Shown here: positions 1 through 54,458 of the stretch, piece by piece
Layout of the letters: every line of letters starts with the position of its first letter
Numbering within the stretch: the first letter of the stretch is position 1
The notes under the pieces: generated by a model
Told to the model about the DNA's origin: nothing
What the model saw: the letters and a program-made list of their open reading frames with translations, nothing else
Database searches by the model: none
Assembly: GCA_017457065.1 (NCBI GenBank)
Contig: JAFTIE010000123.1
Span: forward strand, 1 to 54,458
Length of the DNA stretch: 54,458 nt
Direction: 5' to 3'
Source of the DNA: Lentisphaeria bacterium
Lineage (GTDB): Bacteria > Verrucomicrobiota > Lentisphaeria > Victivallales > Victivallaceae
Made by a program: the position numbers and the translations under genes

Positions 1-845
1 GGGGGCGTATATTCTTTATAGGCGGTCAAGCTCCCTTCTTCCAGCTGAACGCAGTCGATCCACACTGTCTCTTTGCCCGCAGGGGTGATGCGGCAGAAAA
101 GGGGAGCGGTCCCTGTTTCAAATTTCAAATATTTTTTCGGGAGAGCCACCTTGTACCGCTGCCATTGAGGAGTAAGGGCAAACTCCTTTTTTGCAAGCAG
201 CTGGGGCACAAAACGGGCGTATGAAAAGATTTCAACTTTGACCTTGCCCCCCTTTTGTGCCGATTTCATGGCACAGGAAAAGACGCCGGGGGTACAGAAC
301 CCCTCGGTCATAAGCACCAATGGGGCATTGCCTTTTGAACGCAGAGAGTATTTCCCCTGCAATGCCGTGGAGTCATCACGCTGCCAGCTGTTTTCAGGAA
401 GATACTCCTGATCGATCATTCTGTTCCACGGAGAGGGGATATCTTTCTCAAAACTGCCGTTTATGAGCAGATTGTTGTTTTTCTCAAAAGCGTCAAGGCT
501 TTTGCGGGCGTTGGAGGTGAACTTTCCCCCTTTGCAGAGCAGAGCTTGCCCGTAACAGAGTTTCGCCTTTTCCAAATCCCCAGCCTTTTCGGCACAGAGT
601 CCTGCGTACCAGAGACACTCCGCTTTGTAGAGGTCGCTCAAGCCTTTGACTCCGGAACACTTTCTGAAAAGCTCAAAACCTTTTTGAAACTCACCCTTCT
701 TGTAAAATGCCCGGGCGAAAGAAAGAGCGGTCCGCAGATTCTTATAGCCGATCTCAGGGGGCAGCAGCACCTTGTGCTGATTTTCCCGACCTGCAAGGGG
801 CAGAAGAAGCATCAGAAGTGCAAAAAGAAAAAATGAGCTTTTCAT
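1..845 (-). CDS. Secreted TPR / carbohydrate-binding-like protein, C-terminus cut by window edge
   Basis: The frame is open from an ATG at 845 to base 1 (281 codons) without a stop, so the 3' end lies outside the window. It begins with a signal peptide (MKSSFFLFALLMLLLPLAG). Residues about 30-110 look like TPR helices (KAECLWYAGLCAEKAGDLEK). From about residue 125 the sequence resembles a CBM4/9-type galactose-binding fold: it opens with LLINGSFEKDIPSPW and near the edge has VWIDCVQLEEGSLTAY, both typical of that fold. AAGGA lies 8-9 bases before the ATG. It starts 21 bp after the dipeptidase gene and is probably co-transcribed. An exported protein that binds glycan or other ligand is inferred; the function is unknown. 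Confidence 0.75.
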   Translation of the reverse strand, partial: MKSSFFLFALLMLLLPLAGRENQHKVLLPPEIGYKNLRTALSFARAFYKKGEFQKGFELFRKCSGVKGLSDLYKAECLWYAGLCAEKAGDLEKAKLCYGQALLCKGGKFTSNARKSLDAFEKNNNLLINGSFEKDIPSPWNRMIDQEYLPENSWQRDDSTALQGKYSLRSKGNAPLVLMTEGFCTPGVFSCAMKSAQKGGKVKVEIFSYARFVPQLLAKKEFALTPQWQRYKVALPKKYLKFETGTAPLFCRITPAGKETVWIDCVQLEEGSLTAYKEYTP

Positions 846-866
846 GAAGTGTTCCTTCAAAGCTTA

Positions 867-2102
867 TCAGATCTGGTTGGCACGGAAGACCCGCAGGAAG
901 TTCTGCCCCATGATCCTGGCAATATCTTCATCCTTGAAGCCGCGGCAGACCAGTGCCACGGTGAAAAGGGGCCAGTTGATCCAGGCGAGACTGCCGTTGG
1001 CAAGAGTTTTGCCGGAGTTGTTGGTGTAGGGGTAATTCGCCCAATTCCCCCACCACTTGTTGCCTGTGAATTCAGCATTCTTGTAGCCGTGGAGCAGTTC
1101 AGGGGGATCCACCTCCCAGTTATGGGCATAGCGGTTGTCGGTACAGATACCCACATGCTCAGGTCCCACCAGTTTGCAGATATACTCCACATGGTCCATA
1201 AGGGCGTTGATGTCGTTGGTCAGCCCCAGCATTCCGGGATAGGCGAAGACCCCCACCATACCGCCGCCATCTGCAATGGCTTTCAAAGTGGCATCGTCTT
1301 TACAGCGGATAAAATCATGGAGCGCCCGGGCACCGGTGTGGGATGCCATAATGGGCTTTTCGGAAACCTGTGCCGCTTCAGTGGAACTGCGCAGACCGGT
1401 ATGGGGCACGTCAACGATGATCCCGCACTTATTGAGACGTTTGATCAGATCTTTGCCCAGAGCACTCAAGCCGCCGTTGGCTTCCTCGGCGCATCCGTCG
1501 CCCACGAAGTTGCGGCGGTTGTAGGTCAAATGCATAAGGCGGACACCCATACGGCGCCAGTCATCAATAAGATCCAGTTCCTGTTCCATATCCTGCAGTT
1601 CCCCTGCCAGCGGGGGACCGTTGACGCTCCAGATGAAAGCCATCTTGCCTTCGGCGTTGATTTTTGCAATATCGTCAGCATTGTCAGCCTTGGCGACTCT
1701 GTCACGGAACCGTCTCAGCACCTGGGTGTGGGCTGCCATGCGCTTGAAGTCTTCTATATGGGATTTCCCCTCTGCAACAGTGACGATCATAGCATTGAGT
1801 CCTGAAGCATCAAGAGTCTTACAAAAGAGATCGGCACATCCGGGATCGTAACAAGTCTCATCATACATGATGAATTCAGTTCTTTTGAGCAGTTCACGCT
1901 GTCCCACATTTTTCTCTTTCAGAGCGTGAAAAAGTTCTGCATAGCGCTGGGTCCTTGCGGCGGTGGGAACGAATCCGAAGTGATCCATGGTAAAGAGCTC
2001 ATTGTGGAGCTCAAGTCCCCGCTGCAGCTGGGCATCGGTGGGTTTCAGGATCTCAAGGGCGCAATTCCAGGAATCCTTGTGGTTTTGTGAAAGAAATTCC
2101 AT
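867..2102 (-). CDS. Membrane dipeptidase (M19 / renal dipeptidase) family protein, metal site altered
   Basis: This 411-residue protein has the family core: LMHLTYNRRNFVGDGC, GGLSALGKDLIKRLNKCG, DVPHTG (His234), ASHTGAR (His255) and CTDN (Asp322). M19 enzymes are binuclear zinc hydrolases of dipeptides. Two canonical ligands look different: the N-terminal His-x-Asp is DHFGF around His41, and the bridging glutamate (GxEGG in classical enzymes) is Asn161 in SVNGPP. No signal peptide is visible, so a cytoplasmic location is likely. It lies 24 bp behind the GntR/LacI regulator gene and before a secreted carbohydrate-binding-like gene, so it may be an induced catabolic enzyme. The fold assignment is firm; the peptidase activity is doubtful. 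Confidence 0.8.
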   Translation of the reverse strand: MEFLSQNHKDSWNCALEILKPTDAQLQRGLELHNELFTMDHFGFVPTAARTQRYAELFHALKEKNVGQRELLKRTEFIMYDETCYDPGCADLFCKTLDASGLNAMIVTVAEGKSHIEDFKRMAAHTQVLRRFRDRVAKADNADDIAKINAEGKMAFIWSVNGPPLAGELQDMEQELDLIDDWRRMGVRLMHLTYNRRNFVGDGCAEEANGGLSALGKDLIKRLNKCGIIVDVPHTGLRSSTEAAQVSEKPIMASHTGARALHDFIRCKDDATLKAIADGGGMVGVFAYPGMLGLTNDINALMDHVEYICKLVGPEHVGICTDNRYAHNWEVDPPELLHGYKNAEFTGNKWWGNWANYPYTNNSGKTLANGSLAWINWPLFTVALVCRGFKDEDIARIMGQNFLRVFRANQI

Positions 2103-2125
2103 TTTGTTTTTCCTTTATATTGATC

Positions 2126-3196
2126 TCATCGTGATGAATGGAGTTTTGAAGGAGCTTTTCCGGTAGTCATACCGGCAACGGTAAAGCATCCGATAGCGCT
2201 TTCAGGTTCGGGGTTCTCTGAAAAATCGTTGACCGCCGCCAGAAGTGCCGCCTGATACCCCATCTCTTCCGTAGGGATATAAATAGCAGTGATCTGGGGC
2301 CCGGGAAGAAGTTTTTCCGGGGTGAACTCAGCCCATGAAAGCATGGAAGGCACTGTGATCTGCTGCTTCTCAATGGCTTCGAGAAAACTTTCCTTCCACG
2401 GGGAAATACAGATGTAAGCGGTAATGGAGGGATTTTTTTCCATGATCTGAACGATGGCTGAACTTTTGGAAAAGTCCCCGGCAAAGATCTGCGCCGTCAT
2501 ACCGGAACGGCGGGCGCTGCGAAGGAGTGATGCCTGCCTTTCCCGGACCCATTTGAGGGGTTCCGGGCGCTCAATGAATCCCAGTGCCCTGTGCCCCTGG
2601 GCGTGGAGCATCTGCAAAAGAGAATCCCATGCAGGAGCACTGTCATAAATGACACTTCCTGTGCCGGGGAGCTTTTCATCAATGAGGATCTGGGGGATCT
2701 TCAATTTTGCAAGGGCGGTAATGGCTTCCGGCAGGGGGGCGGCACAGGCGCACCAGATAAAAACATCAACGGCAAAGTTCCGGTAGAGGTCTGTCAGTGA
2801 GGAACAGGAGTCTTTATGGGAACCGAAAGAGACTTCCAGAGAACGGGTCAGTGCCAGCTTCTGGACGCCTGCGGCGATCTCTGCTTCAAAACTGCTTGAA
2901 ACTGTTCCTGCAGGGAGCATGAGACGGAGCTTGCCCGCAACACGGGGGAGCAGGCATCTTTCAGAGTCGGGGATCACAAAACTGCCCCGCCCCTGCTTTT
3001 TGCGCAGATAATTCTGGGAACGCAGATTTTCCAATGCTTTACGGAGCGTTTTCCGGCAGACGCCGTACTCTTTTCTGAGCTGCTCTTCCCCGGGAAGGGG
3101 CTGCTCAGGGGAAAATTCCCCGGAAAGAATACGGCGGCGCAACTCATGCTCCACCTGACTGTACTTGTTGTAGTTGAGGTTGTTCCCCTGTTTCAC
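2126..3196 (-). CDS. GntR-type regulator with LacI-like ligand-binding domain
   Basis: This is a 356-residue transcription factor. Residues about 10-75 form a GntR winged helix (QVEHELRRRILSGEFSPEQ, then KEYGVCRKTLRKALENL). From about residue 90 the chain resembles the periplasmic-binding/LacI sensor fold (GHRALGFIERPEPLKWVRER, ITAYICISPW), as in AraR-type regulators. The start is GTG at 3196, supported by its distance from the promoter at 3233-3260. It is the first gene of an operon with the dipeptidase homologue and the secreted protein, and probably controls them in response to a small ligand such as a sugar. A direct repeat in its own leader is a candidate operator. Confidence 0.85.
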   Translation of the reverse strand: MKQGNNLNYNKYSQVEHELRRRILSGEFSPEQPLPGEEQLRKEYGVCRKTLRKALENLRSQNYLRKKQGRGSFVIPDSERCLLPRVAGKLRLMLPAGTVSSSFEAEIAAGVQKLALTRSLEVSFGSHKDSCSSLTDLYRNFAVDVFIWCACAAPLPEAITALAKLKIPQILIDEKLPGTGSVIYDSAPAWDSLLQMLHAQGHRALGFIERPEPLKWVRERQASLLRSARRSGMTAQIFAGDFSKSSAIVQIMEKNPSITAYICISPWKESFLEAIEKQQITVPSMLSWAEFTPEKLLPGPQITAIYIPTEEMGYQAALLAAVNDFSENPEPESAIGCFTVAGMTTGKAPSKLHSSR

Positions 3197-3200
3197 AGCA

Positions 3201-3222
3201 CTTGTATCCTCTTGTATACATC
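3201..3222 (-). promoter_or_regulatory. Candidate operator in the leader of the GntR/LacI regulator gene
   Basis: On the plus strand CTTGTATCCT is followed directly by CTTGTATACA, giving two 10-bp near-direct repeats. The second contains the palindrome TGTATACA (3213-3220). The site lies between the -10 box and the GTG start, where binding would block transcription. Autoregulation is an inference. Confidence 0.35.
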
Positions 3223-3232
3223 AAACTGTGTA

Positions 3233-3260
3233 AATATAACACCTTAAAAGATATTTTCAA
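3233..3260 (-). promoter_or_regulatory. Promoter of the gntR-dipeptidase operon
   Basis: On the minus strand TTGAAA (3260-3255) and TATATT (3238-3233) are separated by 16 bp in an AT-rich stretch. The spacing and hexamers match other promoters in this window. Confidence 0.55.
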
Positions 3261-3273
3261 GAGGGAACTGTAT

Positions 3274-3300
3274 AAAAAAACAACTTTTTCAACAAAGTTG
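3274..3300 (-). terminator. Rho-independent terminator of the ppx-ppk-thiD-amidase operon
   Basis: Read on the minus strand, CAACTTT and AAAGTTG form a 7-bp stem around a 6-nt loop, followed directly by seven T residues. It is now separated from the amidase stop codon by the 231-bp repeat inserted at 3313-3543. Confidence 0.75.
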
Positions 3301-3312
3301 CGGATCACTTTG

Positions 3313-3543
3313 GAGGTAATTTCAAAAGTCATTCAAAAAATGACTTTCGATGCCATTCGCAAAGAGCTGTAAAGGGTAGTTTGCACTTGCTGCCTGGCTT
3401 GTCCCGCCGTAGCTTTATGCGGAGGGAGAAAGGTAACAGGCGCTTGTCCCGCCGTAGCTTTATGCGAAGGCGGAAAAACGCTCCCTTTGTCAGATCGAAG
3501 AAGAGGGCGCTTTGACAATTTTGAGGAGTTTTGAAATTACCTC
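3313..3543. mobile_element. MITE-like element, full copy A
   Basis: The 231-bp element begins GAGGTAATTTCAAAA and ends with its exact inverse TTTTGAAATTACCTC. Weaker inverted similarity continues inward about 65 bp to AAAGGG / CCCTTT. It is flanked by TTTG at 3309-3312 and TTTG at 3544-3547, a 4-bp target duplication. Inside, the 25-mer beginning GCTTGTCCCGCCGTAGC occurs twice exactly (3397-3421 and 3442-3466). No credible coding sequence is present. The right end overlaps the last codons of the amidase gene. Confidence 0.85.
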
Positions 3544-4502
3544 TTTGAATTGTAGATTTTCCGGTGATAATTGATAATGCCCACAGCGATAGCACGGGCG
3601 ATCTGCTCCTGATAGAGGGGGGTCGCCAGTTTCCTTTCTTCGGCATCATTGGAAACAAAACCCATTTCAACGAGGACCCCGGGCATATTGAGATTCCGCA
3701 ATACGGCAAATCTGCTGTGTCTGACGCCCCTGTCGTGTCCCTTTGTCCTTTGGAGGAGTGCTCTCTGTATCTCATAAGCAAGGAGAAAGTTGTTGCTGTT
3801 CATGGCATTGCCTTTGAAGGTGGTATAGAGGATCTTTTTCTGATTTGTGGAAGAAGCTCCTGCCGGTGTCAGGCAGTAGGTTTCTATTCCTGTTGCCCGT
3901 TTATCTTTGCTGGCGTTGCAGTGGAGCGATACAAAAAGATCCCCTTTGTTTCTATTGGCGATGATACACCTTTGATTCAGGGGAACAAGGTAATCGCTCC
4001 GCCTTGTAAGAAAACAGGCATAGCCGCAGCGTTTGAGGATCTCGGCGACTCTTCGCGCGATCTTGAGGACCACTGTTTTTTCAACGATCCTTTTCCCGGC
4101 GGCGCCCCGGTCAAATCCGCCGTGCCCCGGATCAATGATGATACGCCGGAGAGTGTGGCGCCGGAGACTTTGCCGTGTGGCAAAAAAGGGGCGCAGTATG
4201 GTGTCCACATCCACTGCGCTCAGATAGAGGTGGTTTCCCACTTTGCGTGAGGGGAAACTCCCGGCGACAGAAACGTTGGAAATTCGGAAATCCGCCCGTT
4301 CCGCCCGGAAAGAAAAGTTTTCTTTTCCCCGGGCAAGATAGAAATTTTTCCCTGAAAAATAGTAACCGCATCCCAGCTCTCTTGCAGTTGCCCCTGCATG
4401 GCGGTAAACTTTCCCCTTGAGGATGACCGTGTGCTTTGCTCCTGAAACGGTCAGGAGCGTGAGCATCAGAAAGAGAATTTTCCAAACGGTCAGGTATTTC
4501 AT
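3537..4502 (-). CDS. Exported N-acetylmuramoyl-L-alanine amidase (Amidase_3)
   Basis: This zinc amidase splits the bond between MurNAc and the stem peptide of peptidoglycan in the periplasm. The 321-residue chain has a signal peptide (residues 1-22), an N-terminal beta-rich region (about 25-105) and the catalytic domain. Zinc and catalytic residues are visible: His127 in DPGHGG, Glu141 in IVEKT, His193 in SLHCNA and Glu279 in LVEMGF. Its ATG overlaps the thiD stop by 4 bp. The stop codon TAA lies inside the end of MITE copy A, and the last residue, Arg, is encoded by the element. It is the last gene of the five-gene operon; its terminator is at 3274-3300. Confidence 0.9.
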   Translation of the reverse strand: MKYLTVWKILFLMLTLLTVSGAKHTVILKGKVYRHAGATARELGCGYYFSGKNFYLARGKENFSFRAERADFRISNVSVAGSFPSRKVGNHLYLSAVDVDTILRPFFATRQSLRRHTLRRIIIDPGHGGFDRGAAGKRIVEKTVVLKIARRVAEILKRCGYACFLTRRSDYLVPLNQRCIIANRNKGDLFVSLHCNASKDKRATGIETYCLTPAGASSTNQKKILYTTFKGNAMNSNNFLLAYEIQRALLQRTKGHDRGVRHSRFAVLRNLNMPGVLVEMGFVSNDAEERKLATPLYQEQIARAIAVGIINYHRKIYNSKR

Positions 4503-5386
4503 CTGGGGGATCCTTTTGAGCTTTTGGCGGAGGAAATACGCTCCATTTCAATAAGTTCAAGAGAATCCTCAACGGGGGGATACATGGCAAAGATCCCTTT
4601 CCCTATTTCCACATTTTCCCGGAGTGAACCGAAAACGAAGGCCTTGGCATCCTGTATCACATCGCTCCATGAAAATCCCAGAGCGGTCATTGCCGCCATT
4701 GCCGCCGAAAGGGTGCACCCCGTACCGTGGGAAGCAAAGGAAGGCAGCTTGATTTTTGGGGAGGAGACGGTAAACAAATCGCCCTTGTAACAGACAAAGT
4801 CCGTGGCGCGTTTGCTTTTTTCATCGTGCCCTCCCTTGAGAAGCACATTGGTGCGGAACTTGTCAGCAAGCGCCTTTGCCCCCTGTATCATATCAGAGGG
4901 CGTATCGAATTTTTTACCCAGCAGAAATTCACACTCAGGGATATTGGGAGTAATCCAGAGAGCTTTGGGCAAAAGTTCAGAAGCAAGCACTTCAATGGCA
5001 TCATCATCGATCAGCTTTCTGCCAGAGGTGGAGATCATCACCGGGTCGCAGATAAGTTTGAGATTATATTTTTTCACCGCTTCAGCCACCGCGGAAACAT
5101 TTTCTGCCGAACCCAGCATGCCGGTTTTGGCGCAGCGCACAGCGATCTTTGCCATGACAGAGTCGATCTGAGCAGTGACGCTTGCCCCGGGAAGCAGATC
5201 CACGCGGTCAACGGACTCAGGATTCTGGGCGGTGACAGCAGTGACGGCGGCGCATCCGTAGACTCCCAGAGCGTTGAAAGTACGCAGATCCGCTTCGATC
5301 CCGGCACCGCCGCCTGAATCGCTGCCGGCAATGGTCAGAGCACTGGGATAATATTCAACGGCGGCACTTTTTTTCTTTTCAGCCAT
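4499..5386 (-). CDS. thiD: Hydroxymethylpyrimidine/phosphomethylpyrimidine kinase
   Basis: ThiD phosphorylates HMP and HMP-phosphate for thiamine synthesis in the cytoplasm. The 295-residue product shows LTIAGSDSGGGAGIEADLRT near the N-terminus, LLKGGHDE in the middle and SHGTGCTLSAAMAA near residue 230, which are the substrate and ATP signatures of the ribokinase-like fold. The frame is open to 5608, but the ATG at 5386 is preferred: it has AAGGAA 8 bases upstream and fits the family N-terminus. It overlaps the ppk stop by 8 bp and the amidase start by 4 bp, implying translational coupling. No TPP riboswitch is seen nearby. Confidence 0.9.
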   Translation of the reverse strand: MAEKKKSAAVEYYPSALTIAGSDSGGGAGIEADLRTFNALGVYGCAAVTAVTAQNPESVDRVDLLPGASVTAQIDSVMAKIAVRCAKTGMLGSAENVSAVAEAVKKYNLKLICDPVMISTSGRKLIDDDAIEVLASELLPKALWITPNIPECEFLLGKKFDTPSDMIQGAKALADKFRTNVLLKGGHDEKSKRATDFVCYKGDLFTVSSPKIKLPSFASHGTGCTLSAAMAAMTALGFSWSDVIQDAKAFVFGSLRENVEIGKGIFAMYPPVEDSLELIEMERISSAKSSKGSPR

Positions 5387-7520
5387 GTTTTTTTCCTTGT
5401 ATTTTTCTGATTTTGAGGGGAGTCCCTGCCGAACCGTCAAGAGCGGCGGCAGTACGGCTGCGAAACCAGTCGGCGATAGCTTTCTGGCTCCGTGAAGCAG
5501 AGTATTGCTCAAGGGGGATGAAAGAGGTGTATTCTCCTGAGCTTTGCAGTTCTCTTGCCTTGTCACAGTCATTGATGTGGAAGAAAAGGATCTTTTTAAG
5601 CTGTTCACTGAGTTCAGGCTGTTCCACGGGGAACATCAGTTCAATGCGACGGTCCAGGTTTCTTGTCATCCAATCGGCACTTGACAGATAGTATTCCGGA
5701 CTCCCCTGATTGCCGAAATAGAAGATCCGGCTGTGTTCAAGAAAACGATCGACAATACTGATGATCCTGAGATTGGAACGCTGTTCCTTTCCGGGCCGGA
5801 GACAGCAGATCCCCCGGACGATCAGGGTGATCCTGACCCCCGCATCTGCGGCACGGTGGACGAGACGGACCATTTTTTCATCTGAAAAGCTGTTCATTTT
5901 GGCGATGATCTCCCCCTTTCCACCTGCCCGGGCATGGTCGATCTCTCTTTCGATGAGCTGTTCCAGTCTTGAACGCAGCATAAAAGGTGAAAGAACCGCT
6001 TTGCGGCAGCGGTTTTCAGGGGCGGAGTAACCGGTGAGAACATTGAACATATTGGCAATATCAGAACACAGTTCCGGGTCGGAACTCATCATGCCGATAT
6101 CAGAATAGGTCAGTGCGGTGCGGTCGTTGTAGTTCCCCGTCCCCAAATGGCAGTACCGCCTGAGAAATCCATCTTCTTTTCTGACGATAAGCAGAGCTTT
6201 GGCGTGGACCTTGAGTCCTGCGATACCATAGACCACATGAGCGCCGCATTCATCCAGAGCCTGAGCCCAGGCGATATTGTTTTCTTCATCGAACCTTGCT
6301 TTGAGTTCCAGAACCACTGTGACCTGTTTGCCGTTGCGGGCGGCACGCTGGAGCGCCCGGACGACCGGAGAATTGCCGCTGACACGGTAAAGAGTCTGCT
6401 TGATCGCCAGCACATCGGGATCTGATGCCGCCTCTTCCAGCATCTGTACAACAGGGGAAAATGAGTGATAAGGGGGGGCGATCAGGATATTTTCATGATT
6501 TCTGAGGGCTTCAAAAACAGATGTATCTTCCATAAATTCAGGAGGCATGACCGGTTCAAAGGCGGGCAGTGCCAGATGGGGCAGTCCGGATTTGGGGATA
6601 AGTTCTGCAAACTGTTTCAGATGAAGTGCGCCCCGGATGGGATATTCAAAGAGTTCTTCGAGTGCAAAGGCTGAGCGTATCCAGTTTGCCAGAGGTCCAG
6701 AGGCGCCGGGAGGCAGTTCCAGACGCACAGGCTCCCTGCGGCGGCGCTGCTGAAGCTTCTGCCCGATGGAAACCAGCAGATCGGAAGCCTTGTCATCTTC
6801 CACAGAAAAATCCATATCCCGGGTGATCCTGAAAGGGAAACACTCCACGATCTCACTGCCGGAAAAAAGCCATTGCAGATTGTCTATGATAAGCTCTTCA
6901 AGAAGCATGAACCGTTTGATCCCGTCAGAAGAGGGCAGTTCCACGAACCGCTCCAGCAAAGCGGGCAATTCCACAAAAGCGTAAGCATCTTCCCCCTTGC
7001 CCGCAGGGATCAGGCGCAAAGCGATCTCAATGGCACCTGAGTTCAACTGAGGAAAGGGATGAGCAGGGTCCACCGCAAAGGGAGTGAGAACAGGCATGAC
7101 GTTGGAGCGGAATATGTCGCTTGCAAGAAGTCTTTCAGCAGGCGTCAGATCTCCGGGGTGAACGATATAAAGACCGGAGCTTTCAAGTTCAGGCAGGATC
7201 CTGCCGAAAAGAAGGGTATGCTGTCTTTCAAGAAAAGAGTCGATTTTTTTCCGTGCCGAATCAAGCTGAGCGGCGGCATTGAGTCCTGCCGGGTCGCACC
7301 AGGGCTCGCCGTTGCGGTACATCTTCCGCAATCCTGCGATGCGGACCATGAAAAATTCATCCAGATTCCCGGCGGTGATGGCAACGAACCTCAACCGTTC
7401 CAGAAGGGGATTGGCAGGGATCTCTGCTTCATCCAGCACCCGGTTGTTGAAGTCGATCCATGAAAGCTCCCGGTTGATAAAAAGTCCGGTATCTGCAACG
7501 TCGTGGGGTGAGTGTTTCAT
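5379..7520 (-). CDS. ppk: Polyphosphate kinase 1
   Basis: PPK1 reversibly transfers the terminal phosphate of ATP to polyphosphate. The 713-residue protein has the full architecture: N-terminal NRELSWIDFNNRVLDEA, AGNLDEFFMVR, then two phospholipase-D-like domains. KVHAK holds His439, the likely phosphorylated residue, followed by HLGTGNYNDR; the C-terminal domain has LEHSRIFYFGNQG and SSADWMTRNLDRR. The length is normal for the family. It starts 6 bp after the ppx-like gene, so the polyphosphate-making and polyphosphate-degrading genes sit together and are probably co-expressed. Confidence 0.95.
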   Translation of the reverse strand: MKHSPHDVADTGLFINRELSWIDFNNRVLDEAEIPANPLLERLRFVAITAGNLDEFFMVRIAGLRKMYRNGEPWCDPAGLNAAAQLDSARKKIDSFLERQHTLLFGRILPELESSGLYIVHPGDLTPAERLLASDIFRSNVMPVLTPFAVDPAHPFPQLNSGAIEIALRLIPAGKGEDAYAFVELPALLERFVELPSSDGIKRFMLLEELIIDNLQWLFSGSEIVECFPFRITRDMDFSVEDDKASDLLVSIGQKLQQRRRREPVRLELPPGASGPLANWIRSAFALEELFEYPIRGALHLKQFAELIPKSGLPHLALPAFEPVMPPEFMEDTSVFEALRNHENILIAPPYHSFSPVVQMLEEAASDPDVLAIKQTLYRVSGNSPVVRALQRAARNGKQVTVVLELKARFDEENNIAWAQALDECGAHVVYGIAGLKVHAKALLIVRKEDGFLRRYCHLGTGNYNDRTALTYSDIGMMSSDPELCSDIANMFNVLTGYSAPENRCRKAVLSPFMLRSRLEQLIEREIDHARAGGKGEIIAKMNSFSDEKMVRLVHRAADAGVRITLIVRGICCLRPGKEQRSNLRIISIVDRFLEHSRIFYFGNQGSPEYYLSSADWMTRNLDRRIELMFPVEQPELSEQLKKILFFHINDCDKARELQSSGEYTSFIPLEQYSASRSQKAIADWFRSRTAAALDGSAGTPLKIRKIQGKKHG

Positions 7521-7526
7521 AGTTCT

Positions 7527-9047
7527 TCAGCTTTCCACGATCCTGACTTTGATCCCGAAGACCTGAGAGAAAAGTTCCCCCTTCATCTCAAGTTCACGGA
7601 TCTCTGAATGAAAACCGTTTCCTGTTCCCCGCAGTTCCAGCACCACACCTCTGCGATGGATCACCATATCCTTGAAACGCCCTCTGCGTGCGCAGTCAAG
7701 AGCATCTGCCACCCGAAGTATGGCGGCAAGTTTCAAAACCAGCACCCGATGCTCAGGAAGCAGTGTTCTGCTGCCGGAGCGGAGCATGGCACGCTCCACA
7801 TCGCCCCGGTGGGCTCCGGCGATCATGGCGGTGATCTGATGCTCTTCGCTTTTGAGTCCCGGCAGCTGGGTGGCAGAGATCAGATAAGCTGAATGAAGAT
7901 TGTGATCGCGGGTATCGACGAATCTGCCGATATCGTGGAGCAGAGCCGCTGTTTCAAGGAGCATCTCAGAACGGACCGGAAAGTTGAATGAACTTTCAAG
8001 CTCTTTCAGCAGAGCGGCGGCAGTGACCGAAACGGTCCGGGCATGTTCTGCATCAAATCCGTACTTGTGACCGAGTGCAAGGCAGATGGAACGCAGTTCT
8101 TTGCGGAAAGGTTCATTTTCGCATGTGATCTCTTCACGGATCATCAGCTCCACAGCCGCCTCACGGGTGGAGATGGAAAAACATGAAAATGCGGCGGCGT
8201 TGAAAGTCTGCAGAAAGGATTCCAGCATAACAGCGGCACCGATGGCGGCGGCACTGTCATCTGCAGAAACTTTCAGCAGAGTTCCCAGCTCTGCGGCGGT
8301 CATCTCTCTGAAAGTACGCATCTTCCTGATCGCCTCTTCCGGTGAGCAGCTGAACTCCCCGCTGCTCACTCCCGTCAGCAGACGGGGTGCCGCCCCCATG
8401 GTGACAAAATGCACCGGGTCGCTGAGGGAAAAATTGGTGGACTCCGACAAACGCTGAGGGATGTCAAGAGCACGGAGCTCTTCGGAAAACTGTTCAAGAG
8501 TGATGATGCCTGCACCGAAAAGTTCAGCCAGCCGGTCGGTGCCCAGAGGGATCTCTTCGGCAAAGCACAGAGCCCCTTCCTTGACCAGCATAACAAAGAG
8601 TGATCCTGAGCCGATGACCATGGCAAGGATCTGGGAAGGAGTTGAACTGTTGGTATTTGCAAGCTGCCGGAGCATGGCAAGGGCAATAAGTTCGATCTCT
8701 CTTGAGGACTCCAATATTTCAAGATCGATACCTGAATCCTGCCGGATCCTGTCAATAACGAGCTCTCTGTTCCGTGCTTCACGAATGGCACTGGTGGCAA
8801 AGGCACGCACCCTTGAAATACCGTATTCCTTCAGCCGGGCGGCGTAATCGCACATAATGGCAGAAAACCCGTTGGAGGTCTCCGGGGAAACAAAGTGGGT
8901 TCTGAAGACATCTGTCCCCAGCCGTGTGGCGCGTGAAAGATTTTCAAGCAGAACGTATGAGCCGTCGGCTTTGACCTCAAAGATCTCCAGCCTGACAGCG
9001 TGTGCCCCTACATCTATGATACCGGTTTGAAAAACTGTTCTGTCCAT
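7527..9047 (-). CDS. ppx: Exopolyphosphatase / GppA phosphatase with C-terminal HD domain
   Basis: Ppx/GppA enzymes remove terminal phosphate from polyphosphate or pppGpp. The N-terminal actin-like fold is shown by TGIIDVGAHAVRLEIFEV, AFATSAIREARN and MVIGSGSLFVMLV. The C-terminal part carries an HD-type motif (LLHDIGRFVD, then DHNLHSAYL). A GTG at 9056 overlaps the upstream stop as GTGA, but no purine-rich site precedes it, so the ATG at 9047 with GTGAGA upstream is preferred (506 residues). It lies directly before ppk. Which substrate dominates cannot be read from the sequence. Confidence 0.88.
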   Translation of the reverse strand: MDRTVFQTGIIDVGAHAVRLEIFEVKADGSYVLLENLSRATRLGTDVFRTHFVSPETSNGFSAIMCDYAARLKEYGISRVRAFATSAIREARNRELVIDRIRQDSGIDLEILESSREIELIALAMLRQLANTNSSTPSQILAMVIGSGSLFVMLVKEGALCFAEEIPLGTDRLAELFGAGIITLEQFSEELRALDIPQRLSESTNFSLSDPVHFVTMGAAPRLLTGVSSGEFSCSPEEAIRKMRTFREMTAAELGTLLKVSADDSAAAIGAAVMLESFLQTFNAAAFSCFSISTREAAVELMIREEITCENEPFRKELRSICLALGHKYGFDAEHARTVSVTAAALLKELESSFNFPVRSEMLLETAALLHDIGRFVDTRDHNLHSAYLISATQLPGLKSEEHQITAMIAGAHRGDVERAMLRSGSRTLLPEHRVLVLKLAAILRVADALDCARRGRFKDMVIHRRGVVLELRGTGNGFHSEIRELEMKGELFSQVFGIKVRIVES

Positions 9048-9052
9048 GATTC

Positions 9053-9637
9053 TCACAAGAAGGAAGAGAAGAAGTTCTGAGCGTCAGGATTAAAGAAGAT
9101 GTAGTTCTTTTTTGCGTACTTGACGATATTTTTTGCATAAAAGTGGTCGATCCCCACTCTGAGGTAGACCCATGAAGAGCCGTTTTCTTCATTGAACTCC
9201 GGGATGAAGCGGGAAATGAGTTTACCGTCAACAACAAAGGCGACCTGTTCATCTCTGTGTTTGCCTGCCAGAAGTTCCCAGTGGACCCTGCCTCTGCGGT
9301 CCAATTTGAATTTCAGGTCGCAGATCTCCGGATTCCCCGGACGGATGACGATCCTGGCATCTTTAAGATTCTTACTGGAAAAATTCTGATTGGAATTGAT
9401 ATAAATCTCCCTGCCTTCAAGGTCCTGAACGGGTTTTTCCAGATCAGTGGCACGGGGATAACGCACTATTGAGAAGACACCGACCACATAGCGGGGACGG
9501 TAATCGTCACTGTTGGGATTATCAGTGTCCAGAGCTCCAGCTTCGAGGGCTTCTTCAATGATCTCACATCCGCAAGTGCAGAAAACAAGAGTCATTGCCG
9601 TCAGCGGTATAAGTATCAGAGGAAGGAATTTTTTCAT
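9053..9637 (-). CDS. Exported protein with SecD P1-head-like domain
   Basis: This protein of about 194 residues has an N-terminal signal peptide (MKKFLPLILIPLTAMTLVF) followed by a Cys-rich stretch CTCGC, possibly a lipoprotein site although the lipobox is not canonical. The C-terminal half (FKLDRRGRVHWELLAGK, then QVAFVVDGKLIS) matches the pattern of the SecD/SecDF first periplasmic domain head, but no membrane segments of a translocase follow. The ATG at 9637 has GGAG 9 bases upstream; earlier in-frame ATGs at 9643 and 9661 are less well placed. It is the first gene of the ppx-ppk-thiD-amidase operon. The function is unknown; envelope location is inferred. Confidence 0.7.
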   Translation of the reverse strand: MKKFLPLILIPLTAMTLVFCTCGCEIIEEALEAGALDTDNPNSDDYRPRYVVGVFSIVRYPRATDLEKPVQDLEGREIYINSNQNFSSKNLKDARIVIRPGNPEICDLKFKLDRRGRVHWELLAGKHRDEQVAFVVDGKLISRFIPEFNEENGSSWVYLRVGIDHFYAKNIVKYAKKNYIFFNPDAQNFFSSFL

Positions 9638-9678
9638 AATCATACTCTCCATTTGGATCAAAAAAACTGTGTTCCATA

Positions 9679-9707
9679 TACAATACTTTGATTTTGCCTT
9701 TTTTTCA
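9679..9707 (-). promoter_or_regulatory. Promoter of the SecD-head/ppx/ppk/thiD/amidase operon
   Basis: On the minus strand TTGAAA (9707-9702) and TATTGT (9684-9679) are 17 bp apart, about 40 bp before the first start codon. Confidence 0.5.
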
Positions 9708-9739
9708 ACCGGAAATATGAGAAAAAATCATAAAAGAGC

Positions 9740-9765
9740 TTGACAAAACACGACTTTGGTATAAT
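9740..9765 (+). promoter_or_regulatory. Promoter of tRNA-Arg
   Basis: TTGACA at 9740-9745 is followed by a TATAATATTAT run from 9760. The exact -10 frame is ambiguous because TATAAT gives only 14 bp spacing and TAATAT (9762) gives 16. Confidence 0.55.
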
Positions 9766-9786
9766 ATTATATAAGTGTCTTCAAGT

Positions 9787-9862
<76 letters not shown>

Positions 9863-9954
9863 TTTTTTTTGCCTATTCCGCATTCTTTGTCATGTTTCCC
9901 CTCTCCGGCAGAAGCAACAGACTCATACGCCGCAGAGTGGAGAAAGAGCCCCCC

Positions 9955-9995
9955 AAAAAAAATTCCCCGCCTTCTTTTTTTAAGGAGACGGGGAA
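9955..9995 (-). terminator. Rho-independent terminator of rpsU
   Basis: On the minus strand TTCCCCG (9995-9989) pairs with CGGGGAA (9969-9963), followed by eight T residues. Confidence 0.75.
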
Positions 9996-10009
9996 CTTGT
10001 TTTCACAGC

Positions 10010-10180
10010 TTACCGGTGACGGTGCATCTTGGCCTCGCGGCGTTTGATTTCGCTGGGTTTCTCATAGTGTCTGCGGTTGCGCAGTTCCTTGAGGGTGCCT
10101 TCCTTGTCCAGTTTCTTTTTCAGACGACGGAGCGCGCGCTCAATAGGTTCACCTTTCTTTACGCGGATTTCAGTGTCCAT
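10010..10180 (-). CDS. rpsU: 30S ribosomal protein bS21
   Basis: This 56-residue, very basic protein has the bS21 signature ([19 protein letters not shown]), as expected for the small-subunit protein that aids initiation on the 30S ribosome. A GTG four codons upstream (10192) lies inside the ribosome-binding site AAAGGGGGTG, so the ATG at 10180, 9 bases downstream of that site, is the likely start. It stands alone, with a clear terminator downstream at 9955-9995. Confidence 0.92.
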
Positions 10181-10253
10181 GGCTTTTTTCACCCCCTTTC
10201 AAGATTTTACAGTTGATATTCGGTTAATATATCATAAAAAAAGAAAAAGTCAA

Positions 10254-10482
10254 GAGGTAATTTCAAAACTCATTCAAAAAATGGCAAAGATGCCATTCGC
10301 AAAGAGCTGTAAAGGGTAGTTTGATCCGGCGTCGCCAAGGCTATGCCGTGACAAGGGCTGCTGCCTGCAAGGTAACAGGCGCTTGTCCCGCCGCAGCTTT
10401 ATGCGAAGGCGGAAAAACGCTCCCTTTATCAGATCGAAGAAGAGGGCGCTTTGACAATTTTGAGGAGTTTTGAAATTGCCTC
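10254..10482. mobile_element. MITE-like element, full copy B
   Basis: This 229-bp copy starts GAGGTAATTTCAAAA and ends TTTTGAAATTGCCTC, one base different in the right end. It is flanked by exact TCAA repeats at 10250-10253 and 10483-10486. The outer ~65 bp on each side match copy A closely; the centre differs (GTCGCCAAGGCTATGCCG instead of the first 25-mer of copy A). With the promoter at 10504 it fills the gap between rpsU and nadC; nothing else coding is seen there. Confidence 0.85.
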
Positions 10483-10503
10483 TCAAGAATTTTTTTTTAT
10501 TTT

Positions 10504-10532
10504 TTGAAATTTTGATAAAGTTGTGCTATATT
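10504..10532 (+). promoter_or_regulatory. Promoter of the nadC operon
   Basis: TTGAAA at 10504-10509 and TATATT at 10527-10532 are 17 bp apart, just downstream of MITE copy B. The -10 sits in the TGCTATATTAT context also seen before the ribosomal protein operon. Confidence 0.55.
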
Positions 10533-10613
10533 ATGTATATTGGCACATTTTTTCCCGTCGGTTCGGGAAAATGGAAGATAGTGTGCCCTGACCAACACAG
10601 GAGTTTTTTTGCC

Positions 10614-11501
10614 GTGGATAAAAAAGATGATGCCGACCTTCCGTCTATTGACTGGGGGCGGGCGGATATGCTCATTGAGCTTGCCCTCAATGAAGACCTT
10701 GATACCGTGGGAGATGTGACGACTAATTCAGTTATCCCCGAAGAGATGGAAGGCCGCGCGGTCCTGCGCTGCAAAACAGACAAAACCATCGTCGCCGGAT
10801 TGGCTATCGCAGAAAGAGTTTTCAAACTGGTGGAACCCCGGCTGGAGTTCAAAACCTTTGTCGATGACGGAGAACTCTGCAATGCAGGCGACGAAATCGC
10901 CGCTGTGGAAGGTCCCGTGAGAGGGATCCTTACCGGTGAACGCACAGCATTGAACTTTCTTCAGCGCCTGAGCGGCATAGCTACGACGACAAACCGTTAT
11001 GCACAGGCCCTTGAAGGCTCCAAAACACAGCTTCTTGACACCCGCAAAACGACTCCCGGATACCGCAATCTGGAAAAATACGCTGTGGCTGTAGGCGGCG
11101 GTGCCAACCACCGCATGGGACTCTTTGACCGGGTCATGATCAAAGACAACCACCGGGAACTTGCCGCTCTGGGCGGCGGAGAAAACGCCATCGCCTGGGC
11201 TGTGGCTCAGGCAAGGCAGCAATATCCTGAGCTGGAAATCGAGGTGGAAGCCGATACCGTTGAAGAGGCCGCTCAGGCAGCTGAAGCCGGTGTCGAATAC
11301 ATCCTCCTTGACAACATGTCAAACGAAGAAATGGCAGAGGCTGTGAAGGTCATCGCCGGAAGATCAAAAACCGAAGCCTCAGGCGGCATCACCATTGAAA
11401 GACTGCCCGAAATCGGTAAGATCGGCGTGGACTTTGTTTCATCCGGTGCTCTGACCCACTCGGTCAAATCTGCTGATATCTCTCTTGATATCGAAATGTG
11501 A
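10614..11501 (+). CDS. nadC: Nicotinate-nucleotide pyrophosphorylase (quinolinate phosphoribosyltransferase)
   Basis: NadC converts quinolinate and PRPP into nicotinate mononucleotide in de novo NAD synthesis. Visible motifs include LNEDLDTVGDVTT at the N-terminus, GERTALNFLQRLSGIAT, LDTRKTTPGYR, NHRMGLFDRVMIKDNH and EASGGI near the C-terminus. The frame stays open upstream to 10470, but the GTG at 10614 has AGGAG ten bases before it and gives 295 residues, the normal family length. It is the first gene of a unit with ruvA and a membrane glycosyltransferase-like gene. Confidence 0.93.
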   Translation: MDKKDDADLPSIDWGRADMLIELALNEDLDTVGDVTTNSVIPEEMEGRAVLRCKTDKTIVAGLAIAERVFKLVEPRLEFKTFVDDGELCNAGDEIAAVEGPVRGILTGERTALNFLQRLSGIATTTNRYAQALEGSKTQLLDTRKTTPGYRNLEKYAVAVGGGANHRMGLFDRVMIKDNHRELAALGGGENAIAWAVAQARQQYPELEIEVEADTVEEAAQAAEAGVEYILLDNMSNEEMAEAVKVIAGRSKTEASGGITIERLPEIGKIGVDFVSSGALTHSVKSADISLDIEM

Positions 11502-11527
11502 TTCTTTCAAAAAACAAGGCTTGAAAT

Positions 11528-12133
11528 ATGATCGCAAGACTCTCAGGAACATTGGTCGAAAGTTCTTTTACTTCATGCGTCATCGATTGCGGCGGCGTGG
11601 GATACGAAGTGCAGATACCTGTTTCCACCTTTGATAAACTTCCCCGGTTGGGGGAACAGACGGTCCTCAGGATACATACTGCCGTCAGAGAGGATGCCAT
11701 CACCCTTTTCGGCTTTGCTACCGATGAGGAGCGGAAACTTTTCCGCCTTCTCATCGAGGTTTCAGGCATTGGAGGCAAACTCGCCCTCAATGTTTTGAGC
11801 TCCACCTCTGTCACCGCCTTCTGCGCCGCTGTGGGGGCTTCTGACGTGAAAGCTCTGTCACGGATCAACGGCATCGGCAAACGCACTGCAGAAAGGATCA
11901 TCGTTGAACTCCGAGATAAACTCAACTCCGGTTTGGGCGGCGATATCGCCATAGCGACGGCATCCCCTGAAAGCGCCTCCGCCATCAACGATGTGGCTCT
12001 GGCTCTTGAACAGCTGGGATTCAAACGCGATGCCATCGACAAAGTGCTCAAAACCCTTGCGGCAGAATTCCCCGAAGGGGAGATCGACGGCGAAAAACTG
12101 CTCCGCAATGCCATCAGAAAGCTGAGCTTCTGA
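11528..12133 (+). CDS. ruvA: Holliday junction branch migration protein RuvA
   Basis: RuvA binds Holliday junctions and recruits the RuvB motor. The 201-residue product has the N-terminal OB fold (MIARLSGTLVE, GVGYEVQIP), paired helix-hairpin-helix motifs (LLIEVSGIGGKLALNVL and LSRINGIGKRTAERIIVEL) and a C-terminal three-helix domain (ALEQLGFKRDAIDKVL) that contacts RuvB. Neither ruvB nor ruvC is adjacent here. It lies 26 bp after nadC. Confidence 0.95.
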   Translation: MIARLSGTLVESSFTSCVIDCGGVGYEVQIPVSTFDKLPRLGEQTVLRIHTAVREDAITLFGFATDEERKLFRLLIEVSGIGGKLALNVLSSTSVTAFCAAVGASDVKALSRINGIGKRTAERIIVELRDKLNSGLGGDIAIATASPESASAINDVALALEQLGFKRDAIDKVLKTLAAEFPEGEIDGEKLLRNAIRKLSF

Positions 12134-12144
12134 AAGGGAACGTA

Positions 12145-13596
12145 ATGCCTGTCAAACGCAAAGTCAAACTCTTCAAGCTGGCGGGCTGCGCTTTTTTTGT
12201 CATTTTTGCTCTTTTGTACTCCCACGTTGAAGTGGGCATGTCCGGCAATGAATCCGGACGTTTTGCCACCATTCAAGCCATCGCCGAACAGGGGGTATTC
12301 CATATTGAAAACTGCAACTTCCGCACCGTGGACCGCACGGTCAGGAACAATCACGTCTACTACGACAAACTGCCTCTGCTCCCTTTGTGTCTGGCAGGCG
12401 TTTACGCCCCTCTGCACAAATCTTTCGGCATCAACTTTGTGGACAACTATCATCTTTCCATCTATCTCATCAACCTGCTTCTGGGCGCCGTGGTGAATGT
12501 GCTGCTCTTTCTCTGGATCTTTGATCTGTTGCGGGGTATCAAAAAAGGAAAGATCGAACTCAAATTCCTTCTGGCTATGGGGTGTGTCGGCGGTTCATGG
12601 ATCATCAGTTATTCCACCATGCTCAACAATCACACTCCTGCGGCACTGGCTGTGCTGGGGTGTTTCGTTGCATTGATGCGTTACAGCAAAGTACCTGCGC
12701 TTCCTGCCGCTCTTCTTGCCGGTTTTTCCGCAGGTATCGCAGGACTCCTTGAATTGCCTTGCGGTCTTTTTTTCGGTCTTGCCGCTCTGGCAGGGATCTT
12801 TTTTTCAGCTCCCCGTGATAAGCGTCTGCTTCATACCGTTTCCGCCGCAAGCGCCGGGGCGTTATGCCTCCTGATCGGGATGTTCATCAACCGATACGCC
12901 TACGGCACGGTGCTGCCCCTTTATATGGCGGGCAGCGGCGGCAAAGGAACTTACTCTCCTGCAATGCACAGTGATCTTTTTTACTACTGTTACCACGCCC
13001 TTCTGGGGGACCGGGGGATTTTTGCATACACGCCTTTTCTGTTCCTTGGGGTCTGGTACTGTGTGAAACATTTCAAAAGCCTCTGCGCCGCTGAGCGGGC
13101 CATCCTTTCCGGAAGTCTGGGATTCATGCTCTTTTATCTGTTCTGTACCAATGAGTTCGGCGGACAAAGCTACGGGTTGCGTTATTTCATTCCGCTGATC
13201 CCGCTTTTGTGGTACTGGGGTGGAAAAATGGTACTGGAGCTCCCCCGTTACAAGTGGAAAGCGCCATTGCTTGCGGTGCTGATCTTCTGGGGTGTCATCA
13301 CGGGACTTGCGGGAGCTTATCATCCCTTCAGCATAGGCAACGAGGGCGCACGTTCTCCGGAAGGACACTTTTCACGCAACTTTTCCTCTTTCGGCGGAAA
13401 TCTGCTTTGCTGGAGCTATGAATATTTTCCTCAAAGCACTCTGACTCAAAGGCTTTTTGCCCGTTACGGACTTTCTGACTGCATCCAGTATCTCTACTGG
13501 TCCTACTTTCATCAGAAAAAAGTGGAACTTCTCAAGAGGATGCAGCAGGAGTTCCCCGAACTCTATCCCGGCAGAAAACTCAAACTCCACCGCTGA
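12145..13596 (+). CDS. Polytopic membrane protein, GT-C glycosyltransferase-like
   Basis: This 483-residue protein has about ten hydrophobic segments. The N-terminal region resembles the GT39/ArnT-like superfamily: a first membrane helix, a loop with SGNESGRFATIQAI, then NNHVYYDKLPLLPL, similar to the DxxYY-DKPP pattern of those enzymes. Such proteins transfer sugars from polyprenyl-phosphate donors on the outer face of the membrane. The donor and acceptor are unknown. GGGAACGTA precedes the ATG, 11 bp after ruvA. It converges with xerC/D with a 2-bp gap, and no terminator is visible there. Confidence 0.7.
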   Translation: MPVKRKVKLFKLAGCAFFVIFALLYSHVEVGMSGNESGRFATIQAIAEQGVFHIENCNFRTVDRTVRNNHVYYDKLPLLPLCLAGVYAPLHKSFGINFVDNYHLSIYLINLLLGAVVNVLLFLWIFDLLRGIKKGKIELKFLLAMGCVGGSWIISYSTMLNNHTPAALAVLGCFVALMRYSKVPALPAALLAGFSAGIAGLLELPCGLFFGLAALAGIFFSAPRDKRLLHTVSAASAGALCLLIGMFINRYAYGTVLPLYMAGSGGKGTYSPAMHSDLFYYCYHALLGDRGIFAYTPFLFLGVWYCVKHFKSLCAAERAILSGSLGFMLFYLFCTNEFGGQSYGLRYFIPLIPLLWYWGGKMVLELPRYKWKAPLLAVLIFWGVITGLAGAYHPFSIGNEGARSPEGHFSRNFSSFGGNLLCWSYEYFPQSTLTQRLFARYGLSDCIQYLYWSYFHQKKVELLKRMQQEFPELYPGRKLKLHR

Positions 13597-13598
13597 TT

Positions 13599-14558
13599 TT
13601 ACTCTTTTTCTCCTTTTGGGCTCCCTGAACGGGGATGGGCTGCGGCATAAACCTGCCGGAGCCGCTGGATACTTACATGGGTATAGATCTGAGTGGTGCT
13701 CAGATTTTCATGCCCCAGAAGCTCCTGAACACTGCGCAGATCTGAGCCGGCATCCAGCAGATGAGTGGCAAAAGAGTGGCGCAACTTGTGAGGAGTGAAA
13801 TCCGGAGGAAGTCCGGCAAAGATCAGATACTCCTGCAGATTGCGCTGATAAGAGCGTGCCGTCAACCGACTCCCCGATTTATTGAGGAAAACGGGGGAGT
13901 CCGGTGCGTTGCTGAACCCTGCACTTCTGCGGAATCTGAAATAAGCTCCCAAAGCCCTTGCAGCGGCGCTTCCCAATGCGGCAAGGCGTTCTTTTTTTCC
14001 TTTTCCCCGGATCTGCATGATACCGTCGGCGATGTTCACATCTGCCATATTCAGCCCCACAGCCTCACTGATACGCAAACCGCCTGAGTAGATGGTTTCC
14101 GTCAGTGCCGTGTCTCTGAGTGCGGCATGTTGTGCCTGTTCTGCGGTACGGATATTTCCATCAGCTGTTTTCTGTTCCCAGAAGCGGGGAATGGCATCAA
14201 GAAGAGCTTCGATCTGTTTGATCTGCATGACAACCGGCAGCGGTTTGTCTGCCTTGACAGGGGGAAGATTGGCAAAAGGATTGTCAGAGACCGCTCCTTT
14301 CCGCAGCAGGTAACGGAAAAGAGAGCGGAGCGCCGACAGTTTACGCTGAATGCTGCGTTTGCTGCAGTCAGCGTTATAGAGCTGCAGAACAAAGCTCCGC
14401 GCCTGATCCCGGTCAACGGAATCGAAATCATCGAACTCCGGATCATCCATGATCAAAGTGCAGAATTCGGTGATGTCGGCGGCGTAAGCACTTACCGTAT
14501 GCTGTGAAGCGTTACGCTCAAGAGTGAGGTAACGCAAAAAATCTTCTTTCAAACTCAT
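13599..14558 (-). CDS. xerC: Tyrosine recombinase XerC/XerD
   Basis: This 319-residue enzyme has an N-terminal SAM-like DNA-binding domain (YLTLERNASQHTVSAYAADI) and the catalytic domain with SGGLRISEAVGL (first Arg), KGKKERLAAL (Lys), HKLRHSFATHLLD (His-x-x-Arg), LLGHENLSTTQIYTH (His and the Tyr nucleophile). Its length and lack of extra domains fit chromosome-dimer resolution rather than a phage integrase. Whether it is XerC or XerD is not decidable here. Its ATG overlaps the stop of the upstream lipoprotein gene by 4 bp. Confidence 0.88.
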   Translation of the reverse strand: MSLKEDFLRYLTLERNASQHTVSAYAADITEFCTLIMDDPEFDDFDSVDRDQARSFVLQLYNADCSKRSIQRKLSALRSLFRYLLRKGAVSDNPFANLPPVKADKPLPVVMQIKQIEALLDAIPRFWEQKTADGNIRTAEQAQHAALRDTALTETIYSGGLRISEAVGLNMADVNIADGIMQIRGKGKKERLAALGSAAARALGAYFRFRRSAGFSNAPDSPVFLNKSGSRLTARSYQRNLQEYLIFAGLPPDFTPHKLRHSFATHLLDAGSDLRSVQELLGHENLSTTQIYTHVSIQRLRQVYAAAHPRSGSPKGEKE

Positions 14559-14950
14559 GGTCTGAACTGCTCCATGACAATGATCTTCTTTTTGTTTGCA
14601 TTAAAAAGAAAGAGCTTGTTTTTTGCTACTCCGGCAAATTTGGCAGAGCGCAGGACTTTGAAAAAACGATCTGCAAAATCCGGATATTCTCCGCGCCGGG
14701 AAACAGCGATAGGGTGTATTTCGATCCTTCCTTCCGGCAGATACTGCACCGGGGCGAAAAAGTTGTTCATCCCCATGACTCCCACCATTCTGCCATCGGG
14801 GGTAAAACTGATCCGTAAAACAGTGGGTGACTTCGGGATATGCCAGGTGTTGCACAGGGGATTTACCGTTTTAACGGGCTTTGAAGCACATCCCGAAAAA
14901 AGGATCGGAAATAAAATGAGAACAGTTTTTAAAATTTTTTCGATTTTCAT
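14555..14950 (-). CDS. META-domain (HslJ-like) lipoprotein
   Basis: This 131-residue protein has a signal sequence ending in the lipobox LFSGC (Cys at about residue 21), so it is probably anchored to the envelope. The mature part follows the META/HslJ pattern: NTWHI, ISFTPDGRMVGVMGMNNFF, then LPEGRIEIHPIAVSRRG and a C-terminal FKVLRSAKFAGV strand. The role of this domain is poorly defined. It is translationally coupled to xerC/D (ATGA overlap). Its promoter may use a -35 box inside the mini-repeat at 14993-15027. Confidence 0.72.
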   Translation of the reverse strand: MKIEKILKTVLILFPILFSGCASKPVKTVNPLCNTWHIPKSPTVLRISFTPDGRMVGVMGMNNFFAPVQYLPEGRIEIHPIAVSRRGEYPDFADRFFKVLRSAKFAGVAKNKLFLFNANKKKIIVMEQFRP

Positions 14951-14976
14951 TTGTAGAAAAGACCTTTTCGGGTTAT

Positions 14977-15005
14977 ATTATCATAGATGAATGAGGTAAT
15001 TTCAA
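14977..15005 (-). promoter_or_regulatory. Candidate promoter of the META lipoprotein gene, -35 inside a mobile repeat
   Basis: On the minus strand TTGAAA (15005-15000) lies in the end of the mini-repeat and GATAAT (14982-14977) in the flank, with exactly 17 bp between them. Confidence 0.4.
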
Positions 15006-15027
15006 AAATCATTCAAAAAATTGCCTC
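14993..15027. mobile_element. MITE-like element, collapsed copy D (35 bp)
   Basis: GAGGTAATTTCAAAA plus 13 more left-end bases (to 15020) are joined directly to TTGCCTC, the last 7 bases of the right end. Flanking bases GAAT and GATA do not give a clear target duplication. It lies in the divergent promoter region between the META lipoprotein and the SH3-domain gene. Confidence 0.65.
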
Positions 15028-15087
15028 GATATATGAATAATATAACTTATCTTCAAGCACAAGTCAAAATTGAAAAGGAGTTTTTTT

Positions 15088-16047
15088 ATGAAAAAACAAT
15101 TTTTTGCCCTGAGTATGACCACTCTTCTTATGGTCTGCTGCTGCTGCGGAGCTGCAGAAGGTGTTGTTACCGCTTCATTCCTCAACGCCCGTGTGTTCCC
15201 TGAATTGAAATCCCCTGCCGCAGTGAAACTCCCCAGAGGCAAAAAAGTGGAGATCTTCAAACGCCACGGTGCCTGGCTTGAGATCGCCGCTCCTGACATC
15301 ACTCCCGTTTACGGTTCTGCGGCATATCTCAACGGCAATGTTGCACTCAGAGATATGAATCTGCGTATCAAGCCCCACAGCAAAGCTGCTGTGATCAGCC
15401 GGATCAAAAAAGGTACTGTCCTCAAAGCGGTCTCTGATCCTGACCGTTACGGCTGGGTCCAGATCGCTCCTCTGGCAGATATGCGTCTTTATGTCATGCG
15501 TGACTATGTGAGCTTTGACAGCGCCAAAGTTCCTGTTGCCAAAAAAGCGACTGCTCCCGCCCCTGAAAAGAAGGCTGTTCCCGCTCCTGAAAAGAAGGCT
15601 GTTCCCGCCCCTGAAAAGAAGGCTGTTCCCGCCCCTGAAAAGAAGGCTGTTCCCGCCCCTGAAAAGAAGGCTGTTCCCGTCCCGGAGAAGAAGGCGGCTC
15701 CCGCCCCTGAAAAGAAGGCTGTTCCCGCCCTTGCCCCTGCTGCGTTTGATCTTCTTCCCCAGCGCAAAAGAGAACTTATCAACATCGGCGCCGACATCAC
15801 CCGTAAAAGTGAATACAAACAGACCGGACGCCTGGTCGCAGTCCCCAATCCCAGCGGCGACTGCACGACCTTCGCTCTTGTCAACAACGATACCGGCATG
15901 AATCAGGGATTCATCTTTGCTGAAGCACCCATCGATCTGAAAAAAATGCTTGATAAAAATGTTGCAGTCAAAGGCTTTGCCTATAAGGTCGCCAAGTGGC
16001 GCAATCCTGTCGTTTGCGCCGTTGAGGTCAAAGTTATCGGAGAGTGA
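15088..16047 (+). CDS. Exported SH3b-domain protein with Lys-Ala-Pro octapeptide repeats
   Basis: The 319-residue protein starts at ATG 15088 with AAAAGGAG seven bases upstream. A signal peptide (MKKQFFALSMTTLLMVCCCC) is followed by two bacterial SH3-like segments (LNARVFPELKSPAAVKLPRGK; MNLRIKPHSKAAVISRIKKG). Then comes a linker of about eight KKAVPAPE units (residues about 150-215) and a C-terminal beta-rich domain (VAVKGFAYKVAKWRNPVVC). SH3b domains often bind cell-wall peptides. The linker is like the Ala/Pro/Lys spacers of wall-spanning proteins. Its stop overlaps the leader of the zinc-binding protein gene, so it is probably part of the metal importer operon. Confidence 0.7.
   Translation: MKKQFFALSMTTLLMVCCCCGAAEGVVTASFLNARVFPELKSPAAVKLPRGKKVEIFKRHGAWLEIAAPDITPVYGSAAYLNGNVALRDMNLRIKPHSKAAVISRIKKGTVLKAVSDPDRYGWVQIAPLADMRLYVMRDYVSFDSAKVPVAKKATAPAPEKKAVPAPEKKAVPAPEKKAVPAPEKKAVPAPEKKAVPVPEKKAAPAPEKKAVPALAPAAFDLLPQRKRELINIGADITRKSEYKQTGRLVAVPNPSGDCTTFALVNNDTGMNQGFIFAEAPIDLKKMLDKNVAVKGFAYKVAKWRNPVVCAVEVKVIGE
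15553..15730 (+). repeat. 24-bp in-frame tandem repeat encoding KKAVPAPE
   Basis: Units of the form GCTGTTCCCGCCCCTGAAAA + GAAG recur seven to eight times, several identical at the DNA level. The last units differ (GTCCCGGAG, GCGGCT), as expected for a slippage-prone array. Confidence 0.9.
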
Positions 16048-16052
16048 AAAGA

Positions 16053-16940
16053 ATGAGCGTCCGCTTTCTGCTTTTTTTCGTTCTGAGTGCAGTTTTTGTT
16101 TCAGGTGTTGCCGGAGCTGAAGCGATCCCTGTTTCTACCGGATTGGCTCCAGTGGCACATATTGCTTCGGCTGTGGGAGGAAAGCGGATCAAAGTTACTG
16201 CCATGCTCCCCCCGGGACGTTCCCCCCACGATTACGCTCCCGGGAGCCGCGAACTGCGTCTTGCCATGAGGTCAAAGCTCTTTTTCACCACCAATATGCT
16301 CTACGAACAGCGGATCACCCGTGCCCTGAAAGGGCGTGTTCCGGTAGTCAATGTTTCAGAAAAGATCCACCGTATCCCTCTGAACTCCGGGAAACACGAT
16401 CACCACCACTGCGGACTCGATCACCACAGCTGCGGCGGCGATGCTGAGTCCGGAGATCCTCATGTGTGGCTTTCGCCGGTCAACTGCGCTTTGATGGCAG
16501 AGCGGATCGCTGAAGAACTGGGGCGTATCGCTCCGGCTTACAAAGGTGAATTCAAACAGCGGGCGGCGGAGTTCGGCATGAAAATGCGTAAATGCCACGA
16601 AAATATGCTCAAACGTCTTGCGCCTTACAAGGGCAGGACCTTCTTTGTGTACCATCCGGCTTTCGGCTACTTTGCAAATCTTTACGGTTTGGAGCAGAGA
16701 GCTATCGAACTTGGTGGTCGTGAAGCGACTCCGGCGCGTATGGCATCTGTGATCCGTGAGGCGCGCAAAGCCGGAGTCAAGGTGGTTTTTGTGCAGAAAC
16801 AATTCAACCCTGCCAGCGCAAAAGCTCTGGCAAATGCCATCAAAGGCGAAGTAATGGAGCTTGATCCGCTGGCGCCTGATGCTGAGAAAAACTTCAACGA
16901 CATCTGCGGTGCCTTGCTCAAAGGTTTCGGAAAAAAGTGA
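16053..16940 (+). CDS. Zinc/manganese ABC importer, periplasmic binding protein (ZnuA/TroA family)
   Basis: This cluster A-I binding protein captures a divalent metal in the periplasm. A signal peptide (VRFLLFFVLSAVFVSGVAGA) precedes VSTGLAPVAHIASAVGG. Likely metal ligands are His in GRSPHDYAPGS, His in GDPHVWLSP, His in VYHPAFGYF and an acidic residue near MELDPLAPD. Between the first two lies a His-rich loop (HDHHHCGLDHHSCGG), typical of zinc-specific members. The ATG at 16053 has GGAG 10 bases before it; a GTG at 16044 overlaps the upstream stop but lacks spacing. ATPase and permease genes follow directly. Confidence 0.9.
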   Translation: MSVRFLLFFVLSAVFVSGVAGAEAIPVSTGLAPVAHIASAVGGKRIKVTAMLPPGRSPHDYAPGSRELRLAMRSKLFFTTNMLYEQRITRALKGRVPVVNVSEKIHRIPLNSGKHDHHHCGLDHHSCGGDAESGDPHVWLSPVNCALMAERIAEELGRIAPAYKGEFKQRAAEFGMKMRKCHENMLKRLAPYKGRTFFVYHPAFGYFANLYGLEQRAIELGGREATPARMASVIREARKAGVKVVFVQKQFNPASAKALANAIKGEVMELDPLAPDAEKNFNDICGALLKGFGKK

Positions 16941-16947
16941 TCCTTAC

Positions 16948-17715
16948 ATGGAAAATATTATTGAAATCTCCAATCTCAATTTCGGTTATGAACCGGGCTC
17001 GTTGACGCTGGAAAATGTTTCCTTCAGTGTTCCCCGGGGGTGTTCCGGATGTATCGTGGGCCCCAACGGCGGCGGCAAAAGCACATTGCTCAAACTGCTG
17101 TTGGGCCTTTTGTCCCCCAGCTCCGGCACTCTCACGGTTTTCGGGAGCTCTCCAGCCGCCGCCCGGGAAAAGATCGGATACATGCCCCAGTATCACAAAC
17201 TTGATGCAGCATTCCCCGTGTCGGTGCTGGAGGTGGCGCTTATGGGGAGGATGCGGAAAGGATTCTGGGGACGTTACTCCCCAAAAGATCGTGTCGCCGC
17301 TCTGGAAGCTTTGGACGAAATGGGTATCGCTGATCTGCAGAAGCGTTCCTTTTCCGCCCTTTCCGGCGGACAGCGACAGCGGGTGCTCATCGCCAGAGCT
17401 CTTGCCGGCGAACCGGAACTGCTGCTGCTGGATGAACCCACTGCCAATATCGATCCCGGCGCAGAAGAACAGTTCCACGGGGCTCTTGAGTGCCTGCGCA
17501 AAAGAATGACCGTGCTCACCGTTTCACACGATCTGGGATTTGTCAGCCGGGGCAATGACCTGGTGATCTGTGTCAACCGCTTTGTGTCGCTTCACGAAGC
17601 CGAAGCCTTTACTGCAGACACCGCCAACGCTGTTTACCATCACGATGTGGATATGATCAAACACACCCACCACTGTTTCTGCAACTGTTCCGGAGGAGAT
17701 TGCTGCCATGGTTGA
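16948..17715 (+). CDS. Zinc/manganese ABC importer, ATP-binding protein
   Basis: The 255-residue ATPase has Walker A GPNGGGKST, Q-loop MPQYHK, signature LSGGQRQRVLIARAL, Walker B LLLLDEPTANID and switch His in VSHD. ATG 16948 is 7 bp after the binding-protein gene; the open frame extends further upstream but without family similarity. Unusually, the C-terminal 25 residues are rich in His and Cys (KHTHHCFCNCSGGDCCHG), which could bind metal and sense cytoplasmic zinc; that role is an inference. Its end overlaps the permease gene by 8 bp. Confidence 0.9.
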   Translation: MENIIEISNLNFGYEPGSLTLENVSFSVPRGCSGCIVGPNGGGKSTLLKLLLGLLSPSSGTLTVFGSSPAAAREKIGYMPQYHKLDAAFPVSVLEVALMGRMRKGFWGRYSPKDRVAALEALDEMGIADLQKRSFSALSGGQRQRVLIARALAGEPELLLLDEPTANIDPGAEEQFHGALECLRKRMTVLTVSHDLGFVSRGNDLVICVNRFVSLHEAEAFTADTANAVYHHDVDMIKHTHHCFCNCSGGDCCHG

Positions 17716-18574
17716 TTTTTTCCGTGAACTTTTCCAGCCGGAGATGTCTTTTCTCCATCTTGCACTGGTGCTGGGAGTGCTGGCAAGTCCCGCTCTGGGA
17801 GTCATCGGCACACTCGTTGTGACCCGGCGCATATCCAGTATCGCCGGAGCAGGAGCCCATGCCGCACTGGGCGGAGTCGGTATCGCCCTTTATCTGCAGA
17901 GAGTTCTCCTCTGGAGCTGGTGCACCGCCACTGTGGGCGCTATCGCAGGGGCTGTGGCGGCGGCGCTTCTTGTGGGTGTGGTCAGTCTCACCGCCCGTGA
18001 AAGAGAGGACACAGTCATTGCCGTGGTCTGGGCGCTTGGCATGTCTCTGGGACTGCTCTTTCTTGACAAAACCCCCGGATACGTTGATCTGCAGGGATTT
18101 CTTTTCGGAAACATCCTGCTTGTAACACAGAACGATCTTTGGATGACCCTTGCTCTTGATGCCGTGGTGGTGATCCCGGCTGTGCTTTTCTACAACCCCC
18201 TTCTTGCCACCTGTTTTGACGGCACTTTTGCCGTCCTCAGGGGCGTAAAAACCTCTCTTTTCTACCTTGTGCTTCTGGCATTGACCGCTCTGACGGTGGT
18301 CCTGCTCATCAACGTGGTGGGGATCGTTCTGGTGATCGCCCTTCTGACTCTGCCCGCCGCCGCAGCGGGATGTTTCACCCGTCATCTCTGGAGCATGATG
18401 GTCTGCAGCGGCATATTGAGTGCATTCTTTATCAGTGCCGGACTTCTGTTGAGCACCTGTTTTTCATTGCCGTCCGGACCGGTGATCGTACTGGTGGCGG
18501 CTCTGGTCTATGTCATATCATTGTTTATCGGCTCCCGGCGCAAAAGCGAGCGGGGAGCCGCCGGAGGAAATTGA
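17708..18574 (+). CDS. Zinc/manganese ABC importer, permease
   Basis: This 288-residue ABC-3 family permease has about eight membrane segments. Motifs include LGVLASPALGVIGTLVVTRR, ISSIAGAGAHAALGGVGIAL (the conserved SHAALPG-like region) and INVVGIVLVIALLTLPAAAA near residue 215. It completes the binding protein-ATPase-permease set for divalent metal uptake. Translation is coupled to the ATPase gene through an 8-bp overlap. A TPR lipoprotein gene follows 6 bp later. Confidence 0.9.
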   Translation: MVDFFRELFQPEMSFLHLALVLGVLASPALGVIGTLVVTRRISSIAGAGAHAALGGVGIALYLQRVLLWSWCTATVGAIAGAVAAALLVGVVSLTAREREDTVIAVVWALGMSLGLLFLDKTPGYVDLQGFLFGNILLVTQNDLWMTLALDAVVVIPAVLFYNPLLATCFDGTFAVLRGVKTSLFYLVLLALTALTVVLLINVVGIVLVIALLTLPAAAAGCFTRHLWSMMVCSGILSAFFISAGLLLSTCFSLPSGPVIVLVAALVYVISLFIGSRRKSERGAAGGN

Positions 18575-18580
18575 ATAAAA

Positions 18581-19309
18581 ATGATCGGAATCAGAAATTT
18601 GACTGTTGCGCTGTTTGCCGGAGCGATACTCTTTTGCGGTTGCTCCCGTCAAGAGGAACACCCCATGAACAAAGCTCTCAAAGAAGCTTCAGAGAACCGC
18701 TGGCAGAAGGCAGACAAACCCTCTGCCGAGGCGCTGAAGAAGACTCCGGACAATGTCAATGCCCTGGTACTCCGCGCCGTAGTGTGCGAAAGACTGGGAC
18801 GCTTTGACGAAGCTGTGGAAAATGCCCGGAAAGCTGTCAGTATCGACAGCAACTCTTTTGCCGCTCTTTATACCCTGGGCCGTCTCTACGCCAGCCGCCG
18901 TCCCGCAGAGGCGAAGGATCTTCTGGTCAAAGCCTACAGGCTGCGTCCCGATCACGGCAGTCCTCTCATTATTCTCGCCAATCTTCACACCCCCGGCAGA
19001 AAAGGCTCCTATCTGTCGGCGCTTCTGGGGCTCCCTGAGTACGCCAATTCACCGGAAGTCATCTTTGAAAGTCACATGAACCGGGTCTACAACAGGGACC
19101 GCAGAGGTGTTGATGCCGCCTACATCAAACTTTTTGAAGAGAATCCGGACGATCCTGTCCTGACCAGTGCCATCGGCGGTTACTTTTATTACTACCGCAA
19201 TTACGACATGGCGCGCCGGGCTTTCCGGCGTTATATGATGTTTCCCGGTGAACGGCGCAATGCCCGGCGCACCACTGTCATTCAGTCAAGGCTCCGCACT
19301 TTGAGATAA
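18581..19309 (+). CDS. TPR-repeat lipoprotein
   Basis: The 242-residue protein has a signal sequence ending in the lipobox LFCGC (Cys about residue 21). Residues 35-150 form TPR helices (NALVLRAVVCERLGRFDEAVE, AALYTLGRLYASRRPAEAKD), and the tail is very basic. It is predicted to be membrane anchored and to act in protein contacts; no enzyme motif is seen. It is 6 bp downstream of the metal permease gene and 21 bp before dnaG. A link to metal uptake is suggested by position only. Confidence 0.75.
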   Translation: MIGIRNLTVALFAGAILFCGCSRQEEHPMNKALKEASENRWQKADKPSAEALKKTPDNVNALVLRAVVCERLGRFDEAVENARKAVSIDSNSFAALYTLGRLYASRRPAEAKDLLVKAYRLRPDHGSPLIILANLHTPGRKGSYLSALLGLPEYANSPEVIFESHMNRVYNRDRRGVDAAYIKLFEENPDDPVLTSAIGGYFYYYRNYDMARRAFRRYMMFPGERRNARRTTVIQSRLRTLR

Positions 19310-19330
19310 TAAGTTTTCTTTTGACGATCT

Positions 19331-21136
19331 ATGGCTGGATTCAATCAGGATATTATTGAAGAGATCCGCAGCCGCTGTGAGATCGCCGACATCATCGGCG
19401 CATACGTTCAGCTCAAGCGGCGTGGAAGCAACTCTTTCACAGGGCTCTGCCCCTTTCATCAGGAAAAGACCCCCTCTTTTCATGTTGACGGCAAATGGCA
19501 GCGCTACCACTGTTTCGGATGCGGCAAAGACGGAGATGTGTTCCGTTTCATTATGGAGCACGACAACATCTCCTTCCCTGATGCCGTCCGTCAGCTCGCA
19601 CAGCGCTGCGGCGTCATATTGCCGGAAAGAGGGGAGTATGACTCAGGAGCAGCCAAAGCACACCGGGATGAAAAAGAACGGCTCCTTAAAGTCAATGAAG
19701 AGTTTTCCGCCTTTTTCGTCCGTTTTCTCCGTGAAAATCCCAACAGCCCTGCAGGGATCTACTTGCAGAAACGGGGGATCTCCCGTGATGTAGCTGAGAA
19801 ATTCAGTATCGGTGCCGTGCCTGAGGAACGCTATTGCTGCCTTAACTATGGCAAATATCTGGGCTTTACCGATGAAGATCTGGTGGCGGCAGGCATCTGC
19901 GGCAGATCTGAAGAGTACGGCAGGATCTATGAGCGTTTCACCGGCAGACTCACCTTTGCCATCCAAAATGAGTACGGCAGAGGTGTGGGATTCAGCGCCC
20001 GCAGTCTCGAACCCAAACCCGCCGACGGCAGAAAATATGTGAATACTCCTGAAACCATGGTCTTCAAAAAGGGTATGCTCCTTTACGGACTGCCTCAGGC
20101 AAGAGAAACAGTTTCCAAAGAGCGCAAGATCATTCTCTGCGAAGGACAGATGGACACCATCGCCATGCACCGTGCCGGATTCACCAACGCTGTGGCGCCC
20201 CTGGGCACAGCCTTCACACCGGATCAGGCAAAGCTCATCAAGCGCTACGCCGATGAGGTGAATATCGCCTTTGACTCCGACGGTGCGGGGCAGAAAGCTT
20301 TTCTCCGTGCCCTTGAATACATCCTTCCCCTTTCCATTTCCATGCGTATGATCCGCATCCCGGGGGGGAAGGATCCCGACGAACTTTACACCAACGGCGG
20401 CGCCGAAGCTGTTGCTGACGCTGTAAATTCAAGTGTTCCCTGGCTGGAACAGTTCAAAGATATGCTCCCTTCTCTTTATGACATGAGCACCCCTGTGGGG
20501 AGAGGTCAGGCGGCGGCATTTATGGTCTCCCTTTTTGCTCTGGTGCAGAACCCCATTGAATTGGAGTCCTATATCCGGGAAGGTGCCGCATTGCTGCAAG
20601 TCAGCGAAGAAGCCCTTTACAGCGAATTGAGCCGTCAGCGCAACAAAGAAAAGCGGATGCGTGATATTTCCGGCTCTGCCAAGCCGGTGCCTCAGCCCTC
20701 TGCCCCCTCTCAGCCGGAGTCTCCTGAACACTCTGCGCAACTGACACTTTTTGCTCTGGCTGTCACATCTCAGGAAAATGCCAGGGAGCTCAGTGATCTG
20801 CTTCCTCCTGAGACTCTTGAGGATGGCGGTCTTCTTTCTCAGGCGCTCAATCTCCTTCTTGCCGCTGCCGCGGCGGGGGAAAGTGAGGCTGATACAGCCC
20901 TTGCTCTGAATACTCTTCTGGCGGATAAAAATGACAGTGAACTGGGGAAGATACTTCTTGATCCTCCTGTGTTCAATGATCCCGGAAAGGCCCTTGCCGA
21001 TTCGGTTGCTGAACTGGTGCGTATCACCCGCCGCCGCCGGTATATCGCCATTACGATGGAAATGCGTTCCTGCAATGATCCGGAGCGCCGTTTGGAATTG
21101 ATGAAACAACTTCTGGAGGTTTCAAAGGATAGATGA
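19331..21136 (+). CDS. dnaG: DNA primase
   Basis: DnaG makes RNA primers at the replication fork. The 601-residue protein begins with the CHC2 zinc finger (CPFHQEKTPSFHV, then CFGCGKDGDVF). The catalytic core follows, with FSARSLEPKPADGRKYVNTPE and TOPRIM motif LCEGQMDTIAMHRAGF, then FDSDGAGQKA. The C-terminal helicase-binding domain (from about residue 440) is more variable. The usual neighbours rpsU and rpoD are not adjacent; rpsU is 9 kb away. No strong ribosome-binding site precedes the ATG. It overlaps the next lipoprotein gene by 4 bp. Confidence 0.95.
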   Translation: MAGFNQDIIEEIRSRCEIADIIGAYVQLKRRGSNSFTGLCPFHQEKTPSFHVDGKWQRYHCFGCGKDGDVFRFIMEHDNISFPDAVRQLAQRCGVILPERGEYDSGAAKAHRDEKERLLKVNEEFSAFFVRFLRENPNSPAGIYLQKRGISRDVAEKFSIGAVPEERYCCLNYGKYLGFTDEDLVAAGICGRSEEYGRIYERFTGRLTFAIQNEYGRGVGFSARSLEPKPADGRKYVNTPETMVFKKGMLLYGLPQARETVSKERKIILCEGQMDTIAMHRAGFTNAVAPLGTAFTPDQAKLIKRYADEVNIAFDSDGAGQKAFLRALEYILPLSISMRMIRIPGGKDPDELYTNGGAEAVADAVNSSVPWLEQFKDMLPSLYDMSTPVGRGQAAAFMVSLFALVQNPIELESYIREGAALLQVSEEALYSELSRQRNKEKRMRDISGSAKPVPQPSAPSQPESPEHSAQLTLFALAVTSQENARELSDLLPPETLEDGGLLSQALNLLLAAAAAGESEADTALALNTLLADKNDSELGKILLDPPVFNDPGKALADSVAELVRITRRRRYIAITMEMRSCNDPERRLELMKQLLEVSKDR

Positions 21137-21729
21137 AAAACAAGATTTTTTTGTTGGCTTTGACTGTGCTTTTGTTTGCCGGATGCACCAGACAAGAGGT
21201 GGAGTACACTAAGAAATGGGGATTCGGATTCAAGGATAAAGTAAACTACCCCAAACTCAAAAATTATGACCTGACTCTGGAACTCAGTTCGGGAACAAGA
21301 GCTTTTCCCGCCGGAGCCCCCGGGGAACTGATCTTCATTCTCCGCAACAGAGGCAAAGAGCAGGTGCGTATCCCTGAATGGTACAAGTTCGATCCCAATA
21401 ATTTGAAAGTCCAGTGTCAGATCTGGCTGCCGGGGACAAAAAATCCCGAACCTGATTTGTGGCTGGATATCTCTCCCCCTGTAAAACGTCCCATCTGGCG
21501 TTATCCCATCGTTATTCCTCCGGGGGAAAGTCAATTCATCAGCACCCGTCTGGATTTTCCTGCCAGTCTGGTCATAACCCCCGGAACGGAGCGGCGGTAT
21601 TTTATCAAGGCAAGGCTCAATCTCAAGTCAGTGGATGTATCTGCCCCTGTGACTTATATTACCATCTACCCCGGAAAAAAGATCCGTCCGCCGGAAAATT
21701 TCCATAAAAAAATGAAAGCCGGACAATAA
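21133..21729 (+). CDS. Putative lipoprotein of unknown function
   Basis: This 198-residue product has a classic lipoprotein signal (MKNKIFLLALTVLLFAGC). The mature part looks like one beta-sandwich domain (ELIFILRNRGKEQVRIPEWYK, IPPGESQFISTRLDF), of the type found in intermediate Ig-like domains. I recognise no family. ATGA overlap couples it to dnaG. No terminator is visible before the MacA-like gene 71 bp downstream. Confidence 0.65.
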   Translation: MKNKIFLLALTVLLFAGCTRQEVEYTKKWGFGFKDKVNYPKLKNYDLTLELSSGTRAFPAGAPGELIFILRNRGKEQVRIPEWYKFDPNNLKVQCQIWLPGTKNPEPDLWLDISPPVKRPIWRYPIVIPPGESQFISTRLDFPASLVITPGTERRYFIKARLNLKSVDVSAPVTYITIYPGKKIRPPENFHKKMKAGQ

Positions 21730-21800
21730 ATCCTCTTTTTAAATCGTTTATTCTGTAAAATATTGTTAAGCTGTTTGAATAATAAAGGAGCATGACAGAA

Positions 21801-23159
21801 ATGAAACGCATATTGGGAACAGTCATCACCATCATCGTATTGGGAGCATTGGGCTGGGGAGGTACAGCTCTCTACCGTTATTATAACACACCGCAGGAAA
21901 AGCTCTCATTCCAGACAGAATCTGTTGACAGAGGGGATCTGCGCAGTACCATCAGTGCTTCAGGCACCATTGAACCTGAAGAGCTGATCAACGTGGGTGC
22001 TCAGGTCAACGGAAAAATCATGAAATTCGGTATCGATGCCGACGGGAAAGCCGTGGACTACGGTTCACGGATCACCGCCGGTTCGGTCCTCGCCCAGATC
22101 GATGATGTGCTTTACGAAGCAGAGGTCCGTCAGGCAAAAGCTGCCAAACTTCAGGCAGAGGCCGCCATCAAAAGCGCTCAGGCGAATATCGCCGTTTCAA
22201 AAGCAGATCTTCTGCTGGCAGAGCAGAATTGGAACCGTGCCCGTGAACTTTACCCTAAAAAGGCAATGAGCCGCAGTGATTACGATACCGCCAGAGCGCA
22301 GTATTTCTCAGCCAGAGCCCGTATCGGTGTTACCGAAGCCTCTCTTGCTCAGGCGCGTTCCCAGCTGGCTTCTGCAGAAGCCGCACTTCTCAAGGCTGAA
22401 CGCAACCTCAACTACTGTGTCATCACCTCCCCCGTTGACGGTGTCATCATTGACCGCCGGGTCAGCGTCGGTCAGACGGTGGTTTCCAACATGAGCGCCT
22501 CCAGTATCTTCCTGATTGCCAAAGATCTGAAAAAAATGCAGGTTTGGGCATCAGTCAACGAAGCAGACATCGGCGACATCAAAGTGGGTATGCCTGTGAT
22601 CTTCACCGTTGACACATTCCCCGGACGCCGTTTCCGCGGAACCGTGCTCAAGGTGCGTCTCAATGCCACCATGTCACAGAACGTTGTGACCTACGTCGTT
22701 GAGATCAGCGCCGACAACAAAGACGGCACACTTCTTCCCTACCTGACCGCCAATGTGCGTTTTATCAAAGCGAGCCGGAACAAGGTGCTGACTGTTTCCA
22801 ACGCCGCCTTGCGTTTTCAGCCGGAACCATCCATGGTTGCCCCTGAATTTGCCGGAAAATTTGAAGAATTGCTTCACTCCCGCCGTGGCAATAACCGTCT
22901 CCTCTGGATCCGGACACCTCAGGGGTTGAAGCCTGTAAAGGTCACCACCGGTCTGGTCAGTTCCGGAGAAACTGAGATCGTTTCAGGGGATATCAGAGAG
23001 GGAGACGAAGTTGTCAACGGTACCGTTGTTGAAACTCCCGGAGCCCCCAAGGTCAGAAAGGCTTCAGGGGGCAGTCCCTTCATGCCCAAGATGCCCCAGT
23101 TCAAACGCCGGAACCTCAATCCCGGCAGAACCAAAGCAGGACAGCAGAGTGCACGGTGA
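21801..23159 (+). CDS. macA: MacA-like periplasmic adaptor (membrane fusion) protein
   Basis: This membrane fusion protein links an inner-membrane ABC exporter to an outer-membrane channel. It has one N-terminal membrane anchor (GTVITIIVLGALGWGG), a lipoyl-like half (SASGTIEPEELINVGAQVNG), a long coiled-coil hairpin (about residues 115-205), the second lipoyl half (ITSPVDGVIIDRRVSVGQ) and a beta-barrel (VWASVNEADIGDIKVGM). ATG 21801 has AGGAG 10 bases upstream; an ATG at 21792 is too close to it. The C-terminus is rich in basic residues and proline. No TolC-like gene is in the window. Confidence 0.85.
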   Translation: MKRILGTVITIIVLGALGWGGTALYRYYNTPQEKLSFQTESVDRGDLRSTISASGTIEPEELINVGAQVNGKIMKFGIDADGKAVDYGSRITAGSVLAQIDDVLYEAEVRQAKAAKLQAEAAIKSAQANIAVSKADLLLAEQNWNRARELYPKKAMSRSDYDTARAQYFSARARIGVTEASLAQARSQLASAEAALLKAERNLNYCVITSPVDGVIIDRRVSVGQTVVSNMSASSIFLIAKDLKKMQVWASVNEADIGDIKVGMPVIFTVDTFPGRRFRGTVLKVRLNATMSQNVVTYVVEISADNKDGTLLPYLTANVRFIKASRNKVLTVSNAALRFQPEPSMVAPEFAGKFEELLHSRRGNNRLLWIRTPQGLKPVKVTTGLVSSGETEIVSGDIREGDEVVNGTVVETPGAPKVRKASGGSPFMPKMPQFKRRNLNPGRTKAGQQSAR

Positions 23160-23854
23160 ACGAAGTGAGCAAACTTATTGAACTGAAAGAGATCACCAAA
23201 ACCTATTTCCTTGAAGAACTTTCGGTTCCTGTTCTCAAGGGGATCTCTCTGGAAATAGAACAGGGTGACTATGTGGCATTGATGGGGGCATCCGGTTCAG
23301 GCAAAAGTACGCTGATGAATATTCTCGGCTGTCTTGACCGCCCCACATCAGGTGATTACCTTCTGGAAGGTGAAGAGCTGGGCAGAGCCTCAGGAGACAG
23401 ACGGGCGATGATCCGGAACCATAAGATCGGATTCGTCTTTCAAAGCTTCAATCTGCTCCCCCGGACCAGCGCCATTGAAAATGTGATCATGCCTCTTGCC
23501 TACACAGCAGGGGGACTTTCCTCCTCCGAACGGCGCCGCAGGGGCATGGCAGCTCTGGAACAGGTGGGACTTGCGGAACGTGCCCATCATCACCCCTCCC
23601 AGCTTTCAGGGGGGCAACAGCAGCGTGTCGCCATTGCCCGTGCACTGGTGAACCGTCCCCCGCTGCTCTTTGCCGATGAACCGACAGGCAATCTGGACTC
23701 AAAGACCTCAGTTGAGGTCATGCAGATGTTCGACGCCCTCAATGCCGAAGGAATCACCATCATCCTTGTGACCCACTCTGATGAGATCGCAAATTACGCC
23801 AAACGTGTGATCCGTGTCTCAGACGGATTGGTCGTCAACGGAGGTTTCAAATGA
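23156..23854 (+). CDS. MacB-type ABC transporter ATP-binding subunit
   Basis: The 232-residue ATPase belongs to the LolD/MacB group: Walker A GASGSGKST, Q-loop FVFQSFNLLPR, signature LSGGQQQRVAIARAL, Walker B LLFADEPTGNLDS and switch VTHSDE. It has a GTG start that overlaps the macA stop (GTGA); a second GTG lies at 23165. The ATPase is separate from the permease, unlike fused E. coli MacB. It also overlaps the permease gene by 4 bp. Confidence 0.9.
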   Translation: MNEVSKLIELKEITKTYFLEELSVPVLKGISLEIEQGDYVALMGASGSGKSTLMNILGCLDRPTSGDYLLEGEELGRASGDRRAMIRNHKIGFVFQSFNLLPRTSAIENVIMPLAYTAGGLSSSERRRRGMAALEQVGLAERAHHHPSQLSGGQQQRVAIARALVNRPPLLFADEPTGNLDSKTSVEVMQMFDALNAEGITIILVTHSDEIANYAKRVIRVSDGLVVNGGFK

Positions 23855-25209
23855 ATTTTATCAATACCATCATCACGGCGCTCAAAGCTCTGAAACGGAA
23901 TCCCACCCGGGCTTTGCTCACCACTCTCGGTATCGTTATCGGTATCGCCGCTGTCATTACCATGATGGAAATCGGCAACGGTTCCAAAACCTCTGTCCGC
24001 ACCACCATAGAGAAGATGGGTGCCAACACCGGATTGATCCTTCCCGGATGGCTCCGCCGGGGCGGAGTCACCATGGGATACGGGTCCCGTGTCTCCCTGA
24101 CTCCCGCTGATGCCGAAGCCGTAGGCAGAGAGTGTCCCAGCGTGCTGCACTACTCTCCCGTGGTCCGTGCCTCAACGCAGCAGTTGATCTTCGGCAACTC
24201 CAACTGGGTCCCCCAGTGGATCTACGGCGTGGCGCCTGAATATCTTTATATCCGCAACTGGCGCATAGCCGAAGGCAGAAGCTTCACCCGGGAAGAAGTG
24301 GAAAGCAATGCAAGGGTATGTGTGATAGGCTCCACCGTTGCCCGTGAACTTTTCGGAAACGTTTCACCCGTTGACTGCGAGCTCAGGATCCGGGATGTGG
24401 CTTTCAAGGTGGTGGGAGTGCTCCACTCCAAAGGCTCCAATATGATGGGCATGGATGAAGATGACGTGCTTATGGCTCCGTGGACGACTATCCGTATGCG
24501 TATCACAGGACGCAGGACAGGCACTGCGACCAGTACCAAAAGCACTCCTGCCTCAAAACCCAGTGAACTTTACCCTGCCACCGGCGTGGCACTTTATCCT
24601 GAACCGGAGCCAAGCTTGACCACAGACAAACTTCTGATCCCCAAATTCACCTATATCGACCAGATCGTTTTTTCCGCCTCCACCCCGGGGAAGGTGAAAC
24701 AGGCGGAAAAAGAGATCACCGCACTTCTGCGTGAACGCCACCGGCTCCGCCCAATGGAAGATGATGACTTCCGGATCAGAAACTCAAGCGACTTCATGTC
24801 AATGCTCAACAGCACCACCTTGCTCATGACCAATCTGCTTCTGGGAGTGGCACTGCTTTCACTCATTGTCGGGGGTGTGGGCATTATGAATATCATGCTG
24901 GTCTCAGTCACAGAAAGGACAAGGGAGATCGGTCTGCGCATGGCTGTGGGAGCCAGATCTTCTGACATCCTCAAACAATTCCTTGTTGAATCCATCATCC
25001 TTTGCCTTGTAGGTGGGATCATCGGGATCCTCACAGGACATGGCGCCGCTCTGCTGGTCAACTATTATTTGAAATGGCCCATCGAATCAAGTCCGGGAGC
25101 TGTGGTCGCTGCGGTTGGTGTCTCAGTATTCGTCGGCGTCGTCTTCGGATTCTACCCGGCATGGAAAGCTTCAAAGCTTGACCCCATCGAAGCACTGCGT
25201 TATGAATAA
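23851..25209 (+). CDS. MacB-type ABC transporter permease (FtsX domain)
   Basis: This 452-residue permease has one N-terminal membrane helix, a large periplasmic MacB_PCD domain (residues about 50-310) and three C-terminal helices with the FtsX signature (VGGVGIMNIMLVSVTERTREI and FYPAWKASKLDPIEALRYE). With the adaptor and ATPase it forms a mechanotransmission-type pump that moves substrates such as macrolides, peptides or lipids from the periplasm. The substrate is not predictable. The gene ends 26 bp before the truncated repeat copy C. Confidence 0.9.
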   Translation: MNFINTIITALKALKRNPTRALLTTLGIVIGIAAVITMMEIGNGSKTSVRTTIEKMGANTGLILPGWLRRGGVTMGYGSRVSLTPADAEAVGRECPSVLHYSPVVRASTQQLIFGNSNWVPQWIYGVAPEYLYIRNWRIAEGRSFTREEVESNARVCVIGSTVARELFGNVSPVDCELRIRDVAFKVVGVLHSKGSNMMGMDEDDVLMAPWTTIRMRITGRRTGTATSTKSTPASKPSELYPATGVALYPEPEPSLTTDKLLIPKFTYIDQIVFSASTPGKVKQAEKEITALLRERHRLRPMEDDDFRIRNSSDFMSMLNSTTLLMTNLLLGVALLSLIVGGVGIMNIMLVSVTERTREIGLRMAVGARSSDILKQFLVESIILCLVGGIIGILTGHGAALLVNYYLKWPIESSPGAVVAAVGVSVFVGVVFGFYPAWKASKLDPIEALRYE

Positions 25210-25234
25210 GTACTGTTTCCCGGGGCGATACCGC

Positions 25235-25283
25235 TCGAAGAAGAGGGCGCTTTGACAATTTTGAGGAGTTTTGAAATTGCCTC
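25235..25283. mobile_element. MITE-like element, truncated copy C (right end only)
   Basis: TCGAAGAAGAGGGCGCTTTG through TTTTGAAATTGCCTC matches the last 49 bp of copies A and B; the left part is absent. It lies 34 bp upstream of the ribosomal protein operon promoter. Confidence 0.75.
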
Positions 25284-25316
25284 AGAAGAAAAAAACGGAT
25301 TTTTTTTGAAAATCAT

Positions 25317-25345
25317 TTGATAATACAGCTTTTGAGTGCTATATT
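25317..25345 (+). promoter_or_regulatory. Promoter of the rplV-secY operon
   Basis: TTGATA at 25317-25322 and TATATT at 25340-25345 are separated by 17 bp, with the TGC-TATATTAT context also seen before nadC. No other good promoter is seen before rplV. Confidence 0.65.
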
Positions 25346-25513
25346 ATATGACTTGCAGGTGTATTGTGCACCTGAAGTGTATTTTGCTGCTGTAGCGTCC
25401 GGGACTCATGGCGCAGCCGGCAAATTTCCGGAAAGTGGTTGATGCTGAACTGCTTACCGGGGATTTGGCGGCTCTGTTGAGCCTCGGGTAAAACCGCAAC
25501 AAAGTTCCTTGGA

Positions 25514-25660
25514 ATGAGGAAACTGAAAAAGAGGACACCCCTTACAAAGTTCTCTTTTGAAGTTTCAAATTTCAAAGAACAAGCGCAGCTGACAGATACT
25601 TTCTGCCGTCGGGAAGCGGCAAAAGGGGAATCAGCTGTATCCGGACAGCTTCATGAATGA
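25514..25660 (+). CDS. Doubtful 48-codon ORF in the rplV leader
   Basis: ATG 25514 opens a 48-residue frame (MRKLKKRTPLTKFSF...). A weak TTGGA precedes the ATG. The N-terminus is basic, but no family is recognised. Its stop overlaps the ATG of the next small frame by 8 bp. It may be a leader peptide or chance. Confidence 0.2.
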   Translation: MRKLKKRTPLTKFSFEVSNFKEQAQLTDTFCRREAAKGESAVSGQLHE

Positions 25661-25748
25661 AGAGTTTGAGGGTTACGATCCGGCTCCCGGCGGGGAGCAA
25701 GTGCGAAAACGGATCAACAGGGAAGACTTTCAAACAACTCTGAACTGA
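25653..25748 (+). CDS. Doubtful 31-codon ORF in the rplV leader
   Basis: ATG 25653 overlaps the stop of the preceding small frame and encodes MNEEFEGYDPAPGG and 17 more residues. Part of the frame lies within the GCTCCC/GGGAGC hairpin. No family is recognised. Confidence 0.2.
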   Translation: MNEEFEGYDPAPGGEQVRKRINREDFQTTLN

Positions 25749-25865
25749 AGGGAGTTGAGCCGGAATAACCCGGTCAGCCGGGTGGACTCTTTTGAGCCGG
25801 GGGTCTCGTCCAGGTGGATGAGAAACTTGATGCCGGCTGATGCAAAAAGGAAAAATGTTAAGATC

Positions 25866-26201
25866 ATGGAAGTTAGAGCTTTAACCAAAAATGTGCGGAT
25901 CTCTCCTGAGAAGGCGCGGCATGTCTCCCGCCTGATCCAGGGCAAGAGTGCAGTTGAAGCCCTTGCCATCGTCGAACTCAGCCCCCGCAAGGCGGCTGCT
26001 CTTATCGGCGACACGCTGCGTTCCGCAGTGGCAAATGCTGAAAACAACTGCGATGTCAACCGCAAGTTGCTGACCGTCAAGGCAGCATTGGTGAGTCCGG
26101 GCCCCATCATCAAGCGTTTTCGTCCGAAAGCGCGGGGATCGGCCGGTCGTATCCGGAAACGGACCAGTCATTTTGAAGTCATTCTGACCGACAATCAATA
26201 A
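25866..26201 (+). CDS. rplV: 50S ribosomal protein uL22
   Basis: uL22 lines the peptide exit tunnel and binds 23S rRNA. The 111-residue form starts MEVRALTKNVRISPEKARHV, which matches the family N-terminus, and contains RAKGSAG-like KARGSAGRIRKRTSHFEVI at the end. The frame stays open upstream to 25755 and includes in-frame ATGs (for example in NLMPADAKRK), so an N-terminal extension cannot be excluded; the ribosome-binding site is weak for all. Normally rpsS precedes it, but here the structured leader does. Confidence 0.93.
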   Translation: MEVRALTKNVRISPEKARHVSRLIQGKSAVEALAIVELSPRKAAALIGDTLRSAVANAENNCDVNRKLLTVKAALVSPGPIIKRFRPKARGSAGRIRKRTSHFEVILTDNQ

Positions 26202-26212
26202 GGAAACGAATC

Positions 26213-26920
26213 GTGGGACAGAAAGTCAATCCGATCGGTCTCAGAACTGCGCTGAACCATAATTGGGAATCACGCTGGTTCGCCGACAAGAAAAACGCCG
26301 GACGCACATTGTTCGGTGACTGGCTGCAGGAGGATCTTAAGATCCGTGCATGCATCCGCGAAATGCATCCTGCCGCTGCTATTGCACGCATTCAGATCGA
26401 GCGCTTCGCCAGTCGCGTTCGCGTGACCATCCACTCCGCCCGTTCCGGCGTTCTGGTTGGAACAAAAGGTAAAGTGCTTGAAGATCTTCGCGCCAAACTC
26501 GCCAAACTGGCTGAGGGCAAAGAGCTGTTTCTTGACATCGTTGATGTCCGTCGTGCTGAGACCAATGCTCAGCTGGTGGCTGAGAGCGTGGCACAGCAGC
26601 TTGAGCGTCGTATCGGTTTCCGCCGTGCGATGAAACGTGCCATCCAGCTGGCGATGGACAACGGTGCCGATGGTATCAAGATCAACCGCGCCGGTCGTCT
26701 CGGCGGTGCAGAACTCGCCCGTGAGGAACAGTATAAGGAAGGCCGTATTCCCCTTCACACTCTGAAGGCCAATATCGATTACGGCTATGTCGCTGCCAAC
26801 ACCCAGGCCGGTAAAATCGGCGTGAAGGTTTGGATTTGTCATAAGGAATCCTTGGAGGAAGAAGAAAATGCCGTTAATGCCAAAAAGGGTAAAGTACAGA
26901 AAGGTTCAGCGCGGAAATAA
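26213..26920 (+). CDS. rpsC: 30S ribosomal protein uS3
   Basis: The 235-residue protein starts at GTG with the family N-terminus (MGQKVNPIGLRTALNHNWES). It contains the KH domain (GVLVGTKGKVLEDLRAKLA) and the S3 C-terminal domain (GRLGGAELAREEQYKEGRIP, VWICHKE). The last 18 codons form a Lys-rich tail that overlaps the start of rplP by 53 bp in another frame. uS3 takes part in mRNA entry on the small subunit. Confidence 0.95.
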   Translation: MGQKVNPIGLRTALNHNWESRWFADKKNAGRTLFGDWLQEDLKIRACIREMHPAAAIARIQIERFASRVRVTIHSARSGVLVGTKGKVLEDLRAKLAKLAEGKELFLDIVDVRRAETNAQLVAESVAQQLERRIGFRRAMKRAIQLAMDNGADGIKINRAGRLGGAELAREEQYKEGRIPLHTLKANIDYGYVAANTQAGKIGVKVWICHKESLEEEENAVNAKKGKVQKGSARK

Positions 26921-27281
26921 CGGAGGCCTCGCCACAACCAATAATAAATTGGATTTCGGCGATTTCGCTCTCCAGACGCTGACCCGTGGGTACATCACCA
27001 ATAATCAGATCGAAGCAGCCCGTGTGGCTATCAACCGTCACCTGAAGCGTCGCGGCAAAGTGTGGATCCGGATGTTCCCGTACCGCTCTTTCACCAAGAA
27101 GCCTCTTGAAGTCCGTATGGGCAAGGGAAAAGGTGCTGTTGAAGGTTGGGTCGCTCCGGTTCTCCCCGGTCGTATCCTGTTCGAGATTTCAGGTTGCAGT
27201 GAAACCATTGCCAAGGAAGCAATGAGCCGTGCCGCCAATAAGCTGTGCGTCCGCTGCAAATTCCTGGCCCGTGAAAACTAA
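26868..27281 (+). CDS. rplP: 50S ribosomal protein uL16
   Basis: The 137-residue protein begins MPLMPKRVKYRKVQRG, as in other uL16 proteins, and has FGDFALQTLTRGYITNNQIEAARVAINRH and MGKGKGAVEGWVAPV patterns. uL16 helps position tRNA at the A site. ATG 26868 has GGAGG 8 bases upstream, inside rpsC; a second ATG at 26877 would remove three residues. The 53-bp overlap with rpsC is unusually long. Confidence 0.95.
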   Translation: MPLMPKRVKYRKVQRGNNGGLATTNNKLDFGDFALQTLTRGYITNNQIEAARVAINRHLKRRGKVWIRMFPYRSFTKKPLEVRMGKGKGAVEGWVAPVLPGRILFEISGCSETIAKEAMSRAANKLCVRCKFLAREN

Positions 27282-27298
27282 TACAGGTATAATCCCAA

Positions 27299-27502
27299 AT
27301 GAAGTACGTTGATATAGCTAAGCTGACCGACGAAGAACTGACCAGCAAGGTTCTTGAAATGCGTCGTGAGAAGCTGAATCTTAAAATTCAATCCCGTACC
27401 GGACAGCTTGAAAAGACTGCTCGTGTCAAGGAACTGCGCCGCGATATCGCCCGTTGCCTGACCGAAGAAGCCGCCCGGAAAAATAAAGAGGTGAAAGCAT
27501 GA
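27299..27502 (+). CDS. rpmC: 50S ribosomal protein uL29
   Basis: The 67-residue protein has the two-helix uL29 pattern: [25 protein letters not shown], then [16 protein letters not shown]. It sits near the exit of the peptide tunnel. Its order after rplP is standard. It overlaps rpsQ by 4 bp (ATGA). Confidence 0.93.
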
Positions 27503-27792
27503 GCGAAACCACTGTGGCCGTCCGCGGCAACCGCAAGGAGCGTGTCGGAGTTGTGGTCAGCGATGTTCAGAGCAAGACCATTGTTGTCAAGGTTGAACGC
27601 CGCACCGCCCATCCCCGCTATCACAAGATCGTCAAAGTGAGCAAGAAATTCACCGCTCACGATGAAAACAATGAAGCAAAGATCGGCGATACCGTTCGCA
27701 TCGTTGAAACCCGTCCCCTGAGCAAAAACAAACGGTGGCGGTTGGTTGAGATCATCAGCCATGCGATCAAGAACGACGTTGTCGAAGCTTGA
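27499..27792 (+). CDS. rpsQ: 30S ribosomal protein uS17
   Basis: The 97-residue OB-fold protein shows [39 protein letters not shown] and [20 protein letters not shown], the standard uS17 signature. It binds 16S rRNA early in assembly. It overlaps rpmC by 4 bp and lies 31 bp before rplN. Confidence 0.95.
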
Positions 27793-27823
27793 TTCAAGCT
27801 GGAAGAGTAAGGAATAAGTCATC

Positions 27824-28189
27824 ATGATTCAGATGCAAACCATATTAGAGGTCGCCGACAACTCAGGGGCAAAATCCCTGTTGGTGATCACTGTTCTCGG
27901 CCAGCAGAAAAAGCACGCCGTGGTCGGTGATATCGTCAGTGCTGCCGTACAGGAAGCTCTGCCCGACGGCACCGTCAAAAAAGGTCAGCGTGTCAAGGCC
28001 GTGATCGTCCGTTCCAAGATGAAGATCCGTCGTGCAGACGGTTCCTACCTCCGTTTCGACGAGAACGCAGCTGTTCTCATCGACAAGGACAAGAACCCCG
28101 TCGGCAGCCGTATTTTCGGACCTGTCGCCCGTGAGTTGCGCGATAAGAACTTTATGAAGATCATTTCTCTCGCGCCGGAGGTGCTGTAA
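27824..28189 (+). CDS. rplN: 50S ribosomal protein uL14
   Basis: The 121-residue protein has [37 protein letters not shown]-like [15 protein letters not shown], and [19 protein letters not shown] at the C-terminus, all diagnostic. uL14 takes part in an intersubunit bridge. AAGGAA precedes the ATG. Its stop overlaps the rplX ATG by one base (TAATG). Confidence 0.96.
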
Positions 28190-28440
28190 TGAATAAATAC
28201 CACGTCAAAAAAGGCGACAAAGTTGTGGTCAATGCCGGTAACTTCAAAGGTGAAGAAGCCACCGTTGCCGCAATCCTGACCAAGAAGGATCGTGTGGTGC
28301 TCAATCTGGCTAATGCCGGAGCTGCCTCCAAGATGGGTAAGCGCACCCTCCGTAAGAGCCAGGCCAACCCCAACGGCGGTCTGGTGGAACGGTCCGTTTC
28401 AGTTCATGTTTCCAATGTGAACAAGAAGTCGGAGGAGTAA
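28189..28440 (+). CDS. rplX: 50S ribosomal protein uL24
   Basis: The 83-residue protein has the KOW motif (VKKGDKVVVNAGNFKGEEAT) and the C-terminal GGLVERSVSVHVSNV. uL24 starts 50S assembly. It is shorter than the common 100-105 residue form because the C-terminal part is reduced. It begins in TAATG at the rplN stop. Confidence 0.92.
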   Translation: MNKYHVKKGDKVVVNAGNFKGEEATVAAILTKKDRVVLNLANAGAASKMGKRTLRKSQANPNGGLVERSVSVHVSNVNKKSEE

Positions 28441-28446
28441 GTTAAA

Positions 28447-28983
28447 ATGCCCGATATGAGGAAAAAATATCTGGAAGAAGTGCGCAAGGCTCTCGCTGAA
28501 AAGCTGAACATTGCCAACGTTATGGACATTCCGAAACTGGAGAAGATCGTCATCTCCACCGGTATCTCCTCAGACGCTGAGCGTGACAGCTTTACCGAAG
28601 CCAAGAAGCACCTGGGCGCCATGACCGGTCAGGAACCTGTCATCACCAAAGCCCGTAAGAACGTTTCCAACTTCAAGCTCCGTGTCGGTATGCAGACCGG
28701 TGTCATGGTGACACTGCGCGGCAACCGCATGTATGAGTTTCTCGACCGCTTCGTGCACAACGCTCTGCCCCGCGTGCGCGACTTCCGCGGCATCCCCAAG
28801 AAGGGATTCGACGGTGTCGGTAACTACAACATGGGTATCCGTGATACCTCTGTCTTTACCGAAGTTGATGCGGATAAGCTGAAATATCCCCTGGGTGTCA
28901 ACATCGCATTTGTGACCACCGCAAAGGATAACGCCTCAGCTATGGAACTTCTCCGCATGTTGGAAATGCCCTTTGAGGAATAA
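28447..28983 (+). CDS. rplE: 50S ribosomal protein uL5
   Basis: The 178-residue protein shows NVMDIPKLEKIVISTGI, TGQEPVITKARKNVSNFKLR and the loop RDFRGIPKKGFDGVGNYNMG, followed by the FTEVD motif. uL5 binds 5S rRNA and contacts the small subunit. It starts 6 bp after rplX. Confidence 0.96.
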   Translation: MPDMRKKYLEEVRKALAEKLNIANVMDIPKLEKIVISTGISSDAERDSFTEAKKHLGAMTGQEPVITKARKNVSNFKLRVGMQTGVMVTLRGNRMYEFLDRFVHNALPRVRDFRGIPKKGFDGVGNYNMGIRDTSVFTEVDADKLKYPLGVNIAFVTTAKDNASAMELLRMLEMPFEE

Positions 28984-29001
28984 GGAAAGGAACTTGTCAT
29001 C

Positions 29002-29187
29002 ATGGCTAAATTGAGTTTAATGGTCAAGGCCGCCCGGCCCAACAAGTTTGCGGTGCGCAACTATACCCGCTGCCGCAACTGCGGTCGTCCCCGTGCCTAC
29101 ATCGGCAAGTTCCAGCTCTGCCGCATCTGTTTCCGTGAACTGGCCTCTCAGGGTCAGATCCCGGGCGTCACCAAGGCCAGCTGGTAA
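29002..29187 (+). CDS. rpsZ: 30S ribosomal protein uS14, zinc-binding type Z
   Basis: The 61-residue short form has the zinc ribbon CRNCGRP ... CRICFREL and ends [11 protein letters not shown], as in type Z uS14. This C+ form needs zinc, unlike the longer zinc-free paralogue. A zinc importer lies 10 kb upstream, but no direct link is shown. AGGAAAGG precedes the start. Confidence 0.95.
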
Positions 29188-29205
29188 TCAGGAGGAAAGC
29201 ATAAA

Positions 29206-29601
29206 ATGAGTATGCAGGATCCCATCGCCGATATGCTCACCCGCATCCGGAACGCCGGAAGCGCCGGGCTGAAGAAAATTGTCATGCCCTCTTCCAATGA
29301 GAAGGCTGCTATCGCTGCCGTTCTCAAAGAAGAAGGTTACATCGGTGATTTTGCTGTTTCCGGAGAAGGCGCCAAGCGCACTCTCGGAATCGAAATCAAA
29401 TATTATGGCGGCAAGCCGGTCATCGCCGGTTTGGAGCGTGTCAGCAAGCCCTCCTGCCGTGTCCACTGCGGTTGCGCGGAGATCCCCCGTGTCCGCAACG
29501 GTCTCGGTATCGTGGTCTTGAGCACCCCCAAAGGTATCATCTCCGGACGCAAGGCGAAAGCTGAGAACGTCGGCGGTGAAATCATTTGCTACGTCTGGTA
29601 A
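29206..29601 (+). CDS. rpsH: 30S ribosomal protein uS8
   Basis: The 131-residue protein starts [18 protein letters not shown] and ends with [19 protein letters not shown] and GGEIICYVW, the standard uS8 signatures. It binds central-domain 16S rRNA; in E. coli S8 also represses the spc operon by binding its mRNA. Whether that applies here cannot be seen. Confidence 0.96.
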
Positions 29602-29627
29602 TCGTGCGCGAATAAGGAATTATTAAA

Positions 29628-30197
29628 ATGTCACGCATTGGTAAGAAACCTATCGCACTCCCTGCCGGCGTCAAGTTCGCCGTGGCGGATCGTGTTGTGA
29701 CAGTGGAAGGCCCCAAGGGGAAACTGACACTGGAACTTCCTCCCCACGTCACCGCCGCTGTGGAAGGCAATGATATTGTTGTCAGTCCTGTCAACGAAAC
29801 CCGTCAGGCCAACGCAATGCACGGTCTGACCCGCAGTCTCATCAACAACATGGTTGCTGGTGTCACTGCCGGTTTCAAGAAGGAACTCGTGGTCATCGGC
29901 GTTGGTTACAAAGCCACTCTTGCCGGTTCCAAACTGACCCTCAATCTGGGCTTCTCTCACACCATTGAGTATGAAGTTCCCAAAGAGATCAAGTTGACCA
30001 TCGCTCCCGGCGACACCATGAAGCAGCTCCACTCCCAGGCTCAGAACGTCCTTATCATCGAAGGGATCGACAAGCAGCTGGTGGGTGAAACTGCCGCTCA
30101 GATCCGTCGCTTCCGTCCCCCGGAACCCTACAAGGGCAAGGGCATCCGTTATGTGGATGAACGCATCATTCTGAAGGAAGGAAAAGCAGCCGGTTAA
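29628..30197 (+). CDS. rplF: 50S ribosomal protein uL6
   Basis: The 189-residue protein has MSRIGKKPIALPAGVKFAV, the middle VIGVGYKATLAGSKLTLNLG and the C-terminal RRFRPPEPYKGKGIRYVDE, diagnostic for uL6. It lies near the sarcin-ricin loop. The C-terminal tail is slightly longer than usual (LKEGKAAG). Confidence 0.96.
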   Translation: MSRIGKKPIALPAGVKFAVADRVVTVEGPKGKLTLELPPHVTAAVEGNDIVVSPVNETRQANAMHGLTRSLINNMVAGVTAGFKKELVVIGVGYKATLAGSKLTLNLGFSHTIEYEVPKEIKLTIAPGDTMKQLHSQAQNVLIIEGIDKQLVGETAAQIRRFRPPEPYKGKGIRYVDERIILKEGKAAG

Positions 30198-30227
30198 TAG
30201 CCGGATTTGCTTAAGGAGAAGCATAAA

Positions 30228-30593
30228 ATGTCTCAAATCGATAAAAAAACTCAGCGCGCACGCCGCCACAACCGGATCCGTCTCAAGATCTCCGGTACGG
30301 CTGCCCGTCCGAGATTCTGTGTCAGCATTACGACGAACAACATCTATTGTCAGTTCATCGATGATGTCGCCGGCCGCACTCTGGCTGCGACCTCCAGCTT
30401 GAGCTCCGCCTTCAAGGCTGATGAAAACAACCGTCCCAATTTGGATGGTGCCAAGCTGCTGGGCAAACTCGCTGCCGAGGCTGCCAAGGCTGCCAATATT
30501 ACCGAAGTGGTCTTTGACCGTTCCGGTTACAAGTATCACGGCCGTATCAAGGCTATCGCCGAAGCTGCCCGTGAGAATGGTCTCAAGTTCTAA
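30228..30593 (+). CDS. rplR: 50S ribosomal protein uL18
   Basis: The 121-residue protein starts at ATG 30228 with AAGGAG 10 bases upstream; the frame is open seven codons further. It has RARRHNRIRLKISGTAARPR, FCVSITTNNIYCQFIDD and FDRSGYKYHGRIKAIAEAAR. uL18 binds 5S rRNA. Its order between rplF and rpsE is standard. Confidence 0.95.
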   Translation: MSQIDKKTQRARRHNRIRLKISGTAARPRFCVSITTNNIYCQFIDDVAGRTLAATSSLSSAFKADENNRPNLDGAKLLGKLAAEAAKAANITEVVFDRSGYKYHGRIKAIAEAARENGLKF

Positions 30594-30611
30594 GGATAAG
30601 GAACTCTGAAT

Positions 30612-31145
30612 ATGGCAAGACGTGAACGTGACAACGAACCCGCTGTGGTCAGCGAGTTCGATGAGAATGTGATTTCCATCAACCGCAGCGCCAAGGTCGT
30701 CAAAGGCGGCAAAAACATGAGTTTCGGTGCTCTTGTGGTTGTTGGAAACCGTAAAGGCCGAGTCGGTTACGGCTACGGCAAAGCTAACGAAGTTTCAGAT
30801 GCTATCCGCAAGGGCAGCGAGGCCGCACACAAGAATCTGGTGACCATTCCCATGAATGGCGACACCATTCCTCATGAAATTGAGTGCAAGTTCGGCGGTG
30901 CCCGCGTTCTTCTGCGTCCCGCAAGCTCCGGTACCGGTTTGATCGCCGGTGGCGCCATGCGCGCCATCCTTGAGCTTGCCGGCGTCAAGGACGTGCTGGC
31001 CAAGTCTCTGGGGGCTTCCAATTCCATCAACGTGGCCAAGGCTACTTTTGCTGCCATCGACGCTCTCACCACCCGTGAGGCTGTTTATGCCAAGCGCGGC
31101 ATGGCCATGCCGGAGAAAGCTCCGGCGGAAACTGAAAACAACTAA
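30612..31145 (+). CDS. rpsE: 30S ribosomal protein uS5
   Basis: The 177-residue protein shows VISINRSAKVVKGGKNMSF, GALVVVGNRKGRVGYGYGKA, PHEIECKFGGARVLLRPAS and GTGLIAGGAMRAILELAG, all diagnostic. uS5 contributes to decoding accuracy. No rpmD (uL30) gene follows it, unlike in E. coli; rplO begins 17 bp later. Confidence 0.96.
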   Translation: MARRERDNEPAVVSEFDENVISINRSAKVVKGGKNMSFGALVVVGNRKGRVGYGYGKANEVSDAIRKGSEAAHKNLVTIPMNGDTIPHEIECKFGGARVLLRPASSGTGLIAGGAMRAILELAGVKDVLAKSLGASNSINVAKATFAAIDALTTREAVYAKRGMAMPEKAPAETENN

Positions 31146-31162
31146 TGTCGGAGTTTTGAATT

Positions 31163-31609
31163 ATGAAACTGCATGATATGAAACCTGCTCCCGGCTCCCG
31201 CAAACCCCGTAAACGGGTTGGTCGCGGTGACAGCTCCGGACTGGGCAAGACCGCAGGCCGCGGCGATAAGGGACAGAAGTCCCGTACCGGTGCGGTTATC
31301 CGTCCCTTCTTTGAGGGCGGTCAGATTCCCCTCTTCCGGCGTTTGCCCAAGCGGGGCTTCAAGAACGCCGACCGGGTTATTTTCCAGTTGGTGAACCTGA
31401 GCGTTATTGAGCGTGAATTTGCTGCAGGCGACGTTGTTGACGCCGAAAGCCTTCGCGCCAAAAGTCTCCTTGGCAAAGCTGCTCTGCCCATCAAGATCCT
31501 CGCCAATGGCGAGATCACCAAGGCAGTCACTGTCAAGGCTGAAGCATTCTCCCAGGCTGCGATCGCCAAGATCGAAGCTGCCGGAGGCAAAACCGAAGTT
31601 ATCGGCTGA
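31163..31609 (+). CDS. rplO: 50S ribosomal protein uL15
   Basis: The 148-residue protein has the N-terminal Gly/Lys-rich region (KRVGRGDSSGLGKTAGRGDK), FFEGGQIPLFRRLPKRGF and the C-terminal VKAEAFSQAAIAKIEAAGG. uL15 binds 23S rRNA late in assembly. It is the last ribosomal protein gene before secY; a strong hairpin lies in the gap. Confidence 0.95.
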   Translation: MKLHDMKPAPGSRKPRKRVGRGDSSGLGKTAGRGDKGQKSRTGAVIRPFFEGGQIPLFRRLPKRGFKNADRVIFQLVNLSVIEREFAAGDVVDAESLRAKSLLGKAALPIKILANGEITKAVTVKAEAFSQAAIAKIEAAGGKTEVIG

Positions 31610-31624
31610 CGCTTCATGAAGTGT

Positions 31625-31652
31625 CCGGGACACCGGTTACCCGGTGTCCCGG
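31625..31652 (+). promoter_or_regulatory. Perfect 12-bp hairpin between rplO and secY
   Basis: CCGGGACACCGG pairs exactly with CCGGTGTCCCGG around a TTAC loop. It is followed by GAGTTTGTTAAATTT, which is not a good U-tract. It may be an attenuator, an RNA-processing site or a stabiliser. Confidence 0.6.
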
Positions 31653-31690
31653 AGAGTTTGTTAAATTTAAGCGAAAGAAATTAAATCAAT

Positions 31691-33064
31691 ATGTTGCGGG
31701 CATTTCTCAATGTTTTCAAAGTCAAAGAGCTGCGTACCCGTCTCCTTTTTACTGCGCTGATCATCATTCTGGTACGGTTCGCAAGCAGCATCCCCTGCCC
31801 CGGAGTTGATCCGGCGGCTCTTGAAAAGTTTATTCAGAGTATGGCTGCCAAAAACGCTGGCGGCGTCATGAGCATGATCGATGTCTTTTCCGGCGGTGCC
31901 TTGACTCACTTTGCATTGGGTGCTTTGGGTATCATGCCCTACATTACCGCTTCAATCATTATGCAGCTGTTGGTCCCTGTTCTGCCTCAGCTCGAAAAAA
32001 TTCAGCGTGAAGGCGAGTCCGGACGTGCAAAGATCACTCAGTGGACCCGTTATCTGACCATTGCGGTCTGTCTTATCCAGGGCGCCATGGTTACCATGGC
32101 TATGATCGATCCCTCCCGTCTCGGACTGCCCACTCCGGCTTCCCCTCTTTTCATTGGCAACAGCACTGTTTTCGTTCTGGTCAACACAATCGTCCTGACC
32201 TGTACGACAATGGTTTTCATGTGGCTCGGCGAACAGATCACCGAGCGGGGTATCGGCAATGGTGTTTCTCTCATCATCACCATCGGTATCGTTTCACGTC
32301 TTCCCCATTCAGTTATTGAACTTGTTCAGATGGCAGCTTCCGGCAAGACTCCCGGCGGTGCCACTTTCGGTCCTGTTCATCTGCTTCTGCTTCTGGTGGT
32401 CTTCTGTGCTGTGACTGCGGCGACGATCCTTCTTTCTCAGGGGTATCGCCGTGTGCCCATCCAGATGATCCGCAAAACTGTGGGCAAGAGCATGAACACC
32501 GGTTCCACCTACATGCCCCTCAAGGTCAATTTCGCCAACGTCATGCCCATCATCTTTGCCGGTGCTATTATGATGGTTCCTGAGTTCATCTTCCAGACCA
32601 TGGCGAGCAAATACGGTGGTTTCTGGATGACTCTGACCACCCTTTTCCGTCAGGATGGTCTGGGTTACATGATAACCTACGGTGCATTGATCCTGATCTT
32701 CAGCTTCTTCTGGGTCGCAAACCAGTTCAATCCCCTCCAGATCGCCGACAATTTGAAGAAGGAAAGTTCCTACATTCCCGGAATCAGTCCCGGACAGCCC
32801 ACAGCGGACTTCCTTGATTCCACCATGACCAGAGTGACTGCCGGCGGTGCGGTGTTCCTGCTGGTGCTCGCGCTCTTCCCCATGTTCCTTTACAGCAAGT
32901 TTGATATACCTTTCATGGTTGCCCAGTTCTTCGGCGGCACAAGTTTGCTGATTATGGTAGGTGTGGTTCTTGACACCATGAGCCAGCTGGAATCCCATTT
33001 GACTATGCGTCACTACGAAGGATTCCTCAAGAGCGGTCGTCTCAAGAATCGCAGCGGACATTAA
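31691..33064 (+). CDS. secY: Preprotein translocase subunit SecY
   Basis: SecY forms the protein-conducting channel of the inner membrane. The 457-residue protein has ten predicted membrane segments, the plug/early region (SIPCPGVDPAALEKF), ALGIMPYITASIIMQLL in TM2, GEQITERGIGNGVSLIIT, and NPLQIADNLKKESSYIPGI before TM9. Its ribosome-binding site is weak, and a strong hairpin precedes it. After it come a terminator and cmk rather than adk, map or infA. Confidence 0.96.
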   Translation: MLRAFLNVFKVKELRTRLLFTALIIILVRFASSIPCPGVDPAALEKFIQSMAAKNAGGVMSMIDVFSGGALTHFALGALGIMPYITASIIMQLLVPVLPQLEKIQREGESGRAKITQWTRYLTIAVCLIQGAMVTMAMIDPSRLGLPTPASPLFIGNSTVFVLVNTIVLTCTTMVFMWLGEQITERGIGNGVSLIITIGIVSRLPHSVIELVQMAASGKTPGGATFGPVHLLLLLVVFCAVTAATILLSQGYRRVPIQMIRKTVGKSMNTGSTYMPLKVNFANVMPIIFAGAIMMVPEFIFQTMASKYGGFWMTLTTLFRQDGLGYMITYGALILIFSFFWVANQFNPLQIADNLKKESSYIPGISPGQPTADFLDSTMTRVTAGGAVFLLVLALFPMFLYSKFDIPFMVAQFFGGTSLLIMVGVVLDTMSQLESHLTMRHYEGFLKSGRLKNRSGH

Positions 33065-33085
33065 TCCGCACGAATTTTTCAACTG

Positions 33086-33129
33086 AGGTCCGGCGGATTG
33101 TTTTTCAGGCAATCAGGCTGGACCTTTTT
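33086..33129 (+). terminator. Terminator after secY
   Basis: AGGTCC (33086-33091) pairs with GGACCT (33120-33125), with an inner GATTG/CAATC stem, followed by TTTTTCTTTT. The next gene, cmk, starts 20 bp further on, so some read-through is possible. Confidence 0.65.
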
Positions 33130-33149
33130 CTTTTCAGGGAGGCGTAAAG

Positions 33150-33809
33150 TTGAGTAGTACAGTTGTTGCGATCGATGGTCCTGCAGGGGCAGGAAAAAGC
33201 AGTGTGGCAAAAGGCGTTGCCCAAAAGCTGGGTTTTACCCATGTGAATACCGGCAGTCTTTACAGGGCTGTTGCATACGCTTTGCGCCGATCCGGAGCTT
33301 CCCTTGACCCGGTGGATCCTGCTGACCTTGAAAAAATCTCTCTTGAGTACAGCGGTTCCACCCTTCTGCTCAATGGTGCCGATCCCGGAGAGGCACTGCG
33401 TACTCCGGAATCTGCCGCCGGTGCCAGCTGTGTGGCGAAACAGGTTCTTGTGAGGGATTTTCTTCTTGAAGTCCAGCGCCGCAGTGCCAACGGCAGATGG
33501 ATCGTCATGGAGGGCAGAGATATCGGCACGGTGATCTTCCCCGATGCTCAGGTGAAGATCTTTCTGACCGCCTCCTCTCTGGTGCGTGCCAAACGGCGGA
33601 TGCTTCAGGGAGAGGTTCCTGCCGGAGCCTCACTTGAAGATGTTGTCCGTGATATTGAGAAAAGAGATCTTCAGGATTCCACCCGGGAAGTGGCACCTTT
33701 GAAGGCCGCTTCTGATGCTGTTACAGTCGATTGCTCCGATATGAGTCTTGAGGAGACCATTGAGAGGATCTCCCGTATCATCGAAGAAAAACGCAGCGGG
33801 AGAGCTTGA
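33150..33809 (+). CDS. cmk: Cytidylate kinase
   Basis: Cmk phosphorylates CMP and dCMP. The 219-residue protein has the P-loop IDGPAGAGKSSVAKGVAQ, HVNTGSLYRAVAYAL, the MEGRDIGTVIFPDA motif and the arginine-rich lid near RDIEKRDLQDSTREVAPL. The start is TTG at 33150, with GGGAGG 7 bases upstream. It overlaps no neighbour; the thioesterase gene begins 1 bp after its stop. Confidence 0.94.
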   Translation: MSSTVVAIDGPAGAGKSSVAKGVAQKLGFTHVNTGSLYRAVAYALRRSGASLDPVDPADLEKISLEYSGSTLLLNGADPGEALRTPESAAGASCVAKQVLVRDFLLEVQRRSANGRWIVMEGRDIGTVIFPDAQVKIFLTASSLVRAKRRMLQGEVPAGASLEDVVRDIEKRDLQDSTREVAPLKAASDAVTVDCSDMSLEETIERISRIIEEKRSGRA

Positions 33810-33810
33810 A

Positions 33811-34221
33811 ATGTTTCATACATCCACATACCGTGTTTCCTACGGAGACACCGATCAGATGGCAGTCGTCTATTACGGGAATTACCTTGAATTTTTTGAA
33901 AGGGCAAGGACAGAGATGCTCCGGGATTGCGGACTGCCGTATGCCGAACTTGAACGGCGGGGGTGGCTTCTGATGGTGGTCGAAGCAAATTGCCGTTACC
34001 GTGCCCCTGCCCGTTACGATGATCTTCTTACCTTCAAGTCAGCGGTGGCAGAGGTCACCCGGGTCCGGCTGAAGATCGTGACTCAGGTTTACCGGGATGA
34101 TACACTTCTGGCTGAAGGTTATGTGGTTTTAGGCGCAGTTGATAAAAATTACCGTATTTCACGCCTTGACCCGGAATTTGTTGAAATTTGCCGTAAATAT
34201 ACTTTGGAGGATCAAGCATGA
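33811..34221 (+). CDS. YbgC/4HBT-family acyl-CoA thioesterase
   Basis: This 136-residue hotdog-fold protein has the catalytic Asp motif YGDTDQMAVVYYGNYLEFFE, typical of the YbgC/FadM branch that hydrolyses acyl-CoA or acyl-ACP thioesters. ATG 33811, after GGGAG, is preferred although the frame is open to 33748 inside cmk. In other bacteria YbgC accompanies tol-pal genes, but none are here. It overlaps manA by 4 bp (ATGA). Confidence 0.85.
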   Translation: MFHTSTYRVSYGDTDQMAVVYYGNYLEFFERARTEMLRDCGLPYAELERRGWLLMVVEANCRYRAPARYDDLLTFKSAVAEVTRVRLKIVTQVYRDDTLLAEGYVVLGAVDKNYRISRLDPEFVEICRKYTLEDQA

Positions 34222-35234
34222 CATCATTTCCTGAAATTACTGCACTTTCACCTCTCAAGTTCACCCCTGTGTATCAGGAACGTCCCTGGGGGGGCACCTT
34301 GATGTCTGAACTTCTCCACCGGGAGACCCCTGAAGGGGTGAAAACCGGTGAGGCATGGGAACTTTCTGACCGTGCCGGAGCCGATACCCCCGTAGCTGAA
34401 GGGGAACTTGCGGGGACTCCTTTTTCTGAACTTGTCCGTCATTACGGACGTTCTCTCATCGGTGCCCGGGCCGCAGATGCCGGTCGTTTCCCGCTGCTGA
34501 TCAAACTGATCGATGCGGGGGAACGCTTGAGTCTTCAAGTCCATCCTGATGAACGTACCTGCAAGGCTTTTGCCGACGGTTCTGAACCCAAGACAGAAAT
34601 GTGGTATGTCATCGCCGCCCGTAAAGGCGCAAGGATCATGGCGGGCTTGAGCCCCAAAGCTACCAGACTGCAGTTTCAGGAAAAGGTCAATTCTCCTGAA
34701 ATCGAACAGCTTCTCCAGTGCCACCGTTCAGTGCCGGGGGATGCTTATTTCATAACTGCCGGAGTTCTTCATGCCATTGGCGGCGGCAATCTTCTTCTTG
34801 AGATCCAGCAGAACAGCGACACCACCTACCGTCTGAGCGACTGGGGGCGCCTTGATAAAAATGGCAGATCCCGCGAGCTCCATTTGGAAAAGGGACTTGC
34901 CGCAACAGATTTTTTCAACCGGAATACCCATCGTATCCCGGGTGTCACCGGGCAGGCGGGCTTCAACCGCAAATATACACTTGTGAACAACTCTCAGTTT
35001 TTCCGGGTCAGCGAATTACGGATGGTTGCCGAATGGCGTGATGACACGGCTCCCGACGGCAGTTTCCATCTGATCTCCGCCATCAACGGTGCCGTCGCCA
35101 TTGAGGGGGAGAACCCGGAACTGCGCTGTGAACTTGAAATCGGCCGCAGCAGTCTGATTCCTGCCGCTTTCGGCAGATACAAGATAATTCCTCTGGAAGA
35201 CGGGGAAACCACTGTACTTAAAACCACTTTGTAA
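34218..35234 (+). CDS. manA: Mannose-6-phosphate isomerase, class I
   Basis: The enzyme interconverts mannose-6-phosphate and fructose-6-phosphate with a zinc ion. The 338-residue cupin protein has PVYQERPWGGTLM, GEAWELSDRAG, LIKLIDAGERLSLQVHPDE (zinc His), KTEMWYVI and GVLHAIGGGNLLLEIQQNSD. The short form fits the Firmicutes/PVC ManA type. TTGGAGG precedes the ATG. It overlaps the thioesterase gene. Confidence 0.9.
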   Translation: MTSFPEITALSPLKFTPVYQERPWGGTLMSELLHRETPEGVKTGEAWELSDRAGADTPVAEGELAGTPFSELVRHYGRSLIGARAADAGRFPLLIKLIDAGERLSLQVHPDERTCKAFADGSEPKTEMWYVIAARKGARIMAGLSPKATRLQFQEKVNSPEIEQLLQCHRSVPGDAYFITAGVLHAIGGGNLLLEIQQNSDTTYRLSDWGRLDKNGRSRELHLEKGLAATDFFNRNTHRIPGVTGQAGFNRKYTLVNNSQFFRVSELRMVAEWRDDTAPDGSFHLISAINGAVAIEGENPELRCELEIGRSSLIPAAFGRYKIIPLEDGETTVLKTTL

Positions 35235-35253
35235 AAGAAAGATAGAGATACCT

Positions 35254-37026
35254 ATGAAGTTCCTTGAAGATCTGCAAACCGCTCTGCGGTCCAAGTTTCC
35301 CGCCTTTACCGGCGACCAATCCCTTACCCTTGAAGTTTGTCCTGCGGGTCAGGAGGGGGATTTTACCATCAACTGTTTCAAGATCGCCAAATTTTGCGGC
35401 GGTCCTCAGGGCGCCGTTGCGGCGGTCACTGAATTTCTGGAGTCCCACGCCGACATCGCCAAAGTTACGGCAGTGAAGGCATTTGTCAATATCACTCTCA
35501 CCCCGGCAGCTCTTTTTGCCGCCGGTGCCGCTGATATTGAAGCTCTGCTGGAACGGGTAACACTCCCGGCTGACCGCAGACGGAAGGTGCTGATCGAATT
35601 TTCCGCTCCCAACACCAACAAGCCACAGCATTTGGGACACGTCCGAAACAACACTTTGGGCATGACTTTGGGATCGCTCCTCAAGCGTATCGGTCATGAG
35701 GTAATTGAGATCAATCTGGTCAATGACCGCGGTATCCACATCTGCAAGTCCATGCTTGCCTACGAGCGTTTCGGTGAAGGAGTCACTCCTGAGAGCTGCG
35801 GCAAGAAGGGGGATCATCTGGTGGGAGACTTCTATGTGAAGTTCAACACCGAGCTTTCCAAAGAGATCGACGCTGTGCGTCAGGCACATCCTGAATGGGC
35901 AGACAAAGATAAAGATGAACTTTTCCTTGAAACCGAACTGGGACGCTCCGCACAGGAGATGCTCAGAAAATGGGAAGCCGGCGACCCTGAAGTCCGCGCC
36001 CTCTGGGAAAAGATGAATTCATGGGTCTTTGCCGGATTTGCCGAAACTTACGGGCGCATGGGGATCCATTTTGACCACACCTACCTTGAAAGCCAGACCT
36101 ATCTGCTTGGTAAGGATGTGGTACAGCAGGGAGTTGAAAAGGGGGTCTTCACCAAACGTGAAGACGGTGCTGTCATCTGTGATTTGGGCAAGATGGGAAC
36201 CAAGGTGGTGCTCCGCTCTGACGGAACCAGTGTCTACATCACTCAGGATCTGGGGACCACTCTGCGGAAATTCAACGACTACAAGCCTGAAGAGCTCATC
36301 TGGGTAGTTGGGGATGAACAGAATCTCCACTTCAAGATGCTCTTTGAAATGCTTTCCCGCCTGGGATATGACTGGGCGCAGCGCTGCTATCATCTTTCCT
36401 ACGGCATGGTCAATCTGCCCAGCGGCAAAATGAAAAGCCGTGAAGGTACCGTTGTGGATGCCGACGACCTCTTTGACGAGATGTCCGGACTTGCCGCCGC
36501 CGCCTGTGCCGAGCGGGATGAAAGCCTTTCTCAGGAGGAACTCAAGCGCCGGGGCGAGATCATCGGTCTGGGAGCATTGAAGTTCATGCTTTTGAAGTTC
36601 AACCCCAAAACCACCATGATCTTTGATCCTCAGGCAAGTTTGCGTTTTGAAGGGGATACCGGACCTTACGTCCAGTATGTCTGCGCCCGGGTGGGTTCCA
36701 TCGAAAGGAAACTTGCCGAGCGGGGGATCATCGTGGGCGAAGCCGATTGGAGCTTGCACGATCATGCCGCCGAGCGTGATTTGGCTGTGAAGCTTTTCTA
36801 CTATCCTGCGGTGCTCCAGAGCGCCGGTGAAAAGCGTGACTGCTCCGGAGTGGTGGATTATCTTCTTGATCTTGCCAAGAGCTTCAATGCCTTCTACCGT
36901 GAATGTCCTGTGCTGACTGCCGCTCCTGAGCTGATCCCCGGACGGGTCAAGCTGGCTCAGGCTGTCCGGCAGGTTCTTACTGACGGGCTTAATACTCTGA
37001 CTATCCAAGTGCCGGAAGTTATGTAA
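35254..37026 (+). CDS. argS: Arginyl-tRNA synthetase
   Basis: This 590-residue class I synthetase charges tRNA-Arg. The N-terminal additional domain (residues 1-110) is followed by IEFSAPNTNKPQHLGHVRNN, which contains the HIGH motif as HLGH. The KMSKS loop is LPSGKMKSREGTVVDADDL. The anticodon-binding alpha-helical domain fills the last ~130 residues. The gene starts 19 bp after manA; the next gene starts one base after its stop. The length is normal. Confidence 0.96.
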   Translation: MKFLEDLQTALRSKFPAFTGDQSLTLEVCPAGQEGDFTINCFKIAKFCGGPQGAVAAVTEFLESHADIAKVTAVKAFVNITLTPAALFAAGAADIEALLERVTLPADRRRKVLIEFSAPNTNKPQHLGHVRNNTLGMTLGSLLKRIGHEVIEINLVNDRGIHICKSMLAYERFGEGVTPESCGKKGDHLVGDFYVKFNTELSKEIDAVRQAHPEWADKDKDELFLETELGRSAQEMLRKWEAGDPEVRALWEKMNSWVFAGFAETYGRMGIHFDHTYLESQTYLLGKDVVQQGVEKGVFTKREDGAVICDLGKMGTKVVLRSDGTSVYITQDLGTTLRKFNDYKPEELIWVVGDEQNLHFKMLFEMLSRLGYDWAQRCYHLSYGMVNLPSGKMKSREGTVVDADDLFDEMSGLAAAACAERDESLSQEELKRRGEIIGLGALKFMLLKFNPKTTMIFDPQASLRFEGDTGPYVQYVCARVGSIERKLAERGIIVGEADWSLHDHAAERDLAVKLFYYPAVLQSAGEKRDCSGVVDYLLDLAKSFNAFYRECPVLTAAPELIPGRVKLAQAVRQVLTDGLNTLTIQVPEVM

Positions 37027-37027
37027 T

Positions 37028-38020
37028 ATGCTTAAAACAGGGAATTTGATCATGGCTCTTATGATCGGTGCTGCCGCTGTTGCGGCTCCGGCGGACCCGG
37101 AGGATTTTACTCAACTGGGGAATGCGCGTATTGATATGAACCGCTTCAAAGGGGTGTTTCCTCCCCACATCAAGTGCATTGCGGTGCTGACCCCTGCCAG
37201 TATCCCCAATGAAGCGAAGATCCGTTTGGGCGTGAAGATGCTGGAGCGTGCCGGGATCAAGGTCAAGGTCATGCCCCACACCTACGATAAAGCCCCCAGG
37301 GGCAAGAAAGGGATCCCTGCTGCCCGGCGGCTGGCTGACTTCAAGGCAGCGTGGAACGACCCTGAGGTGGATATGATCCTGCCCACCCGGGGCGGCACCG
37401 GGGCGCAGCAGCTCCCTCCGCTGCTGGATTGGAAAGAGATGAGAAAACGCAAAGTGATCCTTATGGGATACAGCAATATCACCTGTCTTACAGGACCTTT
37501 GCTTTCTCAGAAGGCTGGCTACCCCATACAGGGACCCAATCTGGGTTCACTTGTTTCCTGTGATGATGCTTCTTTGAAGCATCTGAAAGCGGTCCTTGCG
37601 GGGGAGTCTCCTGAGCCCGTCAAACTTACGGCGCTGCGTGAGGGGAATATTTCAGGCAAAGTTTATGCCGGACATCTTGTTTTGCTGGATCAGGTGCAGA
37701 AGAGCCCCTTCAAGGTGGATACCGCCGGAAGAGTTCTTTTTATTGAGTGCGTGCGGCGCACAGAAAGACAGTTGAAGCTCCACTTTACATCTCTTCTGAA
37801 ACAGGGATTTTTCGATAAGTGCGCCGGAGTCGTGTTCTGCCACTTTACCCGTACTTTTGCAGATGAGGAGTCAAGGGTCGCCTTTTTGAAAGAGCTTGCC
37901 GCCAAACTCAAGTGTCCTGTTTACTACGGATACCCCTACGGACACCTCCCCGCCAACAGGGCACTGGATTTCCAGAGTACCGCTGTGATAAGGGATGGCG
38001 TTGTGACTTTTAAGAAGTAA
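37028..38020 (+). CDS. Exported S66-family peptidase (LD-carboxypeptidase / MccF-like)
   Basis: The 330-residue protein has an N-terminal hydrophobic signal (LIMALMIGAAAVAAPA), so it acts in the periplasm or is anchored there. The Ser-Glu-His triad of family S66 is visible: Ser in LMGYSNIT, Glu in LFIECVRRTE and His in YGYPYGHLPANRALDF; LPTRGGTGAQQLPPLL is also typical. LD-carboxypeptidases trim the tetrapeptide stem of recycled murein, usually in the cytoplasm, so the export signal is notable. The substrate is not certain. It begins one base after argS. Confidence 0.82.
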   Translation: MLKTGNLIMALMIGAAAVAAPADPEDFTQLGNARIDMNRFKGVFPPHIKCIAVLTPASIPNEAKIRLGVKMLERAGIKVKVMPHTYDKAPRGKKGIPAARRLADFKAAWNDPEVDMILPTRGGTGAQQLPPLLDWKEMRKRKVILMGYSNITCLTGPLLSQKAGYPIQGPNLGSLVSCDDASLKHLKAVLAGESPEPVKLTALREGNISGKVYAGHLVLLDQVQKSPFKVDTAGRVLFIECVRRTERQLKLHFTSLLKQGFFDKCAGVVFCHFTRTFADEESRVAFLKELAAKLKCPVYYGYPYGHLPANRALDFQSTAVIRDGVVTFKK

Positions 38021-38084
38021 ATAATGTCTGGTGCGCCCCATCTGCTGCCTGAAGAATGAGGACGCATACCATCTGTTTTTCTTA

Positions 38085-38126
38085 CAAAAAAAGGGCGCTG
38101 CGTTTTGCAGCGCCTCTTTGTTTTTT
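38085..38126. terminator. Bidirectional terminator between the S66 peptidase and amidohydrolase genes
   Basis: GGCGCTGC (38094-38101) and GCAGCGCC (38107-38114) form an 8-bp stem with loop GTTTT. The plus side ends CTCTTTGTTTTTT, and on the minus side seven T residues follow, so it can serve both convergent genes. Confidence 0.8.
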
Positions 38127-38132
38127 GAAGCT

Positions 38133-39026
38133 TTACTCTGCGGTGATACGCAGATAGTTTTCAAAGGTGATGGCATCGTATGCCTCTTTGGTGAGCTTGC
38201 CTGTTTCAAGCCCTTCTTTGAGGTACCCGATGATGGGAGGCATGGGTTCGTCGATGTCCGTGAAACGGTCGGTCCCGAAACAGACCTGTTTGTGGAACTT
38301 CTGGAGGAACTCGTAGCCCTTGGGATCCTTGCTCAGGGCACGGTGGGCACTGCCCGCAGAACAGTCTCCGTAGAGATTGGGGTTCTTTTCAAACATCTCC
38401 CACAGCAGACCCTTTTTCGTGTAGGGAGTCATGGGGTAGGTGTGCTTCTCTTCGTCAGGCATGTCCCCGTCGATCTCGTTCCAGAAACAGGGGGAATGGC
38501 CCAGAAAAATGGTGTCAGGGCAGAGCTTCAGCGCCTTCTGAAGCCGGGGCAGTCCCGGATCGTCGATGGCGCCGTAACTGGTGTTGTCTGAGCGCTGAAA
38601 GTGGAAGATCAGAGGCATCTTGAATTCCCCCGCTGTCTGGAAGATACGGATGTAACGCTCGTCATCCACCGGGAGTCCGGCGCAGATCTCGCCCAAACCT
38701 TTGCAGCCCAGATCCTTGAAGACCTTGAAAAGATCACGGATCTTGCCGTCCGCTGTGTTGAACATGGCACGGGGGTCGATGTTGCAGAAGGTGTCGAAGC
38801 GGTCAGGATGTTTCCGCATGGCTTCGATACACTCCGTGTTGCCGGTGACACCGTAGAAATCCATGTTCTCAGGGGAGCACAGAGGCAGCAGTACGGAACG
38901 CTCGATACCTTCCATATCCATGCGGTGAAGCAGCACATCCGCCGTAAAAGGACGGCGGTTCAGAAAGACTTTGGCGAACTCAGGAAAGTGTTCGTAGGTG
39001 ATGTGAGTGTGTATGTCGATCATCAT
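38133..39026 (-). CDS. Amidohydrolase-family (TIM-barrel) metal-dependent hydrolase
   Basis: The 297-residue protein begins MMIDIHTHITYEHF, with the metal-binding HTH pair, and shows IFHFQRSD, LGHSPCF and the final metal Asp motif CFGTDRF. This is the amidohydrolase-2 group, which includes decarboxylases and lactonases. ATG 39026 follows GGGGTG by 6 bases and lies 16 bp after the DegT gene; the longer open frame (to 39062) overlaps that gene. Action on the product of the DegT enzyme or another sugar compound is inferred from position only. Confidence 0.82.
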   Translation of the reverse strand: MMIDIHTHITYEHFPEFAKVFLNRRPFTADVLLHRMDMEGIERSVLLPLCSPENMDFYGVTGNTECIEAMRKHPDRFDTFCNIDPRAMFNTADGKIRDLFKVFKDLGCKGLGEICAGLPVDDERYIRIFQTAGEFKMPLIFHFQRSDNTSYGAIDDPGLPRLQKALKLCPDTIFLGHSPCFWNEIDGDMPDEEKHTYPMTPYTKKGLLWEMFEKNPNLYGDCSAGSAHRALSKDPKGYEFLQKFHKQVCFGTDRFTDIDEPMPPIIGYLKEGLETGKLTKEAYDAITFENYLRITAE

Positions 39027-39042
39027 TTGAGTCACCCCGAAA

Positions 39043-40287
39043 TCACTTGGCAAATGCGGCATCCACTTTGCGGAATGCGTTCATGAGCATTTCAGCTTCT
39101 TCCTCATCCCAGTTTTCGTGGCTGAAAAGGATGAAGTTCCTTTCCATGGCATCCATGGCGTTGGGAAGGGGGAAGTCACGGCAGGGATCCCCTTGACAGA
39201 GAGGATTGTTCCAGGGATATTTTGAGGCACGGTCCTGAAACCAGGGGAAGGTGGAAGGCAGCGCCGCCTTGTAGTCAGGAGCAACGGGGACGCCTTCAGC
39301 CTGCAGCGCTTTGAAGAAGTCGGCTCTGGCGCAGTTGAGGGACTCCAGATTGACCTGAAGACGGACCCACCAGTAGGAACAGACGGTGCCGGGGAGCGCT
39401 TCAGGAAGAGTGATGGTCTTGAGTTCGTTTATACCTTTGTTCTTGAGCAGTTCCACAAAGCGGCGGCGTCCGGCAACGATGCCGGGGAGCTTTTTCAGCT
39501 GGACTCTGCCGATGGCAGCGTGGAGTTCATCCATGTTACAGTTGATGGCGGCGATCACGTTGCCTGCGGGGTTCTCAATGCCGAAAGGTTTGCCCCGGTC
39601 AGCAGCACGGCGCTGGCGCCAGTAGAGTTCTTCTGTTTTGGCAAAGACCATGCCCCCCTGTCCGCCGGTGCAGATGTGCTTGCCGAACATGACAGAGAAG
39701 GCGCCGTAAGTTCCGAAAGTCCCCACATACTGACCGTCCACCTGAGCACCGTGCGCCTGGGCGCAGTCCTCGATGACGGGAAGCCCGTGGCGGTTGGCGA
39801 CCTCAAGGATCCCTTTGATGTCAGCGGGTTCACCGCCGATGTGGGGAACGATGATGGCGGAAGTCTGGGGGGTGATCCGGGCTTCGACCTGCTCAGGACC
39901 GATGTTGTATCTGCCGGGCATGGTGTCGCAAACCACGGGGATGCAGTTATTGAGTACAATGGGCATCATGCCGCCGCAATCGGTGACAGCACCTACGATG
40001 ACTTCGGAAAAGGGTTTCAGATCAAGGGCACGCACAGCTGTGAAAACAGCGTTGGTTCCGCCGTTGACACCATCGGCATAGCCGCCGCCGAGGAACTCCG
40101 CAAACTCTTTGCCGAAAGCTGCCTCTTCCGGCCCGTTGTATCCGAAAGCGTTGCCGGATTCAATACTTGCGTCAAAAAGACGCATGGCAGCTTCTTTTTC
40201 CTCAACACCGAAATGGAAACGGGATTTCAGAGGTCCGGGGACGGCCTTGGGACCGCCGTTGATGGCGAGTTGTTCTGTGTTTGACAT
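39043..40287 (-). CDS. DegT/DnrJ/EryC1/StrS-family PLP enzyme
   Basis: The 414-residue protein starts MSNTEQLAINGGPKAV at ATG 40287 with AAGG upstream; the frame is open to 40344. Motifs are VNGGTNAVFTAVRAL, IIVPHIGGEPADI, VIEDCAQAHGAQVDGQYVG and SVMFGKHICTGGQGGM, whose Lys should form the PLP Schiff base. Members aminate keto-sugars or dehydrate/aminate inositol-like compounds. No nucleotide-sugar genes are adjacent, so a catabolic or scyllo-inosamine-like role is possible. It pairs with the amidohydrolase downstream. Confidence 0.88.
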   Translation of the reverse strand: MSNTEQLAINGGPKAVPGPLKSRFHFGVEEKEAAMRLFDASIESGNAFGYNGPEEAAFGKEFAEFLGGGYADGVNGGTNAVFTAVRALDLKPFSEVIVGAVTDCGGMMPIVLNNCIPVVCDTMPGRYNIGPEQVEARITPQTSAIIVPHIGGEPADIKGILEVANRHGLPVIEDCAQAHGAQVDGQYVGTFGTYGAFSVMFGKHICTGGQGGMVFAKTEELYWRQRRAADRGKPFGIENPAGNVIAAINCNMDELHAAIGRVQLKKLPGIVAGRRRFVELLKNKGINELKTITLPEALPGTVCSYWWVRLQVNLESLNCARADFFKALQAEGVPVAPDYKAALPSTFPWFQDRASKYPWNNPLCQGDPCRDFPLPNAMDAMERNFILFSHENWDEEEAEMLMNAFRKVDAAFAK

Positions 40288-40310
40288 TTTTTTTACCTTC
40301 AAGTTGTTTG

Positions 40311-40331
40311 CTTGTCTTTTAAAAAGACAAG
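40311..40331. repeat. Inverted repeat in the DegT leader
   Basis: CTTGTCTTTT and AAAAGACAAG are separated by one base, giving a hairpin of at least 8 bp, followed in the plus direction by ATTTTTT. It could stop antisense transcription or act in the DegT mRNA leader. Confidence 0.5.
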
Positions 40332-40357
40332 ATTTTTTGAGCACACATCTAAAGTAA

Positions 40358-40384
40358 CCCCTTTTGCAGATAAATGCAAGGGGG
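40358..40384. repeat. Second inverted repeat in the DegT leader (candidate operator)
   Basis: CCCCTTTTGCA and TGCAAGGGG mirror each other around GATAAA. On the minus strand it overlaps a weak TTGCAT -35 box, so an operator is plausible. Confidence 0.4.
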
Positions 40385-40461
40385 ATTTGGCAAAAAAAAT
40401 TTTATTCTCCGCAAAACGACAAATTTTTTGGAAAAGTTTGCAAGATTTCAGGAAATCTCTA

Positions 40462-40490
40462 TTGCCGTTTTCGGAAAAATGTGGTATACT
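40462..40490 (+). promoter_or_regulatory. Promoter of the receiver-HNH unit
   Basis: TTGCCG at 40462-40467 and TATACT at 40485-40490 are 17 bp apart, 38 bp before the start codon. Confidence 0.6.
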
Positions 40491-40528
40491 TATTATAAAT
40501 GCAGCTTTTATTTACGGAGAGAATGTTC

Positions 40529-40951
40529 ATGATAGATGAATTGCCCCAAGGCAGTGAAATGATCCTGGTGGTCGATGACCACGAGACGATCTGGGATTTC
40601 CTTATCGAAGCTTTGCAGATGCTGGGCTATTCGGTGCTTCTTGCCGAAAACGGTCTGGATGCAGTGACCATTTATGAAGAAAATCCCGGCATGGTGGATC
40701 TGGTGCTGCTGGATATGATAATGCCCAAAGCAGGCGGTCATGAAACCTTTCTGAAGCTCAAAGCCATCGACCCCCATGTCAAAGTGCTCCTGTCAAGCGG
40801 ATTCGTCAACGAAAAAGCCGTTGAAGATCTGCTGACTCAGGGCGCTTGCGGCTTTCTCCCCAAACCCCACCGCCTTCCTGTGGTGGCAAAAGCCATCCGT
40901 GATGTCCTCGACGGCAAAGGTCCCGTTCTTCCCGGAGTCTGCAATGGATGA
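40529..40951 (+). CDS. Stand-alone response-regulator receiver protein
   Basis: The 140-residue protein is one CheY-like domain with no output domain. It has the acidic pair (ILVVDDHE), phospho-acceptor Asp in VDLVLLDMIMP, the conserved Ser in LLSSGF and Lys in GFLPKPH. It resembles the receiver domains found at the end of hybrid kinases. ATG 40529 has GGAG 9 bases upstream; the ATG at 40523 is too close to it. Its end overlaps the HNH nuclease gene by 8 bp. No kinase gene is in the window, so the partner is unknown. Confidence 0.9.
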   Translation: MIDELPQGSEMILVVDDHETIWDFLIEALQMLGYSVLLAENGLDAVTIYEENPGMVDLVLLDMIMPKAGGHETFLKLKAIDPHVKVLLSSGFVNEKAVEDLLTQGACGFLPKPHRLPVVAKAIRDVLDGKGPVLPGVCNG

Positions 40952-41291
40952 GTGGATCGAAATAGAACGGGATGAGCGCCACATCAAAAGAGAACGCGCC
41001 AAAGCCAGAGAATTGAGGAACACGCCTTATTTCAGAGATCTTTTTGCCAAAGGTATCTGCCGCTACTGCGGACAGAAGTTCCCCAAAGAAGAGCTGACTC
41101 TTGACCACATCGTCCCCGTTGCCCGGGGCGGTCGCAGCACCAAAGGGAATATGGTGGTCTGCTGCCGCAGCTGCAATCAGGCAAAAAAATATCTCACCCC
41201 CGCTGAAATGATACTCCGGGCGGCAGAGATGAAAGAAAATGCTTTTCAGGAAAACAACAACGCGCCCCATTCTGATGGAGCGGAACAATAA
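40944..41291 (+). CDS. HNH endonuclease-family protein
   Basis: The 115-residue protein has a basic N-terminus and an HNH fold with a structural zinc site: CRYCGQKFPKEELTLDHIVP, then KGNMVVCCRSCNQAKK. The DH, N and second Asn residues fit the active site. ATG 40944 follows GGAG by 6 bases and overlaps the receiver gene, so an open frame further upstream is ignored. The role of such small stand-alone HNH proteins is not known. The last base of its TAA is the first base of the ATTC duplication at repeat copy E. Confidence 0.85.
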   Translation: MDEWIEIERDERHIKRERAKARELRNTPYFRDLFAKGICRYCGQKFPKEELTLDHIVPVARGGRSTKGNMVVCCRSCNQAKKYLTPAEMILRAAEMKENAFQENNNAPHSDGAEQ

Positions 41292-41294
41292 TTC

Positions 41295-41327
41295 GAGGTA
41301 ATTTCAGAGGAGTTTTGAAATTGCCTC
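41295..41327. mobile_element. MITE-like element, collapsed copy E (33 bp)
   Basis: GAGGTAATTTCA, the left end, is fused to GAGGAGTTTTGAAATTGCCT and a final C, the right end. It is flanked by exact ATTC repeats at 41291-41294 and 41328-41331, the same 4-bp duplication size as copies A and B. Confidence 0.8.
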
Positions 41328-41348
41328 ATTCTTCAAGGATTTTATTTT

Positions 41349-42179
41349 ATGCAGCAAGAGACTTTTTCATTCTTCTTCCGTTATGTTGTCATTATCGGTG
41401 TGGACGGTGCCGGGGCATTCTTCAAAGAGGCGGAGACTCCCGCTTTTGACCGGATCTTCAAAAACGGGGCAGTGACATACAACATGCTCACCAGTATCCC
41501 CACCATCAGCGCTGAGTGCTGGGGTTCCCTGCTCCACGGCGTTGAACCGGAAAAACACGGACTTACCAACAGAAAGTGCATGGAGTTCCCTTATCCGGCG
41601 GATTCCCCCTATCCCTCCATCTTCCGGGTGCTCCGCAGTGCACGTCCGGATGCCCGTATGGGCTCCTTCTGCTGCTGGCCCGCTATCAATATCGGCATTG
41701 TGGAAGATGATCTCGGTGTTTACAAATCCAACGCTCCCGATCCTGAGCTGACGGAACAGATCCTCGAATACCTTGACGGGGGGATCCCGGATCTGCTTTT
41801 TGTCCAGCTGGACCATGTGGACCATGCGGGGCACACTTTCGGGTACGGCACAAAGGAGCATCTGCACGCCATTACCGAAGCCGACGAAAGATACGGCAGG
41901 ATCTATGATAAATACGCCGCCGCAGGGGTCCTTGATGAGACACTTTTTATAGTGGTTTCAGATCACGGCGGCACCCCTGAAAAGACCCACGGCGGTACCA
42001 GCGATGCAGAAAAACTCATCACCTTTGCCGCCGCAGGGCGCTATGTCAACAGGGAGTGTCCCTTTGTTGAAGAGGAGGAAATCAAAGACCTTGCCTGCAT
42101 CACCGCTTTCGCCCTGATAATCCCCATTCCTGAAACATGGACCGGAAAGGTCCCGGCAAAACTCTTTCATTTGTGCTGA
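41349..42179 (+). CDS. Type I phosphodiesterase / nucleotide pyrophosphatase-like protein
   Basis: The 276-residue protein belongs to the alkaline phosphatase superfamily: VVIIGVDGAG (first metal Asp), SIPTISAECWGSLLHGVEPEKHGLT without the middle shown in full (nucleophile Thr or Ser region), LDHVDHAGH and VSDHGGTPEKTHGG (metal ligands). No signal peptide is visible. It probably cleaves a phosphodiester or phosphate ester; the substrate is unknown. AAGGA precedes the ATG. It is the gene directly after the mini-repeat E and converges with ispF. Confidence 0.82.
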   Translation: MQQETFSFFFRYVVIIGVDGAGAFFKEAETPAFDRIFKNGAVTYNMLTSIPTISAECWGSLLHGVEPEKHGLTNRKCMEFPYPADSPYPSIFRVLRSARPDARMGSFCCWPAINIGIVEDDLGVYKSNAPDPELTEQILEYLDGGIPDLLFVQLDHVDHAGHTFGYGTKEHLHAITEADERYGRIYDKYAAAGVLDETLFIVVSDHGGTPEKTHGGTSDAEKLITFAAAGRYVNRECPFVEEEEIKDLACITAFALIIPIPETWTGKVPAKLFHLC

Positions 42180-42204
42180 AAGACTCAGTTCAACCAGTCA
42201 AAAC

Positions 42205-42687
42205 TTACTTTACCAACGCCGCTGCGGCAGTGGCGGCGATTCCTTCTCCCCTGCCGGTGAATCCCAGTTTTTCTGTGGTGGTGGCTTTGACTGAGATACG
42301 GTCGGCAGAAATGCCCATGACCTCAGCCAGACGGGTCTGCATAGCTTTTTTGTAAGGAGCAAGTTTGGGGCGCTGAGCGATGATGGTGATATCCACATTA
42401 CCGATGCGCCACTCTTTGAATTCCGGCAGCGCAAGAACCCGTTTCAGCAAGTCGGTACTGTCTGCCCCGGTCCACTCAGAAGTATTGTCGGGAAAATGCT
42501 CCCCGATGTCCCCCAGTGCCAGAGCCCCCAGCAGGGCATCCATGAGGGCGTGTATCGCCACGTCGGCATCGCTGTTGCCGGCAAGCCCCAGTTCAGAAGG
42601 GATCTCCACGCCGCAGAGGATAAGTTTGCGGTTCTCAACCAGACGGTGGACATCGAAGCCCTGCCCTGTCCTGAAATCTTTTATCAT
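42205..42687 (-). CDS. ispF: 2-C-methyl-D-erythritol 2,4-cyclodiphosphate synthase
   Basis: IspF forms the cyclic diphosphate in the MEP pathway of isoprenoid synthesis. The 160-residue zinc enzyme shows TGQGFDVHRL (Asp and His ligands), NSDADVAIHALMDALLGAL (third ligand), GDIGEHFPD and the C-terminal VKATTTEKLGFTGRGEGIAA. The length is standard. It overlaps mnmA by 4 bp and is the last gene of the clpC unit. ispD is not adjacent. Confidence 0.96.
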   Translation of the reverse strand: MIKDFRTGQGFDVHRLVENRKLILCGVEIPSELGLAGNSDADVAIHALMDALLGALALGDIGEHFPDNTSEWTGADSTDLLKRVLALPEFKEWRIGNVDITIIAQRPKLAPYKKAMQTRLAEVMGISADRISVKATTTEKLGFTGRGEGIAATAAAALVK

Positions 42688-43724
42688 AAGTCATCTCCCA
42701 AATCAATGATGCCGCCGCCGCAGAGTTCATCGCCCCGGTAGAGGGCGCCGATCTGTCCCGGAGTCACCGCCCGCAGAGCCTGAGCGGTGCGGACTTTGTA
42801 AAGTCCGCCGCTGATTTCACTCAGAGTGCATCTGACCGGACGGGAACGGTAGCGGATCTGTATTTCATATTCTCCATCCTCCGGCATGGGGGCCTCTCCC
42901 CGCCGGATCAGGAAAAATTCATCTCTCATCAAGGTGGAGCTGTCTGTTTCAAGCTCCACGACAGCCTTTCGGGCATCAATGCTTTTGACAAAAGCAGGCA
43001 CTCCCAGCGCAACACCCAATCCCTGACGCTGTCCCAGAGTGACCCGGTGGACCCCCTGATGGTATCCTACAGTTTTCCCTCTGAAAACGATACGTCCGGG
43101 GCGGGAAGCAACTTCTGCCCGCCTCAGGATCTCATCCCCTGAGTTGATGCCGGGGGGGACAAAGCAGAGCTCTTCACTTTCTTCACTTTTGCGGAATTTG
43201 AATCCGTAATCCGAAGCGATCACCCGGATCACAGGTTTAGTCAGTTCCCCCAGAGGGAAAATCACCTTTTCAGCACTCTCTTCCGGGAGCAGCGCCAGAA
43301 AGTAACTCTGATCCTTGGCACGGTCCGCCCCCCGGCGCAGAAAGGTTTTGCCGTTACGGCGCACCTGACGGACGTAGTGCCCTGTAGCAAGAAGCTCCCC
43401 CCCCACGGAACGGGTAAATTTCAGCAGCTCCCCGAACTTCACCGCCGGGTTGCACAAAGAACAGGGATTCGGGGTGAGTCCTGAAACACACGCTTCCGCC
43501 GCAGGAAGGATCACCTCACGGTGGAATGTTTCTGAAACATCTATGTAACGGTGCTCAATGCCAAGTTTGGAACAGCACTCCTTCACCCCTGAATCCATGG
43601 CAGGAGAAGGGGGGAATCCGTCAATGAGCATGGTGACACCCAGAACTTCATGGCCCATACGGCGCAAAAGAAGCCCTGCACAGGCGGAATCCACACCGCC
43701 TGACATTGCCAGTACGATCTTCAT
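42684..43724 (-). CDS. mnmA: tRNA-specific 2-thiouridylase
   Basis: MnmA adds sulfur to U34 of tRNAs for Lys, Glu and Gln. The 346-residue protein has the PP-loop LAMSGGVDSACAGLLL, the first catalytic Cys in NPCSLCNPAVKF, the GHYVRQ motif, SYFLALL, and the second Cys in EELCFVPPG. The beta-barrel C-terminal domain contains RYRSRPVRCTL. It overlaps both neighbours by 4 bp, so translation is coupled. Confidence 0.94.
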   Translation of the reverse strand: MKIVLAMSGGVDSACAGLLLRRMGHEVLGVTMLIDGFPPSPAMDSGVKECCSKLGIEHRYIDVSETFHREVILPAAEACVSGLTPNPCSLCNPAVKFGELLKFTRSVGGELLATGHYVRQVRRNGKTFLRRGADRAKDQSYFLALLPEESAEKVIFPLGELTKPVIRVIASDYGFKFRKSEESEELCFVPPGINSGDEILRRAEVASRPGRIVFRGKTVGYHQGVHRVTLGQRQGLGVALGVPAFVKSIDARKAVVELETDSSTLMRDEFFLIRRGEAPMPEDGEYEIQIRYRSRPVRCTLSEISGGLYKVRTAQALRAVTPGQIGALYRGDELCGGGIIDLGDDL

Positions 43725-44587
43725 ATCTTTATTTGATTTCCTTTTGTAAAGGTCACAACAGCTATTTCAGGGGGACAGAAAAGCCGGAACCCGGATCGGT
43801 GTCCACCGGCTCCTGTGGTGATGAAAAGCCTTCTGCCCCAGCGGAACGACACTCCGGGAGCCAGCTCCTTTCTTCCTCTGAGAAAATCCCCCAGAGAGCT
43901 GACCCCGGGGATCCTGATCTGTCCGCCGTGAGTGTCGGCGGCAAAGATGGTCCCCTTCCAGTCGGCAGAGAGATATTTGAGTACGCCCCCCTTGTGGGTC
44001 AGAAGGAGCTGGGGAGCGTTCTCTTTAAGAAAAACATCAAGCTGATTTCTGTTGAAGGGAGTCGTTGCAAAGTCAGAAATGCCTGCCACAGTAAAAGAGC
44101 CTTTGATGCTGACGGCTCTGTTTTCGATCAACTGCACCCCGGAACTTTCAAGAATGGATGCCATTCTTTTTCTGCCGTACCAGAGTTCGTGATTTCCCAG
44201 AACGGCAAAGGTTCCGAGAGGGGCTTTGAGGGCACTGAAAAAACGCTTCAGCTCCTTTTCCTCCATGGCACCGTATCCCGGGAGCGATCCCACGGCGATG
44301 TAGTCGCCCAGCAGAAAACAGAGATCCGCTTTTTCCTGCTGTGCCCGGCGGACGATACGGTCTCTGCGAAATTTGTCAATAAAGGTGTTCCCAAAATGGG
44401 TATCAGCCACCAGAAGCGCTCTGCACCCCTCAAGTGCGGGGGGGAGTCCGGGGAAAACGACCATTTCCCGACGGACCGTCAGACGGTAAGGCTCAACGAA
44501 GGCGCCCCACAACAGCAACGCCCCCGTCACTCCGCCGATCCCCCACGAAAAAAGTGCCGGGAGTTTATTTCTTTTTCTTTGCTCCAT
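43721..44587 (-). CDS. Membrane-anchored calcineurin-like metallophosphoesterase (YaeI/YkuE type)
   Basis: The 288-residue protein has an N-terminal membrane segment (FSWGIGGVTGALLLWGAF) and the phosphoesterase motifs VADTHFG, LLGDYIAVG, LGNHELWYG and LLTHKGG. The last motif, usually GHTHGGQ, reads ADTHGGQ, so one metal-binding His is replaced by Asp. Relatives act on lipid-linked or nucleotide diphosphates, including UDP-diacylglucosamine. Its start overlaps the end of clpC by 23 bp and its stop overlaps mnmA by 4 bp. Confidence 0.82.
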   Translation of the reverse strand: MEQRKRNKLPALFSWGIGGVTGALLLWGAFVEPYRLTVRREMVVFPGLPPALEGCRALLVADTHFGNTFIDKFRRDRIVRRAQQEKADLCFLLGDYIAVGSLPGYGAMEEKELKRFFSALKAPLGTFAVLGNHELWYGRKRMASILESSGVQLIENRAVSIKGSFTVAGISDFATTPFNRNQLDVFLKENAPQLLLTHKGGVLKYLSADWKGTIFAADTHGGQIRIPGVSSLGDFLRGRKELAPGVSFRWGRRLFITTGAGGHRSGFRLFCPPEIAVVTFTKGNQIKI

Positions 44588-47165
44588 CGGCAGATTTTCC
44601 GGCTTTGGCTTTTGCCCCGGTTTTGGAGGTTTTCTTTACAGGGACTGCGGGAGTCAGTTTGAGCTCTGCAGTTCCGGCAGTGACCTTGACTCCCGCCGCC
44701 TTCTCAAAGTCCCCCCGGAGCAGGGCTTCTGAGAGGGGATCTTCAAGGTAACGCTCCACGGCGCGCCGCAGAGGACGGGCGCCGTATTCGGCGGCGTTGC
44801 CTTTGGAAATAATGAACTCTTTGGCAGCCTTGTCGATCTCAAAGGAAATACTCCGTGCTTCCAGACGCTTTTGCAGTTTGGCAAGTTCGATTTCCACAAT
44901 GGCGATAAGATCCTCCTGTTCCAGTTTTCTGAAGACAACGATATCATCCACCCGGTTGAGGAACTCAGGCTTGAAGACCTTCTTCGCCGCCTCCTGCAAC
45001 TTGTCGGCATCACGCTGAACGGCATCGCCGCCGCCGAAGCCGAGAGCACCGGCGTTGCTGCTCATACCGGAAGCGCCCACGTTGCTGGTCATGATGATGA
45101 TGGTGTTGCGGAAATCCACCCGTCTGCCCAGAGAATCGGTGATCCTGCCCTCTTCAAGGATCTGAAGCAGCGTGTGCATCACATCGGGATGTGCCTTTTC
45201 GATCTCATCAAAAAGCACCACGGAGTAAGGACGGCGGCGCACCGGTTCGGTCAATTCTCCGCCGTCACCGTAGCCCACATATCCCGGGGGTGACCCCACC
45301 AGACGGGAAACGTTGAATTTTTCCATGTACTCAGACATATCCACATAGATCAACGCTTCGGGGTCCCCGAAGATAAATTCAGCCAGAGTCTTGGCAAGAA
45401 GGGTCTTTCCCACCCCGGTGGGGCCCAGAAAGATGAATGATCCGATGGGTCTTCCGGGATTACGCAGATCGGCACGGCTCCGGCGCAGAGCACGGGCAAC
45501 AGCGCTGATGGCGGCACTTTGACCGATGACCTGAGTTCCAAGTTCAGATTCCATGCGGAGCAGGCGACTGTTTTCCCCTTCGGTCATCCGGGTCAGGGGG
45601 ACGCCTGTGAGTTTGGAAACGATGGTGCGGATCTCAGGGATGCCGATGACGGGACGGTGCTTTTTGCTTTCAGCGTGCCATTGCTCCAGAAGAGCATCCA
45701 GCTGCGCCTGCACTTCATGGACACGGTCACGGAGTCTGGCTGCTTCTTCAAAGTTCTGTTCGGCACTGGCCTGCGCTTTGGCGGCATTGAGTTTTTTGAT
45801 CTCTTCCTCAAGGGCTGTTGTGTCAGGAGCACTTTCAGAGTTGCTGATCCTCGCCATGGAACCTGCTTCATCCATCAGGTCGATGGCTTTGTCGGGCAGG
45901 AATCTGCCGGTGATGTATCTGTCGGCAAGGACCGCCGCTTCACGGAGTGCAACTGACTCGTAGCAGACATTGTGGAACTCTTCATAGGTGTGCTTGAGTC
46001 CTTCAAGGATCCTGATGGAATCCTCTACTGTGGGAGGATTCACCAGCACACTCTGGAATCTGCGTTCAAGAGCGGCATCCTTTTCAATGCCTTTGCGGTA
46101 TTCGTCAAGGGTGGTGGCGCCCACGCACTGCAGTTCGCCCCGTGCCAGAGCAGGTTTGATGATGTTGGCGGCATCAAGAGCGCCTTCAGCACCGCCGGCT
46201 CCGACAAGGGTGTGGAGTTCGTCGATGAAAAGGATCACTTTCCTTGAGTTGCGGACTTCGTCGATGACCGCTTTGATACGCTCTTCAAACTGCCCCCGGT
46301 ATTTGGTCCCCGCCACCATAAGGGGCAGGTCGATGGAGTAGATCTGCTTGTCGGCAAGAAGTTCGGGGACCTGTTTCTTTGCCACGGCTTGTGCAAGGCC
46401 TTCGATGATAGCTGTTTTGCCCACGCCCGCTTCACCGATGAGCACCGGGTTGTTTTTGGTGCGGCGGCAGAGGATCTGGATCACACGGGAGATCTCATCG
46501 CTTCTGCCGATGACAGGATCAAGTTTCCCCGCCGCAGCCAGAGCGGTCATGTTTTTGCCGTAGGTGTTCAATGCGGGCAGATTGCCTTCCTCACTGCCGG
46601 AAGGCGGGAAGGGCTCTTCTTCAGGATCGTGTTCGTCCTGATTGAATCCGTTGAAAAGATAGTCCCCTTTGCCGTCGGTATTTTTTTCGTCAGGCGGCGG
46701 CATGAAAGCCGAATCAAGAGCACGCAGGATCTCTTCTTTGGCGTTGTTCAGGTTGACGCCCATGTTTTTCAGCACCCGGCAGGCATCGGAGCCGCCGTGG
46801 CTCAGGATCCCCAGCAGCAGATGTTCCGTGCCGATGAAGTTGTAGTTCATCTCCCTTGCCTCTTCGTGGGCGCTGATGAGAACCTGTTTCATTTCCAGAT
46901 TGAAAGGCAGAGGTGCCCCTTCCTGAGCACCGTCAGCGGGAGCTCCGCCTGAGGATTTGCAGCTCTTTTCTATTTCCATGCGCAGTCTGGAAATATTGAT
47001 ACCCAGTTTTTTCAGGATGTCAACTGCCACACCATCCTCCATGCCCAGCAGAGCAAGGAGCAGATGGTGGGGAGCAATGGCATCCGCATCCATTTTGTGT
47101 GCTTCTTCCTTGGCAAGGACCAGTGCATACCTTGCCCGGGGAGTAAAGCCGTTGTCATGTCCCAT
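44565..47165 (-). CDS. clpC: ATP-dependent Clp protease ATP-binding subunit ClpC
   Basis: ClpC unfolds proteins for the ClpP protease. The 866-residue protein starts at ATG 47165 ([18 protein letters not shown]). It has two N-terminal Clp_N repeats, AAA module 1 with [15 protein letters not shown] and [13 protein letters not shown], a UVR coiled segment ([18 protein letters not shown]), and AAA module 2 with [17 protein letters not shown] and [12 protein letters not shown]. The C-terminal tail is rich in Lys and Ala ([15 protein letters not shown]), an unusual extension. No mcsA/mcsB/ctsR genes are adjacent. It has its own promoter at 47215-47243. Confidence 0.95.
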
Positions 47166-47214
47166 AAAATCTCTCTTTTCCTGTGTAAATTTAAAAAACA
47201 TTTTCGTCAGGTAC

Positions 47215-47243
47215 AATATAACAACCTTAATGCAAAAAGTCAA
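47215..47243 (-). promoter_or_regulatory. Promoter of clpC
   Basis: On the minus strand TTGACT (47243-47238) and TATATT (47220-47215) are 17 bp apart, about 50 bp before the ATG. Confidence 0.65.
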
Positions 47244-47264
47244 GGGGCAATAGCGCTTTTTTAC

Positions 47265-47294
47265 TTGACATCAGGTGTAAAACGATGTTATATT
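47265..47294 (+). promoter_or_regulatory. Promoter of the GH2-like operon
   Basis: TTGACA at 47265-47270 and TATATT at 47289-47294 are 18 bp apart, divergent from the clpC promoter with a 21-bp gap between the -35 boxes. Confidence 0.65.
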
Positions 47295-47342
47295 ATGTCA
47301 ATGACCTTTTTTTAAGACTTTTCAGAAGACAGGAGTACTCTT

Positions 47343-49739
47343 ATGAGCGGAATCTACATCCACGCTTCCAGCGCCGCAAATCTGCTTTTTTGCGACGGTC
47401 CCGAAACTATCACCAACTGTACCGTGACTGCCGGATGCGGCAAAGTTTTCAACCCTTCTCTGCTGAGAAAAGAGACCCTTGAAAACGGAATTGTCCGCCA
47501 CACCTTTGACGCTTCAGGATTGGAGTTCTGGTCTCCTGAGAATCCCGTGCTCTACACCTTCCAGGCTGACGGGATCGAACCTGAAGTTTTCGGATTCAAC
47601 GAACTGGTCACTGTAGGCAACACCCATGTGATGGTCAACGGGAAACCCTTCTGTTTCCGGGGATATATCCGGGGTATCGTCGCCCATGACCACCCCAATC
47701 TTTCCGGCAAGAGCGATTACGAAAGCTACCGCTACCACATCAGTCAGGCGAAAAAGTACGGCTTCAATCTGGTGCGTTTCCACAGCACCATCCCCTCTGA
47801 GGATTTCGTCCGTGCCGCTGATGAGCTGGGACTTTTCATCCACATGGAGATCGGTTTCGCTTACGAGTATGACGATCAGGGGAAAAAGAAAAATCTTGCC
47901 CTTGACAACGCCAACTGGCGTGAAACCATCATGCGTTACCGCAACCATCCTTCTGTTGCCATCTTCTGCATCGGCAACGAAATGCACAATTCCGGACACC
48001 AACCCCTGGTCCACAAACTTTACGAAGAGGGCAAAAGACTTGCTCCTGCCAAGCTGATCCTTGACAACTCGGGATGGGGCGAATATGACCGCTCCAGCGC
48101 CGACATCCTCTCTCAGCACATTGCCTACTATTTCCCTTACAAATCCCATCGGGACATGTTTGTTTCAGATGCCTGCTGGCACATGAACGGATCTGCCAAA
48201 GATACTCCCATGACCGCCAAACAGGGCAGTGCTGAGATCCGCCGTTATGCCAACCCCGCCAAGCCCACTCTTGCCCACGAAGCGGTCCACTACATCGAGA
48301 TCCCCGACTACGAAGCGCTTAATGCCAAGTTTGAAGCCTTTGCCGCTGAAATGGGAGCTGAGTTCCTTGAAAAGAACGATATCAAAAAGCCCCGTTTCAT
48401 GACCGATTTCGGTATCCTTGCCAAACAGAAGGGCATTGAGTCAAAGCTGCCTGAATACCGCACCGCTTCAGAAAAGTTCAAGATGTTCGGTCTCAAGACC
48501 TATATCGAAAGACTCCGTCTCTCAGGGCTTTGCGGATTTGAAATGCTCCAGTTTGCCGATTGTTTCAAATACGAAAACAAAAACGGTATCGTTGACTGCT
48601 TTGATGATGACAAATACATCGATGCCGCATGGATGCGCCAGTTCAACTCTGATGCGGTGCTTCTCACCGATCTGCCCGAAGAGTGTTTCGCTGACAACCA
48701 GACCATTGAGTTCCCCATCCACATTTCCAACTTCTCTTCTGTCCAGTATGCCTTTGGTACGCTGAAGGTCTCTCTCAGCGGCAAAGAGCTTTACAGCGCT
48801 GACAACATCTTTGTGGTCCCCGGCGTTCAGAAACTGGTGGACATCAAGGTGGATCTGCCTGCTGTTGCCGCTCCGGAAGAGTGCCGTCTTGAAGCTGTTT
48901 TCACAGCTCCCGGCATCGAGTGCCGCAATGACTGGAAGATCTGGCGCTACCCCGCAAAGAATGTCATCAATGCCCAATTCGATGTCAAACTTGAAAACAA
49001 GCCCTTTGCCGACTGGATCACCGCCAACACCGCTTCCGGTGCTGCCGGTTCCGGGATCGTTTTGCGCGACCGGCTCAACGATGAGCTTTTCGCCGACCTT
49101 AACGCCGGAAAGACCGTGGTGCTCTTCTATCACCGGGACAACCCCGGGCAGGAAAAATACTACATGCCCGGCGCTCTGGAGCGTTTCAAGCCCTGTATCT
49201 GGGATCGGGGCAGCAATCTGGGCGGTATCATCCGTGACGAAAAGCTCCGTGCCGCCATCGGCTGCGGCAAGTTCTTTGATGCCCCCATGTACGATCTGAT
49301 CGAAGCGGGATACAAACTCAATCTGGATCACTTCCCCGTTGCCATGACCGAACTTGTTTCCGGCGTGGACAAACCTGTCCGTGACCGCATGAAAGGATTG
49401 ATCCACGGCATCAAAAACTATATGCCTGACGATACCTTGCGGAACTTCTGCCACTGCGGTGTCATCAATGCGGGCAAGGGCAAACTCATCGTCTGTACCT
49501 TCAACACAGAGCGTTTCTCCAAACCCGCTGCTGCCAGTTTCTTTGCGGCACTGCTCAACAATGCCGGCACCATCACCGCCGAAAACACCATTTCTGTGGA
49601 AGCCCTCATGGATTACCTTGCCAACGCTCCCATGGTCAAAGAGGATGTGATGAACCACTTCTGGGAAATCGACAACAAGCCTGTGGAAGATACTCTTTTC
49701 TGGGAAGAGACCGGTATCAATTTGCAGAAAATCAAATAA
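47343..49739 (+). CDS. Glycoside hydrolase family 2-like protein
   Basis: The 798-residue protein starts within an Ig-like domain (FWSPENPVLYTFQ, VNGKPFCFRGYIRG), then a TIM barrel with IFCIGNEMH (acid/base Glu213) and LAHEAVHYIEIPDY (candidate nucleophile Glu313). The stretch LSGLCGFEMLQFADCF is also typical of this GH2 branch. The N-terminal jelly-roll sugar-binding domain of classical GH2 enzymes is missing, and there is no signal peptide, so a cytoplasmic enzyme for small glycosides is likely. It heads an operon with a PLP enzyme and an MFS carrier. Confidence 0.78.
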   Translation: MSGIYIHASSAANLLFCDGPETITNCTVTAGCGKVFNPSLLRKETLENGIVRHTFDASGLEFWSPENPVLYTFQADGIEPEVFGFNELVTVGNTHVMVNGKPFCFRGYIRGIVAHDHPNLSGKSDYESYRYHISQAKKYGFNLVRFHSTIPSEDFVRAADELGLFIHMEIGFAYEYDDQGKKKNLALDNANWRETIMRYRNHPSVAIFCIGNEMHNSGHQPLVHKLYEEGKRLAPAKLILDNSGWGEYDRSSADILSQHIAYYFPYKSHRDMFVSDACWHMNGSAKDTPMTAKQGSAEIRRYANPAKPTLAHEAVHYIEIPDYEALNAKFEAFAAEMGAEFLEKNDIKKPRFMTDFGILAKQKGIESKLPEYRTASEKFKMFGLKTYIERLRLSGLCGFEMLQFADCFKYENKNGIVDCFDDDKYIDAAWMRQFNSDAVLLTDLPEECFADNQTIEFPIHISNFSSVQYAFGTLKVSLSGKELYSADNIFVVPGVQKLVDIKVDLPAVAAPEECRLEAVFTAPGIECRNDWKIWRYPAKNVINAQFDVKLENKPFADWITANTASGAAGSGIVLRDRLNDELFADLNAGKTVVLFYHRDNPGQEKYYMPGALERFKPCIWDRGSNLGGIIRDEKLRAAIGCGKFFDAPMYDLIEAGYKLNLDHFPVAMTELVSGVDKPVRDRMKGLIHGIKNYMPDDTLRNFCHCGVINAGKGKLIVCTFNTERFSKPAAASFFAALLNNAGTITAENTISVEALMDYLANAPMVKEDVMNHFWEIDNKPVEDTLFWEETGINLQKIK

Positions 49740-49752
49740 GAAGGTCTGTTTC

Positions 49753-50838
49753 ATGAAAAGAGATCAATTGCCCACACCGGCACTGGTGCTGGATCTGGAG
49801 CGTTTCAACAAAGCTCTTTCCCGCATGGCAGATCTTGCGGCAAAGGCGGGAAAAAAGCTCCGCCCCCATGCCAAGACCCACAAGTCCTCAGCCATTGCCG
49901 CCCGGCAACTGAAGGCGGGGAACTGCGCCGGTATCTGCGCCGCCAAGCTGGGTGAAGCGGAAGTTCTGCTCAAAAAAGGCATTGAAAATGTGCTTCTCAC
50001 CTCTCCTGTGGCAGCTCCCGGTCGCATCAGACGTCTGGCGGAACTGAAGCTGGCACATCCGGGACTCTGGATCACTGCTGACAATGTGGAAAATTTGCGT
50101 GTCCTCAACAGCTGCGGCATAAAGTTTGATGTCATAGCCGATGTGAACCCCCGCATGGGGCGCACGGGAGTTGAGTTCAAAGATGCCCCTGCTTTTGTGA
50201 AAGAGATACTGGCTCTGCCCAATCTCAACTTCCGGGGCATCCAGTGCTACGCCGGTAATCTTCAACACGTCGCAAGCGCCGCCGAAAGAGGAGCTGCCAC
50301 CGTTGCCGTGATGAAAGAAGCGGCAGCTCTGGTCCGGGATCTGCGCCGTGACGGGATCCGATGTGAAGTCCTGACCGGTACCGGCACGGGAACTGCCGCT
50401 TTTGATGTGGAGATCCCTGAATTGACCGATATCCAGGTGGGCTCCTACTGCATGATGGATACGGAGTATTACAATATCGAAGGTGTGGGCAGTGCCTTTC
50501 CCTGCGCTCTGAGTTGTCTGTCAACAGTAGTCAGCTGCAATCAGAAGGAGTTCGTCACCATCGATGCCGGACTCAAGGCGCTCTATGTCACCCCCCATGC
50601 GCCCCCCTGCAAGGCGGCAGACGGACTCCCCGAAGCCGGGTGGAGCTACGACTGGTTCGGGGACGAACACGGAAAACTTTTCTGCCCCGACCACTGCCGT
50701 CCGGCGCTGGGAGAGGTGGTGGAGCTGACTCTGCCCCACTGCGACCCCACCATCAATCTTCACGACAACATCTATCTGTGCTCCGGGGATGAGGTCATTG
50801 AAGAGCTCCCCATCGATCTGCGGGGCAAATTTTTCTGA
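49753..50838 (+). CDS. Alanine racemase N-terminal / D-threonine aldolase-like PLP enzyme
   Basis: This 361-residue fold type III PLP protein has LRPHAKTHKS (PLP Lys41), CAKLGEAEVLL, VNPRMGRTGVE and the C-terminal metal motif LPHCDPTINLHDN, matching the His-x-Cys site of D-threonine aldolase and D-serine dehydratase (DSD1). It probably acts on a beta-hydroxy D-amino acid or related compound. It starts 13 bp after the GH2-like gene and 14 bp before the transporter gene, so all three may serve one substrate. Confidence 0.85.
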   Translation: MKRDQLPTPALVLDLERFNKALSRMADLAAKAGKKLRPHAKTHKSSAIAARQLKAGNCAGICAAKLGEAEVLLKKGIENVLLTSPVAAPGRIRRLAELKLAHPGLWITADNVENLRVLNSCGIKFDVIADVNPRMGRTGVEFKDAPAFVKEILALPNLNFRGIQCYAGNLQHVASAAERGAATVAVMKEAAALVRDLRRDGIRCEVLTGTGTGTAAFDVEIPELTDIQVGSYCMMDTEYYNIEGVGSAFPCALSCLSTVVSCNQKEFVTIDAGLKALYVTPHAPPCKAADGLPEAGWSYDWFGDEHGKLFCPDHCRPALGEVVELTLPHCDPTINLHDNIYLCSGDEVIEELPIDLRGKFF

Positions 50839-50852
50839 AAGAGTTCAAATTT

Positions 50853-52001
50853 ATGAAAAATCTGATTTATCTTTTCCCCCTTGTGATGGATATTGCAGTG
50901 AGCGGTATTCTTTTTATTGCCGCCTACCGTTTTTCCGAAGCCAAAGTCGCCGCCTGGATGGTGGGTTCCACCATGGCAGTCTGGGCGCTGATCTATACCG
51001 CCCTTGCCTTTGCAAGCGGCTACATCGTCAAACCGGAAAAGTCCCATCGGGTCCTTATCGGTACCTGCATCGGTATCGCGCTGGTCTCTCTGGGGCTGCT
51101 GGTCTTCGACGGACTCTACACCCAGTTCCTCTGGCTGATCCTTACAGGGAGCTGCGGAGCTCTCTTTTTCTCCCCCTTCCAGATGTACATGAAGCGTTAC
51201 ATTGCCGACAACCGTTCCGGCATCGTCCGTTCCACGGCGCTTTACACAGGCTCCTGGAGTCTGGGCTTTGCTCTGGGGCCTTTGCTTTTCGGACTTCTGA
51301 GCGTTAAAACCGCTTTTCTCTGCTGTATTGCGGCGGGAGTCCTTATGGCGGCGGGATTCATCATCCTTGAAATGCTCCCCAAAAAAAGCAACGCTCCCGC
51401 AGCTCCTGCTGAAACGGGAAAGAACGTGGATTATTCGCGCTTCCCCGATATGGTCTGGATGGGCTATCTGGTAGGCGGCGTGGGGTGTCTTGCCATTGCC
51501 CTGATCCGCACCATGGGTCCCTTCCGGGGCGTTCAGGCCCTGGGATTCACCAAGGATCAAATGGGGATCATCATGTGTCTGGTGAGCTTCTTCCAGAGCT
51601 TTGCCGGTTACATGCTCTTTTTCAGCCGGGACTGGATGTACAGAAAAGTCAACGGTATACTCCTCAATATGCTGGGGATCGCAGCTTTGCTGGGATTTGC
51701 CTTCTGTTCCACTTTTGCCGGATTCGCCCTTTCGGCAGCCCTTTTCGGTATCTATGCCGGATGTTTCTTCTTCTTCTTTGTTTTCCACTCTCTGGTGCAT
51801 CCCACCAAGAGCCACCGCTATGTGGCAGGGAACGAAACCATCGTGGGCGCAACGGGCATCGTCGGCCCCCTTCTCGGAGGAGCCCTGATCACCCCCGCCA
51901 GCTCCCACTGGATCTTTATTGCCGGAGCCATTCTGGTGGCTGTTGCTCTCATCGGGCAGCAGATAATGATCGTCCGCAAAAATATTACATGGGAGAAGTA
52001 A
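50853..52001 (+). CDS. Major facilitator superfamily transporter
   Basis: The 382-residue protein has about 11-12 membrane segments with a central hydrophilic loop (LPKKSNAPAAPAETGKN). SGYIVKPEKSHR after TM3 and GSWSLGFALGPLLFG in TM5 fit the MFS. It is the last gene of the GH2-like operon and presumably imports the substrate of the two enzymes; that is inferred from gene order. It ends 4 bp from the convergent flavoprotein gene, and no terminator is visible there. Confidence 0.82.
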   Translation: MKNLIYLFPLVMDIAVSGILFIAAYRFSEAKVAAWMVGSTMAVWALIYTALAFASGYIVKPEKSHRVLIGTCIGIALVSLGLLVFDGLYTQFLWLILTGSCGALFFSPFQMYMKRYIADNRSGIVRSTALYTGSWSLGFALGPLLFGLLSVKTAFLCCIAAGVLMAAGFIILEMLPKKSNAPAAPAETGKNVDYSRFPDMVWMGYLVGGVGCLAIALIRTMGPFRGVQALGFTKDQMGIIMCLVSFFQSFAGYMLFFSRDWMYRKVNGILLNMLGIAALLGFAFCSTFAGFALSAALFGIYAGCFFFFFVFHSLVHPTKSHRYVAGNETIVGATGIVGPLLGGALITPASSHWIFIAGAILVAVALIGQQIMIVRKNITWEK

Positions 52002-52005
52002 GGAG

Positions 52006-53238
52006 TTATCTGATACTTGCTCCGCACAGGGCGCCGGAACTGAGCGCCCATTGGATATTGTAGCCGCCGCAGGGACCGTCAAGGTCGGTGAGTTCACCGG
52101 CAAAGTAAAGCCCCCGGATCAGGCGGCTTTCCATTGTTTTGGAATTGATCTCTTTCAATTCAACGCCGCCCCGTGTCACCATTGCCTTGTGCCAGTTTTC
52201 CACCCCGTGAGCGTGGAGTGTCAGAGCGGTGAGATTTTCAAGGAGCTTTCCGGTATCGGCTCCTGAGAATCTGGCAAAAGGTGTTTCAGGTGCAGGGCAG
52301 AGATGGGGGATCAATCTTTTGGGGAGATACTCCGAAAGGAGTTTCCCCGCACTGGTTTTGCCCTTTTCCTGCCGCCATGTCTGAAAGATCCTGCGCCATT
52401 CTTCAGGAGAAATTTGAGCAAAAAGATCAAGTTTCAGAGGAACAGTATCATGCTGAGTGAGCAGTTCAGCCACTCTCCCTGCAAGGTCAAGGACCGCAAA
52501 GGCAGAAATGCCTTCGTGGGTGAAGAGCAGTTCCCCCCGGCAACTGAGTTTTTCTTTGGGGAGATCAATGGAACATTTGACATCTTCCAGAGAGATCCCC
52601 GCACACTCCCCGGTCCACATTTCAATACACTTGACACCTGTCATGGCAGGGTAGAGAGGCGTTATTGTGTGCCCCGCCTGACGGGCAAGAATATACCCCA
52701 GTTCACTGCCGCTCCATTTGGGGTAGGATTTTCCGCCGCAGGCAAGGAGCACATTTGGGGCGTGAAAAACCTTTTTCCCGGTGTGGACCCCTTTGATCGC
52801 TCCCTCTTCAACAAGCACTTTGTCAACGGCGGCGTTTGAAAGACGCTCCACGCCGTTTTCGTCACAGTGGTCCAGAAGGGCTTTGACCAGATCAGCGGCT
52901 TTCTTTGAACGGGGAAAGCAGTGGAATCCGTCTGTGACCTCTATTTCCACGCCCCGGCTTTGAAAGTAGCGCCGTACCTCTTCGGGGGGGAAATTCCGCA
53001 GCGCAGGGAGCAGAAAGCGTTCATTTTTGCCGAAGGTACGGGCGATCTCTTCCGGGGAAAGCACATTTGTCACATTGCATCTGCCCCCCCCGGATAAAGG
53101 TATCTTGCCCCCGAAACGGTTCTCCTTTTCCAGAAGCAGCACCCGTTTTCCCCGTTCTGAGGCAAAGAGCGCTCCGGCAAGTCCTGCAGGTCCGGAGCCC
53201 ACCACGATAAGGTCAAAATTTTTAAGCGTTTCTGCCAT
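52006..53238 (-). CDS. HI0933/BaiN-type FAD-dependent oxidoreductase
   Basis: The 410-residue flavoprotein has the dinucleotide motif LIVVGSGPAGLAGALFAS, RFGGKIPLSGGGRCNVTN (family signature), LACGGKSYPKWSGSELG and the C-terminal GLYFAGELTDLDGPCGGYN. ATG 53238 starts 4 bp after the Gfo/Idh gene; the frame is open into that gene. The family (YhiN/BaiN) includes bile-acid reductases, but the natural substrate here is unknown. Confidence 0.88.
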   Translation of the reverse strand: MAETLKNFDLIVVGSGPAGLAGALFASERGKRVLLLEKENRFGGKIPLSGGGRCNVTNVLSPEEIARTFGKNERFLLPALRNFPPEEVRRYFQSRGVEIEVTDGFHCFPRSKKAADLVKALLDHCDENGVERLSNAAVDKVLVEEGAIKGVHTGKKVFHAPNVLLACGGKSYPKWSGSELGYILARQAGHTITPLYPAMTGVKCIEMWTGECAGISLEDVKCSIDLPKEKLSCRGELLFTHEGISAFAVLDLAGRVAELLTQHDTVPLKLDLFAQISPEEWRRIFQTWRQEKGKTSAGKLLSEYLPKRLIPHLCPAPETPFARFSGADTGKLLENLTALTLHAHGVENWHKAMVTRGGVELKEINSKTMESRLIRGLYFAGELTDLDGPCGGYNIQWALSSGALCGASIR

Positions 53239-53242
53239 GATT

Positions 53243-54190
53243 TCAAATGAAGATCTCTTTGCCTTCTGTTTCACGACTTGCAATGCCGCCTGCGACAAGT
53301 TTCATCAATTCCTCCGTCTCTGAAAAGGGCATGGGGGGGATGCCTGTGCGCAGATAGTCGATGAAACTTACCAGCTGGTTGCGGAATGAGGTGTAGGAGT
53401 CCTTGAGAGTGATGTTCAAAGAGCCTTTGGTCCCTGTAAGACAGATCACCGGGTTATACATCATATCATAACTGTTGGCAATGACGGCGTCGAAGCCTCT
53501 GGCGTGTTTCAGGTGGCAGATGTTACGCTGGAAACTCCCCGTGTTCCTGATGGAAATATATCCGGGACCGGTAACGGCAAGGAGCGCTTCAAGAGCGTGG
53601 ATCCCGTAGGTCTCCCACTTCTTGGGCATGGTCATGGAAATAAAACGCAGTTCGCCGATCTCATGGAAATTTCCGTGGAACCAGGGGAGAAGCTCTTTGG
53701 CGTAACGCATACTGCTGGAGGAAATCAGGGGACAGCCTGATTCAACTTTTTCTTTGAAGAATTGGAGATCTTCCAAATTATCGCACAGAGGCTTGTCGAT
53801 GAAAAGGGGAACGCCCGCTTCAAGAAAGGGCATAGCTCTGCGGCGGTGTTCAGAGCCGATGTCGGTGGCGATAATAACGGCGTCCACCCTGCCGATCATA
53901 TCTTCGGGCTTTGCCGCCACTCCGGGGATCAATGAAAGACGTGCCACATGTTCGGCATCGCTGCGTTTGTCGCAAAAGACCATGGCGACTCTGGCGCCGG
54001 GAATACCCATAGCGTTGTAATCTTCTTTGTTGAGGTATTCGGGGATCCCGGGGAAAGGACACTCCTTTGTCATGGCGTCCACGTCGTAACGGTTGAAGAT
54101 GGCACTCCATGAATAGGGGTGTCCGTTGCCTTCGGTCATGCCGATAATGCCGAGTTTGATATTGTTTGGATCTTTGACCAGCGCTGCCAT
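53243..54190 (-). CDS. Gfo/Idh/MocA-family NAD(P)-dependent oxidoreductase
   Basis: The 315-residue protein has an N-terminal Rossmann region (IKLGIIGMTEGNGHPYSW), VDAVIIATDIGSEHRRRA and LFIDKPL (the EKP-type motif). The C-terminal alpha/beta domain carries SSSMRYAKE. Members oxidise or isomerise sugars and inositols. ATG 54190 has AAGGAG upstream and lies after the promoter; the longer frame (to 54277) crosses the promoter. It is the first gene of a unit with the flavoprotein. Confidence 0.88.
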   Translation of the reverse strand: MAALVKDPNNIKLGIIGMTEGNGHPYSWSAIFNRYDVDAMTKECPFPGIPEYLNKEDYNAMGIPGARVAMVFCDKRSDAEHVARLSLIPGVAAKPEDMIGRVDAVIIATDIGSEHRRRAMPFLEAGVPLFIDKPLCDNLEDLQFFKEKVESGCPLISSSSMRYAKELLPWFHGNFHEIGELRFISMTMPKKWETYGIHALEALLAVTGPGYISIRNTGSFQRNICHLKHARGFDAVIANSYDMMYNPVICLTGTKGSLNITLKDSYTSFRNQLVSFIDYLRTGIPPMPFSETEELMKLVAGGIASRETEGKEIFI

Positions 54191-54220
54191 TTGAAACTCC
54201 TTCATAATTTGTTTTTCTAT

Positions 54221-54249
54221 AGTATACATCTCTTCCGGGGAAAAGTCAA
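54221..54249 (-). promoter_or_regulatory. Promoter of the Gfo/Idh gene
   Basis: On the minus strand TTGACT (54249-54244) and TATACT (54226-54221) are 17 bp apart. The -10 is embedded in GATGTATACTATAG, which shares GTATACATC (plus strand) with the candidate operator at 3214-3222. Confidence 0.7.
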
Positions 54250-54270
54250 TGATAAAAAAAAGAAAATGAT

Positions 54271-54299
54271 TTGACAAAAGGTTGAAAGAGTGCTATTTT
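54271..54299 (+). promoter_or_regulatory. Rightward promoter at the window edge
   Basis: TTGACA at 54271-54276 and TATTTT at 54294-54299 are 17 bp apart. It points toward repeat copy F and a gene beyond the window. Confidence 0.55.
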
Positions 54300-54319
54300 A
54301 TCCAAATCATTAAATCATA

Positions 54320-54458
54320 GAGGTAATTTCAAAAGTCATTCAAAAAATGGCAAAGATGTCATTCGCAAAGAGCTGTAAAGGGTAGTTTGAGGCTGCTACC
54401 TGCAAGGTAACAGCCGAAAACGCTCCCTTTATCAGATCGAAGCGAGGGCGCTTTGACA
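54320..54458. mobile_element. MITE-like element, copy F, cut by window edge
   Basis: The copy starts GAGGTAATTTCAAAA and runs to the window end, where the right-end sequence GAGGGCGCTTTGACA is reached. Its centre is shorter than in A and B and holds a hairpin GGCTGCTACCT-gca-AGGTAACAGCC (54391-54415). The preceding bases are CATA; the right flank is not visible. Confidence 0.8.

Follow-up and report, generated by a model that had tools for sequence, protein, structure and literature searches.

Over most of the order Victivallales, an old cis-acting unit, consisting of a promoter and a folded RNA, appears to be nested, in full or at least with its promoter, in an unrelated gene for a secreted protein that precedes rplV and that we call X; in the genus of the genome studied here, the X frame was lost from this place while the unit remained as a leader of the rplV operon. 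We put the probability of this reading at about 0.68. For the order as a whole, it is probable that the promoter of the rplV operon lies inside X, that the folded RNA is nested there too in at least one family, and that the unit was freed as a bare leader in three losses of X. The leader is conserved and its helices covary, the nucleotide constraint on X depends on its position before rplV, and the X frame was lost repeatedly. Leaders of ribosomal protein operons are believed to have evolved many times independently, and their origin is rarely visible. Here, live intermediates can be compared, as the same element is dual-coding in Victivallis and other genera and a free leader in the source genus, and X copies away from this place form a built-in control. 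This makes it testable how a regulator nests in a protein gene and then outlives that gene. Annotators would see a coding gene in the cultured V. vadensis, and empty intergenic space in the source genome.

The window, the whole stretch of DNA that was analyzed, is a contig of 54,458 nt (JAFTIE010000123.1) from the Lentisphaeria bacterium assembly GCA_017457065.1, whose family also holds Victivallis vadensis (order Victivallales, Lentisphaerota). In it, 520 nt of non-coding sequence separate a promoter-like site at 25317-25345 from the ATG of rplV at 25866 (Table 1). Aside from an upstream extension of rplV, the only plus-strand ORFs in these 520 nt are 41 and 48 aa long. A first-pass annotation, made from the sequence alone, had proposed a structured leader of about 520 nt running from the promoter to rplV, which was confirmed by the predicted fold of 25346-25865: its minimum free energy (MFE) was -208.6 kcal/mol, whereas 100 dinucleotide shuffles averaged -163 +/- 6.3 and none was as low (z = -7.25). 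The first-pass count of five or more hairpins, each with 5-10 bp, was, if anything, modest, as the helices of the MFE fold include runs of 8, 11, 8, 10, 8, and 11 bp. Hairpins similar to those at the 3' end are found in the leaders of clades A-C, and GGGAAG has a second copy in the window at 25611-25616.

Table 1. Features of the rplV leader and the start of its operon in the window.
Feature	Position	Strand	Basis or remark
-35 box TTGATA	25317..25322	+	relatives share a TTG-type box, 17-nt spacer, and T-rich stretch upstream
-10 box TATATT, preceded by TG	25340..25345	+	the same box forms signal-peptide codons in the X of relatives
Structured leader, about 520 nt	25346..25865	+	fold z -7.25; conserved in the genus
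5' hairpin, 8 bp	25356..25374	+	predicted fold
Long hairpin (5+11+8 bp) with GATGCTG in its loop	25415..25473	+	covarying stem in 22/26 leaders
Apical loop GATGCTG, conserved	25441..25447	+	predicted 93% unpaired
Two-part hairpin with 3' bulge, presenting GTGCGAA	25677..25715	+	arm swap and predicted fold
GTGCGAA	25701..25707	+	26/26 leaders; predicted 95% unpaired
GGGAAG	25720..25725	+	26/26 leaders; predicted 77% unpaired
3' domain, 7-bp closing helix with 8-bp hairpin at 25804-25823	25775..25839	+	adjoins the ribosome-binding site; predicted fold
Shine-Dalgarno stretch	25847..25853	+	predicted 91% unpaired
rplV (L22), first gene of the operon	25866..26201	+	Pfam PF00237, E 1.5e-32
rpsC (S3), second gene	26213..26920	+	Pfam PF00189

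The promoter that the first-pass annotation had named was likewise present (TTGATA-17-TATATT, with TG before the -10 box), and relatives carry the same type. Scans of 23500-28000 gave 4 promoter-like sites (2.5 +/- 1.7 in shuffled sequences) and 6 terminator-like sites (4.7 +/- 2.2), neither of which stands out; the promoter call therefore rests on conservation among relatives rather than on the scan. From the position of its boxes, transcription would start at about 25352. No RNA family had been recognized in the leader by eye, and covariance scans agreed: the only family at the Rfam 15 gathering score in the window was a tRNA (9787-9859), and the ten matches obtained for 25200-25900 alone, up to E = 10, all fell far under threshold. 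ARAGORN detected no tmRNA anywhere in the window.

Across the order, rplV is the start of the operon in the loci that were fetched. As no S19 motif was found upstream of rplV in loci L031-L090, the S10 cluster appears to be split in the order; an S19 gene before rplV in relatives was considered and rejected, the ORF at that place being X. The operon genes past rpsC in the window, identified by eye, would encode L16, L29, S17, L14, L24, L5, S14, and S8, among others. Among them, an L16-like ORF, as listed, overlaps the 3' end of rpsC in another frame over about 50 nt (window 26868-26920). By eye, no rplD (L4) was recognized in the ORF list of the window.

The leader has counterparts throughout the genus. 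Of its 34 genomes, 25 yielded rplV, and all 25 loci carry the same type of promoter 230-690 nt before the gene, composed of a T-rich stretch, a TTG-type -35 box, 17 nt, and a TATNTT-type -10 box. This promoter was located by pattern in 23 loci and by a looser pattern in L025 and L029, which by eye also carry TGGAAA-17-TATTTT. A 26th leader was found outside the genus, in genome G126 (locus L033). All 26 leaders abut rplV, and BLAST connects most of them clade by clade, while one (L028) was linked through its upstream neighbor alone. Both GTGCGAA and GGGAAG were present in every one of the 26 leaders, and GATGC occurred anywhere in 24; by comparison, the best-spread 7-mer of each of 30 shuffled sets occurred in 6-10 of the 26. 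The leaders measure 233-686 nt, so that a small conserved core stands within a drifting scaffold. The longest, at 686 nt (L025 of genome G045; -723 to 0), is swollen by near-tandem units of about 45 nt with GTGCGAA, as judged by eye. In two other leaders, GTGCGAA and its flanking stem letters occur twice, 26 nt apart (L020, at -179 and -153; L022, at -178 and -152).

Covariation in relatives, a check that the first-pass annotation had put forward, bore out the leader as well. At its usual place, the GAUGC hairpin with its covarying stem was found in 22 of the 26 leaders, in 20 of which GATGC lies 92-101 nt from the -10 box; in L028 it lies closer to the promoter (50 nt), and it is absent from the usual place in L016, L017, L025, and L029. 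The long form of this hairpin was compared over 12 leaders of two clades and 22 base pairs. Cells were paired in 96.2% of cases, versus 85.3% when shuffled, 29 cells had changed on both sides versus 9.1, and the covariation score was 0.419 versus 0.210, each of these figures being reached in 0 of 500 shuffles. Changes on both sides were seen in 10 of the 22 pairs, and sliding the register destroyed the signal. When the arms of the stem were swapped among the 22 leaders, leaving out the four without GATGC at the usual place, the stem score fell from 23.5 to 11.5 +/- 1.2 (0/5000). Similarly, the hairpin presenting GTGCGAA scored 18.9 over 32 sites in leaders, against 14.6 +/- 0.63 after arm swapping (0/3000). 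An upstream ORF starting at the GAUGC loop was rejected as a candidate, since its ATG opens frames of differing length between clades (by eye).

Outside the genus, the place of the leader is occupied by X. The order-wide search found rplV in 121 of 133 genomes, and 91 loci outside the genus were fetched, not counting G126. A frame matching the X profile (E below 1e-5) ended 1-143 nt before rplV in 79 of these, the remaining 12 forming one rumen clade. X encodes a protein of about 300 aa, in which a signal peptide is recognizable by eye and which has a long coiled coil and a carboxyl-terminal beta part. It matched no family at threshold in Pfam or NCBIfam, and a fold search with an X model gave weak matches, mostly to F1-ATPase subunits (best E 2e-4, TM about 0.2), none of which amounts to an identification. 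Searched across the family, X turned up once per genome in 62 of 64. Within the genus, 32 of the 34 genomes have an X homolog, which stands apart from rplV. That of the source genome (L103, G000:C212:5500-9500) directly follows a recN-like ORF, as read by eye. The first-pass annotation had suggested a new cis-regulatory leader: it is indeed conserved, covarying, and outside Rfam, but the element itself is probably older and was nested in a coding gene.

As for function, we lean towards feedback in which a ribosomal protein encoded in the operon acts through the leader. In such a scheme, RNA polymerase would start within X or, in the genus, at the former place of X, and the leader would fold so as to present GAUGC, GUGCGAA, and GGGAAG. 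When in excess, a primary rRNA-binding ribosomal protein encoded in the operon would bind the leader RNA and either lower translation from the ribosome-binding site, predicted to be open, or halt transcription. Given an element nested in X, the codons of the signal peptide would serve a second time as the promoter, and those further downstream as RNA hairpins; after loss of the X frame, promoter and RNA would be free to shorten and drift. It is also conceivable, although we consider it rather unlikely, that the element controls the rplV operon in cis but senses another cue, such as a small ligand, the growth state, or protein X. Its large size, its three conserved motifs that are predicted to be unpaired, and the lack of an established rRNA counterpart would fit such a sensor. 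No known riboswitch class matched the leader in the Rfam scans. The leader persists in the genus although X stands apart from rplV there, which makes X a less likely partner. Its position also favors feedback, as it precedes a ribosomal protein operon, where control by a protein of the operon is the usual logic (passages of PMC10931766).

With regard to rRNA, GUGCGAA occurs in the 16S (761) and 23S (1248, 2371) rRNA of Escherichia coli, and GGGAAG in the 23S rRNA (1036). These motifs are short, so the matches are a weak lead rather than evidence. Two 23S patterns had no match in 5 and 3 genomes, and a 16S pattern had three matches in the 34 genomes of the genus, which gave no sign of being rRNA.

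A profile of the leaders with their promoter matched X regions with E-values of 2.8e-14 (L043), 1.1e-13 (L032), 3e-13 (L039), and 7e-13 (L034), while reversed controls gave 3.9 or worse. Without the promoter, the likeness was weak: the best E-value against X was 0.0014, with one of 250 shuffled controls at 0.00074, and the reverse search found a single leader, that of G126 (E 1.2e-4; best shuffled 0.029). The case for homology therefore rests on order, spacing, motifs, structure, and synteny. For codon-level tests, X ORFs were chosen by place and length in 58 of the 59 loci of L031-L090 other than L033, the X genes of L115-L135 being left out. After exclusion of the 25 of these 58 that lack an R[VI]LA[VI] motif, 33 were aligned by codon; 32 of them have the Asp-Ala column, and the 25 with GATGC were tested. 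The seven aligned genes without GATGC there belong to g34, the genus of V. vadensis (L037 and L038), and to other families (L073-L075, L077, and L089).

In these 25 genes, the signal-peptide codons hold the promoter, with a mean score of 12.7, compared with 4.5 +/- 0.66 after synonymous shuffling (0/200); this mean retains L069, whose upstream sequence could not be used, and L042, in which another site is picked. In 19 of the 25, GATGC follows the -10 box at 97-103 nt. In V. vadensis DSM 14823, the -10 box inside X reads TATTTT. Around the Asp-Ala codons, the GAUGC hairpin scored 16.4, versus 10.2 +/- 0.72 with arms swapped (0/5000) and 9.7 +/- 0.63 with synonymous codons shuffled (0/1000), and the signal was unchanged with one X gene per genus (18 genes). 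The Asp-Ala column ranked first of 274 X columns (z 7.0; next 4.3). A hairpin with GUGCGAA, in one case GUGCGAG, was present in the eight X genes that g34 has in place and in three from another genus; over these 11 genes, which were picked for having the motif, it scored 22.5, versus 18.3 +/- 0.97 after arm swapping (0/3000). Other X columns with arm-swap or synonymous signals lie at positions 58, 124, 179, 200, 219, 262, and 296 of the L034 alignment, with a z of 4.3 at 58 and 262 and locked codons at the others, so X may harbor further RNA elements.

Synonymous codon choice in X is locked at these elements. In the -10 box, Leu is encoded by TTA in 29 of 31 genes (3.1 expected), the most extreme of 96 columns. 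At further columns, Asp is GAT in 26/26 (15.7 expected), Val is GTG in 18/18 (8.4), Arg is CGA in 14/17 (2.7), a second Arg is NGG in 28/28 (13.0), and Glu is GAA in 29/30 (17.8), where the rows are related and the expected values serve as a yardstick only. It could be argued that X is constrained as a protein, through its signal peptide and its DA and VR..REE residues, and that its likeness to the leader is due to chance. At the amino acid level, in-place X does conserve DA and REE, and the weak likeness of leader and X without the promoter would be in line with this. We nevertheless regard this explanation as highly improbable: the synonymous shuffles and the arm swaps reject it, and the only two matches that R1, a covariance model trained on non-coding leaders alone, gave in 36 loci were the hairpins within X of L062 (E 0.039) and L065 (E 0.32), whereas R1 missed all 14 leaders from clades that it had not been trained on.

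Copies of X that do not overlap this place offer a natural control and argue against a protein-level constraint as well. From 32 regions fetched, 31 such copies were obtained (30 from the genus and one from G126), the region L244 having no tblastn hit; one of the 31 (L251 of genome G041) is not elsewhere but lies close before the leader, from which a stretch of unknown bases separates it. The Asp-Ala segment is missing in 29 of the 31; of the remaining two, one aligns a single Asp and one aligns six residues that do not include Asp-Ala. Arg-Glu was kept in 26 off-place copies, only 9 of which encode it as NGG-GAA; the in-place genes do so in 22 of 22 cases (Fisher 1.2e-6). GGGAAG was present in 6 of the 31, against 25 of 25 in-place genes, and GTGCGAA in 1 of the 31, against 12 of 25. 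Thus, the lock was lost away from rplV even though Arg-Glu was kept, and the constraint tracks the position before rplV and not the protein. The fold of X as a whole, measured against synonymous shuffles, did not clearly separate the two sets (-2.85 in place, -1.82 off the place, P = 0.06).

Also highly improbable is a stand-alone stable RNA gene before rplV, or a divergent known housekeeping RNA. The first-pass annotation had offered a stable RNA cut from the transcript as its second option, and the size and strong fold of the leader would be consistent with one. This option was not supported: the element has no Rfam match, it abuts rplV directly in all 26 loci despite its range of lengths, and by eye no terminator is shared between clades. 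RNase P RNA was rejected, as the only match in the source genome lies elsewhere (G000:C120:10681-11051, E 5.4e-58); it was matched in 31 of the 34 genomes of the genus.

Loss of the X frame was traced on a quick tree of 77 rows, built from up to eight ribosomal proteins with SH-aLRT support. An ORF rule assigned 46 rows to X, 30 to leader, and 1 to short, after which two rows were reassigned by hand: L204, called X by the rule, became leader, and L189, called leader, became short. The first of these changes was borne out, as the locus concerned (L106) has no X-like frame. The state "leader without X" then took three changes, which well-supported branches force: one in the genus (20 rows, support 100), one in G126, which is placed next to a g34 row that has X (98), and one in a rumen clade of nine rows (100). 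The leader of G126 carries GATGC, GTGCGAA, and GGGAAG. Some leaders show faint X-like frames that span the promoter (L033, E 6.2e-5; L010, 5.7e-4; L022, 0.0016; L016, 0.0018), as expected if the leader derives from X, though common promoter letters may explain part of this. A small coding relic and nothing more was rejected as a description of the leader, despite these frames.

Least probable of all is that the leader is decayed X plus a promoter with incidental structure: X at this place in so many loci outside the genus, its homologs elsewhere in the genus, and the faint frames all agree with decay, but 26 diverged leaders retain the motifs and covary, G126 lost X separately on the tree and has the same motifs, and the nucleotide constraint is already present in intact X and released in X off the place. 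A decayed gene is what the first-pass annotation had named as evidence against its leader. The region was indeed formerly X coding sequence, but its elements were constrained while X was intact and that constraint is lost where X lies off the place, so decay does not suffice.

The S10 leader of E. coli is not known to be nested in a coding gene, and the S8 site of the spc operon is an internal element of its operon. The S10 operon of E. coli holds rplD (L4), which encodes the ligand, whereas the operon described here begins with rplV. Like the leader of this operon, the S10 leader is long, highly structured, and located before a ribosomal protein operon, and the S8 site controls a set of ribosomal genes (both in passages of PMC10931766) that overlaps the set identified here, past rpsC by eye. 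Compared with the S8 site, the present leader stands at the 5' end, is far larger, and has no Rfam match. An L2 leader candidate of Alphaproteobacteria (rplB, rpsS, rplV, rpsC) also precedes a block including rplV and rpsC but starts at rplB and comes from another phylum; the main text of that report mentions neither "Lentisphaer" nor "Victivall" (PMC7247131). Acido-Lenti-1 RNA (RF01687), listed in PMC2864571 as a structured RNA of Lentisphaerae, matched neither the window nor the leader.

Leaders of ribosomal protein operons are a known kind of element. RNAs that overlap coding regions have also been listed: candidates for such structured RNAs in human microbiomes form a known class in PMC8040213, a study of 2022 candidates, whose main text contains neither "Lentisphaer" nor "Victivall" nor "rplV". 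In the literature searched, supplements and most subscription papers aside, we found no report of this leader, and no precedent for a leader and promoter nested order-wide in an unrelated gene and freed by its loss.

The rumen clade, which belongs to another family (L085 and L104-L114), differs from the other two cases of loss. Its 12 fetched loci contain no X-like frame before rplV (best E 0.074), and the promoter is kept (E 4.1e-4 to 1.1e-9). It is followed by a non-coding leader of about 230 nt, in the region from about -305 to 0 of rplV. Neither GTGCGAA nor GGGAAG was found in any of the 12, and GATGC, present in 11, lies 65-66 nt before rplV, away from its usual place. This may thus be a second, different leader. 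In the six loci that were read, a hairpin takes the form CCGGGGACAYUCAG ... CUGAAAAUGCCCG.
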